Of a DNA stretch of 64,000 nt, positions 1 through 64,000 are shown one piece after another (within the stretch, counting starts at the first letter, position 1; every line of letters begins with the position of its first letter). Location of the stretch: assembly GCF_019968905.1 (NCBI RefSeq), contig NZ_CP079946.1, positions 7,227,356-7,291,355 of the forward strand, given 5' to 3'. The translations under genes and the position numbers were made by a program. The stretch is from Corallococcus sp. EGB. Its GTDB lineage: Bacteria; Myxococcota; Myxococcia; Myxococcales; Myxococcaceae. The notes below the pieces were generated by a model. The model ran no database searches. It saw nothing but the letters and a program-made list of their open reading frames with translations, and had not been told where the DNA came from.

Positions 1-267
1 GTCCATCTGCAGCCACACGCCCGTGCCCTGCGCGCTCCAGCGCGTGCCCAGGTCGTCGTCCTGTGTGTTGGCCGGGACGTTGCCGTCGTCACCGCTGGCC
101 GTCACCGCCCTGGTGACGAGCGGATTGCAGTTGGATGCGGTGAGGTCCTCCGCATCGCCTTCGATGACGGGCGGGAAGGCGGGATCGCTGGGAGTGGGCG
201 GTGACTCGCAGCCCGTCGCGAGCCACACGCCCAAGAGGCAGGTGGGCCAAAGCAGTCGGTTACGCAT
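1..267 (-). CDS. Secreted lipoprotein with F5/8 type C-like (discoidin) domain, partial
   Basis: Only the first 89 codons lie in the window; the gene continues past position 1. Translation from the ATG at 267 gives a short basic N-terminus, a hydrophobic stretch and a lipobox (LATGC, Cys20), so a lipid-anchored exported protein is expected. After a Pro-rich linker comes SGDDGN-PAN and DDDLGTRWSA, which resembles the start of F5/8 type C / CBM32-like carbohydrate-binding domains, as found at the front of secreted polysaccharide lyases. The catalytic part, if there is one, lies outside the window, so the activity cannot be named. The domain assignment rests on motif resemblance only. Confidence 0.7.
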   Translation of the reverse strand, partial: MRNRLLWPTCLLGVWLATGCESPPTPSDPAFPPVIEGDAEDLTASNCNPLVTRAVTASGDDGNVPANTQDDDLGTRWSAQGTGVWLQMD

Positions 268-302
268 CGCGCCGGGAACGTTGTTGCCCTACCAACATTC
301 CC

Positions 303-320
303 CCTGCCCCGGAGGGCAGG
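303..320. terminator. Candidate hairpin terminator between convergently read ends
   Basis: A perfect 7-bp inverted repeat (CCTGCCC, tetraloop CGGA, GGGCAGG) lies 3' of the minus-strand PLP enzyme gene and just upstream of the partial lipoprotein. A second, weaker repeat (CCGGAG...CTCCGG, 330-353) sits directly after the PLP-enzyme stop codon. No clear T-run follows either one, so the terminator call is tentative. Confidence 0.3.
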
Positions 321-353
321 CCAGGCCGCCCGGAGAGCGAGCGAGCGCTCCGG

Positions 354-1499
354 CTACTTCACGCGGTCGAGCGCGTGCGCGAGGTCATCGATGAGGTCCT
401 GCGCGTCCTCGATGCCGACGGACAGGCGGATGAAGCCGTCCGCGATGCCCAGCTTCTCGCGCGTCTCCCTGGGGATGGAGGCGTGGGTCATGATGGCGGG
501 GTGCTCGATGAGGGACTCGACGCCGCCCAGGGACTCGGCGCAGGCGAAGACCTTCACCGTCTTGAGGAAGGTGCGCGCCGCCTCCAGGCCGCCGTGGATG
601 TCGAACGTCAGCATGCCGCCGAAGCCGGTCATCTGCTGCTTGGCGAGCGCGTGCTGCGGGTGCGTCTCCAGGCCCGGGTAGGTGACCTTCTTCACCTGCT
701 TGTGCGTGGACAGGTACTGGGCCACCTTCATCGCGTTCTGCGCGTGGCGGTCCATGCGCACGTGCAGCGTCTTCACGCCGCGCAGCACGAGGAAGCTGTC
801 GAAGGCGCCGGACACCCCGCCCACCGCGTTCTGCAGGAAGTACATCCGCTCCGCGATGTCGTCGCGGCTGGTGCAGACGAAGCCGCCCACCACGTCGCTG
901 TGGCCGTTCAAGTACTTCGTCGTGGAGTGCGCCACGACGTCGAAGCCCAGGGACAGCGGCTTCTGGAAGTACGGCGTCATGAACGTGTTGTCCGCGACGG
1001 AGAGGATGCCGCGCTTCTTCGCGATTTCGGCGATGCGGCCCAGGTCGATGAGCTTGAGCATCGGGTTCGTGGGGGTCTCCACCCAGACCATCTTCGTCTT
1101 GGGGGTGATGGCCGCCTCGAAGTTCTCCGGCTTGGAGAGGTCCACGAAGGAGAAGTTCAGGCCGGAGCGCTTGAACACCTTGTCGAAGATGCGGAAGGTG
1201 CCGCCGTACACGTCGTCGGAGACGATGACGTGGTCACCGGCCTCCAGCATGTGCATCAGCATGTCCGTGCCGGCGAGGCCGGACGCGAACGCGGCGCCGT
1301 ACTTCGCGCCCTCCAGCGCGGCCAGGCAGTCCTGCAGCGCCTTGCGCGTGGGGTTCTGCGTGCGGCTGTACTCGTAGCCCTTGTGCTCCCCCGGCCCGTC
1401 CTGGACGTAGGTGGAGGTCAGGTAGACGGGCGTCATGATGGCGCCCGTGGTGGGATCCGGCTCCTGGCCGGCGTGGATGGCGAGCGTGTCGAAGCGCAT
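354..1499 (-). CDS. Trans-sulfuration PLP enzyme (cystathionine gamma-synthase/lyase family)
   Basis: This is a cytosolic PLP-dependent enzyme of Cys/Met metabolism. The family exchanges or eliminates the gamma-substituent of homoserine esters or cystathionine. The sequence shows the family N-terminus (FDTLAIHAGQ-PDPTTGA), SGLAGTDML at the cofactor site, ETPTNP, the Asp-containing VADNTF, and the Schiff-base lysine in HSTTKYLNGHSD. The C-terminus has SLGGVESLIEHPA and IRLSVGIED. The length (381 aa) is normal. The start was set at ATG 1499, where family homology begins; an in-frame start at 1517 would add six residues. Cystathionine gamma-synthase, gamma-lyase and O-acetylhomoserine sulfhydrylase cannot be told apart from the sequence alone, and no neighbour helps. 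Confidence 0.9.
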   Translation of the reverse strand: MRFDTLAIHAGQEPDPTTGAIMTPVYLTSTYVQDGPGEHKGYEYSRTQNPTRKALQDCLAALEGAKYGAAFASGLAGTDMLMHMLEAGDHVIVSDDVYGGTFRIFDKVFKRSGLNFSFVDLSKPENFEAAITPKTKMVWVETPTNPMLKLIDLGRIAEIAKKRGILSVADNTFMTPYFQKPLSLGFDVVAHSTTKYLNGHSDVVGGFVCTSRDDIAERMYFLQNAVGGVSGAFDSFLVLRGVKTLHVRMDRHAQNAMKVAQYLSTHKQVKKVTYPGLETHPQHALAKQQMTGFGGMLTFDIHGGLEAARTFLKTVKVFACAESLGGVESLIEHPAIMTHASIPRETREKLGIADGFIRLSVGIEDAQDLIDDLAHALDRVK

Positions 1500-1549
1500 G
1501 GCCTCGCGAACTAACACAGTCCCAGGGGCCGCGCAGCGCTCCCGGGGTC

Positions 1550-2311
1550 CTAGTCAAACCGGCCGTGCCGCCCCGCCCCCTTCGCGAAGCGCGTGGCCCC
1601 GGGGATGGACTCCGTCTGGAGCACCTTCACCCCGCCCTCGAACTCCTGGCGCATCGCGTCTTCGAAGGCCAGGTCGGCCTGGGCGTAGGCGGACGCCCGG
1701 TCCGCGTTCATGCACGCCTGGGGGAAGGCGGCAATCTGGGCGGCCAGGGCCTCCGCGGCGCTCCGGGCCTCCCCCTTCGGCACCACGCGGTTGACCAGGC
1801 CCATGCCCAGCGCCTCCGCCGCCGGCACGGGGCGCCCGGTGAGGATGAGGTCCAGCGCGCGCGCCAGGCCAATGAGCCGGGGCAGGCGCACGGTGCCCCC
1901 GTCGATGAGCGGCACGCCCCAGCGGCGGCAGAAGACGCCCAGCACCGCGTCCTCCTCCGCGACGCGCAGGTCGCACCACAGGGCCAGCTCCAGGCCGCCC
2001 GCCACCGCGTGGCCGCTGATGGCCGCCACCACGGGCTTGGACAGGCGCATGCGTGACGGCCCCATGGGCCCGTCCCCGTCCGGCTCCAGGCGCAAGAGGC
2101 GCCCTTCGGACACGGCCTTCAGGTCCGCGCCCGCGCAGAACGTGCCGTCATCCCCATACAGGACGCCCACCTTCGCGTCGGGGTCCGCGTCGAAAGCGCG
2201 GAAGGCGTCCGCCAGCGCCCGGGCCGTGTCCGCGTCCACCGCGTTGCGGACCTCCGGCCGGTGGAGGATGACGGTGGTGACGGGGCCGTTCTTCTCGACG
2301 CGCACGCTCAT
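1550..2311 (-). CDS. Enoyl-CoA hydratase/isomerase (crotonase) family protein
   Basis: The 253-residue crotonase-fold protein probably hydrates or isomerises an acyl-CoA thioester in the cytosol. It shows the N-terminal HRPEVRNAVD, the oxyanion-hole region FCAGADLKA, and AISGHAVAGGLELALWCDLRVA, followed by GVPLIDGGTVRLPRLIG. ATG 2311 starts at the family N-terminus; the 26 extra upstream codons are Pro/Gly-rich and not family-like. It is divergent from the methyltransferase gene at 2362 with only about 50 bp between the starts, so the promoters must overlap. Substrate unknown. Confidence 0.9.
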   Translation of the reverse strand: MSVRVEKNGPVTTVILHRPEVRNAVDADTARALADAFRAFDADPDAKVGVLYGDDGTFCAGADLKAVSEGRLLRLEPDGDGPMGPSRMRLSKPVVAAISGHAVAGGLELALWCDLRVAEEDAVLGVFCRRWGVPLIDGGTVRLPRLIGLARALDLILTGRPVPAAEALGMGLVNRVVPKGEARSAAEALAAQIAAFPQACMNADRASAYAQADLAFEDAMRQEFEGGVKVLQTESIPGATRFAKGAGRHGRFD

Positions 2312-2361
2312 GGGCACGGGTTTTCCCCCGCCGCCGGGGCGGCCTGCAATATGAGGGGAGC

Positions 2362-3348
2362 ATGTCGGACGAAGGCAACCAGCAGACACCGGGCGCGGGC
2401 ATGTTCGAGAACCGCCTGCGCAAGAACGCGAAGCACCTGCGCAAGTGGGCCCGCGCGCAGGGGCTCACCGCCTTCCGCGTCTACGACCGGGACATCCCCG
2501 AGTACCCCTACGCCGTGGACCTCTACGGCGACCATGCCCACGTCGTGGAGTTCCCCCGCCGCAAGGCCCACGCGAAGGGCGCCACCGAAAGCTCCGAGCG
2601 CGACGAGGTGCTCGCCGCGGTCACCGCCGTGCTGGGCGTGCCGCCCGAGCGCATCTCCGTGAAGACGCACACGCCCCAGCCCTGGGGCCGCTCGCAGTAC
2701 CAGCGCGTGGGCCAGGGCAGCGAGCGGCTGGTGGTGGAGGAGCAGGGCCTCAAGTTCTGGGTGAACCTGGGCGACTACCTGGACACCGGCCTCTTCATGG
2801 ACCACCGCAACACCCGCGCGCGCGTGCGCACCGAGGCCAAGGGGAAGCGCTTCCTCAACCTCTTCGCGTACACCGGCGCGTTCACCGTGTACGCGGCGGC
2901 CGGCGGCGCGGCGAGCAGCGTGAGCGTGGACCTGTCCAACACGTACCTGGACTGGGCCGAGGACAACCTGGTGCTCAATGGCCTGGCGGACCCTCGCCAC
3001 GTGCTCATCCGCGCGGACGCGAAGGCGTGGCTGGAGGACCAGGCGAAGCACGGGGATGAGAAGTACGACCTCATCGTCTGCGACCCGCCGTCGTTCTCCA
3101 CGTCGAAGAAGATGTCGGGGACCTTCGACGTGCAGCGCGACCACGTGCGGATGCTGGAACACCTCCGGGCGCTCATGGCCCCCGGAGGCGTCCTCTACTT
3201 CTCCACCAACTTCCTGGGCTTCGAGCTGAAGGACTCCGCGACCCGGGGCATGGAACGGGTGGAGGAGCTCACCCCCCGCTCCATCCCCGAGGACTTCCAC
3301 CGCAAGGAGATCCACCGCTGCTGGCGCATGGTGGCCCCCTCGCGGTGA
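2362..3348 (+). CDS. rlmK: 23S rRNA m7G methyltransferase, RlmK-type, stand-alone
   Basis: A class I SAM-dependent methyltransferase matching the C-terminal (RlmK) half of the bifunctional E. coli RlmKL, which methylates N7 of G2069 in 23S rRNA. The characteristic entry FENRLRKNAKHLRKWAR and DIPEYPYAVDLYGD are present (about residues 15-60). Then come FWVNLGDYLDTGLFMDHR, the SAM motif FLNLFAYTGAFTVYAA, and the catalytic loop CDPPSFSTSKKM. At 328 residues it has only this half; no RlmL (m2G2445) THUMP half is attached or adjacent. Only 17 bp separate its stop from the convergent lipoprotein gene. The exact rRNA target is inferred from the family. Confidence 0.85.
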   Translation: MSDEGNQQTPGAGMFENRLRKNAKHLRKWARAQGLTAFRVYDRDIPEYPYAVDLYGDHAHVVEFPRRKAHAKGATESSERDEVLAAVTAVLGVPPERISVKTHTPQPWGRSQYQRVGQGSERLVVEEQGLKFWVNLGDYLDTGLFMDHRNTRARVRTEAKGKRFLNLFAYTGAFTVYAAAGGAASSVSVDLSNTYLDWAEDNLVLNGLADPRHVLIRADAKAWLEDQAKHGDEKYDLIVCDPPSFSTSKKMSGTFDVQRDHVRMLEHLRALMAPGGVLYFSTNFLGFELKDSATRGMERVEELTPRSIPEDFHRKEIHRCWRMVAPSR

Positions 3349-3365
3349 GCGTCAGCCGCTGACCG

Positions 3366-4580
3366 CTACAGCCAGCAGACGTTGTCCTGGCAGCGCTCGC
3401 CGGAGGGGCACTCGCAGTTGGCCTGGCAGACCTTGCCGGAGCCGTGGTTCACCGGCTTGCACTGGCCGCTCGCGCACTGCTGACCGGCCGGGCACTCGCA
3501 GTTGGCGCGGCACACGGTGCCGGTCGTCCCCGCGTCGGTCGACGGCTGCTTCGGGGGCAGCTTGCAGTGGCCGCTGGTGCAGACCTCACCGGACGGGCAC
3601 TCGCAGTTCACCGTGCAGGCCCAGTTGCTGCCCGAGCCCGCGTCAGGCACCGGCGACTTGCAGTAGCCGCTCGTGCACACCTGACCGGAGGGGCAGTCGC
3701 AGTTGGCGAGGCACGCCTGGCCCGGGTCCGGCTGCGGCGACTTGCACTGGCCGCTCTGGCACACCTGGCCGGCAGGGCACTCGCAGTTGGCCTGGCACTG
3801 GCCGCCGGAAGGAATGGGCAGGCAGTAGCCCACCTCGCACTTGGTGTCCGCCGAGCACTCCGTCGTGGACGTGCAGGGCGCGCGGCACTGGCCGTTCACG
3901 CAGTCGCGGCCCGTGGGGCACTGGGCCTCCGTGACGCACGCGTTCGGGTCCGTCTGCGGCTTCTGGCACAAGCCCTGGATGCACACGCCACCCGGGCCGC
4001 ACTTGTCGTCACCGTCGCACTGCTGACGGCACGTGCCGTTGATGCAGAAGTGGTCCGCGCCGCAGTCCGCGTTGACGCGGCAGGCCGGGGTGCCGGCATC
4101 CATGCCCGCATCGGGCCTGGTGCCGCCGTCCGGCTTCGTGCCGCCATCCGTGCCCGCGTCCGGCTTCGTGCCGCCATCCGTGCCCGCGTCCGGCTTCGTG
4201 CCGGCGTCCGGCTTCGTGCCGCCATCCGTGGTGCCGTTGCCCGTGGAGGTGCAGAAGTTGTTCTTGCAGAGGCCGAACGCGCCGCAGTCCGAGTCGCGGT
4301 AGCACGACTGGGCGCAGTAGCCGTTGATGCACATCTGCGTGCCGGGACACTCACTGGAATACACACAACCCTGCGAGTTGGAGTTCAGGTCCCAGCAGCT
4401 GCCGGAGCGACAGTATTGGTTGGAGCCGCAGTCGGACGTGGTGACGCAGCCCTGGGTCGAGTTGTAGTCGTCGTCGGGCCAGTAACCGCCGCCGTTCGTC
4501 TCGAGGATGCAACCTGACAACAGGCCTAACAGCGCAAGGAACGGCACGTATAACGGGCCGCGAAGCGTGGTGTTCCTCAT
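3366..4580 (-). CDS. Cys-rich repeat lipoprotein
   Basis: The 404-residue exported lipoprotein has a signal peptide and lipobox LLSGC (Cys24). Two blocks of cysteine-rich modules follow. The first holds units such as SDCGSNQYCRSGSCW. The second holds five close copies of a unit with pattern C-x2-(N)CxCP-(S/A)G-x2-C-x(S)G-x-CK. They are separated by a low-complexity Asp/Gly/Thr/Lys/Pro linker (TDGGTKPDAG repeats, roughly 4100-4230). About one residue in nine is Cys, so a disulfide-stabilised rigid surface stalk is likely. It is divergent from the ECF sigma/FecR pair, which makes it a plausible target of that sigma factor (inference). The open frame continues upstream to 6698, but that is antisense to the sigma/anti-sigma genes and lacks a signal peptide. 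Confidence 0.8.
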   Translation of the reverse strand: MRNTTLRGPLYVPFLALLGLLSGCILETNGGGYWPDDDYNSTQGCVTTSDCGSNQYCRSGSCWDLNSNSQGCVYSSECPGTQMCINGYCAQSCYRDSDCGAFGLCKNNFCTSTGNGTTDGGTKPDAGTKPDAGTDGGTKPDAGTDGGTKPDGGTRPDAGMDAGTPACRVNADCGADHFCINGTCRQQCDGDDKCGPGGVCIQGLCQKPQTDPNACVTEAQCPTGRDCVNGQCRAPCTSTTECSADTKCEVGYCLPIPSGGQCQANCECPAGQVCQSGQCKSPQPDPGQACLANCDCPSGQVCTSGYCKSPVPDAGSGSNWACTVNCECPSGEVCTSGHCKLPPKQPSTDAGTTGTVCRANCECPAGQQCASGQCKPVNHGSGKVCQANCECPSGERCQDNVCWL

Positions 4581-4678
4581 GAGTGGGGGCTCCAAAGGAA
4601 TGAGAGTGGGTCCGGACCGGCCGCCGGGGGGGGTCTCATCCGATTTCGAGAGCCTTCGACGCAAGAGGCGGCCAGATT

Positions 4679-4703
4679 GATCAAATCTTTTTGATCTTTT
4701 TTT
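4679..4703. promoter_or_regulatory. AT-rich inverted repeat with T-run in the divergent control region
   Basis: GATCAAA-(4 nt)-TTTGATC at 4679-4696, followed by seven T's (4697-4703), lies between the Cys-rich lipoprotein (start 4580) and the sigma-factor gene (start near 4821). The stretch is strikingly AT-rich against its surroundings. It could be an operator, or a small intrinsic terminator reading rightward that attenuates a leader transcript. Which one cannot be decided from the sequence. Confidence 0.4.
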
Positions 4704-4820
4704 GTCCGTCCGGAGACCCATGGCCATGGAGGCTGTGTGCTCGTCTGGACCACCGATACAGACTGGAGGGCGTTCCTGAAGGAGGGGGACGTCCTGGGTT
4801 GTCCCGAAGGAGGGGCCCTG

Positions 4821-5483
4821 GTGTTCAGCCGAGGTGCGCGCACGTGGATGTCCGCGACCCCGCCGGGGTCCGACGTGGCGGGCGCGCGCGGGCCGGTCTC
4901 CGCGGAGGAGGCGCACCTGCGGCACCTGGTCCACCGGGTCCACGGCGGCGACCTGGCCGCCTTCGAGCAGCTCTACGAGGCCACGAAGGAGGACGCGGCC
5001 CGCACGCTGCGCCACCTGGTGGGAAACCGCGTGGAGGTGGACGACCTCCTTCAGGAGACGTACCTGCGGCTGCTCACGGCGGTGAAGGGCTTCCGGGGCG
5101 AGTCGCGCTTCAAGACGTTCCTCTACCGGGTATGCGCCAACGTGGCGCTCAGCCATCTGCGGTGGAGGCGGCGCCGGCCGGAGGACCCGTTCGCGGACCC
5201 GCCGGAGGTGGTGGCCACCGGCGAGGACCCGGAGCGCGCCGCGGAGCGCCGTCAGGCTGCCCGGTTGGTGGAGGCGGCGCTGGAGAAGCTCAAGCCCAAG
5301 AAGCGCATCGTCTTCGTCTACGCCGAGCTGTGCGGCATGAGCCCGGACGAGATCGCCCTCGCCGTGGGAAGCTCGCCCAACACCGTGCGCAGCCGCCTGC
5401 ACCACGCGAGATTGGAGTTCACCGAGGCCATGCAGCGTCTGGTCGCCGCCCGGCCGGTGGGAGGTTCCCATGGCCGGCCATGA
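4821..5483 (+). CDS. ECF-type RNA polymerase sigma factor
   Basis: An alternative sigma factor of the extracytoplasmic-function class. Region 2 is seen in HRVHGGDLAAFEQLYE, VEVDDLLQETYLRLL and FRGESRFKTFLYRVCANVALSHLR. Region 4 is seen in LEKLKPKKRIVFVYAELCGMSPDEIA-AVGSSPNTVRSRLHHAR. GTG 4821 was chosen because AAGGAGGGG (4807-4815) sits at ideal spacing, giving 220 aa. GTG 4737 (248 aa) and ATG 4848 (211 aa) are alternatives. The 3' end overlaps the next gene by 14 bp, so the sigma factor and its presumed regulator are co-translated. By family precedent it is held inactive by that membrane partner. Target promoters are unknown. Confidence 0.92.
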   Translation: MFSRGARTWMSATPPGSDVAGARGPVSAEEAHLRHLVHRVHGGDLAAFEQLYEATKEDAARTLRHLVGNRVEVDDLLQETYLRLLTAVKGFRGESRFKTFLYRVCANVALSHLRWRRRRPEDPFADPPEVVATGEDPERAAERRQAARLVEAALEKLKPKKRIVFVYAELCGMSPDEIALAVGSSPNTVRSRLHHARLEFTEAMQRLVAARPVGGSHGRP

Positions 5484-7251
5484 GACCGGGTCCCTGTGGG
5501 CCCTGGCCGCCGGAGCGCTGGATGCCGCTGGCAAGGCCCGGGTGGAGGCGCACGTGGCGGAGTGCGCCGCGTGCGCGGCGGAGTGGAAGCGCGTGGTGGA
5601 GGCCCGGGCGCTGCTGCACACGGCGCGCACGGTGGAGCCCTCCGTCCGGTGGGAGGAGACGGGGGCGAAGCTGAAGGCGGCCGCGGCGAAGCGGATGGCG
5701 GTGCCGGAGCGGCGCTTCCTCTCGCCCTGGACGCTGACGCTCGCGGGGGCCTGCGTCGTCGCGCTGGTGGTGTGGCTGGGTGGAGGGCTCTGGAGGAACA
5801 GCGCCACGCAGGCGCCGGAGCCCATGGTCGCGTCGGCCGCGGTCTCCCCCTCGAAGGAGGACGCGGCCCGGCCGGCCCCTGGACCCGAGGGACAGGAGCA
5901 GGTCCGGACCTGGACGGAAGCGTCCGCCACCACGGAGGCGGAGCGCGTCACCGGCGCGGTGCTGCGGGAGGCCACCGGGCAGGAGCGTGCGCTCGCGGCC
6001 GGGATGCGGCTGCGGTCGGGCATGGCGGTGCGTACGCCTCCGAAGGCTTCGGCGGTGCTGCGGCTTCCGGATGAGAGCCGGGTGCGCTTGTCGGCGGACT
6101 CGGACGTGGTGTTCGCTCGCGCGGAGTCGAACGCCGTGCACCTGACCGTCCAGCAGGGCCGGCTCTCCGTCAGGGCCTCGCATGCGAAGCGCGACGCGTT
6201 CCTGGTGGAGTCCGCGGGCCTGCGGGTCTCCGTCGTGGGGACGGTCTTCTCCGTGGAGCGCACGGCGGCCGGTGCCGCGGTGGCGGTGCTCGAAGGGCGC
6301 GTGCGCGTGGACGCGGACGGGCAGCCTCCGCGCTTCGTGGACGCGGGTGAGCGCGTGGAACTCGCGGGCACGGGGGGCGCCATGAAGCCTCGCGCGCTCT
6401 CCGCTGGCGACCGGCAGGCGTTCCGGGATCTGCGGGACGCGGAACCCGGCGCCGCGGTCGCGAGCCTCGAGCCCGCGAAGAAGAGCCCCTCACGGCCGGA
6501 CGTCGCCAATCCCCCGGATGCGCGCACGCCCGCTCCCGAGGAGGCTGCCGCCGCGCCATCCCAGGCCGTTGTCCAGGCGGCGCCTGACGCGCCTGCTCCG
6601 GAAGCGCCTCGCCAGGAGATTGTCACGGCCGCCAATCCCCTGGAGTCCCCCAGCACCGAGATTCCCCAGCCGGTGGACGTGTCGCCGCGCGAGCTCACTC
6701 CGGCCGACGACTTCGTGCCCTACCCCGGCTCATCGGCGAGTTCGCTCGCATCCTCCGCGCCCATGCCGGCCGTGCAGGCCCCGTCCATGGCCCCGGCCCC
6801 GCCCACGGAGCCGCCGAAGCGCAAGACGCTGGGCGCGCTCGTCCCGGGCGGGCTCCTGTCGGAGGACTCGGATGAGCGCTTCCTCGGCTATGCCAAGGTG
6901 CAGACGTCAGCCGGCACATGCGGCCGGTTCCTCGTGGGGCTCGGAGAGATCGCCTCCGGCAGCCCGCGCACGAGCCACCGCGAGCAGGCCCGCATCCTGC
7001 GCGCCCGCTGCTTCAACAAACAGCGCCTGCCCGCGGACGCGGAGGACGAGTTCCGCCAGTACCTCCGCGAGTTCCCCCATGGCCACTACGCCAGCGAGGC
7101 CCACATCGCCCTGGGCAGGTCCGCCGAACCCGAGCCCGGCGCGCCCCCGAAGGCCCCCGAGCCCCTGCCCGCCCCGGCGCCCGTGACACCGCGGTGGAAC
7201 GGCTCGCCGCAGCGCGTGCCCGTCAGCCCTGGCGTTCCTCGTCGCTGGTGA
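5470..7251 (+). CDS. Membrane anti-sigma/FecR-domain protein with TPR-like C-terminus
   Basis: The 593-residue protein is the likely partner of the overlapping sigma gene. Residues 1-40 resemble a zinc-finger anti-sigma domain, with the HVAECAAC motif (His28, Cys32, Cys35). A single membrane segment spans about 86-107. A FecR-like domain follows (about 150-300: GMRLRSGMAVRTPPKASAVLRLPDESRVRLS, VVGTVFSVE, VLEGRVRV). Then comes a long Pro/Ala-rich stretch, and a C-terminal segment (about 470-560: ILRARCFNKQRLPADAEDEFRQYL) resembling tetratricopeptide repeats. The layout suggests cytoplasmic sigma binding and periplasmic sensing. Its last 29 bp overlap the convergent fxsA gene. Confidence 0.8.
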   Translation: MAGHETGSLWALAAGALDAAGKARVEAHVAECAACAAEWKRVVEARALLHTARTVEPSVRWEETGAKLKAAAAKRMAVPERRFLSPWTLTLAGACVVALVVWLGGGLWRNSATQAPEPMVASAAVSPSKEDAARPAPGPEGQEQVRTWTEASATTEAERVTGAVLREATGQERALAAGMRLRSGMAVRTPPKASAVLRLPDESRVRLSADSDVVFARAESNAVHLTVQQGRLSVRASHAKRDAFLVESAGLRVSVVGTVFSVERTAAGAAVAVLEGRVRVDADGQPPRFVDAGERVELAGTGGAMKPRALSAGDRQAFRDLRDAEPGAAVASLEPAKKSPSRPDVANPPDARTPAPEEAAAAPSQAVVQAAPDAPAPEAPRQEIVTAANPLESPSTEIPQPVDVSPRELTPADDFVPYPGSSASSLASSAPMPAVQAPSMAPAPPTEPPKRKTLGALVPGGLLSEDSDERFLGYAKVQTSAGTCGRFLVGLGEIASGSPRTSHREQARILRARCFNKQRLPADAEDEFRQYLREFPHGHYASEAHIALGRSAEPEPGAPPKAPEPLPAPAPVTPRWNGSPQRVPVSPGVPRRW

Positions 7252-7780
7252 ACTCCGCGTCCACCTCGCCCCCTTCGCTCCGGGGGCGGCGGAAGCTCGC
7301 GGAGCCCTCCGAGGGCTCCACCGTCGCGGTCGTCTCCTGAGGGTCGAAGCGCCGAGCGTCTTGGAACGGATCCCCGCCCGGCATGGGGCCCATGTGCGTG
7401 AAGCGCACGGAGCCCGACAGCAGCGTCTGCTCCAGCGAGCGCCGCACCCGCGCCGTCACCCAGCGGCGCACCGGCGGCACCATCAACAGGAGCCCCATCA
7501 CGTCCGAGAGGAACCCCGGTGCGATGAGCAGCGCGCCGCCCACCATCACCAGCACGCCGTTGAGCAGGCCCTCCTCGGGCACGCCGCCTCCGGCCATGGC
7601 CTCGCGCCAGTTACGGAAGACCTTCTCGCCCTGCTTCCGGGCGATGAGGCTCCCCAGCACCGCGGAGACGGCCAGCAGCGCGAGCGTGGACGCCAGCCCG
7701 ATGTAGTGCCCCAGGGTGATCAGCAGGTACAGCTCCGCCAGGGGCAACAGGATGCAGAGGATGACGAGGGCCTTGAGCAC
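7223..7780 (-). CDS. fxsA: FxsA-family inner-membrane protein
   Basis: The 185-residue membrane protein has the FxsA pattern: an N-terminal hydrophobic segment LLPLAELYLLITLGHYIGL, a second segment with SAVLGSLIARKQG, then GGALLIAPGFLSDVMGLLLMVPPVRR. A hydrophilic, acidic C-terminal tail follows. FxsA in E. coli is known for suppressing phage T7 exclusion by F plasmid PifA; its cellular role is otherwise unclear. The start at ATG 7780 gives the conserved N-terminus. The 3' end overlaps the anti-sigma gene on the other strand. Confidence 0.85.
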   Translation of the reverse strand: MLKALVILCILLPLAELYLLITLGHYIGLASTLALLAVSAVLGSLIARKQGEKVFRNWREAMAGGGVPEEGLLNGVLVMVGGALLIAPGFLSDVMGLLLMVPPVRRWVTARVRRSLEQTLLSGSVRFTHMGPMPGGDPFQDARRFDPQETTATVEPSEGSASFRRPRSEGGEVDAEFTSDEERQG

Positions 7781-7892
7781 GCTGGCACGTTAACGCCAGA
7801 TGCACGCCAGCGCTCATTGTGGTGCGACAGCCGCTCTTGGCTTGCCGCCCGCCAGGGTCCCCGCCACCCCACAGGTCAGGTCCCTCCCCGGC

Positions 7893-8441
7893 CTACTCCC
7901 CGCGCAGCTGTGCCATCAGGAAGCGCATCACGAAGAAGAGGATCGCGAAGCCGGCCACGGCGAAGAGCACCGCTCGCGAGCCCAGCGACATGCGCTCGGC
8001 CGGCAAGCCCATGTCCACCCGCTCCGCGCGGTCCATCGCCTCTTCCAGGCCGGGGGTGAGCTCCATGGGCTTCGCGGTGCGCCGGTAGTGCTCCGTGCGC
8101 AGGTACTGCTCGACCACCCGCTCCGTGGCGGAGCCCGTGAGGACCTCCCCCAGCTGCGGGTCGAACAGCCGGAGCTGGGCCTTGTGGGCCAGGCCCGCCG
8201 CCTCCGTGAGGGCCTCGCGGATGAGGTCCTCGCCGTCCACGAGCGGCACGCGCAGCTCCGCGCCCACCACCTGCTTGCCGTCGCGCAGGGGCAGGACCTC
8301 GATGGAGCCCACGCCCAGGTCCCACTCCCGCACGCCGTCCGGACGGGTGGTCCCCGGGCGTGCCGCCAGGAGGGCGTCCACCCGAGCCATGTCGAAAGGG
8401 GCGCCTTGGGTCCGCGCCTGAAGGACCAACTCGTAACTCAC
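7893..8441 (-). CDS. Hypothetical tail-anchored protein
   Basis: I do not recognise the family. From GTG 8441 the product is 182 aa: a soluble N-terminal part of about 155 residues with no cysteines and many acidic and aromatic residues (for example VREWDLGVGSIEVLPLRDG), then one hydrophobic segment near 161-178 (AVLFAVAGFAILFFVMRFL) and a short basic end. This suggests a cytoplasmic domain anchored by its C-terminus. The frame stays open to 9845, but the extension lies opposite the rlmI-like gene and has shadow composition. It is divergent from that gene. Confidence 0.65.
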   Translation of the reverse strand: MSYELVLQARTQGAPFDMARVDALLAARPGTTRPDGVREWDLGVGSIEVLPLRDGKQVVGAELRVPLVDGEDLIREALTEAAGLAHKAQLRLFDPQLGEVLTGSATERVVEQYLRTEHYRRTAKPMELTPGLEEAMDRAERVDMGLPAERMSLGSRAVLFAVAGFAILFFVMRFLMAQLRGE

Positions 8442-8451
8442 GCGGGTTGCG

Positions 8452-8457
8452 AGTATA
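8452..8457 (-). promoter_or_regulatory. Possible -10 element for the tail-anchored protein gene
   Basis: TATACT on the minus strand matches the sigma-70 -10 consensus at five of six positions and lies about 10 bp upstream of GTG 8441. That would give a leaderless or nearly leaderless mRNA. No convincing -35 was found, so this is tentative. Confidence 0.25.
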
Positions 8458-8501
8458 CGCCGCGCCGTCGTCCCCGCCTCTTTCCCTCCGAGACGCCTCC
8501 G

Positions 8502-9815
8502 ATGAAGCCCTCCTCCCCTCCTCGCTCCGGCCGGCCCGGCGCCCCTCCCCCCGGCCGCGGCGGCAAGCCCGGCCCGCGTCCGGAGAAGCACGGCATGCGC
8601 CCCGAGAAGCCCCGCGCGGACCGCACGTCGCCGGAGCTGGGCCCGGACGGCACGCCCCAGGTGATGCTCCTGCGCCGCGGCTCCGACCGCTGGCTCGCGG
8701 GCCCGCCGTGGATCTACCGGGCGGACCTCAACGGCGACCCCGGCCTCCAGGGCGGTGAGGTCGTGCGCGTGGTGGACGGCCGCGGCTGGTTCCTGGGCAA
8801 GGCCTTCTATTCGAAGCAGTCGAAAATCTCCCTGCGCTGGCTCACCAACGACGACGTCCCGGTGGACGCGGACTTCTTCCGCCAGCGCCTCCAGTCCGCC
8901 GAGGCCCTGCGCAAGCTCGCGCTCCCCGGCGAGACGACGTACCGGCTGGTGCACGGCGAGGCGGACGGCCTGCCCGGGCTGGTGGTGGACCGCTACGGCG
9001 ACTACTTGAGCGTGCAGTTCCTGGTCCCCGCCATGGAGCAGCGCAAGGCGCTCATCGCGGACCTGCTGGAGGAGCAGTTCCACCCGAAGGGCATCGTCAA
9101 CCGCTCCGACGTGAGCGTGCGCCACCTGGAGGGCCTCACGCCGGAGAAGGGCCTCTTGCGCGGCGCGCTGCCGCCGGGCCCGGTGGCCTTCGACGAGGGC
9201 ATGGTGCGCGTGCGCGCGGACCTGCTGGAGGGCCAGAAGACGGGCGCGTTCCTGGACCAGCGCGAGAACCACGTGATGGCGGCGCAGTACGCCTTCGGCG
9301 AGGCGCTGGACTGCTTCAGCTACGTGGGTGGGTTCGCGCTCCAGCTGGCCACGCGCGCGAAGCACGTCACCGCGGTGGAGATTTCGGACGCGGCCTCCGC
9401 GCAGCTGCGCGACAACGCCCAGGCCAACAAGCTCACCAACCTGGACGTCGTGACGGCCAACGCGTTCGACTTCCTGCGCGACGCGGTGGACGAGGGCAAG
9501 CGCTACGACACCATCGTGTTGGATCCGCCCTCCTTCGCGAAGAACAAGGACGCCATTCCGGCGGCGGTGCGCGGCTACAAGGAGCTGAACCTGCGCGCCT
9601 TCCAGCTGTTGCGCCCCGGCGGCATCCTGGTGACCGCGAGCTGCACGTACCACGTGGACGAACAGGCCTTCGAGGAGATGCTCGCCTCCGCCGCCGCGGA
9701 CGCGAAGCGCCGGGTGCAGATCATCGAGCGCCGGGGCGCCGGCCGCGACCACCCCGTCCTCCTCAACCTGCGTGAGACGCGCTACCTCAAATGTTTCGTC
9801 CTGCGCATGCTGTGA
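8502..9815 (+). CDS. rlmI: 23S rRNA (cytosine-C5)-methyltransferase RlmI-type
   Basis: The 437-residue class I methyltransferase has an N-terminal PUA-like RNA-binding domain (about 53-130: LLRRGSDRWLAGPPWIYRADL, GEVVRVVDGRGWFLGKAFYS). The linker motif LVHGEADGLPGLVVDRYGDY follows, then the catalytic core with EGQKTGAFLDQRENH, DCFSYVGGFALQLA, VLDPPSFAKNK and the cysteine motif VTASCTYHV. E. coli RlmI makes m5C1962 in 23S rRNA; the order and motifs here match it. An unusual Pro/Arg/Gly-rich basic extension of about 50 residues precedes the PUA domain. Start ATG 8502 is supported only by position. Exact target inferred. Confidence 0.85.
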   Translation: MKPSSPPRSGRPGAPPPGRGGKPGPRPEKHGMRPEKPRADRTSPELGPDGTPQVMLLRRGSDRWLAGPPWIYRADLNGDPGLQGGEVVRVVDGRGWFLGKAFYSKQSKISLRWLTNDDVPVDADFFRQRLQSAEALRKLALPGETTYRLVHGEADGLPGLVVDRYGDYLSVQFLVPAMEQRKALIADLLEEQFHPKGIVNRSDVSVRHLEGLTPEKGLLRGALPPGPVAFDEGMVRVRADLLEGQKTGAFLDQRENHVMAAQYAFGEALDCFSYVGGFALQLATRAKHVTAVEISDAASAQLRDNAQANKLTNLDVVTANAFDFLRDAVDEGKRYDTIVLDPPSFAKNKDAIPAAVRGYKELNLRAFQLLRPGGILVTASCTYHVDEQAFEEMLASAAADAKRRVQIIERRGAGRDHPVLLNLRETRYLKCFVLRML

Positions 9816-9878
9816 GTTAGGGTGGGACCCATCCATGGGGTCCATCCACCGGCCCCCGACGTGCGGGAACGGTTCAGC

Positions 9879-10373
9879 ATGGCACGCCAGGATTGGGACG
9901 ACGCAGACGACGAGGCGCCCGCGTCGGGGACGCGGGCGTTGGAGCGCGCCCTCCAGGAGACGCGCACCGTCTACCGTCAGGCGGACGAGGCCTATGCCCC
10001 GTACTCGTGCCCGGCGAGCGGTGAGTGCTGCCAGCTGGCCGTCACGAAGCGTCAGCCCTGGCTGTGGCTCCCGGAGTGGGAGCTGCTCAAGCGCAGCAAG
10101 CCGCTCCCCCCTCCCCGCGCCGACGGCGGCTGCCCCTACCTGGACGCGAACGGCCTGCGCTGCACCGTGTACGCGGACCGGCCATTCGGGTGCCGCACGT
10201 TCTTCTGCCAGCGCATCCAGGGCCCCGCGCGGCAGCCGGCCGAAGAGGTGTCCCGACTGCTCCTGCGGCTGGAGCGGATTTCACAGCGAGTGATGCCCTC
10301 TCTGCAGGGGCCACGCCCCCTCCTGGAATGGTATGCGGGGGTCAGTACCGCCCCGGCCCGGGAGGAACGATGA
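9879..10373 (+). CDS. YkgJ-family cysteine-cluster protein
   Basis: The 164-residue protein has the Cys pattern of the YkgJ family (putative zinc- or iron-chelating domain): C44-x5-C50-C51, then GGCPYL, LRCTVYADRPFGCRTFFC. Such proteins are usually small, soluble and of undefined role; some are linked to metal handling or Fe-S chemistry. ATG 9879 is preferred; a GTG at 9822 would add 19 residues. It lies 63 bp after rlmI on the same strand and may share its transcript. Confidence 0.75.
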   Translation: MARQDWDDADDEAPASGTRALERALQETRTVYRQADEAYAPYSCPASGECCQLAVTKRQPWLWLPEWELLKRSKPLPPPRADGGCPYLDANGLRCTVYADRPFGCRTFFCQRIQGPARQPAEEVSRLLLRLERISQRVMPSLQGPRPLLEWYAGVSTAPAREER

Positions 10374-10455
10374 AGTCCCTGCTGCAGACGCGGTGGCGGA
10401 GCGCCCACCGGAAGCTTCCTGTGTCCGTGCGGACCAAGACCGTGGGTGCTCGCGC

Positions 10456-11568
10456 ATGATTCCCCCCCGTTGGTTGCTCGCGCCCCAGGAGTTCAAGGGC
10501 ACCATGACCGCGGCCGAGGCCGCGGACGCCATGGCGGAGGGGCTGCGGCAGGCCTCGCTGGACGTGGTGCTGGACGTGGCGCCGCTCGCGGACGGGGGGC
10601 CGGGCACGCTGGACGCATTGCTCGCGGGCTCGAAGGGCGAGCGGCAGCGGCTCACGGTGCGCGGTCCCCTGGGCGCGCCGGTGGAGGCCTGCTGGGCGCG
10701 GCTGGACGACGGGCGCACGGCGGTGGTGGAGATGGCGCAGGCCTCGGGCATCGCGCTGGTGGCTCCGGAGCAGCGGGACGCGCGCGCCGCGTGCACCCAC
10801 GGCACCGGCGAGCTGATGCGCGCGGCGCTGGACTCGGGCTGCGAGCGGCTCATCGTCGGCCTGGGCGGCAGCGCCACCACGGATGGCGGCAAGGGCGCGC
10901 TGGAGGCGCTGGGCTTCCGCTTCCTGGACGCGGAGGGCGCGCCGCTGCCGCCCGGTGGAGCGAGCCTCGCCAGGCTCGCGCGCGTGGATGCGAGCGGCAA
11001 GCACCCGCGCCTGGAGCAGGTGGAGCTGCTCATCGCCACGGACGTGACGACGCCCCTGCTGGGCAGCGACGGCGCCGCGCGGCTCTTCGGCCCGCAGAAG
11101 GGCGCGGACGCGGCGGCGGTGGAGGAGCTGGAGGCGGCGCTGGCCACGTTCTGCCGCATCGTGGACGAGGGCACCGCGAACCTCCCCGGCGCGGGCGCGG
11201 CGGGAGGCCTGGGCTACGGGCTCGCGGCGCTCGGGGGCGGCAAGCTCACCTCCGGGTACGTCCTGGTGGCGCGGGCGTTGGGGCTGGACAGGCGCGTGCT
11301 GCTCGCGGACCTGGTGCTCACGGGCGAGGGGCGCTTCGACCGGCAGACGTCCATGGGCAAGGGCCCCGTGGCGCTCGCGAGGCTGGCGCAAGCGCAAGGG
11401 ACGCAAGTGGTGCTCTTCGCGGGCGTGGTGCAGCGGGACAACAAACCGGAGCTGTCCCTCTTCCGCGAGGTGGTGGAGCTGAGCGCCCAGGCCCGCCCCG
11501 GCGCCACCGCCCGGGAGACGCTGCGCGAGGCCACCACGAAGTGGGCGCTCGCGCACCTGGGCCGGTAG
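10456..11568 (+). CDS. Glycerate kinase (GlxK/GarK type)
   Basis: ATP-dependent glycerate 2-kinase of the GarK/GlxK family, feeding glycerate into glycolysis. The N-terminal LLAPQEFKGTMTAAEAADAMAEG, the DGGPGTLDAL motif (usually DGGEGT), the THGTGELMRAALD-G segment, LGGSATTDGGKGALEALGF, and the late GEGRFDRQTSMGKGP are all family hallmarks. ATG 10456 yields 370 aa, normal length; earlier in-frame codons encode unrelated sequence. Its stop codon directly abuts the stop of the convergent nicotinamidase-like gene with no intervening base. Confidence 0.9.
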   Translation: MIPPRWLLAPQEFKGTMTAAEAADAMAEGLRQASLDVVLDVAPLADGGPGTLDALLAGSKGERQRLTVRGPLGAPVEACWARLDDGRTAVVEMAQASGIALVAPEQRDARAACTHGTGELMRAALDSGCERLIVGLGGSATTDGGKGALEALGFRFLDAEGAPLPPGGASLARLARVDASGKHPRLEQVELLIATDVTTPLLGSDGAARLFGPQKGADAAAVEELEAALATFCRIVDEGTANLPGAGAAGGLGYGLAALGGGKLTSGYVLVARALGLDRRVLLADLVLTGEGRFDRQTSMGKGPVALARLAQAQGTQVVLFAGVVQRDNKPELSLFREVVELSAQARPGATARETLREATTKWALAHLGR

Positions 11569-12540
11569 CTACGGCGCGATCGGATCCGTCGTCCGCACCA
11601 CGCGCATCCCGGCGGCGCGGAAGCCCTCCAGCGCCTCCTTCGCCACGCGCGGGAAGTCCAGCGCCGCGGGCAGCGGCTCCAACGGAGGCGCGGGCACGGG
11701 GCTCATCGCGTCCTCCAGGATGTAGAAGCGCTGGAGCTTCGACGGCTCCGTGCGCTCCAGGGACTGCTGCAAATCCCTCAGCGTGGACAGCACGCAGTGC
11801 GAGCTGGCCTGCCCGAAGACATACACGCGGTCGAACGACAGCAGGTGCTCCATCAGCCGCGTGTTGAACCCGCCCACGCGCTGGCCCTTCACCTCCGTCA
11901 CCTCCGGCGACATCACGGAGTAGTTCTCCGTGAGCGGGTGCTCGCCCTTCAGTTCGAAGTGCGTGGGCGTGTCGCGCACCAGCGCGTGGAAGAGGCTCGC
12001 CTCGTACATCGCGGGCACCAGCGCGTGACTCTGCCCGCCCAGCAGCGCGTGGTACGGCCAGATGGTCAGCACGTACCGGCCGCTCGCCTCCAGTCCCTCG
12101 CAGTACGCCAGGCTCTCCTCCGGATGGCGCGTCGCCCGCCAGCGGCCCTCGCGCACGTCCTTCGCGGTGATGACCGTCATGGGCGCGGGCGGATGTCCCT
12201 CCGCGTCCTTCCACCACGCCGGGTGGAAGATTTGAAAGGCCCGGTGCGTGTCCAGCGAGAACACCAGCCCCGTCAGCCGGTCCAGGTGCGCGTACAGCCA
12301 GCGCAGCGTGCGCTGCGTGTCCTCCACCGCGCCCGGGACGAAGAGGCTCGCGCCCGGCGTGCAGAAGGCCACCTGCGCGTCGATGCCGAACGCGGCGATG
12401 CGGAGGGAGTCCTCGCGGGCGGGGCGCACGCGGTGCTCGGCGGCGTAGCGGGAGGCCTCCTGGGAGACCTCCGCCACGCGCTCCAGGTAGAGCTGACCGA
12501 CGCGGGCTTCGTCGTGGAACCGGGGAAGGGGCAGCGGCAT
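11569..12540 (-). CDS. Nicotinamidase-like cysteine hydrolase
   Basis: The isochorismatase-fold cysteine hydrolase probably deamidates nicotinamide to nicotinate. It carries the catalytic Asp (FGIDAQVAF, Asp54), a metal-site motif SLDTHRAFQIFHP (Asp97, His99, His106), the family WPYH box (161-164) and the nucleophile in FGQASSHCVLSTL (Cys249). Lys198 is a candidate third catalytic residue. At 323 aa it is longer than typical PncA (about 200), with inserts before and inside the fold. It lies 46 bp downstream of the nicotinate phosphoribosyltransferase gene on the same strand, which strongly supports an NAD-salvage role over other amidase activities. Confidence 0.75.
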   Translation of the reverse strand: MPLPLPRFHDEARVGQLYLERVAEVSQEASRYAAEHRVRPAREDSLRIAAFGIDAQVAFCTPGASLFVPGAVEDTQRTLRWLYAHLDRLTGLVFSLDTHRAFQIFHPAWWKDAEGHPPAPMTVITAKDVREGRWRATRHPEESLAYCEGLEASGRYVLTIWPYHALLGGQSHALVPAMYEASLFHALVRDTPTHFELKGEHPLTENYSVMSPEVTEVKGQRVGGFNTRLMEHLLSFDRVYVFGQASSHCVLSTLRDLQQSLERTEPSKLQRFYILEDAMSPVPAPPLEPLPAALDFPRVAKEALEGFRAAGMRVVRTTDPIAP

Positions 12541-12586
12541 GACGTCCTCTGGATGGGAGGCCCGTGGAGCCGCCGCGCCTTTCAGG

Positions 12587-14032
12587 TCAGCGGCCCTGCG
12601 GGAAGTGGCGCCGGGTGATGGACTCCACCAGCGCCTGCGTGGTGGAAGTGTACCCGATGCGCTGCTCCTCCGCCGTGAGGCCTTCGGCCCCCACCAGCGA
12701 CGGCGCGGACGGGGCCGAGTCCATCAGCGGGAAGTAGCCCTGGGGCGTCGGCTCTCCCGCCTGCCCCACCAGCCCCAGCGGCCCGCTCCCCGTGCGGCGG
12801 CGGAAGATGACGGGCGTCCCCGGGATGCTCTGCTTGCCCTCGGCCAGCTCGTTGCCGAACTTCATCACCGGCGTCGCGCCCGAGCACGACAGCTTGTAGA
12901 TGGCCGACACCCGGTCGCGCGTCAGCACATGGGACATGGTGCGCGCCACGATGTGGCCGCCGTAGCCGTAGAACTGCGTCGTCGCCTCCCAGCCCACCTG
13001 CTTGCGCAGCTCCTCGAACTCGCGCGTCATCTGCGCGTCCAGGCCGTCCTCCAGGATGATGACCGGCTTGATGCCCAGGTCCCGCGCGCGCGTCACCGCG
13101 TAGAGGTACTGCAGCTTCTTGTTCCCGGAGTCGAACCGGATGGAGTCCCCACCCTGCGGATCCTCCGAGATGAGCTTGAACGCCGCCGGGATGCCCGAGG
13201 TCAGCGTGTCGAAGGTGTCCAAGAGGTAGCTGGAGCGCTGCGGCCGGCGCTCGTGCATCGCGCGGTAGGCCGCGTCGTCGGAGCCGTAGCGCTGCACGTG
13301 CTCGTGGCCCATCGTGCCCACGGGAATCATGTCCAGCGCCCGGGCGCCCTCCACGTTGCTCGTGCGCTGCACGCCCGCCTCCTTGCACGCGCGCAGGGCC
13401 AGCACGTGCTGCTCCAGGCAGGTCGCCGCGCGCAGGCCCACCTCGAAGATGCGCGAGGGGTCCCCGACCACGTCCACCAGCTCCTTCACCTGGGCCCGCA
13501 CGCGGCGCAGGTAGCCCTCCGTGTCCACCTGGATGGACACGGCCTTCACGCCCACCTGGTCCAGCGTCTCCAGGGCGATGCGCTTCTCCTCCTCGCACGA
13601 CACCGTGGCCAGCGTGCGGGCCAGGGCCTCGCGGTCCTGCAGCGCCTGCGTGGCCACCTGCACGCGGTAGTTGAGCTGGAGCAGCAGCGGCTCCAGCCAG
13701 GACACCAGCGCGGACGGGCCCGTGAGCGTGAGGACGGGCTCGCGCGGCAGGAACACCGCGCCCCGCGGAACCGCGCGCACGGACAGCTGGGCCTTGCGCA
13801 GGATGGCCGCCTTGAAGCCCACGCCCATCTCGTAGTCGTGCCGGGCGAGGAACGCGTAGTCCTCCGGCTTCGGCTCCGGCAGCAGGCCCTTCACCCACGC
13901 CTCCAGGTCCAGCGGCATCACCTGGGGCCCGCCCTTGCGGTGCGAGTAGTAGAACGTTTCCTTCCGCAGGGGCCAGCCGGCCTCCGCCATGCTGAACTTG
14001 TAGCCATCCGTGGCGAGCAGCGACTGGGGCAT
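12587..14032 (-). CDS. pncB: Nicotinate phosphoribosyltransferase
   Basis: Transfers phosphoribosyl from PRPP to nicotinate, making nicotinate mononucleotide for NAD salvage. Family features are the N-terminal LLATDGYKFSMAEAG, FYYSHRKGGPQ, SNVEGARALDMIPVGTMGHEHVQRYG (with the active-site His region), LLDTFDTL-SGIPAAFKL, IRFDSGNKK, and the phosphate loop region TQFYGYGGHIV. The 481-aa length fits the longer bacterial/eukaryotic-like class. ATG 14032 places the conserved YKFSM motif near the start; the in-frame upstream part is not family-like. Co-transcribed with the nicotinamidase-like gene. Confidence 0.88.
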   Translation of the reverse strand: MPQSLLATDGYKFSMAEAGWPLRKETFYYSHRKGGPQVMPLDLEAWVKGLLPEPKPEDYAFLARHDYEMGVGFKAAILRKAQLSVRAVPRGAVFLPREPVLTLTGPSALVSWLEPLLLQLNYRVQVATQALQDREALARTLATVSCEEEKRIALETLDQVGVKAVSIQVDTEGYLRRVRAQVKELVDVVGDPSRIFEVGLRAATCLEQHVLALRACKEAGVQRTSNVEGARALDMIPVGTMGHEHVQRYGSDDAAYRAMHERRPQRSSYLLDTFDTLTSGIPAAFKLISEDPQGGDSIRFDSGNKKLQYLYAVTRARDLGIKPVIILEDGLDAQMTREFEELRKQVGWEATTQFYGYGGHIVARTMSHVLTRDRVSAIYKLSCSGATPVMKFGNELAEGKQSIPGTPVIFRRRTGSGPLGLVGQAGEPTPQGYFPLMDSAPSAPSLVGAEGLTAEEQRIGYTSTTQALVESITRRHFPQGR

Positions 14033-14229
14033 CGGGCAGCGACTCCTTATCGTTGACCCAAAGACTATGCGCGCACCCCACCTCGTACCTAGGGCCCAGG
14101 GGGCGATGACTGCGGGAAACCACGGGTGGCCCGTCACCCGCATTCCTCCTGCAACCGACACATTGCGGAATACGCTGGATGCGACAGGTGCGGTTAAGCT
14201 GTCGCGACACACAACGAAGCCAGGTGCCC

Positions 14230-14874
14230 ATGCCCGCAGAGAACGAGACGCAGAAGGTCGAAGCCGTACTGCGCGAACATGCGATGAGCTATCCCGGCGC
14301 CCACGAGGACTTTCCCTGGGGCCACCGGGCGATGAAGGTCAATGACAAGACCTTCCTCTTCATGACCGTGGACGGCGAGAAGCTGAACCTCTCCGCCAAG
14401 CTGCCCGACTCCAAGGACGCGGCCCTCACGCTGCCCTTCACCGAGCCCACCGAGTACGGCCTGGGAAAGAGCGGCTGGGTGACCGCCCACTTCGAGGACG
14501 CCTCGCAGGTGCCGGTGCCCGTCATCAAGGCGTGGATCGACGAGAGCTACCGCGCCATCGCGCCCAGGAAGCTGGTGGATCAGCTCCCCGCGCGGGGCAC
14601 CGTCGTCCCCGGCCCCGCCGCGAAGCCGTCCAGGGCCGAGGGCAAGAAGGCCTCCGTGCGCCGGGCCGCGGCTCCGGCGAAGAAGGCCATGTCGAAGGTG
14701 AAGGCCGTGGCCAAGAAGGCCGCCGCCCGCGTGAAGACCGCGGCGAAGAAGGCCACCCAGAAGGTCTCGAAGAAGGCCTCCGCCGCCAAGGCCAAGCCGG
14801 CGCGCAAGGCCGCCGCTCCGGCCCGGGGCAAGCGCTCCGCCACCTCCGCGCCCAAGCGCGCCCGCCGCTCGTAG
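14230..14874 (+). CDS. MmcQ/YjbR-family protein with histone H1-like C-terminal tail
   Basis: Residues 1 to about 120 form an MmcQ/YjbR domain (SYPGAHEDFPWGHRAMKVNDKTFLFM, LPDSKDAALTLPF, YGLGKSGWVTAHF), a small fold proposed to bind DNA. From about residue 128 the protein becomes an almost pure Lys/Ala/Arg tail of about 85 residues with repeated AKKA and KPARKA units, like eukaryotic H1 or bacterial Hc/AlgP tails. This points to a nucleoid-binding protein (inference). ATG 14230 was chosen since the domain starts there. The gene is divergent from pncB and convergent with ppa, whose product carries a closely similar basic tail. Confidence 0.8.
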   Translation: MPAENETQKVEAVLREHAMSYPGAHEDFPWGHRAMKVNDKTFLFMTVDGEKLNLSAKLPDSKDAALTLPFTEPTEYGLGKSGWVTAHFEDASQVPVPVIKAWIDESYRAIAPRKLVDQLPARGTVVPGPAAKPSRAEGKKASVRRAAAPAKKAMSKVKAVAKKAAARVKTAAKKATQKVSKKASAAKAKPARKAAAPARGKRSATSAPKRARRS

Positions 14875-14900
14875 CGGGCCCGCATCACCCCGCGTGGACG

Positions 14901-14920
14901 AGGGGCCCGCCGGGGCCCCT
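14901..14920. terminator. Bidirectional hairpin between convergent genes
   Basis: A perfect 8-bp inverted repeat (AGGGGCCC, loop GCCG, GGGCCCCT) lies midway between the convergent yjbR-like and ppa stop codons. Location and stem strength suit a shared terminator, though neither side has a long T-run. Confidence 0.45.
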
Positions 14921-14955
14921 GCCCTGCTCCGCGCGTGACGGACTCCAGGAAGCGG

Positions 14956-15690
14956 TTACTTCCCGCCCCGGTTGCCACGGCCCGAGGGGCCCTTGGCCGA
15001 GGCCCTGGCCTCGGGGGCCTTGCGGCGGGCCGAGGGCGCGGCCTTCCGGGCGGGCTTCGCGTCCGGCTCCACGAACAGCTTGTCGTAGTCGCGCATGCTG
15101 CGGCGGATGACCTCCAGGGCCTCCGGCCGGTCGTAGACCTCGGCGATTTCGACGCTGCGCTTTCCCTCGCCCGGAATCTGCTTGTAGGTGAGGAAGTAGT
15201 GCTTCAGGCGGTCCAGCAGCGGGCGCGGCAGCTGCGCGATGTACTGGAGCTCGCCGTACACGAGGTCCGACTCCAGCACCGCGATGATCTTGTCGTCGGC
15301 CTCGTTGCCGTCGACCATCCGGAAGCCGCCCACGGGCACCGCGTGCACCAGCAGGTTGCCGTTGGAGACGACCTTCTCCGTCAGCACGCAGATGTCGATG
15401 GGGTCCCCGTCGCCGTGGATGTCCTTGAGGCCGGTGCGCTCCGCGCAGCGCTTCGCCACCTGCTCGCCGCAGTACGTGCGCGGGATGAAGCCGTAGAGCG
15501 ACGGGCACTGGCTGCTGAAGCGCTGGGGGCGGTCCAGCATCAGGATGCCGGACTCCTTGTCCATCTCGTACTTCACCGCGTCCGTGGGGACGATCTCGAT
15601 GTACGCGGTGACGACTTCAGGCGCCTCCGGTCCGGGCGCGATGCCGTGCCAGGGGTGGGCCTGCGACGTGGTCTGGGGGCTCTTCTTCAT
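14956..15690 (-). CDS. ppa: Inorganic pyrophosphatase, family I, with basic tail
   Basis: Hydrolyses pyrophosphate in the cytosol with Mg2+. The family I signature DGDPIDICVL (Asp94, Asp96, Asp99) and the GFIPRTYC segment are clear. Nearby are KIIAVLESD and a downstream LKHYFLTYKQIPGEGKRSVEI. At 244 aa it is longer than E. coli Ppa (about 176) because of an N-terminal extension and a C-terminal Arg/Lys/Ala-rich tail of roughly 36 residues (from about 208), an unusual addition. Its ATG overlaps the plsC stop by 4 bp, so ppa is the last gene of an epmA-plsC-ppa operon. Confidence 0.92.
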   Translation of the reverse strand: MKKSPQTTSQAHPWHGIAPGPEAPEVVTAYIEIVPTDAVKYEMDKESGILMLDRPQRFSSQCPSLYGFIPRTYCGEQVAKRCAERTGLKDIHGDGDPIDICVLTEKVVSNGNLLVHAVPVGGFRMVDGNEADDKIIAVLESDLVYGELQYIAQLPRPLLDRLKHYFLTYKQIPGEGKRSVEIAEVYDRPEALEVIRRSMRDYDKLFVEPDAKPARKAAPSARRKAPEARASAKGPSGRGNRGGK

Positions 15691-16424
15691 GGCATGTCTC
15701 CCGAGCGCTGGCGCGCCTCGGCGTACAGCGCGGCCACCGCCTCTTCCAGGCGGCGCGTGAGGGAATCCCGGTCATTCAACGTCAGCCCTTCGGTGGGCAC
15801 CGGCCTGCCCACCACCAAGGCGACCCGCTGTCCCCACTGGATGGCCCGGCCACCCTTGGGGAGGATGAGCCGCGTTCCGGAGACGGCCATGGGCACCACG
15901 GGGACCTGCGCCTGGATGGCCAGCGTGGCGGCGCCCTTCTTGAAGGGGCGCAGCTCACCATCCGGGCTGCGGGTGCCCTCCGCGTAGAACAGCACGCTGA
16001 CGCGCTCGCGCAGCGCCGTCACGGCCTCCTGGAGCCGGGCGCGGTCGTCCGCGCCGCCCGTGCGCTGCACGGGGATGTTGCCCGCCACGCGCATGGCCCG
16101 GCCGAAGACGGGCACCTTGAAGAGCTCCGCCTTCGCGACGTAGCGCGTGTGCTTGTCGATGTGCGCGAAGTTCACCAGCGCGTCGAAGTGCGACTGGTGG
16201 TTGCTCACGAAGACGACGTTGCCCTCGCGCGGGACGTTCTCCACGCCGAAGGCCTCGTGCCGCACCCCCGCGGACGCCAGCCCCGAGACGGCCCACGCGC
16301 GCAGCACCTTGTCCGCCGCGGGGTGCTGGTTGAGTTCCGACAGCACCGTCACCGTCGCGGCGGCAGCGCCCGTGAGGCCCACCGTGGCCGTACCGGAGAA
16401 CACCGTCTGGAGCACCTTGAGCAT
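15687..16424 (-). CDS. plsC: 1-acyl-sn-glycerol-3-phosphate acyltransferase
   Basis: Membrane-associated acyltransferase making phosphatidate from lysophosphatidate. The catalytic HX4D motif is present (NHQSHFDAL, about residues 75-83). The substrate-binding block FYAEGTRSPDGELRPFKKGA and the hydrophobic VPVVPMAVSGT follow. A weakly hydrophobic N-terminus may associate with the membrane. Length 245 aa is standard. The start ATG shares one base with the epmA stop (TGATG) and the 3' end overlaps ppa by four bases, so translational coupling is expected. Confidence 0.92.
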   Translation of the reverse strand: MLKVLQTVFSGTATVGLTGAAAATVTVLSELNQHPAADKVLRAWAVSGLASAGVRHEAFGVENVPREGNVVFVSNHQSHFDALVNFAHIDKHTRYVAKAELFKVPVFGRAMRVAGNIPVQRTGGADDRARLQEAVTALRERVSVLFYAEGTRSPDGELRPFKKGAATLAIQAQVPVVPMAVSGTRLILPKGGRAIQWGQRVALVVGRPVPTEGLTLNDRDSLTRRLEEAVAALYAEARQRSGDMP

Positions 16425-17437
16425 CAGACGAACCCGTGCGCGGGGAACAGGAGGACGTCCTCGATGCGCTGGACCCCGAGCAGCAGCATCAGGATTCGGT
16501 CGAGCCCCACCGCGATGCCCGCGGACGGCGGCATGCGGCCCACCGCCTCCAGGAAGCGCTCGTCCAGGGGATACACGGCGCGGCCCAGCTTGCGGCGCAG
16601 CTCCTGCTCCTCCACCAGCCGCGCGCGCTGCTCCACCGCGTCCGTCAATTCAGAGAAGCCGTTCGCCAGCTCCAGCCCCTTCGCGTACAGCTCCACCCGC
16701 TCCGCCACGCGGGCGTCGCCGGGCTTCAGCCGGGACAGGGCCGCCATGGACGCGGGGTATTCAATCAGGAAGGTGGGCCGCTCGTGGCCCAGCCCCCGCT
16801 CCACCTTCTCCAGGAAGAGGTGGAAGAAGACGTCGTCGAAGGACGTCGAGCTCCCGGTGTGCACGCCGATGGCGTCCGCCGCGCGCTTGAGCGACGCGCC
16901 GTCCGGGTGCGCGTGGATGTCCACGCCCGTGGCCCGCAGCACCGCGTCCCGCACCGTCACCCGCTCGTAGGGTGTGCGCGTGAAGAACGCAGGGTCCGCG
17001 CCGGGGTCACCCTCCTTCGCGTCCGCCGCCGCCCGGCCCGCCGCCGCCAGCGCGCCCTCCAGGTCGTCCATGATGGCGTGGTAGTCGGCGTTCGGCCGGT
17101 AGAACTCCAGCAGCGTGAACTCCGGGTTGTGCGTCTGGGAGACCTCGCCGTTGCGGAAGACCTTGCAAATCTGGAACAGCGGCCCTGCTCCCTGCGCGAG
17201 CAGGCGCTTCATCGCGTACTCGGGGCTGGTGTGCAGGTAGAGCGTGCGGGCCTTCCCCACGTCCGTCTCCGGGACGAAGGGCGTCTCGAAGGCGGAGATG
17301 TACGGCTCCATGCCGGGGGTGGGCACGAGCAGCGGCGTCTCCACTTCCAGGTAGCCCTGGCCGGCGAAGAACTGACGCAGGGCGGAGTAGAGGCCCTGGC
17401 GTCCTCGGGCCGCCCGCCATGGGTTTACGTTGGGCAT
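16424..17437 (-). CDS. epmA: EF-P beta-lysine/lysine ligase EpmA (GenX/PoxA)
   Basis: A class II lysyl-tRNA-synthetase paralogue lacking the anticodon-binding domain. EpmA attaches lysine or beta-lysine to elongation factor P. Class II motifs are present: QGYLEVETPLLVPTPGMEPYI, YLHTSPEYAMKRLLA, IFQICKVFRNGE-like ICKVFRNGEVSQTHNPEFTLLEFY, and the terminal GIAVGLDRILML. At 337 aa it has the normal GenX length. ATG 17437 fits the family N-terminus (NVNPWRAARGRQGLYSALR); the 17476 alternative would overlap the divergent peptidase gene. No epmB or efp lies in the window. Its first codon is 29 bp from the divergent peptidase start. Confidence 0.9.
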   Translation of the reverse strand: MPNVNPWRAARGRQGLYSALRQFFAGQGYLEVETPLLVPTPGMEPYISAFETPFVPETDVGKARTLYLHTSPEYAMKRLLAQGAGPLFQICKVFRNGEVSQTHNPEFTLLEFYRPNADYHAIMDDLEGALAAAGRAAADAKEGDPGADPAFFTRTPYERVTVRDAVLRATGVDIHAHPDGASLKRAADAIGVHTGSSTSFDDVFFHLFLEKVERGLGHERPTFLIEYPASMAALSRLKPGDARVAERVELYAKGLELANGFSELTDAVEQRARLVEEQELRRKLGRAVYPLDERFLEAVGRMPPSAGIAVGLDRILMLLLGVQRIEDVLLFPAHGFV

Positions 17438-17466
17438 CGGCGGGTCGGAAGTAACATGGGCGGCCC

Positions 17467-19200
17467 ATGTCCCCAAGGATTCCGTCCCTCCTCGCCGCCA
17501 CCATGTGTTTGCTGAGCGCCTGTCACAAGGCGCCGCCCCCGGTGGTGGTCCCCCCTCCCAGCGAGGAAGAACTGCTGACCGGAGAGGTGAACGCCCTGTC
17601 CAGGGAGGCCGCCCTCCTCCTGGAGGAGCAGCACCGGCTCGTCTGGGACTACTGGACCGAGGGCAAGGCGGTGGACATCGCCGCCACCTACAGCGGCAAG
17701 CAGGCGCTCTTCAGCCTGGAGAACCTGCGCCGCATCGACCAGCTCCGGCACCTGACGAAGGACCCGCGCGAGCTGCGCGCCCTCACCGCGCTCCACGGCC
17801 ACTTCGCCGGCGAGTTCCTGGCGCGCGAGCTGGCCGAGCACAACGACGCCTCCGCCAACCTGGAGGCGTCGCTCAAGCTGAACGTGGACGGGCGCGAGGT
17901 GCGCTACCACGACCTGGAGCGGCTGCTCGCCAACGAGAAGAGCGCCCTCAAGCGCAAGGCGCTCTACGCGGCGGCCACGCCCGCGCTCACCCGCCTGAAC
18001 CAGACGCTGCTGCGCCGCGAGGCGCGCACCAACGAGCTGGTGAAGCAGATGGGCTTCGAGTCCTACGAGGCCTTCGGCAGTGAGCTCCGGCAGGCGGACC
18101 TGGAGCGGCTGGCGCAGCTGGCGGAGGAGGTCCTCCAGGCCACCCAGGAGCCGTACCGCCTGGTGATGGAGCGGCTCTCCCAGCGCGAGCTGGGGCTGCC
18201 CTTCGCGCAGATCACGCGCGCGGACATCCCGCGCCTGTTCCGCTCGCGCGAGGTGGAGGACGCGTTCGCCAGGGGCGAGTCGCTGGCGAAGGCGCAGGCC
18301 ACCGTGGCGGGGATGGGCATCGACCTGAACGCGCTGCCCAACGTGAAGGTGGACGCGCGCGACCTGCCGCAGAAGAACCCGCGCCCGCTGGCCCTGGCGG
18401 TGAAGGTGCCGTCCGACGTGCGGCTGTCCTTCAAGCCCGGCACGGGCGTGCTGCACCAGGGCCGCGTGCTGCATGAGGTGGGACACCTGCTGCACACGGC
18501 CTTCACCCAGGAGCCCCGCTTCGAGCTTGCTCGGCTGGGCAACCCCACCGTGGGCGAGGCGTACTCGGCGCTCTTCGAGGACCTGCTGGAGGACCCGGTG
18601 TGGCTGGAGGAGAACGCGGGCGTGCTGGGGGACGCGGACAAGCGCGCCCAGTACCTGGCGACCTCCAGCGCGCACAAGCTGTACCTCATCCGCCACGCGG
18701 CGGGCCGGCTGCTGTACCAGCTGGAGCTGCACCGCCGCACGGACGTGGACCCGCGCGAGCTGTACCGCGCGCTGATGGCGCGCACCGGCGCCATGCCCAT
18801 GACCGAGGACGACGTGGCGCGCTACCTCGTGGACCAGGAGGACTTCTACCAGTCCGCGGACAGCTTCCGGGCGTGGTTCCTCGCGGGCCAGCTCCAGGGG
18901 CAGCTGAAGGCGCGCTTCGGCCCGGCGTGGTGGCACGCCCCGGAGGCGGGCACGTTCCTCAAGGAGCTCTGGGCGCGCGGCACCGCGCCCTCCGCGCGCG
19001 AGCTGACGCAGGCCATTGGTGAGAATGGCCTGGCGCCCGACGTGCTGCTGCTGCGGCTGAGCACCACGCTGCAGGTGCCCATGAAGCTGGACCTGCGCCG
19101 GCTGGACGACACGCCCGCCCCACCGCCCACACCGCCGGGACCCGCGCCCACGTCCGTGCCCCAGATGCCCCGCGCCGGGGCCACGCCGCTGGCCTCCTAG
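17467..19200 (+). CDS. Zinc metallopeptidase lipoprotein (HEXXH, M3/M2-like)
   Basis: The 577-residue exported lipoprotein has lipobox LLSAC (Cys19). The mature part is mostly alpha-helical, as in oligopeptidases of clans with the M2/M3 fold. The zinc motif LHEVGHLLH (His336, Glu337, His340) is followed 28 residues from the first His by GEAYSALFEDLL (Glu364), the spacing expected for the third zinc ligand of a gluzincin. The C-terminus is Pro-rich. It probably degrades peptides in the periplasm or at the outer membrane; the substrate is unknown. M3 versus M2 assignment is uncertain. Confidence 0.82.
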   Translation: MSPRIPSLLAATMCLLSACHKAPPPVVVPPPSEEELLTGEVNALSREAALLLEEQHRLVWDYWTEGKAVDIAATYSGKQALFSLENLRRIDQLRHLTKDPRELRALTALHGHFAGEFLARELAEHNDASANLEASLKLNVDGREVRYHDLERLLANEKSALKRKALYAAATPALTRLNQTLLRREARTNELVKQMGFESYEAFGSELRQADLERLAQLAEEVLQATQEPYRLVMERLSQRELGLPFAQITRADIPRLFRSREVEDAFARGESLAKAQATVAGMGIDLNALPNVKVDARDLPQKNPRPLALAVKVPSDVRLSFKPGTGVLHQGRVLHEVGHLLHTAFTQEPRFELARLGNPTVGEAYSALFEDLLEDPVWLEENAGVLGDADKRAQYLATSSAHKLYLIRHAAGRLLYQLELHRRTDVDPRELYRALMARTGAMPMTEDDVARYLVDQEDFYQSADSFRAWFLAGQLQGQLKARFGPAWWHAPEAGTFLKELWARGTAPSARELTQAIGENGLAPDVLLLRLSTTLQVPMKLDLRRLDDTPAPPPTPPGPAPTSVPQMPRAGATPLAS

Positions 19201-19241
19201 GCCCCTTCCCGTCCCCACCACTTGCACGTAGGGTCCGAAGC

Positions 19242-19784
19242 ATGGTGTCCGTGAAACAGCTCCGCCCCTTCGCAGGTGCCTCGCTGGAGTCCTTCCGGTC
19301 CGCGTCCGGCGCAATCGCGCTCATCCAGCAGCCCGTGGACGCCGCCTTCAAGGCCGTGGTCTCCCCGGGCATGGTGGGCATGCGCACGGTGGGGATGGCG
19401 CACCGCTCGCGCATGGAGGAGCGACTGCTCGCCATGCTGCGAGACTTCGACAACCTGGAGGTCCACTTCCTCCAGCCGAACCAGGACGGCGAGGAGTTCA
19501 CCGTGGGCCGCACCGACACGTGCGACCTCATGGTGCTGGAGCCCTCCGTGTCCCAGCACCACGCCACCCTGCGCTGGAACGCGGCCGCCGGGGACTTCGC
19601 CGTGCGCGACGCGCAGTCCATGAACGGCACCTTCATCAACGGCGCGCCCCTGGCCTTCAAGGCCCAGGTGATGCTCCACGACGGAGCCACGCTGGCCTTC
19701 GGCGACGTGCAGTTCCTCTACCTGCGCGCGGAGACGCTGCACGAACACCTGCGCCGCGCCGTGCCCGGCACGCCCACCCCCTGA
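19242..19784 (+). CDS. FHA-domain protein
   Basis: A 180-residue protein with a C-terminal forkhead-associated domain (about 85-165): FTVGRTDTCDLMVLEPSVSQHHATLRW, then DAQSMNGTFINGAPL. These contain the conserved Gly-Arg, Ser-x-x-His and Asn-Gly residues that bind phosphothreonine. The N-terminal 75 residues are unrecognised. By family, it likely docks on proteins phosphorylated by Ser/Thr kinases, which myxobacteria have in large number. It starts 41 bp after the metallopeptidase gene and may be co-transcribed. Confidence 0.85.
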   Translation: MVSVKQLRPFAGASLESFRSASGAIALIQQPVDAAFKAVVSPGMVGMRTVGMAHRSRMEERLLAMLRDFDNLEVHFLQPNQDGEEFTVGRTDTCDLMVLEPSVSQHHATLRWNAAAGDFAVRDAQSMNGTFINGAPLAFKAQVMLHDGATLAFGDVQFLYLRAETLHEHLRRAVPGTPTP

Positions 19785-19792
19785 AACGCGCG

Positions 19793-19824
19793 AAGGCCCC
19801 GCCTCCACACGGAGACAGGGCCCT
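19793..19824. terminator. Bidirectional imperfect hairpin between convergent genes
   Basis: Fourteen-base arms with three mismatches and an ACAC loop lie between the FHA gene stop (19784) and the SPFH gene stop (19851) on the opposite strand. It probably terminates both. There is no T-run. Confidence 0.4.
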
Positions 19825-19850
19825 CACGACCGCTCAAGACCGCGGCGGCA

Positions 19851-20894
19851 CTACAGCAGCTTCATCAGCTCCGCGCGCTTGGCGTTGTACTCCTCGTCGG
19901 TGAGCACGCCGGCGTCCTTCAGCTCCTTGAGCTCCTTGAGCCGCTGCGCCGGGCTGCGCGTGTCCGCCGGGGCGGCCGCCTGCGCGGGCTCCGCGGGGCG
20001 CTGCTGCTGCTGGTTCTGCTGGTTGGCGAACATCTGCGCCATGCCGAACCCCATGCCCATGCCCATGCCCTGCATGGCGCCGTCACTTCCGCCGCCGCCC
20101 TTGGCCATGCCCTCGGACGCGCCGAGCATCGCCTGGCCCTGGGCGTACTGCTGGAAGCCGCCCGCCAGCCGCGAGTACGCCACGTCCTTGGACAGCTTCT
20201 TCAGGGTGACCTCGTCCTCGGGCTTGATGCTGACGACGAAGTTGCCCATGCGGACGATGGTGAGGCCGTAGGAGTCCACGTGCGGCTTCAGGCCGGCGAG
20301 GATCTCCTGCTCCATCTCCTCCACGTAGGCGCCACTCGTCACGTCCAGGAGCGGCCACTTCTTCTTGACCAGCAGCTCGGCGGTGCGGTCGCGCGTCACC
20401 TTGAGGACCTGGCCCTTGAACCAGCCCAGGAACTCCTCGTTGGAGGCGCGGCCCATGCCGACCAGGCCCACCACCAGCTTCTCCGGCTCCGTCACGCGGA
20501 TGGAGAAGTCGCCGTACACCATGGTGCCGATGCCCAGGCCCGTCTCCGGGTCGCGCACGTCCCCAATGGGGCCGCCGAACTTCACGCCCGTGTGCTCACG
20601 GTTGGAGACGAAGAAGATCTCCGCCATGAACATGTTGCCGCCGGTGAAGCCCTCCAGCAGGCGCGACAGGAACGGGATGTTGTTGGTGTCCAGCGTGTGG
20701 CGGCCGGGCCCCAGCTTCCCCTCCACCTTGCCGTCCTTGACGAACAGCGCCACCTCATCCGCGTCCACGGTGAGCTGCGTCTTCATCCGGACGTTCTTCT
20801 CCGGGTACTTGTAGACGATTTCACCCTTCGCGCTGTCCGCGCGGGCGATGAAGTTCCGCTGCGCCTCGCCCTTGATGCTGTCGAAGATCCCCAT
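19851..20894 (-). CDS. SPFH/band 7-domain protein with C-terminal SHOCT domain
   Basis: The 347-residue protein begins MGIFDSIKGEAQRNFIAR and carries an SPFH domain of the YdjI/virion-core-like group (about 30-245). The segments DADEVALFVKDGKVEGKLGPGRHTLDT, FGGPIGDVRDPETGLGIGTMVYGDFSIRV, and VDSYGLTIVRMGNFVVSI support this. A Met/Gly/Gln-rich low-complexity linker follows, and a short C-terminal SHOCT helix pair (SPAQRLKELKELKDAGVLTDEEY-AKRAELMKLL). Members form membrane-associated oligomeric platforms, often in stress or membrane-integrity functions. ATG 20894 was chosen; in-frame upstream codons to 20957 do not look like protein. Confidence 0.85.
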   Translation of the reverse strand: MGIFDSIKGEAQRNFIARADSAKGEIVYKYPEKNVRMKTQLTVDADEVALFVKDGKVEGKLGPGRHTLDTNNIPFLSRLLEGFTGGNMFMAEIFFVSNREHTGVKFGGPIGDVRDPETGLGIGTMVYGDFSIRVTEPEKLVVGLVGMGRASNEEFLGWFKGQVLKVTRDRTAELLVKKKWPLLDVTSGAYVEEMEQEILAGLKPHVDSYGLTIVRMGNFVVSIKPEDEVTLKKLSKDVAYSRLAGGFQQYAQGQAMLGASEGMAKGGGGSDGAMQGMGMGMGFGMAQMFANQQNQQQQRPAEPAQAAAPADTRSPAQRLKELKELKDAGVLTDEEYNAKRAELMKLL

Positions 20895-21093
20895 GTCTGT
20901 TTCAGCGCCTCCGTGGCCGCGTGGGCGGCAGGTCTTCAAAAGCTTCCGTAACCCCATCCCCTAAATACGGGGCCACCGGCGCGAAAGCGCCTCCGCGCTT
21001 TCCCCCGGCATTCCGCTGGGAACATACCAGCTTCACGGGCGCCTGCCCGTCCGGCCGGCCCCCTGGCAGTCCACTCTCCAACCCGCCAGTGAC

Positions 21094-21894
21094 TCAACCC
21101 CAGCGGCTGACCAGACGTTCCCGGTCCAGGAGCCGGATGCTGGCCACCAGCAGGACGAAGTCCAGCACCAGCACCACGGCGCCCTGGATGGCGTAGTACC
21201 CCAGGCCCGCCTTGAGCACGCCGGCCACCTGGCCGCCCACCAGCCCCACCAGCGGCAGCACCACCAGCGCGGACAGCTGCTGCGCCATGCGCGCCTCGCT
21301 CACCCGGGCGGAAATCAGCACCGCGACGCCGTTGCCGAAGAAGGCGAACAGCGGCGCGAGCACGAACACGCCAAAGCCCCACAGCGCGTCCGGCATCAGC
21401 GGCGCGCCCACCAGCGGCCACGCCACCCAGTCCACGCCGATGCAGAACAGCACGAAGGCGCCCCAGGTCAGCACCACCGCGGGCACCAGCGCGGCCAGGC
21501 ACTTGCCCGCCACCAGCTCCGCCGCGGACACGGGCGACGCGAGCAGCGGCTCCAGCGTGCGGCGCTCCTTCTCCCCCGCCACGCTCTGGGACGCGACGAG
21601 GATGGGGATGAAGACGGGCATCACCAGGAACATGCCGAACCAGTCGGTGAGTGACTTGTCGATGAGGAAGCGCGCCGCGCTCGCGCCCAACGGCAGCGTG
21701 GGGTCGTAGAAGAGCGCCACGGTGCGCAGGTCCGCGTGGTCCGGCTGCCGCACGTACGTCCACACCACGCCGATGGGCACCGCCACCATCACCAGCGGCA
21801 GCACCGCCATGGACACGAGCAGGCCCACGTTCTTGCGCAGGTCCAGCAGGTCCTTCCAGAACACCGCCAACGCGCGTCGCGGCCGGAAGGCCAT
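21094..21894 (-). CDS. ABC-2 type transporter permease
   Basis: The 266-residue inner-membrane permease has about six hydrophobic segments. Features include an N-terminal amphipathic lead AFRPRRALAVFWKDLLDLRKN, a first helix, a periplasmic loop, and the conserved SVAGEKERRTLEPLLASPVSAAELVAGK coupling motif of NatB/ABC-2 permeases. Three or four further helices follow. It lies two bases after the stop of the ATPase gene and pairs with it. The transport direction is presumably export; the substrate is unknown. Confidence 0.88.
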   Translation of the reverse strand: MAFRPRRALAVFWKDLLDLRKNVGLLVSMAVLPLVMVAVPIGVVWTYVRQPDHADLRTVALFYDPTLPLGASAARFLIDKSLTDWFGMFLVMPVFIPILVASQSVAGEKERRTLEPLLASPVSAAELVAGKCLAALVPAVVLTWGAFVLFCIGVDWVAWPLVGAPLMPDALWGFGVFVLAPLFAFFGNGVAVLISARVSEARMAQQLSALVVLPLVGLVGGQVAGVLKAGLGYYAIQGAVVLVLDFVLLVASIRLLDRERLVSRWG

Positions 21895-21896
21895 GC

Positions 21897-22856
21897 TCAC
21901 GTCCCCTCTTCCCGCAGCAGATCCAGGTACACCTCTTCCAGCGGCCGCTGCGCGGGCACCACGCTGTGCACGCGCGCGCCCGCCCCCACCAGGCACGCCA
22001 CCACGTCCGGCGCCTGCGCCTCGTCCGCCAGCATCACCCGCAGGCGGCCGCCCTCCACCAGCACGTTGGGCGTGAAGGGCAGCGTCGCCAGCGCGGGGAG
22101 GAAGCCCAGCGCGTCGCCCCCCACGCGCACGTCCAGCGCCTGTCCCGCGCGGCGCAACTCACGCACCGGTCCCAGCGCGAGCAGGCGGCGGCGCACCACG
22201 GCCACGCGCTCGCACAGCCGCTCCACCTCCGCCAGGTTGTGCGAGCACAGGACGATGGTGCGCCCCTCGGAGGCCAGCTCCGCCACCGCGTCGCGCACGG
22301 TGCGCGCGGACTCCGGGTCCAGGCCGCTGGTGGGCTCATCCAGGAAGATGACGCGCGGGTCGTGCACCAGCGTGCGCACGATGGCCAGCTTCTGGCGCAT
22401 GCCCTTGCTGAAGCCGCCGCACGGGTCGTCCTCGCGGCCGCCCAGCCCGAAGCGGTCGAGGTAATGCTTCGCGCGGGGCCACGCGGTGGACTCGTCCAGT
22501 TCGTGCAGCTTGATGAAGAAGCGCAGGTTCTCCCGCGCGGTGAGCCGGTCGTAGAGCCCGGGCTGCTCGGTGAGCAGGCCCACCACCTTGCGCAGCGACT
22601 CGCCGTCGCGCGTGACGGAGTGGCCCCACACCTCCGCGTCCCCCGAGGAAGGGCGGAGCAGCCCCGTCAGCATGCGCACCGTCGTCGTCTTGCCCGCGCC
22701 GTTGGGGCCCAGGAGGCCAAACACCTCACCGGGCCGCACGTCGAAGGTGAGGTCCTCCACGGCGATGCGCTCACCGAAGCGCTTCGCCAGCCCGCGCACG
22801 CGCAGGCCTCCTTCCACGGAGGGCTCCACGCGAGGGGGAGGAACGAAGATGCTCAC
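21897..22856 (-). CDS. ABC transporter ATP-binding protein
   Basis: The 319-residue ATPase has Walker A (GPNGAGKTTTVRML), Q-loop region (LLTEQPGLYDRLTARENL), signature motif GGFSKGMRQK, Walker B VIFLDEPTSGLDPE and the switch His in CSHNLAEVE. The C-terminal about 80 residues are typical of ABC-2 exporters. The start is GTG 22856, because it overlaps the stop of the upstream glycosyltransferase by four bases; the extra ORF upstream is that gene's shadow. It forms an operon with the permease and the glycosyltransferase. Confidence 0.9.
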   Translation of the reverse strand: MSIFVPPPRVEPSVEGGLRVRGLAKRFGERIAVEDLTFDVRPGEVFGLLGPNGAGKTTTVRMLTGLLRPSSGDAEVWGHSVTRDGESLRKVVGLLTEQPGLYDRLTARENLRFFIKLHELDESTAWPRAKHYLDRFGLGGREDDPCGGFSKGMRQKLAIVRTLVHDPRVIFLDEPTSGLDPESARTVRDAVAELASEGRTIVLCSHNLAEVERLCERVAVVRRRLLALGPVRELRRAGQALDVRVGGDALGFLPALATLPFTPNVLVEGGRLRVMLADEAQAPDVVACLVGAGARVHSVVPAQRPLEEVYLDLLREEGT

Positions 22857-25165
22857 TCGATGGTCACCAGGACGAACTTGTTGTTGATGTCGCGGTCGAT
22901 GAGGGTGACGGTCTTGTCGGCGCCCACCGCGCTGCGCAGCAGGTTCACGCGGTTGTGCTCCACCAGCGCCCACTCACGGCCGGGCCGCGACACGTACTGG
23001 CGCATGCGCGTGTTGGCGTCGTTGGCGCGGAACTGCTCCACCGTGTTGCGCGAGTAGAACGTCTCTCCGCGCCAGTTCATCATGTACGCGGCGATGGGCT
23101 CGCCCGGCTTGCGCTGGGCGTAGTAGCGCCAGAACAGGTCGCGCTGCGTCCAGTGGTGGGACAGGTCCACCCAGTGGTTCCAGTTGAACCAGAGCGCGAA
23201 CGCCGCGGCCAGCCCCCAGAAGGTGGTGAACAGCAGCACGCGGGAGCGCTGCAGCGCGGCCACCGCCGCCAGCACGCCGGCCACGCCGAACGCGAAGCCC
23301 ATGGCCACCTTCACGTTGATGGTGCCGGACAGCGCCTTGAACAGCGCATCCGACGCGGCCGGGCCCTTGAAGCCGCGCACCGCCAGCGCCACGCCCACCA
23401 GCGCCAGGCCGAAGCCCACCGTCTGCAACACCGTGCGCCCCGGCGCCTCCTCCGGCCGCGACGCCTGCCAGATGAGGAAGCCCGCGACGGCCAGCAGCGC
23501 CACGCCCCACAGCCCCATCGCGGACACCTGCCCCTGCGATGCCACCGCGGCCAGCGTGGCCCCGCCGGTGAGCAGCAGCCCCAGCGCGACGGCGCGCCCG
23601 GCGGCCGGACGCTCCTGCTTCTGCCTGGGGGAGAACGCGTCGAAGGCCAGGTACACGCCGAAGGCCAGGAGCACCAGCGTCACCAGGTCGCCCATCCACA
23701 GCGGGCGCGAGGAGAAGAACGCGATGGGCCGGGTGACCAGCTCCTGCGGGTACGGCCGGTCGTAGTTGTAGACGAACAGGTCGGTGAAGTCCTTGGGGTT
23801 CTCCGCCAGGTCCTTGCCCACCAGGATGAACAGCACCAGGCCGAAGATGAGGCTCACCGAGTGCTCGGAGATGCCGTCCCTCCACAGCCGGTCCACGAAC
23901 AGCGCGATGAGGATGGCCAGGCCCGGCAGGATGGGGAACACGTAGTGGTGGAACTTCGTGGCGCTGGAGGCGAGCAGATAGAACGCGAACGCCACCCACA
24001 GCACGGCGATGAGCGCCAGGTGATCCGCCTTGTCGCGCGAGCGCAGCTTGAGCCGCGACACGACCGCGAACGCGCCGGGCAGCAGGGCCACCCACGGGAA
24101 GATGGCGAAGCCGCCCTGCTCGATGAAGTAGGTGAACGACCCGCCCGGCGTGGTGGTGTGCACGCCCGCGGTGAGGCGGTTCAGGTGGTCGTGGATGAAG
24201 AAGCGGTACCAGAACAGCTTGCCCTCGTCGTCCACGCCGTCGAAGAGGCACAGCGTCAGGTACCAGGGCACCGCCACCGCCGCGAACACGAGGATGCCCG
24301 TGCCCAGCTTCATCCGGTACATCTGCGCCCACAGCACGGGCATGCTCCGCGTGCCCGCGCGCACCTGGGCGCGGACCTCGCCGCTGGTCAGCCAGCGCAG
24401 GTGCGCCTCCAGGCTCTCGCGGGTCCACGGGATGACGGCGGCGGCCGCGTACAGCACCAGGATGACCGCGGGAAGGCCCACGCCCAGCAGGCCCTTGGCC
24501 AGCGTGGCCAGGCCCGCGAAGACATAGAACCCGTACCACCAGCCGGCGCGGTGCTTCGTGGTGTCATCCAACTGCCCGATGAGCGCGCACGCCATGGCGC
24601 ACACGAAGGTGGTGACGAAGGGCGTGTCGGTGACGGTCTGCCGGGTGAGCAGGAAGTACAGCGGCATGGTGGCCAGCACGAAGCCGGTGGCCAGGCCCGC
24701 GCGCATGTTCACCACCCGCGCCACCGCCAGCGACAGGAGCGCCACCGCGGTGATGCTCAGGATGGCGAAGGGCATGCGCATGCCCCACTCCGTGTAGAGC
24801 CCCATGGCGGCGTCGCCCTTGAGCGCGCCGACGATGTTCATCCCCAGCGCCTGCATCCACATGGTGAGCGGCGGCTTGGAGAAGAACCACGCGTTCTCCC
24901 AGAAGGGATAGACGTAGTCGCCGCGCTGGATCATCTGCCGGCCCACTTCGCCGTAGTGGGTCTCCCAGGGGTCCCACAGGCCGACCGCGCCCAGGTAGGG
25001 CACGAAGAGCAGCGCCGCGAAGCCCGCGGTCGCCAGGACCACGCGCGCGCTGAAGGACAGGGCCAGCCACCGCTTCGCCCATGAAGACGTCAGGGTGTCC
25101 TCACCGAGGATGGCCTGGGTGAAGGTGGATTCCCCCTGCGGGTTCTTTTCGCCGTCGCTTGCCAC
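22853..25165 (-). CDS. Membrane glycosyltransferase, GT39/ArnT-like
   Basis: The 770-residue polytopic protein has about a dozen or more hydrophobic segments. Close to the first helix lies LWDPWETHYGEVGRQM, matching the catalytic Asp/Glu loop of ArnT/PMT (GT83/GT39) lipid-linked sugar transferases, followed by FSKPPLTMWMQALG. FFIHDHLNRLTAG and SSATKFHHYVFPILPG are further family landmarks. It probably transfers a sugar from a polyprenyl phosphate donor to lipid or protein at the periplasmic face. GTG 25165 was chosen for the AAGGAG ribosome-binding site about 9 bp upstream; ATG 25207 is the alternative. The coupled ABC exporter genes downstream suggest an envelope-modification operon (inference). 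Confidence 0.87.
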   Translation of the reverse strand: MASDGEKNPQGESTFTQAILGEDTLTSSWAKRWLALSFSARVVLATAGFAALLFVPYLGAVGLWDPWETHYGEVGRQMIQRGDYVYPFWENAWFFSKPPLTMWMQALGMNIVGALKGDAAMGLYTEWGMRMPFAILSITAVALLSLAVARVVNMRAGLATGFVLATMPLYFLLTRQTVTDTPFVTTFVCAMACALIGQLDDTTKHRAGWWYGFYVFAGLATLAKGLLGVGLPAVILVLYAAAAVIPWTRESLEAHLRWLTSGEVRAQVRAGTRSMPVLWAQMYRMKLGTGILVFAAVAVPWYLTLCLFDGVDDEGKLFWYRFFIHDHLNRLTAGVHTTTPGGSFTYFIEQGGFAIFPWVALLPGAFAVVSRLKLRSRDKADHLALIAVLWVAFAFYLLASSATKFHHYVFPILPGLAILIALFVDRLWRDGISEHSVSLIFGLVLFILVGKDLAENPKDFTDLFVYNYDRPYPQELVTRPIAFFSSRPLWMGDLVTLVLLAFGVYLAFDAFSPRQKQERPAAGRAVALGLLLTGGATLAAVASQGQVSAMGLWGVALLAVAGFLIWQASRPEEAPGRTVLQTVGFGLALVGVALAVRGFKGPAASDALFKALSGTINVKVAMGFAFGVAGVLAAVAALQRSRVLLFTTFWGLAAAFALWFNWNHWVDLSHHWTQRDLFWRYYAQRKPGEPIAAYMMNWRGETFYSRNTVEQFRANDANTRMRQYVSRPGREWALVEHNRVNLLRSAVGADKTVTLIDRDINNKFVLVTIE

Positions 25166-25304
25166 GCGCGCGTGCTCCTTCGTCGTCCGGGACGGGCCAC
25201 CGTGCACCCCATGGGGCCGGGGCGCTTATACCCCCGCGCCCCCCGCCGGTCGACCGACCTGGAGGGGCGTGCGTCGTTCTCGCGCCAGCAGCGTGCACAG
25301 GGGC

Positions 25305-25322
25305 TGTGCAGGCGCCTGCACA
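25305..25322. promoter_or_regulatory. Perfect 18-bp palindrome in divergent control region
   Basis: TGTGCAGGCGCCTGCACA is identical to its reverse complement. It lies in the 280-bp gap between the glycosyltransferase operon (start 25165, minus) and the secreted-protein gene (start 25446, plus). A dimeric regulator binding site is likely; the regulator is not identifiable. Confidence 0.5.
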
Positions 25323-25348
25323 ACCGCCCGGGCAAGTCCGCGAAAGCT

Positions 25349-25369
25349 CGTGCCCCTGCCAGGGGCACG
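25349..25369. promoter_or_regulatory. 10-bp inverted repeat around one base in divergent control region
   Basis: The arms CGTGCCCCTG and CAGGGGCACG flank a single C. It is centred 45 bp from the neighbouring 18-bp palindrome and shares its TGC...GCA ends. It could be a second operator or a short hairpin in the leader of the plus-strand gene. Confidence 0.45.
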
Positions 25370-25445
25370 GGCCTTGTAGTGGCGCCCCGTCGACGCGCCT
25401 GACCGCGTGGCCGGAGCGCGGAAGGCCGCTCGACGAGGAGCCGTG

Positions 25446-26735
25446 ATGCTGGTTTCAGCGGTGACCCTGGGATGTGCCCTCCTGCTGGGGCAGGTGGCGA
25501 TGCCGGAGACGGCGGGGCCGGAAGCACCAACGGAGGCAGCACCGGAACAGACGCCTGGACCGCCCCCGGTGCCGGAGCCGTGGGCCATCCAGATGCCCGT
25601 CCCGGACGCGTCGTCTCCCCATCAGCCCTACGACGGGCAGGTGCGGTGCCTCGCCCTGCCGCCCACGCCCGCCATTCCTTCTGGCGCATGGCGCGCCCGC
25701 TGCGATGACGCGAAGAAGGAGTGCCTGGTGTCGCCCGCGTACGAGCTGGACTCCGAGGGCCATGAGAGCGACCAGCCCTTGCAGCGGGTGGACGGGTGCG
25801 TTCCGAACCTGATGCCCCCGCGGACGGCGCGCGAGTACCGCCTGGTGCCCGCCCTCGCGGAGGCGCCGCCGGGCTGGTACCGCGACGAGCGCGGGCGGGT
25901 GCTCCAGTACAACTTCGACCTGCACCGGCGCGTCTACGTGGGCGGGGCCTGGGCACCGCGCTGGCTGCGTGAACCGGACCGCCTGGACGAGCGCGTGCGG
26001 GTGGACTTCGGCGTGGACCTGGAGTGGCCGGGGGACTCGAACCGGCTGCACCGGATGACGCTGCTAGAGACGGAGCTGTACCTGGGCGACGCGGCCTCCT
26101 ACGAGGCCACCCTCCTGCGCTACGACGTCCGCAGCCAGAACGACGCGCCGCTCTTCCGGGTGACGACCTTCTACGGCCGTCCCCGGCGCCTGGACATCTA
26201 CGCCAACCCGGGCTTCTGGATGGAGGTGCTCCATGGCGAACAGGTGCGCCGCGAGGGCGTGCGCGCGGACTTCCTCTCCGTGGCCGCGACGGACGTGACG
26301 CTGGACCTGTGGCACTCGAGCGACCTCGTGTCCTACGTGCGACTGCGCGCCGGCCCCGCCTTGGAGCGCGACGTGACGCACGCCTTCTACACGCTCGTTC
26401 CCGCGGCGGCGCTGGAGGGGGACCTCACGCTGGACCGCGACGGCTTCCACCACGTGCGCTTCGGCGCGGAGGCCCAGAAGGTGCTGTTCGCGCAAGCCGT
26501 GGAGGGCCGCCCCCTGCGTCCGGAGCGGCTGCGGCTGCGCGCGGGCTACGAGGTCATCATCCTGGCCGTCAACGACCAGCCCATCAGCGTGACGCTGGAC
26601 GGACGCGGAGCGTGGCGCGACGACGTGGCGAACGTGCCCGCGGGCTGGGAGTGGTCCGCGCAGGCGGGCCTGCGCTTCTCGATGTGGGCCCCGGCGAGAA
26701 GATCCGCGCCGGCGTCCGCGCCGGAGAAGGGCTAG
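25446..26735 (+). CDS. Secreted protein of unknown function
   Basis: I do not recognise the family. ATG 25446 follows a good GAGGAG site (25433-25438) and gives 429 aa with a signal peptide (LVSAVTLGCALLLGQVA). A Pro/Glu/Ala-rich linker follows, a segment with four cysteines (RCLALPP, RCDDAKKECL, GCVPNL), then a long region rich in alternating polar/hydrophobic and aromatic residues, suggesting beta structure. The end (about 370-420) reads RLRAGYEVIILAVNDQPISVTLDGRGAWRDD and RFSMW, resembling the end of the next gene's product. The two genes are 7 bp apart and clearly one operon. Periplasmic or outer-membrane location is inferred. Confidence 0.7.
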   Translation: MLVSAVTLGCALLLGQVAMPETAGPEAPTEAAPEQTPGPPPVPEPWAIQMPVPDASSPHQPYDGQVRCLALPPTPAIPSGAWRARCDDAKKECLVSPAYELDSEGHESDQPLQRVDGCVPNLMPPRTAREYRLVPALAEAPPGWYRDERGRVLQYNFDLHRRVYVGGAWAPRWLREPDRLDERVRVDFGVDLEWPGDSNRLHRMTLLETELYLGDAASYEATLLRYDVRSQNDAPLFRVTTFYGRPRRLDIYANPGFWMEVLHGEQVRREGVRADFLSVAATDVTLDLWHSSDLVSYVRLRAGPALERDVTHAFYTLVPAAALEGDLTLDRDGFHHVRFGAEAQKVLFAQAVEGRPLRPERLRLRAGYEVIILAVNDQPISVTLDGRGAWRDDVANVPAGWEWSAQAGLRFSMWAPARRSAPASAPEKG

Positions 26736-26742
26736 GTCCGGG

Positions 26743-27600
26743 ATGGTGGCGCTCGCGCTGGCATTGCTCCTGGGCACCGTGCCCGGCAGGTCCTGCCAGG
26801 GCCGGACGGACGCCGGGGAGACGTTCCCCACCTGCTTCGATCCCGGCACCGGCTGGGTGCTGGGCACCCAACTGCGCGTGCAGGACGGCGAGGAGGCCCT
26901 CGTCATGCGCACGGGGTTCCTCTTCCGCTCGGCGCGCTCGAGCGGCAGCAAGGCGGACTCGCGCTGGTTCGATTCGCACCGGCTGCTCCTGACGGAGGCA
27001 TGGGGCGGTGAGCACCCGGGACTGACCTTCACCGCGTATGACGGTCTGCTGCGCAGGCACGTGGAGGAAGGCGCGATCCTCGTGTCCATCGGCCGGCCCC
27101 GGCGCATCCCCTTCCCGTTCGACGTGGCCCTCGCCGTGCGCGCGGCGCACCTGGAGCGGCGGACGTGGGAGGGCGCGGGCTGGACGTTGGAGACGGGCCG
27201 CGTGGGGCTCTTGCTGGATCCGCTCCGCACGAACACGGAGTGGGGCTGGCTGGCCGTGGGCCCCGCCGCGAGCCATGCGCTGCGGCGCGCACCGGACGGC
27301 ACGCGCAACGAGGTGTCCCCCTTCACGTCCCTGCTGCTCGATGCGGGATGGGAGACGCGCAATGGGAGGTGGGCGCTGCGCGCGACGGGGCTCGCGGGAT
27401 GGAGCTTCGGCTTCGACGGCGGCGCCTGGTTCCGGGCGCGGGGCGAGGTCGCGCTGGAGCACGTGGTCCTCGCGGTCAACGACGCGCCGGTGTTCGTGCG
27501 GCTCACGGCCGCGGGGGTGCTCCACGACGCGGGCCTCTTCCGGCGCGACGAGGGAATGCTGGGCGTGGGGCTCGCGGTGCGCCCGTTCGGCGAGCGCTGA
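26743..27600 (+). CDS. Secreted, probably beta-rich outer-membrane protein of unknown function
   Basis: The 285-residue product has a short signal sequence (VALALALLLGTVPG) and two Cys early (SCQGR, TCFDPG). Alternating hydrophobic/polar stretches with many Trp, Arg and Gly follow, compatible with membrane beta-strands (for example WALRATGLAGWSFGFDGGAWFRARGEVALEHVVLAV). It ends in GMLGVGLAVRPF-plus four residues, not in a canonical terminal Phe. The segment VVLAVNDAPVFVRLTAAGVLHDAG parallels the upstream protein's ILAVNDQPISVTLDGRGAWRDD, so the pair shares a module. Function unknown. Confidence 0.65.
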   Translation: MVALALALLLGTVPGRSCQGRTDAGETFPTCFDPGTGWVLGTQLRVQDGEEALVMRTGFLFRSARSSGSKADSRWFDSHRLLLTEAWGGEHPGLTFTAYDGLLRRHVEEGAILVSIGRPRRIPFPFDVALAVRAAHLERRTWEGAGWTLETGRVGLLLDPLRTNTEWGWLAVGPAASHALRRAPDGTRNEVSPFTSLLLDAGWETRNGRWALRATGLAGWSFGFDGGAWFRARGEVALEHVVLAVNDAPVFVRLTAAGVLHDAGLFRRDEGMLGVGLAVRPFGER

Positions 27601-27615
27601 ACGCCGCCCGTCCGG

Positions 27616-29226
27616 CTACGGCCCTCGCGCCTCGACCGCCGCCTTCAAGGCCCCCTCGGCCGCGCGCAGCCGCGCGTCCCGGGGGTCCACGCGCCGGGCC
27701 TCCTCCAGGCGCAGCAGGGCATCCGCGGTGTCCCCTCGCGCCAGCGCGCAGCGCACGCCGGCCTCCAGCGCGCCCGTGTCGGAGGGCCCGTACACCCGGG
27801 CCTCCGCCGCCGCGTGACACCCCGCGTCCACCTGTCCGGATTCAAAGTACGCGCGGGCCAGCTCCACGCGCGTGTCGACCTGCGTCGGCCCCAGCACCAC
27901 CGCGGACACCAGGGGCTCCACCGCGTCCGCCGGCAGCCCCCAGCGACGCAGGGCATGGCCCAGCTCCCGCAGCGGCCCCGCCACGCCCGGCACCAGCAGC
28001 GCCCGGGCCCGGGCGACCCGCAGGCTCGCGGGCTCGTCGAAGCGCACGTCCGCCGTCATCCGCTCCACCACCCGCGCATACGCCGGATAGGCCGTGGGCC
28101 AGGTGAAGACGAGCCGGTACACCCACTCACCTCGCGGCACGAACCACGCCACCAGGTGCGTCCGCCCTCCGGCTCCGTCCAGCTCCGCGCGGATCCGCTG
28201 CGCGGGCCGCCCTCCCAGCGGCGCGGGCTCCACGCTCCCCACGGACACCGCGCGCCCCTCCGGCCCCGCCCTGCCCGGCACCAGGGATTCGTCCAGGAAG
28301 TGCCGGGCCTGCGCGGAGCCGTCCCCGGGCTCCCCCGCCTCGATGGCCTCCGCCGTGAGCGTGGCCCGTCCCAGCCCCTTCAGCCCGTTGGAGAAGGCCC
28401 GCCGGCCCTGGCCGTCCTCCTCGCGGTGCCACCCGTCCGGCAGCGACACCGACACCCCGAAGGCGTCGTCGCGCTCCACCCGCCATTGCGACCGCTCCGC
28501 CACCACCACCGCCGCCCCCAGCACCGCGAGGCCCACCAGCGCCGCCGCCCGCGCGAGCCCCGGCCCCCACGCCCGAGACCTCGGGAGGACGCCCACGAGC
28601 AGCCCCGCCAGCAGCCCGCCCAGGTGCCCCGCGTTGTCCACGCCCACGCTCGTCCAGCCGAGCCACAGGAAGACGAGCACCGTGGGCAGGGCGTTCTCCC
28701 CGGAGAACCAGCGGAAGCGCGCCCCCGGCCCGCTGCGCGCGCGCCGCCCCAGCATCAGCAGCGCGCCCACACATCCAAACACCCACCCCGAAGCGCCCAC
28801 ACTCACCGTCGGCGACCACCAGAGCGAGCCCGCCATCGTCGCGAGCCCCGTCACGACGAGCAGCGCCACGAAGTCCCACCACCGGCACGCCCGCTCCACC
28901 GCGGTGCCCACCCCCGCGAACACCAGCAGGTTGAGGCCCAGGTGCAGGGCGTCACGGTGCAGGAGGTTGGCCGTCAGGAGCCGCCAGCCCTGCCCCGCAT
29001 CCGTCACCAGGGGGCCCGACTTGGCGCCCCAGTGGATCAACGCGTCCACGCCGGGCGGCCCTCCGGACGCCACGAACGTGTACAGAATGGCCTGCGCCGC
29101 GATCAGCGCTATCGTGAGCCCCGGTATCCTGCGCTCCCTGCCCTTTCCGGCCAATCGACCGATGGACAACAGTGCCTCCCTCACCCTGGGATGGGCGAAA
29201 AACCCTGTTGTTCTCGGGGGATACAT
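27616..29226 (-). CDS. Rhomboid-family intramembrane serine protease with large C-terminal extension
   Basis: The 536-residue protein has a rhomboid core in its first about 240 residues. The core includes HLGLNLLVF (His95, Asn99), the catalytic serine in GASGWVFG (Ser146) and the catalytic His in NAGHLGGLLAG (His201), so it should be active. After the last helix comes a soluble domain of about 170 residues (SVSLPDGWHREEDGQGRRAFS onward) and a C-terminal helical region with TPR character (VELARAYFESGQVDAGCHAAAEA, DALLRLEEARRVDPRDARL). The extension may select substrates. It is divergent from the double-FHA membrane protein, with 51 bp between the starts. Confidence 0.9.
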   Translation of the reverse strand: MYPPRTTGFFAHPRVREALLSIGRLAGKGRERRIPGLTIALIAAQAILYTFVASGGPPGVDALIHWGAKSGPLVTDAGQGWRLLTANLLHRDALHLGLNLLVFAGVGTAVERACRWWDFVALLVVTGLATMAGSLWWSPTVSVGASGWVFGCVGALLMLGRRARSGPGARFRWFSGENALPTVLVFLWLGWTSVGVDNAGHLGGLLAGLLVGVLPRSRAWGPGLARAAALVGLAVLGAAVVVAERSQWRVERDDAFGVSVSLPDGWHREEDGQGRRAFSNGLKGLGRATLTAEAIEAGEPGDGSAQARHFLDESLVPGRAGPEGRAVSVGSVEPAPLGGRPAQRIRAELDGAGGRTHLVAWFVPRGEWVYRLVFTWPTAYPAYARVVERMTADVRFDEPASLRVARARALLVPGVAGPLRELGHALRRWGLPADAVEPLVSAVVLGPTQVDTRVELARAYFESGQVDAGCHAAAEARVYGPSDTGALEAGVRCALARGDTADALLRLEEARRVDPRDARLRAAEGALKAAVEARGP

Positions 29227-29277
29227 GGCTTGTCTCGGTAAAGGGCATTCTGCTATAGCTGTACTCGGACCGGACCC

Positions 29278-31143
29278 GTGCTGAAGCTCATCATCGAAGA
29301 CGACGAGGGGCGCAAGACCGTTGTTCCCTTCGTGCGCGACGAAATCACCATTGGCCGTCAGGAGGGCAACACCATCCGCCTGACCGAGCGGAACGTGTCA
29401 CGTCGACACGCCCGGCTCGTGCGCCTCAATGGGCACGTCGTGCTCGAAGACCTGGGGAGCTACAACGGCACCCGGATCAACGGCGAACGCGTCGCAGGCC
29501 AGCTCCCTCTCAAGGAGGGCGACCTCATCCAGATCGGCGACTACGATCTGGCGCTGCAGGTCGAGGGCGGGGCCAACGCCGCTGCCCCCACTGGCGCCAT
29601 CACCGCCAAAGTGCCCGCCTCCCGCCGGCCGGAACCGGAGCCCGAGGAGGATGACGACGTCGACAGCGGTCCTCCGCCGCGCGACACCATGGTGGATGGC
29701 GAGGACGAGGCGGAGGACGACGAGGACTCCGGCGACGAGCACGACCACACGCCCGTGTCCGCGGACGCCCGCCGCAACGCCACGTCCATCATCCGCATGG
29801 ACCAGATGGAGGCGGACCGGCCCCGGCGCGTGGAGCGCGTGCCGGAGGACGAGCAGCCCCGGCTGCTGGTGCTCGCCCCCAACGAGTTCAAGGGCCAGGA
29901 GTTCGACTGCAACCGCACGGAGCTGCGGATCGGCCGCACGTCGGAGAACGACGTGGCCCTGGACCACCGCTCGCTGTCACGCACGCACGCGAAGGTCGTG
30001 CGCGAGGAGACGGGCGAGTGGCGCGTCATCGACATGCAGTCCGCCAACGGGCTGACGGTCAACGGTGAGAGCTACGCCCAGGCGACGCTGGCGCACGGCG
30101 ACATCATCGAGATGGGCCACGTGAAGCTGCGCTTCGTGGGGCCGGGCTCGCTGGCGGAGGACATCGCCGCGCAGGAGCGCTCCGGGTCCAAGAAGATGTG
30201 GGTGGCCGCGGTCATCGCGTTCGTGTCCATTGGCGCGGGCGCGGCGCTCTTCGTGGTGAAGGGCCAGGACCTGCTGCCCAAGCCGCCGGACACCACGCCT
30301 CCCGTGGTCGCCGCGGATCCGCCGCCGCCGCCCCCGGAGACGAAGACCCCGGAGGCCAAGGCGCCGGAAACCGTGGCCGCGAATCCGCCCGCGCCGCCGG
30401 AGAAGGCGCCGGAGCCGCCCCCCGCCGCAGTCGACACGAAGGCGCTGGAGCAGGAGTTCGACAGCGCGCTCACAGCCGCGGACCTCGACAAGGCCCGCGC
30501 GGCGCTGACCTCGCTGCAGCAGGTGAAGGCCTATCCGGCCGCGAAGGCCAAGGACCTGCAGCGGAAGCTGGAGACCGAGGACAAGGCCAAGAAGCAGCTG
30601 GACGCGTCCGAGGCGGCGCTCCAGGGCGGCCAGCCCAACGACGCGCTCAACGCCCTCAAGGGCTTCCCGACGAACACCGTCGCCTTCTCCGGCCGCTACG
30701 CGACGTTGAAGCAGCAGGCCGAGAACGCGCAGCGCGCCGCCGCGGCGGCGGATGCGCCGGGCGCGGCCCCCCACGCCACGTCCGAGTACATGCGTGGCAT
30801 GAAGCCGGCGGACGTGAAGAACAACATCGGTGCGATTCAGGCCAAGGTCCTCAGCCTGAACAAGGCGGGGGAGCCGAACGCCGCCCTGGAGATCGCCAAG
30901 GACTGCCTGCTGCTGGCCCCCAAGATTCCTGAGTGCCACCTGATCACGGGGGTGGTGTACGCCAAGCTCAAGAACTTCAAGAAGACCGAGTATCACTACG
31001 AGCAGTTCCTCGCCCTGACGCCGGAAGGCTATCCGAAGCGAGACAAGGTCATCGAAATGCTGAGGCAGAACAGCCAGCAGGGCGATGGAGCTGCCGCAAC
31101 TGATCCCGCGGAAAATCCCTCAGCCACCCAGACTGGCCAGTAA
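29278..31143 (+). CDS. Membrane protein with two FHA domains and TPR-like C-terminus
   Basis: The 621-residue protein starts at GTG 29278. FHA 1 lies at about 1-95 (ITIGRQEGNTIRLTERNVSRRHARLVR, LGSYNGTRING). An acidic linker (about 110-190) carries Glu/Asp runs. FHA 2 lies at about 197-290 (LRIGRTSENDVALDHRSLSRTHAKVV, QSANGLTVNGE). A single membrane segment (WVAAVIAFVSIGAGAALFVV, about 308-327) follows, then a Pro-rich spacer and a helical C-terminus with repeat-like segments to 621. Both FHA domains keep the phosphothreonine-contacting Arg, Ser, His and Asn-Gly. It likely tethers phosphorylated partners to the inner membrane. The response regulator gene follows 42 bp later. Confidence 0.88.
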   Translation: MLKLIIEDDEGRKTVVPFVRDEITIGRQEGNTIRLTERNVSRRHARLVRLNGHVVLEDLGSYNGTRINGERVAGQLPLKEGDLIQIGDYDLALQVEGGANAAAPTGAITAKVPASRRPEPEPEEDDDVDSGPPPRDTMVDGEDEAEDDEDSGDEHDHTPVSADARRNATSIIRMDQMEADRPRRVERVPEDEQPRLLVLAPNEFKGQEFDCNRTELRIGRTSENDVALDHRSLSRTHAKVVREETGEWRVIDMQSANGLTVNGESYAQATLAHGDIIEMGHVKLRFVGPGSLAEDIAAQERSGSKKMWVAAVIAFVSIGAGAALFVVKGQDLLPKPPDTTPPVVAADPPPPPPETKTPEAKAPETVAANPPAPPEKAPEPPPAAVDTKALEQEFDSALTAADLDKARAALTSLQQVKAYPAAKAKDLQRKLETEDKAKKQLDASEAALQGGQPNDALNALKGFPTNTVAFSGRYATLKQQAENAQRAAAAADAPGAAPHATSEYMRGMKPADVKNNIGAIQAKVLSLNKAGEPNAALEIAKDCLLLAPKIPECHLITGVVYAKLKNFKKTEYHYEQFLALTPEGYPKRDKVIEMLRQNSQQGDGAAATDPAENPSATQTGQ

Positions 31144-31185
31144 CCCCCCGCAGCACTTCCCTCAACCCTGCAGCGAGGAGACGCT

Positions 31186-31779
31186 GTGCAGATTCGCATC
31201 CTGGTAGTTGATGACGAGCAGGACAACTGCGACTACCTCAAGCTGGTGCTGACCCGTGAAGGCTACGAGGTCATCACCACGACGGACCCCACGCAGACGG
31301 TGGACATCCTCCGTGGCTCCGACTTCCACCTCGTCATCCTCGACATGATGATGCCGCAGATGTCCGGCACCGAAGTGCTGGAGCTGATCCGCAAGTACGA
31401 CACGGACATCGCGGTCATCGTGGCCACGGCGTACCCCACCGTGGACACGGCCGTCGCGTCGCTCAAGGCGCAGGCGTCCGACTACGTGAAGAAGCCCATG
31501 GAGCCGGAGCAGTTCACGGCCGCCGTGCGCAACGCGCTGCAGAAGAAGGGCCTGTCCCAGGACCCGGAAGCGGACCTGCACCGCGCCATCGGCCGCACCA
31601 TCCGCGACGCGCGCAAGACGCAGGAGCTCACGCTCAAGCAGCTGGCCCGCCGCACTGGCCTGTCCGTGTCCCTGCTGTCCCAGATTGAGCGCGCGGAGTC
31701 CTCCGCGTCCATCTCGTCGCTCTACAAGATCGCCTCCGCGCTCCAGCTGCGCATGGGCGAGCTGTTCGGCGACACCTAG
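31186..31779 (+). CDS. Response regulator with XRE-type helix-turn-helix output
   Basis: The 197-residue regulator starts at GTG 31186 after a GAGGAG ribosome-binding site. The receiver domain (1-120) has the acidic pair VDDE, the phospho-acceptor Asp53 (VILDMMMPQMSG), Thr81 and Lys103 before Pro (YVKKP). The output (about 133-195) is a Cro/C1-type helix-turn-helix: IRDARKTQELTLKQLARRTGLSVSLLSQIERAESSASISSLYKIASAL. Pairing REC with an XRE output is uncommon; most regulators use OmpR, NarL or NtrC outputs. No histidine kinase is nearby. It is probably co-transcribed with the FHA gene. Confidence 0.92.
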   Translation: MQIRILVVDDEQDNCDYLKLVLTREGYEVITTTDPTQTVDILRGSDFHLVILDMMMPQMSGTEVLELIRKYDTDIAVIVATAYPTVDTAVASLKAQASDYVKKPMEPEQFTAAVRNALQKKGLSQDPEADLHRAIGRTIRDARKTQELTLKQLARRTGLSVSLLSQIERAESSASISSLYKIASALQLRMGELFGDT

Positions 31780-32540
31780 CGGCCAGTGAAACGGGGCGCG
31801 CGCTTCTCCAAGAAGGACGCGCGCCCCTCCTTCGCGTCCTCGCTGCCAAAGGCCTCGCCGCGCACCTGACGCAGGTGCGCGACGTCCTCCGGGGACAGCC
31901 CGGAGCGCGCCAGCAGCCCGAACGCCGCCTTCATCCCCGACACCGCCCTGGGCGCCCCCGCGGCCAGCGTCGCGCACAGCGCCAGCGCGCGCCCTTCCGC
32001 GTCCTCGGGGCACTCGTCCAGGAGGCCCCACGCGAGCGCCTCCGCCGCCGGCAGCCGGCGCGCGGTGAGGAACAGTTGCTTCGCGCGCGACAGCCCCACC
32101 AGCCGCACCGCCCGCGCCAGCCCCTCCGGCGAGTACACGATGCCCAGCCGCGCCGGAGGCATGAGGAAGAACGCGTCCGCGGCGCCCACGCGGAAGTCGC
32201 ACGAGGCCGCCAGGTCGAAGCCCGCGCCCACCGCGCCGCCCTGCACCAGCGCCACCGACGGCGCCGAGTGCCGCTCCAGCTTCAGCAGGCACGCCACCAG
32301 CGGGTCATCCGGCAGCCGCCCGTCCGCGCCCGGCGGCCCCAGGTGCGTCAAGTCATAGCCCGCGCAGAAGTGCCCGCCCTGGCCGCGCACCAGGAGCGCG
32401 CGCACGTGGGCGGCCGGCTCCAGCGCGGCGTCCAGCCGGGCCAGCAACGCGTCGTTGAGCGCGTTGCGCCGCGACGGGTTGGAGACGGTGAGCACCCGGA
32501 CACCGCCCTCGCGATCCTCCACCTCCAGCGTGGGCTCCAT
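31776..32540 (-). CDS. Enoyl-CoA hydratase/isomerase (crotonase) family protein
   Basis: The 254-residue crotonase has SNPSRRNALNDALLARLD, the oxyanion region FCAGYDLTHLG, and VQGGAVGAGFDLAASCDFRVG. LGIVYSPEGLARAVRLVG follows. It lies 39 bp downstream of the biotin carrier gene and is the last gene of an accC-BCCP-crotonase operon. That suggests a job in a carboxylase-linked acyl-CoA pathway, such as branched-chain amino-acid breakdown (inference). Its stop overlaps the convergent REC-XRE stop by four bases. Substrate unknown. Confidence 0.88.
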   Translation of the reverse strand: MEPTLEVEDREGGVRVLTVSNPSRRNALNDALLARLDAALEPAAHVRALLVRGQGGHFCAGYDLTHLGPPGADGRLPDDPLVACLLKLERHSAPSVALVQGGAVGAGFDLAASCDFRVGAADAFFLMPPARLGIVYSPEGLARAVRLVGLSRAKQLFLTARRLPAAEALAWGLLDECPEDAEGRALALCATLAAGAPRAVSGMKAAFGLLARSGLSPEDVAHLRQVRGEAFGSEDAKEGRASFLEKRAPRFTGR

Positions 32541-32579
32541 CCGTCGCGCCGCTCCCGTCCCCTCGGGTGAAGCCCGTGG

Positions 32580-32792
32580 CTACTCGAGCACCACGAGGAC
32601 GTCGCCCTCGTTGACCGGCTGCGACTCCTTGCAGCGGATCTCCTTCACGGTGCCGCCCGACTCGGCCTCCACCGGCATCTCCATCTTCATGGACTCGAGG
32701 ATGACGAGCGTATGGCCGGCATCCACCTTGTCGCCGACCTTCACCTCAATCTTCCACACCGTGCCCGTGATGTGCGCCGCAACGTCCGCCAT
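32580..32792 (-). CDS. Biotin carboxyl carrier protein (minimal, 70 aa)
   Basis: A 70-residue stand-alone biotinyl/lipoyl-attachment domain with the biotinylation motif ESMKMEMP (target Lys36), flanked by VGDKVDAGHTLVILE and NEGDVLVVLE. It lacks the N-terminal extension of AccB, so it resembles the small carriers of acyl-CoA carboxylases rather than fatty-acid-synthesis AccB. It lies 54 bp downstream of the biotin carboxylase gene, which would charge it with CO2. The carboxyltransferase partner is not in the window. Confidence 0.92.
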   Translation of the reverse strand: MADVAAHITGTVWKIEVKVGDKVDAGHTLVILESMKMEMPVEAESGGTVKEIRCKESQPVNEGDVLVVLE

Positions 32793-32846
32793 GAACCGTC
32801 CCTCCTCGGGTGGGAAACGAGCGCGGGGTTACTCCCCGCCGCCCCT

Positions 32847-34196
32847 TTAAGGCTTCGCGTGATGATCCAGGAAGTGCGTGTCCAGCTCACCGGCGCTGAA
32901 GGCGGGGTCCTTCAGGATGCGCAGGTGGAGCGGGATGTTCGTCTTGATGCCTTCGATGCGGAAGGACTCCAGCGCCTTCACCGCGCGGGCAATGGCCTCG
33001 TCGCGCGTGGCGCCGCTGATGATGAGCTTGGCGATCATCGGGTCGTAGTTCGGCGTCACCACGTCCCCTTCCGCGTAGCCGGAGTCCAGGCGCACGCCCT
33101 CGCCGGTGGGCGGCTGGAAGACCTTCAGCGGGCCGGGGGACGGGAAGTACTTCACCGGGTCCTCCGCGTAGATGCGGAACTCCAGCGCCGCGCCCTTGCG
33201 CTTCACGTCCTCCTGCTTCACCGTCAGCTTCTCGCCCGCGGCGATTCTCAGCTGCCAGCCGATGAGGTCCAGGCCCGTGGTCAGCTCCGTCACCGGGTGC
33301 TCCACCTGGAGCCGGGCGTTCATCTCGATGAAGTACACCTGCCCGTCCGAGTACAGGAACTCCACCGTGCCCGCGTTGGCGTAGCCGAACGCCTTGGCCG
33401 CCTTGACGGCCGCCGTGAAGAGCGTGTCCGCCAGGCCTGCGTTGCGTCCGTTGGCGAACAGCACCGACGGGGCCTCCTCCACCACCTTCTGGTGCCGGCG
33501 CTGGATGGAGCACTCGCGCTCCAGGCCGTGGATGAGGTGGCCGTGGGTGTCGCCCAGGATCTGGACCTCGATGTGGCGGGGCGCCGGGAAGTAGCGCTCC
33601 AGGTACACGCCCTCGCGGCCGAAGGCGGCCTTCGCCCGGTCCGTGCACTGGCGGTACACCTTCTCCAGCTCCGCGGGGTTGCTCGCCGCCGCCATGCCGA
33701 TGCCGCCGCCGCCGCTGGCGGCCTTGCACAGCACCGGGTAGCCGATGCGCTCCGCGGCCTCCAGGGCGCTCTGCACGTCCGGCAGCACGCCGTCGCTGCC
33801 CGGCACCACCGGCACGCCCGCGGCGGACACCAGCTTGCGCGCCTGGCTCTTGTCCTTCATCCGCGTCATGGCCGCGGGCGGCGGGCCCACGAAGGTGAGC
33901 CCCGCGTCCGCGCACGCCTGGGCGAACTCGCCGTTCTCCGACAGGAAGCCGTAGCCCGGGTGCACCGCCTGCGCGCCCGTCTTCTTCGCCGCCTCCAGGA
34001 TGGCGGGGATGCTCAGGTAGCTGTCCTTCGCGGGCGCGGGGCCGATGCGCACGGCCTCGTCCGCCTCCTTCACGAAGGGCAGGTTCGCGTCCGCGTCCGA
34101 GTACACCGCCACCGTCTTCACGCCCATGCCCCGGGCCACCGCCCCGATGCGACGCGCGATTTCACCCCGGTTGGCGATGAGCAGCTTCTGGAACAT
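32847..34196 (-). CDS. accC: Biotin carboxylase subunit of an acyl-CoA/acetyl-CoA carboxylase
   Basis: The ATP-grasp enzyme carboxylates biotin on its carrier protein. Present are the N-terminal FQKLLIANRGEIARRI, the HPGYGFLSEN motif, the ATP-binding Gly-rich KAASGGGGIGM, ERECSIQRRHQKVVEEAPS, and EMNARLQVEHPVTE. The C-terminal NYDPMIAKLI-GATRDEAI completes the domain set. 449 aa is the normal AccC length. ATG 34196 fits the family start; 20 further in-frame codons upstream do not. The pairing with a minimal carrier and a crotonase suggests propionyl-, methylcrotonyl- or similar acyl-CoA substrates rather than only fatty acid synthesis. Confidence 0.9.
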   Translation of the reverse strand: MFQKLLIANRGEIARRIGAVARGMGVKTVAVYSDADANLPFVKEADEAVRIGPAPAKDSYLSIPAILEAAKKTGAQAVHPGYGFLSENGEFAQACADAGLTFVGPPPAAMTRMKDKSQARKLVSAAGVPVVPGSDGVLPDVQSALEAAERIGYPVLCKAASGGGGIGMAAASNPAELEKVYRQCTDRAKAAFGREGVYLERYFPAPRHIEVQILGDTHGHLIHGLERECSIQRRHQKVVEEAPSVLFANGRNAGLADTLFTAAVKAAKAFGYANAGTVEFLYSDGQVYFIEMNARLQVEHPVTELTTGLDLIGWQLRIAAGEKLTVKQEDVKRKGAALEFRIYAEDPVKYFPSPGPLKVFQPPTGEGVRLDSGYAEGDVVTPNYDPMIAKLIISGATRDEAIARAVKALESFRIEGIKTNIPLHLRILKDPAFSAGELDTHFLDHHAKP

Positions 34197-34336
34197 GGCA
34201 GGCACCCTGGCGTTGCGAAGGGCGGCCAACCTAACCCCCACCCCCTTGACTGACAAGCGTCCGGGCGGGTGCGCAACATGTCCGTACAGTCCCGTAAATT
34301 TGCGGCCTTGCGAGGCCCTGGCGTACCTTGCCCGAC

Positions 34337-34714
34337 GTGAATCCTCCCTCGACAGGAACGCACAGCGTCGTGGACCTGCATGGTGCCCGTCGCGCCCGCC
34401 GTCTGGACTTGTACCGGAACCGGCTCCACCAGCGGCAGCAGGACACCCGCGCCAACCTGGTGACGCTCTACGAGGGCGGCACCCTCTTCACGCCCGACGG
34501 CACGAAGCAGGGCCGCTCGCTGCTCAAGGCCCTGCAGCTGTTGCAGCGCGCCGGCACCCGCCTGGAGGAGCTGTCCGGTGACGGACTGCTCCCGGCCCCC
34601 AGCGCGTCGGAGCGGATCGACTCGCTCTACGACGAGGTGGACGGACTGTTCACCAAATGCGATCGCCTCACCGGCAGGGGTACGGCGAGCGTCGCCCGCC
34701 TCCCCCGCGGCTAG
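34337..34714 (+). CDS. Hypothetical small conserved-looking protein
   Basis: No family recognised. The product, 125 aa from GTG 34337 (or 128 aa from TTG 34328), is hydrophilic and probably helical, with a basic N-terminus (VVDLHGARRARRLDLYRNRLHQRQQD). Then come LVTLYEGGTLFTPDGTKQGRSLLKALQLLQRAG and a short acidic segment ERIDSLYDEVDGLFTKCDRL. Codon usage is strongly GC3-biased as in neighbouring genes, and no signal or membrane segment is seen. It lies between accC (divergent) and ftsZ (convergent, 15 bp away). There is no good ribosome-binding site; a leaderless start is possible. Confidence 0.6.
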   Translation: MNPPSTGTHSVVDLHGARRARRLDLYRNRLHQRQQDTRANLVTLYEGGTLFTPDGTKQGRSLLKALQLLQRAGTRLEELSGDGLLPAPSASERIDSLYDEVDGLFTKCDRLTGRGTASVARLPRG

Positions 34715-34729
34715 CGTCCCCGCAGCGCG

Positions 34730-35971
34730 CTACGGCAGCTCCGTCTGGCCCTGGCGGCGCAGGAACGTGGGGATGTCGAACTGATCCTCGTCCAGGGGCA
34801 GCGCCGCGTCCTTCACCACCGACGTGCGCGCGCTCTGCATGCCAGCCTTGGGCGCCTCCACCGTGGACAACGTCGGACGGGGCGTGCTCTTCGCGGGCAC
34901 CAGGCTGGCCACCTCCTCGCGCGGCGAGGACAGCACGGACGGCGGCGGCGCCGCCGGAGGACGGCCCACCATGGACACCGGCACCACCTGCGCGATGGGG
35001 CGCGCCTTGGGCGCGTCCCGGTGCACGAAGCCGGTGGCGATGATGGTGATCTTCACCTCGTCCTGGATCTGCTCGTCGATGAGCGACCCGAAGATGATCT
35101 CCGCCTCACCGTCCGCCGCGTCGTGCACCAGCGTCAGCGCCTCGTTGACCTCCTGCAGGGTCATGTCGCGGCCGCCGGTGATGTTGATGAGCAGGCCCGT
35201 GGCGCCGTCGATGGAGACGTCCTCCAGCAGCGGGCTGGAGATGGCCTGCTGCATGGCGGTGATGGCGCGGCGGTCGCCGCAGGCGTGGCCCGTGCCCATG
35301 AGCGCCAGGCCCTTGTCGCTCATGATGGTCTTCACATCCGCGAAGTCCACGTTGATGTAGCCGTGGTACTGGATGAGGTCGCTGATGCCCTGCACGGCGT
35401 TGAGCAGGACTTCATCGGCGCGCTTGAAGGTCTCCAGCAGCGGCATGGGCTCATTGGAGAGCGACAGCAGGCGCTGGTTGGGGATGGTGATGAGCGTATC
35501 CACCGCGGCCTTGAGCTCCACGATGCCCTGCTCGGCCTGCTTGCGGCGCTTGTTGCCTTCGAAGAGGAAGGGCTTGGTGACGACGCCCACCGTGAGGCAG
35601 CCCAGGCTCTTGGCGATGTCCGCGATGATGGGCGCGGCGCCCGTGCCGGTGCCACCGCCCATGCCCGCGGTGACGAAGACCATGTCCGCGCCTTCCAGCA
35701 CGGCGGCGATCTGATCGCGCGACTCCAGGGCGGCCTCGCGGCCCATCTCCGGGTTGGCGCCGGCGCCCAGGCCCTTGGTGAGCGCCTGGCCCAGCTGCAG
35801 CCGGGTGGGCGCCTTGCTCGCGGCGAGCGCCTGGACATCGGTGTTGGCGGCGATGAAGTCGACGCGGTCCAGCTTCGACAGAATCATCGTATTGACCGCG
35901 TTGCAGCCCGCCCCGCCCGCGCCCACGACACGAATCTTCGCGGCCTGCTTGTTCTGCTCGAACTGGTCCAT
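34730..35971 (-). CDS. ftsZ: Cell division protein FtsZ
   Basis: The tubulin-like GTPase forms the division ring. The 413-aa product has the N-terminal [18 protein letters not shown], the tubulin signature GGGTGTG (residues 105-111), [11 protein letters not shown] and the T7-loop region. A variable linker (Pro/Ala/Ser-rich, about 325-390) precedes the C-terminal peptide [10 protein letters not shown] that binds FtsA and other partners. The start is ATG 35971, after GAGGA. Unlike the usual arrangement, ftsA is not directly upstream: a 7.7-kb gene and a terminator lie between, so ftsZ needs its own promoter (a candidate is listed). Confidence 0.97.
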
Positions 35972-36028
35972 GTCGTCCTCGTGGCGGAAGCACCGCGGCG
36001 CCGTCCGCGGAAACACCCACCCTCGACA

Positions 36029-36056
36029 ATCATCAGGAAGTCGGGCGCTTTGGCAA
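36029..36056 (-). promoter_or_regulatory. Candidate sigma-70-type promoter of ftsZ
   Basis: On the minus strand TTGCCA (36056-36051) and GATGAT (36034-36029) are separated by 16 bp. Transcription would begin near 36022, leaving a leader of about 50 bases before ATG 35971. The match is moderate only. Confidence 0.35.
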
Positions 36057-36249
36057 GTATTCCGCTACCAGCCTGTAGCGCCCTGCTGCGCGCCCGAGTC
36101 CTGACGCCCACTTACGCGAATGGCATCAGCTGCCATGCGGACATCTCGCGGATGTAAACACCCTCTTGACTCGCGTCCGGCGACTCGCCGTGGCCAGTCG
36201 TGCCAGCCTTCCGCTCCCGCGTGACGTGACAGGACGGGGCGGATGACGA

Positions 36250-36284
36250 AAAGGCCCGGCTCCCTCGGAGGGAACCGGGCCTTT
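36250..36284 (-). terminator. Rho-independent terminator of the giant surface-protein gene
   Basis: Arms AAAGGCCCGG and CCGGGCCTTT, continued by TCCCT/AGGGA after one mismatch, enclose a 3-base loop. Read on the minus strand the hairpin ends in CCTTTTC, and it lies 26 bp past the stop codon at 36310. This is the clearest terminator in the window. Confidence 0.75.
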
Positions 36285-36309
36285 CGTGTTTCATTCCGGG
36301 AGTGAAGCG

Positions 36310-44004
<7,695 letters not shown>

Positions 44005-44022
44005 AGGTTCGGAGGCTCACCA

Positions 44023-44060
44023 GGAACGGCGGAGTCCGTTCCGGGAGCCGTGGGCTCCCG
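44023..44060 (-). promoter_or_regulatory. Two adjacent stem-loops in the leader of the giant surface-protein gene
   Basis: Stem 1: GGAACGG/CCGTTCC around 6 bases (44023-44042). Stem 2: CGGGAGCC/GGCTCCCG around 3 bases (44042-44060). Both are perfect and end about 19-56 bases before ATG 44004, so they would fold in the 5' leader next to the ribosome-binding region. A role in mRNA stability or translation control is inferred. Confidence 0.45.
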
Positions 44061-44201
44061 TAGCAAGCGGGAAGCCATCCTCTGTCGAAATTCCAATTCG
44101 TCCAAATCCTGGAAGTTGCACGGCCGGCTGCCCGTGCTTACGGCGGCCGTCCGGAAGCCGGAGCCGGATTCTGGATTCTGGAAGAGGTTCCGCGTCCCAG
44201 A

Positions 44202-44233
44202 TTGACGCGTCAGCGTCCCCCCTGACGCGCCAA
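44202..44233. repeat. 12-bp imperfect inverted repeat
   Basis: TTGACGCGTCAG and CTGACGCGCCAA are complementary at 11 of 12 positions around an 8-base loop. It lies downstream of the ftsA terminator and about 200 bp upstream of the giant gene. It may be an operator or a secondary hairpin. Confidence 0.4.
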
Positions 44234-44269
44234 TCCTGCGCCCGGACACAGCCCCCCCCCAGAAACGCG

Positions 44270-44293
44270 AAAGGGCCCCCGAAGGGGCCCCTT
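44270..44293 (-). terminator. Terminator of the dcw operon after ftsA
   Basis: Ten-base arms (one mismatch) rich in G/C enclose a CGAA/TTCG tetraloop. Read on the minus strand the hairpin is followed by TTTCGCGTTTCT. It lies about 31 bp past the ftsA stop, ending the cluster before ftsZ. Confidence 0.65.
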
Positions 44294-44324
44294 GGCTCAG
44301 CGCGTCAAAACTCCAGGAGCCTGA

Positions 44325-45560
44325 CTAGAAGATCTCCTCCAGCCACTCGCGCATCCGGCCCTTGACCTTCTTGTAGACGTTGCCGTCCTCGCGGATGCGG
44401 AACATGCGGCGGTCCATGTGCTTGGCCCCGTAGACGACCAGGCCCACACCCGTGGCGTACATGGGGCTCTTGACCACGTCCACCAGGCCGCCAATGCCGC
44501 GCGGCATGCCCCGGCGCACCGGCAGGCCCAGCACCTCTTCCGCCAGCTCCGGCATGCCCGCCAGCAGCGTGGAGCCGCCGGTGATGACGATGCCGGACGC
44601 GAGCAGGTCCTCGTAGCCGCACTTCTGGATCTCCCGGTGCACCAGCTGGAAGATCTCCTCCACGCGCGGCTCGAGGATCTCCGAGAGGATCTGCCGGCCC
44701 AGGACGCGCGGCTGACGGCCGCCCACGCTGGGGACCTCGATCGTCTCGTCCTTGTTGATCATGGACGCGAGCGCGCAGCCGTACTTCTGCTTGATGCGCT
44801 CGGCCTCGTGCGCGGGGGTGCGCAGGCCGATGGCGATGTCGCTCGTCAGGTTGTTGCCGCCCAGCGCAATCACCGCCGTGTGGACGATGGAGCCGCCGGA
44901 GAAGATGGCGATGTCCGTGGTGCCGCCGCCGATGTCGACGAGGCACACGCCCAGCTCCTTCTCGTCCTCGCTCAGCACCGCCTCCGCGGAGGCCAGCGGC
45001 TGGAGCACGATGTCGGAGACGTTCAGGCCCGTGCGGTTGGCGCACTTCACGATGTTCTGCGCGCTGGAGACGGCGCCCGTGACGATGTGCACCTTGGCCT
45101 CCAGGCGCACACCGGCCATGCCCAGGGGCTCCTTGATGCCGCCCTGGTCGTCGATGATGAACTCCTGCGGCAGGACGTGGATGACCTCCCGGTCCAGCGG
45201 GATGGCCACCGCCTTCGCCGCGTCGATGACGCGCGCGATGTCCGCGTCGCGGACCTCCTTGTCCTTCACCGCGACGATGCCCTGGGAGTTGAAGCCCTTG
45301 ATGTGGCCGCCGGCGATCCCCGTGTACACGTGGGAGATCTCCGCCCCGGCCATCAGCTCGGCTTCCTCCACGGCGCGCCGGATGGACGACACCGTGGCCT
45401 CGATGTTGACCACGACGCCCTTGCGCAATCCCTTCGACGGATGCGTACCGATACCGATGATGTCGATACCGCTATCGGTCAGCTCGCCGACGATGGCGCA
45501 GATCTTCGTCGTGCCGATGTCGAGGCCGACGATGATCTCCCCCGACTTCTGCTTCGCCAT
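44325..45560 (-). CDS. ftsA: Cell division protein FtsA
   Basis: The actin-fold protein anchors FtsZ to the membrane. The 411-aa product has the phosphate-1 motif VGLDIGTTKICAIVGE, the SHS2/1C region, phosphate-2 VDIGGGTTDIAIF, and the adenosine motif GIVITGGSTLLAGM. The C-terminal amphipathic helix (VYKKVKGRMREWLEEIF) is intact and would bind the inner membrane. It starts at ATG 45560, 41 bp after ftsQ, and is followed by a terminator rather than by ftsZ. Confidence 0.96.
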   Translation of the reverse strand: MAKQKSGEIIVGLDIGTTKICAIVGELTDSGIDIIGIGTHPSKGLRKGVVVNIEATVSSIRRAVEEAELMAGAEISHVYTGIAGGHIKGFNSQGIVAVKDKEVRDADIARVIDAAKAVAIPLDREVIHVLPQEFIIDDQGGIKEPLGMAGVRLEAKVHIVTGAVSSAQNIVKCANRTGLNVSDIVLQPLASAEAVLSEDEKELGVCLVDIGGGTTDIAIFSGGSIVHTAVIALGGNNLTSDIAIGLRTPAHEAERIKQKYGCALASMINKDETIEVPSVGGRQPRVLGRQILSEILEPRVEEIFQLVHREIQKCGYEDLLASGIVITGGSTLLAGMPELAEEVLGLPVRRGMPRGIGGLVDVVKSPMYATGVGLVVYGAKHMDRRMFRIREDGNVYKKVKGRMREWLEEIF

Positions 45561-45601
45561 GACTCCTCCCAGGCTCCCTCACTTTCGTGAAGGAAGCATC
45601 C

Positions 45602-46459
45602 TCACTGCGTCGAGCCCCCGCTCCTCTCGGAGTCGGACCCACTCGAAAGCCTCACCGCCACCCAACCCGGTCGGGCACGGTTATCCAGGCGAATGATCGC
45701 GGCCGCAAGCCCCCTTGTGCTGAGCTCGCGTCGAACGCGCGCCAGCCGCTGGAGCTTGACTTCCGTATCGCCAGCACCGAGGCGCACCTCCTGCCCCGTC
45801 GCCGTCACCAGCGCAAGCCCGGTGTTCTCCAGGCGCACCTCGGACAGCCGGTCGGATCGCCCCGGCGACAACCGCGCATAAGCACGGGTTACATCCAAAG
45901 CCTCGCGGAACTTCGAACGCACCGCGTCCGGGTCCGCCACGTACGCATCGCGCTCCACGCCCGTGACGAGCGGCAGGTCCAGCCCGTCACCCGGGGTGAC
46001 GCGCTTGAAGGGCTCGCCCTCCTCGTCCAGCACGTAGAGGTCACCCAGCACCGCCAGTGCCGCGGGCGCGTGCTCCGTCACCTCCACGGACACGCCGCGC
46101 GGAAACCGCCGCGTCACCTCCACCGTGCGCACCCAGGGGTGCTGCCCCATGGCCCGGGCCAGCGCCGCCGTGTCCAGCGTCCACAGGTTCTGCCCCGGCG
46201 TGAGCCCGGACAGCTTCAAGAGCTCCGGCCGCGACGCCCGCTCCAGGCCGCTGAAGTTCACCGACTCCAGCGCGAAGCGCGGCGTCACCACCGCCCAGGC
46301 GCGCAGCTCGATGGCACCCCAGATGAGCCCCGCCGTCGCCGCCGCCAGCCCCAGCGCCTTCACCACCGACGGCCCGTGCGAACGGACCGCGCCCTTCACC
46401 GCGTCGTTGCGCGGTGCGGCATCCATGCGGCGGCGATTCTTGGATTTTCCAAAAGCCAT
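45602..46459 (-). CDS. ftsQ: Cell division protein FtsQ/DivIB
   Basis: The bitopic divisome protein links early and late components. The 285-aa product has a basic cytoplasmic N-terminus (AFGKSKNRRR), one membrane helix (about 30-52), a POTRA domain (FALESVNFSGLERASRPELLKLSGLTPGQNLWTLD) and the FtsQ domain (HPWVRTVEVTRRFPRGVSVEVTEHAPAA, VLDEEGEPFKRV). ATG 46459 was chosen as the basic start just before the helix; the frame continues to 46522. It is 136 bp from the ddl stop, the largest gap in the operon. Confidence 0.92.
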   Translation of the reverse strand: MAFGKSKNRRRMDAAPRNDAVKGAVRSHGPSVVKALGLAAATAGLIWGAIELRAWAVVTPRFALESVNFSGLERASRPELLKLSGLTPGQNLWTLDTAALARAMGQHPWVRTVEVTRRFPRGVSVEVTEHAPAALAVLGDLYVLDEEGEPFKRVTPGDGLDLPLVTGVERDAYVADPDAVRSKFREALDVTRAYARLSPGRSDRLSEVRLENTGLALVTATGQEVRLGAGDTEVKLQRLARVRRELSTRGLAAAIIRLDNRARPGWVAVRLSSGSDSERSGGSTQ

Positions 46460-46595
46460 GGGGGTCGGGAGGCGCATGCTGCGGGCGGACTTCGAACCTC
46501 GCCAGTTTTTGGCTACAGGCACGTCGCTGTAGCGGCACGAAGGGACACGCCGGCCTCATAAGGGGCCGGAACTCCAGGAAAGGACGCGCAGCGGC

Positions 46596-47548
<953 letters not shown>

Positions 47549-47552
<4 letters not shown>

Positions 47553-48481
47553 GGCAGGAAGACTCCGACGGATTTGACTTCGGGGTGCATGACGACGCCG
47601 GTGGCTTCCCTCACCCGCTCTTGCATCAGGGTGATGAGGCCCCGCACGTCGCGAGCGGCCGCGCCGCCCAGGTTGACGATCCAGTTCGCGTGCAGGGTGG
47701 ACACCTGCGCGCGCCCCAGGGTGTGCCCCTTCAGGCCCACGAGTTCAATGAGCCGCCCGGCGTGGTCGCCCGGCGGGTTGGTGAACACGCTGCCGAAGTT
47801 GGGCTGACTCAAGGGCTGCGTGCGCTTCCGGTAGCCCAGGTCCGCGTCCATGGCCGTCTTGCTGGCCACGAGGTCGCCCTTGGGGAGGTGGAAGCGCACG
47901 CGCGTGACGATACCTCCCGCGGGCAGCGTGGCGTGACGGTAGGTGTGCGGCACCTGCGCTTTCGTCAGCCACCCCACTCCGTCCGCGGTGGCGACCTCCA
48001 CGGCCTCCAGCACGCGGAAGCACTCGCCGTTCTTGGTGCCCGCGTTCATGGTGACGGCGCCGCCCAGGGTGCCGGGGATGCCCGCGAGGAACTCCGCGCC
48101 CACCAGGCCCTGCGCGCGCATCACGTTGATGAGCCGGGCAATGGCCGCGCCCGCGCCCAGCGTCACCCGGCCGTCGTCCGGGCCCACGTCCAGCGCCTCC
48201 GGGAACAAATCCGAGGGGAGCTTCACGGTGAGCCCCGGCACGCCGCCGTCGCCCACCAGCGTGTTGGCCCCGCCGCCCAGCACCGTCACGGGCACGCCCT
48301 CGTCGCGGGCCAGGCGCAAGAGGTCCACCAGCGCATCCGGCGAGCGAGGCCGCACCAGGGCCTCCGCCGGACCGCCCACGCGCACGCTGATGAGGGGCGC
48401 CAGGGGCTCGCCCGGCTTCACGTCCAGGCCCGGCAGCCGCGCCACGCGCGCCGCGAGCGGTGTCACCTGCCCCGCCTCCAT
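47549..48481 (-). CDS. murB: UDP-N-acetylenolpyruvoylglucosamine reductase
   Basis: The FAD-dependent reductase completes UDP-MurNAc. Seen are the FAD-binding VRVGGPAEALVRP, VLGGGANTLVGDGGVPGLTVKL, EFLAGIPGTLGGAVTMNAGTKNGE, YRHATLP and the catalytic-Ser region NFGSVFTNPPGDHAGRLIE. 310 aa. Starts three bases after the murC stop and overlaps ddl by four. Confidence 0.95.
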
Positions 48482-48484
48482 GCC

Positions 48485-49905
<1,421 letters not shown>

Positions 49906-49909
<4 letters not shown>

Positions 49910-51057
49910 GCCTTGCTCCCCGGTGCCTTCTTCACGTCCTTCTGCCCTCGGTCGCGGCCGCCCGGGCCCCAGGCCTGGGTGGTGAGGTCCACGCACACGT
50001 CCGCCAGCTCCTTCGCCGCGGCGGGGCGGCCCAGGATGCCCGCCTTCTTCGCCATCTGCTTGAGCGTCGCCGGGTCCGTCATCAGGCCGCGCAGCGTCTC
50101 CGCCAGCTTCAGCCCGGTGAGCTCCGACTCGCGGAACATGATGGCCGCGCCCACGTCCACCAGCGCGCGGGCGTTGACCTCCTGGTGGTTGTCCGTGGCG
50201 TGCGGGAAGGGCACCAGGATGCTGGGCTTCTTGCACACCGTCAGCTCCGCCAGCGACGTGGCGCCCGCGCGGCAGATGACCAGGTCCGCCTTCGCGTAGG
50301 CGGAGGACATGTCGTCGATGAACTCCACCACCTGCGCCACGTCCGCGAAGCCCCTGTCCGCGTAGCCCTTCTTCACGTTCTCCAGGTCCAGCTTCCCCGT
50401 CTGGTGGACGATGGAGATCTGGTCCTTCACGTCGGCCAGGGAGTCCAGCGCCTCCAGCACGCGGTTGTTGAGGCCGCGCGCGCCCAGGCTGCCGCCGAAG
50501 ATGAGGACGGAGAACTTCTCGTGCGCCGCGCTGCTGCGCAGGTAGTTGTCCATCAGCTTCTTGCGGATGGGGTTGCCAATCATCTGCACCTTGGCTTCGG
50601 GGAAGTGCTTGCGCGCCTCCTCGAAGGAGGTGAAGACGACCTTCACGATGCGGCCCAGCACCTTGTTGGTGAGCCCGGGCAGCGCGTTCTGCTCCTGGAT
50701 GGCGGTGGGGATGCCCATCAGCCACGCGGCCAGCACCACCGGGCCGCTCGCGTAGCCGCCCACGCCCACCACCACGTCCGGCTTCTGACGCGACAGGATG
50801 CGGAGCGACGCGAGGAACGCCAGCGGCAGCGCGATGAGCCCCTTGATGAGGCCGAGGAGGCCCTTGCCCTTGAGCCCCTGCACCTTCACCAGTTCCAGCG
50901 GGTAGCCCTCCTTGGGCACCACGCGCGCCTCCAGGCCCTTCTCCGTGCCCACGAAGACCACTTCGTTGGCCGGATGGCGCGTGACGACCTCCTCCGCCAG
51001 CGCGATGCCCGGGAACAGATGGCCGCCGGTGCCGCCGCCCGCGATGAGCACCTTCAC
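49906..51057 (-). CDS. murG: UDP-GlcNAc--lipid I N-acetylglucosaminyltransferase
   Basis: The GT28 enzyme converts lipid I to lipid II at the inner face of the membrane. It shows the Gly-rich [76 protein letters not shown] and [17 protein letters not shown] 51057 follows a GGAGG site and overlaps the ftsW stop by four bases, giving 383 aa. Confidence 0.95.
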
Positions 51058-52217
51058 GCCGTCACCTCCCGCAGGTCCGTCGTGCCCGTGCGCACCGGCC
51101 GCGACGCGCCCTGGGTGTTGGCGCTCAACGACAACAGCACGCCCGCCGACCCCATCAGCACCACCAGCGACGTGCCGCCGTAGGACACGAACGGCAGCGT
51201 CAGGCCCTTCGTGGGGAGCAGCCCCATGGCCACGCACATGTTCACCGTGGCCTGGAACGCGATGATGGAGCTGATGCCCAGGCCCAGGTACGTGCCGAAG
51301 GTCTCCCCCGCCGCCAGGGCCGCGCGGACGCCGCGCCACAGGACGACGGCGTACAGCACCACCAGCAGCCCCACACCGATGAGCCCCAGCTCCTCGCCGA
51401 GGATGGAGAAGATGAAGTCCGTGTGCGCCTCCGGCAGGAAGAACAGCTTCTGCCGGCCGTCGCCCAGCCCCAGGCCGGTGATGCCGCCCGAGCCGATGGA
51501 CATCAGCGACTCCGCCACCTGGTAGCCCACGTCGTGCCGGTGGGCCCATGGGTCCAGGAACGCGAGGATGCGCTTCATGCGGTAGGGGCTGGTCGCGACG
51601 GCGACGAAGGCCAGCGGCAGCGCGAGCAGCACCGAGCCCACCAGGTACGACAGCTTCGTGCCCGCCGCGAACAGCAGCACGAAGAGCATGAACACCAGCA
51701 GCACGCTGCTGCCGAAGTCCGGCTGGAGCATGCACAGCAGCACCAGGATGCCGCACAGGGCCAGGTGCGGCAGGAAGCCGATGGAGAACGTGGCCACCTT
51801 CTCCCGCTTCTTCGCCAGCGAATAGGACAGGTACACGAGCCACGCGAACTTGGCGATCTCCGCCGGCTGGAGGCTGAAGCCCGGCAGGCGGATCCACCGC
51901 CGCGCGCCGCCCGCCGTGGTGCCGATGCCCGGGATGGCCACCGCGATGAGCAGCACGATGGCGATGAGCAGCAGCGGGTACGCCATGCGCGCCAGCTTGC
52001 GCCACCCCAGCTTCATGGCCACCGCCATGGCCACGAGGCCCAGGCCCGCGGCGGACAGCTGGCGCTTGAGGAAGTAGAGGCTGTCGCCCAGCTTGTCCTG
52101 CGCGAGCACGGCGCTGGCCGAGTACGTCATCACCAGGCCCAGCGCCACCAGCGCCAGCACCGCGCACAGGAGGATCGGATCGAACCGCACGGGGGCGGCC
52201 GGAGGAGAGGTCTTCAT
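51054..52217 (-). CDS. ftsW: Peptidoglycan glycosyltransferase FtsW (SEDS)
   Basis: The multi-pass SEDS polymerase works with FtsI. Ten or so hydrophobic segments are seen. Signature segments include [70 protein letters not shown]-like [14 protein letters not shown], and the late [15 protein letters not shown] and [12 protein letters not shown]. 387 aa from ATG 52217, which shares a base with the murD stop; GTG 52220 is an alternative. Confidence 0.93.
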
Positions 52218-53593
52218 CACGGTCGGAGCGCCCCGACGAGGCGCTTGAACGTGTCGCCCCGGTCCTCGAAGTTCTTGAACTGATCGTACGACGCGCACGC
52301 CGGGGACAGGAGCACCGTGTCCCCCGCCCTCGCGACCTCGCGGGCCTTCCTCACCGCCGCGTCCAGCGTGCCGCACGCGTGCACCGGAGCGTCGTTCGCG
52401 TACGCCCGCGCCAGCACGTCCGCGTCCTGGCCAATGGTGAGCACGCCCTTCACCTTGCCCCGCCCCGCCTCCACCATGGGCGCGTACGGCGCGCCCTTGC
52501 CCTTGCCGCCCGCGATGAGCCACACGTCGCCGGCGAACGCCTTGAGCGCCACCAGCACGGAGTCCACGTTGGTGGCCTTGGAGTCGTTCACCCACTCCAC
52601 GCCGTCCAGCACGCGCACGCTCTCCAGACGGTGCGCCAGGCCCGGGTAGCTGTCCAGGCCCGCCTGCACCGCGTCCGTCGCCACGCCGCCCAGCCGGGCC
52701 AGCAGCGCCGCCGCCATCGCGTTCTGCGCGTTGTGCGCGCCCCGGAGCGAGCGGTTGGTGAGCGTGTAGGACTCGCCCGCGAACTCCAGTTCGAAGCCGC
52801 CGGGCTTCGCGATGGCCAGCCCCGCCAGCTTCGGCGCGTCCACCACCGGGCGGCCCGTGACGCTGAAGCCGTAGACGGGCACGCGAGCGGAGGTGGCCAG
52901 CCCCATCACCGCCGCGTCGTCCGCGTTCACCACGGCGAAGTCGCTGCCACCCTGCTGGTTCATGAAGATGCGCGCCTTGGCCGCGCCGTACTCGGCGTGG
53001 TTGGCGTAGCGGTCCAGGTGGTCCGGCGTGAGGTTGAGGATGGCCGCGCCCGTGGGCTTGAGCTGGTGGATGCCTTCCAACTGGAAGCTGGACAGCTCCA
53101 CCACCAGCGCGTCCCAGTCCCCGGGCGACAGGGCGGCCTCGGCCAGCGGGCGCCCCAGGTTGCCGCCCACGAAGGTGCGCAGGCCCGCCTTCGCGTACAG
53201 CTCGCCGGTGAGCGCCGTGGTGGTGCTCTTGCCGTTGGTGCCGGTGATGCCCAGGAAGCGGAGGCCCTCCAGGAAGCGGCCCGCGAGCTCGACCTCGCCC
53301 CACACCGGGACGCCGGACGTGCGCGCGGCCTCCAATTCCGGCAGGGACAGCGGCACGCCCGGGCTCACCACCACCAGGTCCTGGCGGGTGAGCAGCCCGG
53401 GGGGCGTGGCGCCGGTGACGAGCGTCACCCCCCTGGCGTGCAGCTCCTTCGCGACGTCACCGAGCGCATCCTCGGAGCGCGCGTCCAGCGCCGTCACCTT
53501 CGCGCCGTGCTGGACGAGCAGCCGGAGCGCCGCGACGCCGCTCTTGGCCAGCCCGAACACCGCGACCTTCCGACCGGACAGCGAGGGATTCAT
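52217..53593 (-). CDS. murD: UDP-N-acetylmuramoylalanine--D-glutamate ligase
   Basis: A Mur ligase adding D-Glu. Seen are the N-terminal KVAVFGLAKSGVAALRLL, ATP loop GITGTNGKSTTTALTGEL, VVELSSFQLEGI, LNLTPDHLDRY, WVNDSKATNVDSVLVAL, and LIAGGKGKGAPYAPM. 458 aa, normal. The 33-bp gap to mraY upstream is modest and the ftsW start overlaps its stop. Confidence 0.95.
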   Translation of the reverse strand: MNPSLSGRKVAVFGLAKSGVAALRLLVQHGAKVTALDARSEDALGDVAKELHARGVTLVTGATPPGLLTRQDLVVVSPGVPLSLPELEAARTSGVPVWGEVELAGRFLEGLRFLGITGTNGKSTTTALTGELYAKAGLRTFVGGNLGRPLAEAALSPGDWDALVVELSSFQLEGIHQLKPTGAAILNLTPDHLDRYANHAEYGAAKARIFMNQQGGSDFAVVNADDAAVMGLATSARVPVYGFSVTGRPVVDAPKLAGLAIAKPGGFELEFAGESYTLTNRSLRGAHNAQNAMAAALLARLGGVATDAVQAGLDSYPGLAHRLESVRVLDGVEWVNDSKATNVDSVLVALKAFAGDVWLIAGGKGKGAPYAPMVEAGRGKVKGVLTIGQDADVLARAYANDAPVHACGTLDAAVRKAREVARAGDTVLLSPACASYDQFKNFEDRGDTFKRLVGALRP

Positions 53594-53626
53594 GGGGGCG
53601 GGCCGACCTCGATGGGGGCAATGCGA

Positions 53627-54805
53627 CTAGCGCAGTTTCAGGGACAGCAGGGCCACGCCACCACAGAGGATGGCGACAATCCAGAAACGCACGATGATCT
53701 TCGGCTCGGCCAATCCCTTGAGCTCGAAGTGATGGTGCACGGGCGCCATCTTGAAGACGCGCTTGCCCGTCATCTTGAAGGACGCCACCTGGATCATCAC
53801 GGAGAGCGCCTCCGCGAAGAAGATGCCGTGGATGATGGCGGACACCACCTCGTTCTTGGAGAACACCGCCAGCCCGCCCAGCGCGCCGCCCAGGGCCAGG
53901 GAGCCGATGTCGCCCATGAACACGGACGCCGGGTAGGTGTTGAACCAGAGGAAGGAGATGCCCGCGCCCACGATGCTCGCGCAGAAGACGGCCAGCTCCG
54001 CGCCGCCCGGCACCTGGAGGATGCCCAGGTAGCGGTACAGCGGCGTGGCCGTGAGCTTGGCGACGCCGTTCACCGTCTCCGAGTCCGCGATGTGCAGCGT
54101 GGTGCCCGCCACGTAGCAGAGCACGCAGAAGGTCACCGCCGACACGATGGTGGGCACGATGGCCAGGCCGTCCAGGCCGTCCGTGAGGTTCACCGCGTTG
54201 GACGTGCCCACGATGACGATCCACGCGAACACCACGTAGAACCAGCCCAGGTCCGGGTTGAACCAGTGCGACGGCACGAAGGGCAGCGTGAGCCGCGTGT
54301 CGATGAGCAGCGTGGGCCCGAACGAGCCGTCCGCCTTCGTCCACGTGCACATCAGGCCGAAGATGGCGATGAGGAAGAAGAGCGTCTGCAGCGCCATCTT
54401 CTTGCGCCCGGCCAGGCCCTTGGAGTTGCGCTTGGACAGCTTCAGCCAGTCATCCAGGAAGCCGATGAAGCCGTAGCCGAAGGTGAGGAGGATCATCACC
54501 CAGACGCCGCGCGACTTCAGGTCCGCGAACAGCAGCGTGCCCGCCGCGATGCAGATGAGGATGAGCGCGCCACCCATGGTGGGCGTGCCCTTCTTCTTCT
54601 GGTGGCTGTCCGGGGTGTCCTCGCGCACGTTGCTCTGCCCGTGCTGCTTCAGGCGCAGCCGCGCGATGAGGCGCGGGCCGATGACCATCCCCAGGAGCAG
54701 GGCGAAGACGCCCGCGGCGACGATGCGGAAGGTCGGGTAGCGCAGGAAGTTGAGGACGCGCCCGGCCTCGGTGTTCTGGATGAGCTCGTACAGAAGGTAC
54801 AGCAC
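53627..54805 (-). CDS. mraY: Phospho-N-acetylmuramoyl-pentapeptide transferase
   Basis: The ten-helix integral membrane enzyme makes lipid I. The sequence has TFRIVAAGVFALLLGMVIGPRLI, the conserved KKGTPTMGG, FGFIGFLDDWLK-like YGFIGFLDDWLKLS (catalytic Asp-Asp), GTSNAVNLTDGLDGLA, FMGDIGSLALGG, and HHHFE near the end. 392 aa. The start is GTG 54805, overlapping the murF stop by one base. Confidence 0.95.
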   Translation of the reverse strand: MLYLLYELIQNTEAGRVLNFLRYPTFRIVAAGVFALLLGMVIGPRLIARLRLKQHGQSNVREDTPDSHQKKKGTPTMGGALILICIAAGTLLFADLKSRGVWVMILLTFGYGFIGFLDDWLKLSKRNSKGLAGRKKMALQTLFFLIAIFGLMCTWTKADGSFGPTLLIDTRLTLPFVPSHWFNPDLGWFYVVFAWIVIVGTSNAVNLTDGLDGLAIVPTIVSAVTFCVLCYVAGTTLHIADSETVNGVAKLTATPLYRYLGILQVPGGAELAVFCASIVGAGISFLWFNTYPASVFMGDIGSLALGGALGGLAVFSKNEVVSAIIHGIFFAEALSVMIQVASFKMTGKRVFKMAPVHHHFELKGLAEPKIIVRFWIVAILCGGVALLSLKLR

Positions 54806-56205
54806 TAGTGACTCCCTCCGGGGGGGGCCGCGCCCGTCAGGGCCGCCACCACGCGCTCCAGTCGCATGCCGCGACTGGCCTTCACCAGCACCACGTCACC
54901 GGGCAGAAGCCGGGGCGTCAACCACGCCACCAATGGCTCCACCTCGGTGAAGTGGGCGGCGGAATCTCCCATGTCCGCGCTCCCGTGGCCGCCCGCGGAC
55001 CGGGGGCCGAAGAACGCGACCAGCTTCGCGTGCCGCGCGACGAGCTCCCCCAGCCGGGCGTGCTCCTGCGCCTCGCCCGCGCCCAGCTCCAGCATGTCGC
55101 CCAGCACCGCCACCGCCCGTCCGCCCTCCGGCACCAGCGTGCCCAGCGTGACGAGCGCGGCCTCCATGGAGGCCGGGTTGGCGTTGTAGCAGTCGTCCAC
55201 CACCGTGACGCCGTTCCTGCCGTCCACGATGTTGAGCCTTCGCGCGTACGGCCGCGCGGACTCCAGCCCCTTCACGCACTCCTCCGGGGAGTAGCCCAGG
55301 GCCAGCGCCGTCGCGAACGCCGCCGTCGCGTTCTGCGCGTTGTGCGGCCCCACGAAGTGCAGGCGCACCGGCCAGTCCTTCCCCTGGTAGCGCACGGTGG
55401 CCACCATGCCGTCGCGGCCCAGCGTGTGGACGGCGGTGAGGCGCACGTCCGCCCCCTCCGCCCGGCCGAACGTCAGCTGCTTCGCGCCGCTGCGCGCGGC
55501 CTGGCGCACGATGAGCGCGTCGTCGACGTTGATGACCGCGGTGGCCTGGGGCAGGAGCTCGCGGAACATCTCCCCTTCCGCCTCCGCCACGCCCTCCAGG
55601 CTGCCCAGGCCCTCCAGGTGCTCCGGCTGGACCACGGTGATGACACCGGCGTCCGGCTGCACCTTGCGCGTGAGCCGCTCGATTTCGCCCGGCTGGTTCA
55701 TCCCCACTTCGATGACGGCCGCCACGTGGGACGGCTCCAGCCGGAAGAGCGTGAGCGGGACGCCCACCTCGTTGTTGAAGTTGCCCTCCGTCTTCAGCGC
55801 CGGGCCCCGGGTGGCCAGGATGGCGCCCACCATCTCCTTGGTGGTCGTCTTCCCGTTGGAGCCCCCCACCGCCGCCACCGGAATCTGGAAGCGGCGGCGG
55901 TGCAGCGCGCCCAGGCCGCCCAGCGCGGCCAGGGTGTCGTCCACCTCGTAGAGGGCGAAGCCCGGGGGCAGGGCCGGCAGCGCCCTCCCCCGCTTCACCA
56001 CCGCCCCCGCCGCGCCCTGACGTTGGGCGCCGTCCACGAAGTCGTGGGCGTCGAAGCGCTCGCCCTGCAGCGCCACGAAGAGGCACCCGGGGGTGAGCGA
56101 CCGCGTGTCGGTGCAGACGGCGGGGAAGCCCGCTTCCACGGGCTCCCCGCGGCGGGTCGCGCCCGTCGCCTGCACCACCTCGTCATCGGAGAATCGAGCG
56201 GCCAT
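54805..56205 (-). CDS. murF: UDP-MurNAc-tripeptide--D-Ala-D-Ala ligase
   Basis: A Mur ligase adding the dipeptide made by Ddl. Motifs: TDTRSLTPGCLFVALQGERFDAHDFV, ATP loop VGGSNGKTTTKEMVGAIL, EVGMNQPGEI-RL, VVQPEHLEGLGSLEG, and DDCYNANPASMEAALVTLG. 466 aa. It lies 28 bp after murE. Confidence 0.95.
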   Translation of the reverse strand: MAARFSDDEVVQATGATRRGEPVEAGFPAVCTDTRSLTPGCLFVALQGERFDAHDFVDGAQRQGAAGAVVKRGRALPALPPGFALYEVDDTLAALGGLGALHRRRFQIPVAAVGGSNGKTTTKEMVGAILATRGPALKTEGNFNNEVGVPLTLFRLEPSHVAAVIEVGMNQPGEIERLTRKVQPDAGVITVVQPEHLEGLGSLEGVAEAEGEMFRELLPQATAVINVDDALIVRQAARSGAKQLTFGRAEGADVRLTAVHTLGRDGMVATVRYQGKDWPVRLHFVGPHNAQNATAAFATALALGYSPEECVKGLESARPYARRLNIVDGRNGVTVVDDCYNANPASMEAALVTLGTLVPEGGRAVAVLGDMLELGAGEAQEHARLGELVARHAKLVAFFGPRSAGGHGSADMGDSAAHFTEVEPLVAWLTPRLLPGDVVLVKASRGMRLERVVAALTGAAPPGGSH

Positions 56206-56233
56206 GAAGGGGGGATGTGGCCTTTGCGGGGGG

Positions 56234-57772
56234 TCAGCCCGGGATGCGGTTGGCCAGCGCGCGCGCGGCGACCTCGCGGTCGTCGAACTTGAGCTTCTCG
56301 GTGCCCACCGTCTGGTAGGTCTCGTGGCCCTTGCCGGCGATGAGGACGACGTCGTCGTCCTTGGCCAGGTTGATGACCTGCTCGATGGCGGAGCGGCGGT
56401 CCGCGTCCACGAGGTAGCCCTTCTCCCCGTTCTTCGCCTTGCCCTCGGAGATGCGGCGCAGGCCGCCCTTCTCCAGGCCCGGCGTCACCTGGGAGATGAT
56501 CTCCTCCGGATCCTCCGTGCGCGGGTTGTCGCTGGTCACCATCACCAGGTCCGCGCCCTCGGCGGCCACGGTGCCCATCAGCGGGCGCTTGCCCTTGTCG
56601 CGGTCGCCGCCGCAGCCGAAGACGACGATGACGCGACCCTTGGCCAGCGCGCGCGCCGCCTCGATGGAGCGCTTGAGCGCGTCATCCGTGTGCGCGTAGT
56701 CCACCAGCACCGCCGGCGCCGGGCCGCCGCGGTGGTTCTCCGCGCGGTCCATGCGGCCGGCCACGCCGGTGACCAGCTCGATGCCGCTCTTCACGTCCGA
56801 GCGGCTGATGCCCGCGCCCAGCGCGATGCCGGCGGCGAGCATGATGTTCTCCAGGTTGTGGGGCCCCAGGAGCTTGCTCTTCACCTTGATGTCGCCCGCG
56901 GGCGTCTTCAGGGTGGCCTCGATGCCCTTGAGCGAATAGGTGGCGTCCGCGGCGGAGATCTCCCCCGCGCCCGTGCGGCTGAACTTCCACGCCATGCGCT
57001 TCTGGCCGCGCAGCTCGTTGTAGATGCGGCTGGCGAAGGTGTCGTCGCCGTTCACCACGGCGGTGCCGGAGGCGCCCAGGTTCTCCACGAAGAGCTTGCG
57101 CTTCACCTGGAAGTAGTCCTCCAGGTCCTTGTGGTAGTCCAGGTGGTCGCGCGACAGGTTGCTGAAGCCCGCGGCCTTGAAGGTGAGCCCGTGCACGCGC
57201 TCCTGCGCGAGCGCGTGGCTGGAGACCTCCATCACCACCGTCTCCACGCCCGCGTCCACCATCTCGCGGAAGATGCGGTGCAGCTCCAGCGGGTCCGGGG
57301 TGGTGTTGGCCAGCTCCGTCGTCTTGCCGCCGAACTTGTAGCCCAGCGTGCCGATGACGCCCGGCGCCGGTGAGCCGGTGTACATGGCGGCCGTGGCGAG
57401 GATGGCCTCCAGGAGGTAGGTGGTGGTCGTCTTCCCGTTGGTGCCGGTGACGCCCAGGAGCGTCAGCTTGTCCGCGGGGCGGCCGTGGAAGTTCGCCGCG
57501 ATGAGCGCCAGCGCCTTGCGCGCGCTGCTCACCTTGAAGAACGGCACCTGCGAGGACTGCCCCTGCTTCTCCGACACCACGGCGACCGCGCCGCGCGACA
57601 CGGCTTCACCAATGAACTGGGCCCCGTCTTCCTTCAGGCCCGGCACGGCGATGAAGAGATCCCCCGGCTTCACGCGCCGCGAATCCTGCGTCACGCCCGT
57701 GACGTCGACCGCGGAACGGCCGCCCGAGGTCTGCTCGGCTCCACACCCTGCGAGGACATCCGTCAGCTTCAT
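56234..57772 (-). CDS. murE: UDP-MurNAc-L-Ala-D-Glu--2,6-diaminopimelate ligase
   Basis: A Mur ligase adding the third residue. Motifs include TQDSRRVKPGDLFIAVPGLK, ATP loop GVTGTNGKTTTTYLLEAIL, EVSSHALAQERVHGL, FSNLSRDHLDYHKDLEDYF, DYAHTDDAL and, decisive for substrate, TSDNPRTEDPEEI: the DNPR box that selects meso-diaminopimelate. ATG 57772 gives 512 aa; six extra codons to 57790 are possible. Confidence 0.95.
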   Translation of the reverse strand: MKLTDVLAGCGAEQTSGGRSAVDVTGVTQDSRRVKPGDLFIAVPGLKEDGAQFIGEAVSRGAVAVVSEKQGQSSQVPFFKVSSARKALALIAANFHGRPADKLTLLGVTGTNGKTTTTYLLEAILATAAMYTGSPAPGVIGTLGYKFGGKTTELANTTPDPLELHRIFREMVDAGVETVVMEVSSHALAQERVHGLTFKAAGFSNLSRDHLDYHKDLEDYFQVKRKLFVENLGASGTAVVNGDDTFASRIYNELRGQKRMAWKFSRTGAGEISAADATYSLKGIEATLKTPAGDIKVKSKLLGPHNLENIMLAAGIALGAGISRSDVKSGIELVTGVAGRMDRAENHRGGPAPAVLVDYAHTDDALKRSIEAARALAKGRVIVVFGCGGDRDKGKRPLMGTVAAEGADLVMVTSDNPRTEDPEEIISQVTPGLEKGGLRRISEGKAKNGEKGYLVDADRRSAIEQVINLAKDDDVVLIAGKGHETYQTVGTEKLKFDDREVAARALANRIPG

Positions 57773-57821
57773 CTCTTCCCCTTCACACACATTGCTTGCG
57801 GGGCCTGGAAAGGACCCGGCC

Positions 57822-59843
57822 TCATTGCCGCGTCGCCAGTTCCAGCGTCACCCGGGCCCCCTTCTCCACCAGCGCGCCGGCGGGGGGGGTCTGAGATACG
57901 ACTCGTCCACTTCCCTGCAGTTGTGGCTCCAACGCCGCGGCGAGCAGCTTCACCACGGCTTCACGTCCCGCCTGGCCCTGGACGTCCGGCACACGCACCG
58001 TGCCGGGCTCCGGGGTCTCGGTCACCGCGTCCTCCAGGTCGGCCCGCGCGGGCACGGCCTTCGCCAGCGCCTTCGGTGCCGGAGGGGGCACCACGGGCGC
58101 GGCGGCCGCGGCCACCTCGGCGGGTGCCACCGTGCGGGACGGGGGCACGGCCAGGTGGGCCATGGCGGCGGTAGCGATTTCCTTGAAGGCAGGGGCAGCC
58201 ACGTTCCCCCCGTATACGTCTGTCTTGGGTTCGTCCACCACCACGAGAATCACGACACGCGGGGCCTCGGCTGGCACCATGCCCGCGAACGACGCGATGC
58301 GTTTGTCGGAATACCCCCGCGCCACGGGGTCCGCCTTCTGCGCCGTGCCCGTCTTGCCGGCCACCCGGTAGTCGTCCATGGCGGCCTTGGGCGCGGTCCC
58401 TCCCTTGACCACCACGCTCTCGAGCATGCCCACCACCTGACGCGCCACCTTCGGGGAGACCACCCGCCGGAGCTCCGTGGGCTGGTTCTCCAGCAGCACC
58501 ACGCCGTCCGCGTCCACCACCTTGGAGACGAGGTACGGGCGCATCAGCACGCCATCGTTGGCCAGTGCACCGTAGGCCGCCGTCAGCTGCACGGCGGTGG
58601 CCGTCATGCCCTGGCCGAAGGCCTGGGTGGCCAGGGAGATGTCCGATTTCGGAAACGGGATGACGCCGCGGCTCTCGCCGGTGAGGGCCAGGCCCGTGCG
58701 CTCGGCGAAGCCGAAGGCGTGGTAGGCGGCGACGAACTTCTCGCGGCCCAGGGCCTCGGCGACCTTCGCGGAGCAGATGTTGGAGGACACCTGGAGGATG
58801 CCCTGCGCGTTGAGCCAGCCGTGCGGGTGGGTGTCCCGGATGGTGTGACGGCCGATGCGCAGGGCGCCGTTCTCACAGAAGAACAGCTGGTCCGGGGTGA
58901 TGGCCTTCTCTTCCAGCGCGGCGGCCACCACGAAGGACTTCATGGTGGAGCCGGGCTCGAAGGAGTCCAGCGCGGCGCGGTTGCGGATGGCGTTCTTCAC
59001 GCCGTCCTCGGGCGTGTTGGGGTTGAAGCGCGGGTTGTTGGCGATGGCCAGGATTTCACCGGTGCGCGGGTCCAGCACCACCGCCATGCCCGCCACCGCC
59101 TTGGCGTCCTCCACGGCCTTGGCCAGCGCCTTCTCCGCGACGTACTGGAGGTGGCGGTCCAGCGTGAGCGTCACCGCGGCGCCCTGGCGCTCCAGCGGAT
59201 CCATGGCGCCCTGGACCATCAGCTTGCGGCCCTTGGCGTCGCGGAAGCCGGAGGTGCGCGAGTTCTGCCCGGACAGCTCGTCCTCGAAGGCCAGCTCCAG
59301 GCCCTCCAGGCCGTGGCCATCCGTGCCCACCATGCCCACGACGTGCGCGCCCAGCTCCCGCTGGGGATAGAAGCGCTTGGGCTCCTTGGTGAAGCCCAGG
59401 CCCGGCAGGCCCAGCGCCTTCACCGCCTCCACCTCCTGGGGCTTCGCCTGGCGCTTCACCCACGCGAAGCGCTTGGCGCGCGACAGGCGCGCGGTCAGGT
59501 CCCCGCCGTCCACGTGCACGGCGCGGGCGAGCTGACGGGCCGCCTGCGGCACGTCGGGGAGCATGGACGGGTCCACCCAGATGGAGTCCACCTCCACGCT
59601 CTGCGCGAGCGGCGTGCCGCGACGGTCGAAGATGTCACCGCGCCGGGCTGGGATGTCGATCTGCCGGACGTACTGGTCCTGCGCCAGGCCCCGGAGCTTC
59701 TCCTGCTGGAAGACCTGGAGGTAGACCGCGCGGCCGAACGCCGTCCCCAGGAGCACCAGGAACAGCCCGAACAAGAGCTGGACCCGCAGCTTGAGGCCCT
59801 TCGTGTTCGACTCCGGAATCCGCGCGCTCTTGAGGTCCCTCAC
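57822..59843 (-). CDS. ftsI: Division penicillin-binding protein FtsI (PBP3) with C-terminal PASTA domain
   Basis: A class B PBP cross-linking septal peptidoglycan. The 673-aa product has one N-terminal membrane helix (about 20-42) and a dimerisation domain starting RRGDIFDRRGTPLA. The transpeptidase has catalytic S299-TMK, S353-SN and K497-TGT. A Pro/Ala-rich spacer leads to a single PASTA-like domain (about 612-672, VRVPDVQGQAGREAVVKLL), more typical of Gram-positive PBPs. GTG 59843 overlaps the ftsL stop by four bases. Confidence 0.94.
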   Translation of the reverse strand: MRDLKSARIPESNTKGLKLRVQLLFGLFLVLLGTAFGRAVYLQVFQQEKLRGLAQDQYVRQIDIPARRGDIFDRRGTPLAQSVEVDSIWVDPSMLPDVPQAARQLARAVHVDGGDLTARLSRAKRFAWVKRQAKPQEVEAVKALGLPGLGFTKEPKRFYPQRELGAHVVGMVGTDGHGLEGLELAFEDELSGQNSRTSGFRDAKGRKLMVQGAMDPLERQGAAVTLTLDRHLQYVAEKALAKAVEDAKAVAGMAVVLDPRTGEILAIANNPRFNPNTPEDGVKNAIRNRAALDSFEPGSTMKSFVVAAALEEKAITPDQLFFCENGALRIGRHTIRDTHPHGWLNAQGILQVSSNICSAKVAEALGREKFVAAYHAFGFAERTGLALTGESRGVIPFPKSDISLATQAFGQGMTATAVQLTAAYGALANDGVLMRPYLVSKVVDADGVVLLENQPTELRRVVSPKVARQVVGMLESVVVKGGTAPKAAMDDYRVAGKTGTAQKADPVARGYSDKRIASFAGMVPAEAPRVVILVVVDEPKTDVYGGNVAAPAFKEIATAAMAHLAVPPSRTVAPAEVAAAAAPVVPPPAPKALAKAVPARADLEDAVTETPEPGTVRVPDVQGQAGREAVVKLLAAALEPQLQGSGRVVSQTPPAGALVEKGARVTLELATRQ

Positions 59844-60232
59844 CGCGCGGTCCCCCGCTCCGCCACGCGGACGGCGGGCGCCGCCGAGCGGGCCTGCGCG
59901 GTGCTGGAGCCCTTCACGCGGTCCTCCGCGAGGGACACCACCGCGCCGCCCTTGGGCATGGCCATGCCCAGCTGCTCGCGGGCCACGCGCTCCAGGCGGG
60001 CCGGGGCCTTGAGCGTGGCCAGCTCCAGCTTGAGCCGGTCGTTCTCCCGGGTGAGCGAGCGGTTTTCGCCCTCCGCGTTGGACAGGCGGTAGCCCATGTC
60101 CACCACCAGCACGCGGCTGGTGACGTGGAGGATGCCCACGGCCGCGAACAGGGTGAAGAGCGCGACGGCGGGCAAGAGGTGCATCAGCACGCGGGCCACG
60201 GACACGGAGGGACGCGAGAGGGCCTTGCTCAT
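59840..60232 (-). CDS. ftsL: FtsL-like divisome protein
   Basis: A small bitopic protein of 130 aa: a short cytoplasmic N-terminus, one helix (about 17-37, [21 protein letters not shown]) and a coiled-coil heptad region ([25 protein letters not shown]). A basic tail follows. Size, topology and position between rsmH and ftsI identify it, as FtsL sequences diverge strongly. ATG 60232 overlaps the rsmH stop (ATGA). Confidence 0.85.
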
Positions 60233-61137
60233 CGGATTTTCTCCACCGCGCGCAGGTGCGCGCTGCGAGAGCGGGGGTTGGCCTCGACTTCCGCTTCGGA
60301 AGCCGCGACGGCCTTCTTGGACACGAGGGCGAAGTCCCCCTGGCTGTTGCACACGCACACCGGGAAGCCCGGCGGACACGTGCACCCGCCCACCAGGGCG
60401 CGGAAGGCTTCCTTCACCTTCCGGTCCTCCAGGGAGTGGAAGGAGATGACCGCGGCGCGGCCGCCCACCTTGAGCAGCGACGGCAGCGCGGCGAGCAGCG
60501 CGTCCAGCGCCTCCAGCTCGCCGTTCACCGCCATGCGCAGGGCCTGGAAGGTGCGGGTGGCCACGTGGATGCGGTCCGGCCACGCCTTGCGCGGCACCGC
60601 CCGCTTCACCACCTCCGCGGCCTCCAGCGTGCGCTGGGGCAGCGCCTTCTTGAGCTCCCGCGCGATGGGCCTCGCGAAGGGCTCCTCCCCATAGTCCTTG
60701 AGCAGCTTCGCCAGGTCGCGCTCGTCCGTCCCGGCGATGAGCTCCGCGGCGGTGATGCCGCTGTCGCCCATGCGCATGTCCAGCGGGCCGTCCTTCATGA
60801 AGGAGAACCCGCGCTCGGCCACGTCCAGCTGGGGCGAGGACACGCCCAGGTCCACCAGCACGCCGTCCACGGGGAGCAGGTCCTCCGCGACGCGGGGAAG
60901 GTCCGCGAAGTTGCCCTGCCGGGCCTGGAAGCGCGCGTTGCCCCCCATGCGGGCGGTGGCCGCGGCCAGCGCCACGGGGTCCCGGTCCACGCCCACCACC
61001 GTGGCGCCCCGGGCGAGCAGCGCCTGGGTGTGCCCTCCGCCGCCGAGCGTCCCGTCGAGGATGATCTTGCCCTCCGCCGGGTTCAGCAGCTCCACCGTCT
61101 CGTGGAGCAGGACGGTCTGGTGCTGGAAGTCCACGGA
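60229..61137 (-). CDS. rsmH: 16S rRNA (cytosine1402-N4)-methyltransferase
   Basis: RsmH (MraW) methylates C1402 in the decoding site. Motifs: [82 protein letters not shown] and [19 protein letters not shown] 61137 gives the family N-terminus with 302 aa; ATG starts at 61200/61233 would overlap the STAS gene by 44 to 77 bases. Conserved in the dcw cluster of most bacteria. Confidence 0.93.
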
Positions 61138-61156
61138 AGGGGCCTTGGGTGGGGGG

Positions 61157-61537
61157 TCAGACGAAGGGAGCGCGCGCGAGCTGGAAGGCGGCCCGGGCAT
61201 CGTGCATGTGCGGGTACAGCTCGAAGGCGTCATGGGCGCCGGCCGCGCGGAAGATGGCGGCCAGGTACGGCGACAGGCCGGACAGCTTCACGTCCCCACC
61301 GGCGCGGCGGAACGCGTCCGCGCGGGCCATCAGCGGGCGCACGCCGCGGTAGTTCAGGTGCGACACGTCCGCGAAGTCGAGCACCACCTGGCGCGTGCCC
61401 CGGTGCAGCCGGTGCATCAGGTCCTCGCACAGCTTGAGGAGGTCCGCCTCCTCCAGCTCGCCCTCGAGCATGAGCGTCTCCACGCGCTCGGACGCCATCA
61501 CCGCCCTGCTCCGACGAACCTCCTGCAGCTGGTCCAT
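61157..61537 (-). CDS. STAS-domain protein within the dcw cluster
   Basis: The 126-residue product resembles anti-anti-sigma/STAS proteins: the segment [69 protein letters not shown] shows the expected beta-alpha order, written here in full words as strand, helix, strand, helix. The usual phosphorylatable D-S-(S/T)-G loop is replaced by NYRG, so kinase control by serine phosphorylation is unlikely. ATG 61537 was chosen; GTG 61549 and ATG 61498 are alternatives. It sits between mraZ and rsmH, an uncommon insertion. Role unknown; perhaps a division-linked partner switch or scaffold (inference). Confidence 0.75.
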
Positions 61538-61585
61538 GCGCCTGCCCACCCTTCTCTTGCGAACTCGAGGCTGTCGACTTCCTGG

Positions 61586-62038
61586 CTACGGCTGGCGCAA
61601 CTCGCCCAGCACCCGCAACACGTCCTGGGAGGTGGCTTCCTGGCGCGCGTCCTCCTGCGCCTTCGCCCAGCCTTCCTGGCTCCAAAGCTCAATCACCTTC
61701 ACCATCCCCGCCCACACCACGTCCTTCTCCAACTTCGCGTACGCCCTGAGCGACGGCGGGATGAGCAACCGCCCCAGCTTGTCCAGCGGGCACTCCTGCG
61801 CGCTGGCCACGTACAGCCGCATCAACGTCTTGACCCCGGGCTCCATGGGGTTGCGCCGGGCGAGCGCGGTCTCCAACGCCTCCCACTCCCGCACCGGATA
61901 GGCGTGGAGGCAGGGGTCCAGGGCCGTGGTGACGATGAGCCGCTCGTCGTAGGCGCCCACCAGCGTCTCCCGCAGCTTGGCCGGGAGGCTGGTGCGCCCC
62001 TTCGCGTCGATCTGGTGCTCATAGACGCCTCGGAACAC
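61586..62038 (-). CDS. mraZ: Transcriptional regulator MraZ
   Basis: First gene of the dcw cluster; MraZ binds TGGGN repeats in its own promoter and represses the operon. The 150-aa product has two SpoVT/AbrB-like motifs: [23 protein letters not shown] and the second repeat [20 protein letters not shown]. The start is GTG 62038. It lies 48 bp upstream of the STAS gene. Confidence 0.95.
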
Positions 62039-62076
62039 GTGGGACGATCCACCTTTTCAGCCCGGCACGGGACGGA

Positions 62077-62093
62077 CCACCACTCCTTCCCAC
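62077..62093 (-). promoter_or_regulatory. Possible MraZ-binding boxes
   Basis: On the minus strand a TGGGA followed about 10 bp on by TGGTG (GTGGGAAGGAGTGGTGG) resembles the TGGGN repeats at one-helical-turn spacing that MraZ binds in E. coli. It lies between the predicted transcription start and the mraZ start codon. Only one box matches perfectly. Confidence 0.35.
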
Positions 62094-62117
62094 TTCTTAC
62101 CCCTCTGACGGCCGGCA

Positions 62118-62146
62118 TACATACGCGCCCCCCCCAGGGGGGTCAA
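62118..62146 (-). promoter_or_regulatory. Sigma-70-type promoter of the dcw cluster
   Basis: TTGACC (62146-62141), a 17-bp spacer and TATGTA (62123-62118) match the consensus well. Transcription would start near 62111, 73 bases before mraZ. The spacer is a C-run followed by eight G's, which forms a small palindrome (CCCCCTGGGGG). Confidence 0.6.
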
Positions 62147-62277
62147 GAAACCGCGCAACAGGCTGGAACACCGCGAGCCCGGGGCCGGACATCCCCCAGG
62201 GCACCTGCCGCACGGCCTACCTTCAGGGGTGGGGCAAACTTGAGTTCTTCCGCTCCCAGGCTGAGACTGACGGGCGC

Positions 62278-62988
62278 GTGAGCACGAACGTTCGCCTGAA
62301 GGTGGCCTACAAGACCCCGCAGTCGCTGGTCGGTGAGTACACCCGCAGCGTGGGTCAGGGCGGCGTCACCCTGGAGACGCGCAAGGCCCTGCCGCTGGGC
62401 ACCCGGTTCACCTTCGAGCTGCACGCGGGCGGCATGCCGCGCCCGGTGGAGGTGCTGGGCGAGGTCGTCCGGGTGGAGCCGCGCCCCGGCGAGCGCTTCC
62501 TGCTCACGGTGCGCTACGACGGCGCGGAGGATCGCAGCGCGCTGGACGCGGTGCTCCAGTTCATCTTCGCCCAGGAGGAGCAGCACGGCCTGCGCCGCTT
62601 CCCGCGCCTGCCGCTGCACCTGCGCGCGCGCGAGGGAGACCCCCGGGCGCCGTTCTTCTACGTGCGCGACATCTCCCGCGGCGGCGTGGGCCTGGAGGTG
62701 GATGCCCCCGCCCTGCCCCGCGAGGTGCTGGTGGGCACGCCCTTCTTCATGGAGATGGACATGAAGGAGGGGCCGCTCCTGCTCCACGGCGAGGTGGCGT
62801 GGACGTCGACGGTGCCGCGCAAGGGCGTGGCGCAGGCGGTGACGCCGGGCTTCGGCGCGACGTTCGGCCGGCTGCGGCCGGAGATGGTCCAGCGCCTGGA
62901 GGACCTGATGGCGCTGGAGCACCTGCCGCCCGCACCCTGGCGGGCCCGGGTCAGCTTCGGCCTGGATGCCGTGTCGCGGATGCCCTGA
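62278..62988 (+). CDS. Protein with two tandem PilZ-type domains
   Basis: The 236-residue protein starts at GTG 62278. The first half (1-105) matches the myxobacterial PilZ-paralogue domain (TIGR02266-like): YTRSVGQGGVTLETRKALPLGTRFTFEL, LGEVVRVEP. The second half (about 106-215) is a PilZ domain with RRFPRLPL and the c-di-GMP loop DISRGGVGLEV, followed by LLLHGEVAWT and GFGATF. The second domain has both an Arg-rich entry and the D/NxSxxG motif, so c-di-GMP binding is plausible. It is divergent from mraZ (239 bp). Function unknown, perhaps in motility or envelope signalling. Confidence 0.82.
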   Translation: MSTNVRLKVAYKTPQSLVGEYTRSVGQGGVTLETRKALPLGTRFTFELHAGGMPRPVEVLGEVVRVEPRPGERFLLTVRYDGAEDRSALDAVLQFIFAQEEQHGLRRFPRLPLHLRAREGDPRAPFFYVRDISRGGVGLEVDAPALPREVLVGTPFFMEMDMKEGPLLLHGEVAWTSTVPRKGVAQAVTPGFGATFGRLRPEMVQRLEDLMALEHLPPAPWRARVSFGLDAVSRMP

Positions 62989-63022
62989 CGCGAAGGCCAG
63001 GGCACCCGCGCGCTTCAAGCGG

Positions 63023-64000
63023 TTACAGCGGGTTGTACGGGTAGCCGCCGGCCTCCTCCAGGCCCGCGACGATGGTCTCACGCAGCTCCGCCGGGTCGTA
63101 CGCCGTGAAGGCGTCCAGCGCGGAGAGGCGCTTCAACTCCAGCGCGAGCGCGTCCCCCTTGAGCGTGGCGCAGAGGGCGCGGCGGGTGCGCTCGAAGGCG
63201 CGCGAGGTGGACTCCATCGCGTACAACCGCACCAGCGCCACGCGCACCGGGTCCAGCACGCCACCGGTGGCGGCCTGACGGGTGCGCGTCACCATGGAGT
63301 CCAGCGCGTACGCATCCATCACCACGTCCGCCAGCGAGGCCATGACCTCCTGGTGCTTGTCCAGCTCCGCGCCAAAGGCCTCGGCGGCCAGGCGCATGCC
63401 GTGGATGGCCAGGTGCTTGGCGCACTCGGCGGCGATCTCCTCATGGGCCAGCGCGTCGTGGCGGCCCGCGCGGGGACGCTCGCCCCGGCCCAGTTCTTCC
63501 GCCACGGCGCGCGCCTGGGCGAACAGCGGCAGGTCGCCCTTCACGGCGCGCTTGAGGAGCATGCCGGTGATCAGCATCCGGTTGATCTCGTTGGTGCCCT
63601 CGAAGATGCGGTTGATGCGCGCGTCGCGGTAGGCGCGCTCCACCGGGTACTCCTCGATGTAGCCGGCGCCGCCGTGCACCTGCACGGCGTCGTCCACCAG
63701 GAAGCCGATGGCCTCCGAGCCGAAGACCTTCATGATGGAGGCCTCGGTGGCGAACTCCTCCATCGCGGCGATGACGTGCGCGTCGTAGTCCTTCTCCGAG
63801 CGCTCCTTGGCCGCGAGCCGCCCGTCCACCAGGCCGGCCGTGCGGTACGTCATGCTCTCCACCGCGTAGACGAGCGAGGCCATGCGCGCGAGCTTCTCGC
63901 GGATGAGCGGGAACGTGGCGATGGGCGCCTTGAACTGCTTGCGCTCCTGCGCGAACTTGAGCGCGTTCTGCAGTTGCAGCTTCATGCTCCCGATGACGCC
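63023..64000 (-). CDS. Acyl-CoA dehydrogenase, C-terminal part
   Basis: The last 325 codons of an acyl-CoA dehydrogenase that continues past the right edge. Visible are the C-terminal helical domain starts LQNALKFAQERKQFKAPIATFPLIREKLARM, the FAD/substrate-related VQVHGGAGYIEEYPVERAYRDARINRIFEGTNEINRMLI (with the usual catalytic-Glu/GTNEI region), then an additional C-terminal helical extension (about 150 aa) typical of long-chain/very-long-chain enzymes. It likely oxidises fatty acyl-CoA. It converges with the PilZ gene, 34 bp apart. Confidence 0.93.
   Translation of the reverse strand, partial: GVIGSMKLQLQNALKFAQERKQFKAPIATFPLIREKLARMASLVYAVESMTYRTAGLVDGRLAAKERSEKDYDAHVIAAMEEFATEASIMKVFGSEAIGFLVDDAVQVHGGAGYIEEYPVERAYRDARINRIFEGTNEINRMLITGMLLKRAVKGDLPLFAQARAVAEELGRGERPRAGRHDALAHEEIAAECAKHLAIHGMRLAAEAFGAELDKHQEVMASLADVVMDAYALDSMVTRTRQAATGGVLDPVRVALVRLYAMESTSRAFERTRRALCATLKGDALALELKRLSALDAFTAYDPAELRETIVAGLEEAGGYPYNPL

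Follow-up and report, generated by a model that had tools for sequence, protein, structure and literature searches.

The small domains YjbR, TfoX_N and DUF1801 occur widely, and their biochemical role is not well established. The YjbR/MmcQ proteins of solved structure (E. coli YjbR, 2fki; P. syringae PSPTO_3016, 3h9x; D. radiodurans DR2400, 2a1v) have the same domain and the same fold as the protein described here, but the matched chains are 117–138 aa long and therefore too short for a 90-residue tail, whereas our protein ends in a basic tail of 93 residues. In the portion of the source available to us, DNA binding by YjbR is inferred from a similarity to MotA in structure, surface electrostatics and conserved residues, and fusions of MmcQ/YjbR to EVE, GIY-YIG and other parts are described (PMC7641849); the partners in those fusions are protein domains, whereas here the partner is a disordered polycation. 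HupS and HupB likewise combine a globular domain with a long, disordered, lysine-rich C-terminal part (PMC11229371, in the accessible excerpt), but their globular part is HU, an established nucleoid protein, whereas the DNA-binding role of YjbR is putative. AlgP and PhaF resemble our protein in having a Lys/Ala/Pro-rich disordered C-terminus (PMC9239181, in the accessible excerpt), but they contain KPAA repeats, a motif absent from our tail sequence, and a different N-terminal domain. Similar in fold are the myxobacterial TfoX_N and DUF1801 proteins, small single domains with basic C-termini, as in the tailed YjbR protein, but assigned to Pfam families separate from YjbR. The design of a globular domain plus an H1-like tail is thus already known from HupS and AlgP, and it is the pairing with YjbR that is apparently new: a tailed YjbR protein was not found among the matches listed in a search of mostly open-access literature, in agreement with a sequence-only reading of this DNA, which had not recognised the arrangement as described.

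The gene lies in a 64,000-nucleotide stretch of the Corallococcus sp. EGB chromosome (hereafter, the window), at positions 14230..14874 of the forward strand, and encodes 214 aa plus a stop codon. Its start is the ATG at 14230, the Met of MPAENETQ, which is kept across Corallococcus while the sequence upstream is variable; no sigma-70 promoter-like or terminator-like site was found by consensus in 14050–14990. The YjbR domain (PF04237, aa 19–108, 14284..14553, +) scored 47.4 bits with its Pfam profile, whose cut-off is 30.1, and sits inside an acidic core of aa 1–120 (net −4, pI 5.3), followed by a C-terminal Ala/Lys/Arg tail of pI 12.0 (residues 122–214, 14593..14871, +), composed of A29 K20 R11 S8 V7 P7 G4 T4 E1 M1 Q1, with no D. 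The sequence-only reading had described a YjbR-type protein with a histone H1-like Lys/Ala/Arg tail and AKKA repeats, and both the architecture and the repeats (three AKKA in the tail) were borne out; the tail, which it had put at 85 residues, is in frame eight residues longer, and its interval 14592–14874 covers the tail only, starting at position 3 of codon 121, whereas the in-frame start is 14593. Conservation within the tail is highest in the middle, as seen in a 16-genome alignment, and this part includes two imperfect 11-residue units (VKAVAKKAAAR and VKTAAKKATQK, 14698..14763, +), and a C-terminal PARGKR...KRARRS block (14818..14871, +) is largely kept in Corallococcus, with a similar one in Citreicoccus (L019/L151). 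At the DNA level, TRF reported a single 37-base stretch of 12-base period in the tail and nothing more. AlphaFold2 predicted the tail to be disordered, with pLDDT means of 49–60 over residues 121–214 (69 for the last four) and no secondary structure assigned. An amphipathic helix was also considered for the tail and rejected: the best 22-residue moments of the 16 Corallococcus tails were barely above those of shuffled sequences (P = 0.05–0.21 each, for related sequences), moments were not raised in most other genera, and AlphaFold2 gave no helix there. The protein had no match to HC2, the histone H1-like nucleoprotein family (PF07382), at E ≤ 1 in Pfam and none to the anti-phage defence profiles of PADLOC (0 families at E ≤ 1), and its one match among phage families, to the tail, was at chance level (E = 0.6).

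The core was modelled with more confidence, the AlphaFold2 run on a 57-sequence alignment giving 10-residue means of 91–96 over aa 11–120 (except 73 at aa 71–80) and 82 at aa 1–10. Compared with solved structures by VIA, the model aligned with the YjbR proteins 2a1v, 3h9x and 2fki at Z = 12.3, 10.7 and 10.1, respectively, and Foldseek matched it to 2fki at E = 1.2e-5; in sequence searches of the PDB, a profile of the core found 2a1v as its sole match (E = 0.005), and the single protein found none at E ≤ 0.1. The DUF1801/frataxin-like chains 9t2w and 2oc6 scored Z = 9.1 and 8.9, and lower values, which below 8 may mean a common arrangement only, were obtained with CyaY (1ew4, 6.6), the C-terminal 'double-wing' DNA-binding domain of MotA (1kaf, 6.2; 5jlt, 6.1) and V. 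parahaemolyticus VP1028 (2od0, 5.8). We take 2od0 to be a TfoX_N structure, and SCOP presumably places YjbR, TfoX_N and DUF1801 in one fold; at the level of model comparison, the matches to 2oc6, 9t2w and 2od0 support a structural class shared by the three. That 9t2w, 2oc6 and CyaY all score above MotA would favour a frataxin-like core that binds a metal or ligand, with a tail that only localises it, but the YjbR structures align best, and according to the part of PMC7641849 available to us, the functional residues and electrostatics of CyaY are not conserved in YjbR and the MotA comparison is to be preferred; we consider a frataxin-like role very improbable.

Positions invariant over the 57 sequences include K40, K57, W30 and W83, and R15, K80 and W102 are nearly invariant. 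Because the core is net-acidic, simple electrostatic DNA binding by it is disfavoured, and a local basic patch on its surface is possible; one plasmid record annotates YjbR as DNA-binding. Taken together, DNA binding by the core itself appears doubtful, if still conceivable. The proposal of a nucleoid protein with two DNA-binding parts, as made from the sequence alone, therefore holds for the architecture and its recurrence (below) and is weakened by an acidic core whose fold is equally frataxin-like.

A database search for the same fusion, which the sequence-only reading had suggested, showed that the basic tail recurs. Among the best 80 of 154 named homologues, the top matches being Corallococcus species at 92–98% identity, a basic tail was present in 57, weak in 7 and absent in 16. 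Homologues lacking the tail, which had been anticipated as evidence against the idea, thus exist beside a tailed majority, and with 16 of 80 lacking it and 7 of 80 weak, the tail is an accessory element that is gained and lost. By phylum, as given in the record titles, basic tails were present in 45/49 Myxococcota, 5/8 Planctomycetota, 2/5 Pseudomonadota, 1/9 Acidobacteriota, 1/3 Fibrobacterota, 1/1 Melainabacteria, 0/1 Actinomycetota, 0/1 Gemmatimonadota and 2/3 unplaced loci. One of the two tailed Pseudomonadota loci, on a contig titled Comamonas (L207), encodes a YjbR protein whose place in the tree is among Myxococcus sequences and whose tail is similar to theirs, and this is possibly a mislabelled or contaminated assembly. 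A separate search of relatives gave a match in 38 of 59 genomes, own included, and all of the best 30 of these 38 matches, our gene among them, had a basic tail of net +6 or more. With a sample spread over genera (40 regions chosen for genus coverage, of which 13 with no or weak hits were dropped), a basic tail of net at least +5 was found in 18 of the 27 Myxococcota homologues of at least 100 bits; in the other nine the tail was short, weak, cut or absent, and among these nine, L094 runs off its contig and the gene of L085 has an internal stop. L088 and L027 represent a single gene. The 30-, 27- and 80-locus sets overlap; L063 and L218, for example, have the same tail, as do L019 and L151.

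Tail state changed 9–15 times on the tree of the homologues, a rough figure since 40 of its 77 inner branches are unresolved, and tail length ranged from 0 to 194 aa. The Myxococcus/Pyxidicoccus proteins (L182, L195, L197, L218) formed a starred branch of their own, apart from the Corallococcus branch, and their tails are basic too, with a sequence quite different from that of the Corallococcus tails, which suggests, as far as sequence comparison goes, that tails were separately acquired or rapidly renewed. Two further YjbR homologues (L158 and L212) had a short basic linker followed by a longer mixed-charge extension that looks receiver-like by eye. The Corallococcus sp. EGB genome also encodes another YjbR protein, from a different subfamily (L001:1501-1758), with a short PAKKAPARKRTV end. 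In a plasmid collection, the core matched two records at 40–43% identity, both actinobacterial and one of them 11.85 Mb long.

To compare families, we used a common measure, namely a net charge of at least +6 with at most 2 acidic residues in the last 25 residues. This was satisfied by 53 of the 80 named YjbR homologues, by 44 of 71 after removal of the nine nearest loci (L142–L150) and by all 30 of the best loci from the search of relatives, our gene among them, versus 18 of 422 neighbouring 'genes' (ORFs of at least 150 codons beside the 80 homologues, picked by composition; Fisher's test ignores relatedness) and 0 of 30 glyoxalase loci, a control that is largely one orthologue group and whose gene calls were crude, including spurious ORFs and missing the YjbR gene itself. 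In 400 kb sampled from the own genome, Obg was the one other ORF whose end is strongly Lys-rich. Selection was assessed across 16 Corallococcus genomes, among them the own genome, with the tail counted from residue 124: pN/pS was 0.73 in the tail versus 0.23 in the core, and acidic residues made up 2 of 118 minority residues in the tail, whereas the core had 7 of 30. From single-step nonsynonymous substitutions in the tail, about 11% acidic residues would be expected (binomial P = 1e-4, with relatedness and mutation bias ignored), and the net charge of the tail stayed at +29 to +36 although its length varied from 91 to 125. From these alignments, selection seems to hold the composition of the tail rather than its sequence, and fast drift with kept charge is how a polyelectrolyte tail would be expected to behave. 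The same pN/pS, the span of lengths and the repeated gain and loss (on a weak tree) could also fit a tail without a fixed role, a low-complexity extension growing and shrinking in GC-rich genomes; the avoidance of acidic residues and the enrichment over neighbouring ORFs and glyoxalase rule this out as the main reading and leave it improbable overall.

The reading that we favour, with chances that we judge to be evenly balanced, is that a disordered polycationic tail anchors the YjbR domain to nucleic acid and mainly to DNA. Such a tail would bind nonspecifically, for the most part to chromosomal DNA, and would hold the YjbR core on the chromosome, where the core might add a second activity through its conserved Lys/Trp residues, either by recognising DNA locally as the MotA 'double-wing' does or by binding a ligand. 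Nonspecific binding by the tail, most simply to DNA, is expected because an AlgP fragment and KPAA peptides bind DNA (PMC9239181, in the accessible excerpt) and lysine-repeat domains are said, in the part of PMC11229371 available, to occur 'predominantly in DNA-binding proteins'. The tail would very probably bind DNA in vitro, while a real nucleoid association in the cell could go either way.

To place the tail in its genomic context, we searched the 9.43-Mb own genome for a repeated Lys-Lys-Ala codon pattern, and obtained 35 matches, grouped into 12 places including the window gene, with 0 matches for a reversed-pattern control; the tail as a protein query had returned only itself, probably owing to composition handling, and the DNA pattern worked better. 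The carriers identified by Pfam were the Obg GTPase (L045:16659-18128), valyl-tRNA synthetase (ValRS, L138) and an RNB/S1 exoribonuclease (L139), with RsfS (L135, where the stretch is at the N-terminus) and a TfoX_N protein as further cases, along with SMI1/KNR4-like and AHSA1-like proteins (both slightly under the Pfam cut-off) and two ORFs with weak HC2 similarity; the other places were one ORF without a family and one not assigned to a gene (L141). The two weak-HC2 ORFs (L132:2190-2645 and L133:2178-2834, −) have long Lys/Ala/Arg stretches with similarity below the cut-off, and by sequence are candidate free H1-like proteins. Of the proteins of the own genome other than the tailed YjbR protein, five in all matched HC2, each weakly and below the cut-off. 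H1-like stretches are thus rare in this genome and yet extend beyond DNA-binding proteins, several carriers acting on RNA or the ribosome; since Obg, ValRS, RsfS and the RNase bear similar stretches, the tail alone does not signify 'nucleoid', and the nucleoid interpretation of the sequence-only reading was qualified accordingly. A tail directed to RNA or the ribosome, in a protein serving translation or RNA metabolism rather than the chromosome, would account for this company, and the best NCBIfam match of the protein was of the tail to valine--tRNA ligase (PRK14900, E = 1.4e-4, 19.9 bits, far below the cut-off). We regard such a role as unlikely: Pfam found no RNA-related domain in the protein, YjbR is discussed as DNA-binding (in the available part of PMC7641849) and so annotated in the plasmid record mentioned above, and the TfoX_N protein and the two weak-HC2 ORFs bear such stretches as well.

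Downstream, the neighbour of the gene is a convergent inorganic pyrophosphatase (14956..15690, −; PF00719, 138.7 bits), and upstream, a divergent phosphoribosyltransferase-like ORF (12587..14032, −; name and start by eye). The C-terminus of the pyrophosphatase is itself basic and disordered-looking (KPARKAAPSARRKAPEARASAKGPSGRGNRGGK), shorter than the YjbR tail, and a gene of like length with a similar basic end was noted by eye in four relatives (L142, L143, L145, L150); four of the six most basic of the 422 neighbour ORFs end like the pyrophosphatase, again by eye. Both neighbours were present in the same 10 of the 80 named loci (8 Corallococcus, one labelled Myxococcaceae and one Citreicoccus, in which the phosphoribosyltransferase-like gene is about 1.5 kb away), and neither was found in the other 70 within the flanks examined, some of which ended at contig ends. 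A general genomic link to the pyrophosphatase was rejected on this count of 10/80. This neighbour bears on whether the tail might bind granules of polyphosphate or other polyanions and position the protein there, as in AlgP, which associates with polyphosphate granules and whose KPAA C-terminus is required for granule spacing (PMC9239181, in the accessible excerpt); a pyrophosphatase with a basic end of its own would suit that role, but it accompanies only 10 of the 80 loci versus the 57 with basic tails, and our tail has no KPAA, so that a polyphosphate role appears quite improbable.

The preferred reading, in which the tail tethers the domain to DNA, can be viewed alongside the tails on similar folds. 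The TfoX_N protein of the own genome (L136:2393-2812, −; C1, about 1853988–1854266) has a KKAPAAKKA tail, and a basic tail of net +6 to +34 was present in all 30 Myxococcota TfoX_N proteins (the best 30 of 51 listed), 16 of which are loci of the window's genus, own included; beyond the genus but within Myxococcota, the tail was present in 14/14. By the common last-25 measure, TfoX_N reached 30/30 and DUF1801 17/28 in Myxococcota, the DUF1801 set being the 30 best-scoring places, two of them without an alignable ORF. DUF1801 tails were mostly short, and by whole-tail charge 16/28 reached net +5 or more, four of the 16 through a second domain read as tail. In a literature search over mostly open-access sources, no paper treating TfoX and YjbR together was found, and none among the matches listed named, by title, a TfoX with a histone-like tail. 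The recurrence of the tail on YjbR, TfoX_N and DUF1801 within a single phylum, and on the first two of these in other phyla as well, hints that these domains act where polyanions are, most simply DNA, and it adds to the evidence that bacteria make linker-histone-like proteins by joining disordered basic tails to unrelated domains. More speculatively, YjbR, TfoX_N and DUF1801 might together make up a class of chromatin-like proteins built from two parts, hitherto unrecognised, in myxobacteria and other environmental phyla, with an H1-like tail added to each of them repeatedly and independently; in that case the repeated independent tailing would imply that nucleic acid is what the fold naturally works on, and the tail would make it nucleoid-bound, a proposal that we advance only tentatively and think more apt to fail than to hold. 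Outside Myxococcota, where 27 genomes were searched for TfoX_N and 16 had a match, 22 loci were fetched, 14 of them aligned and 9 of the 14 had tails of net +5 or more, several of them short, and one of the nine (L312) had a longer extension that is not a plain basic tail.
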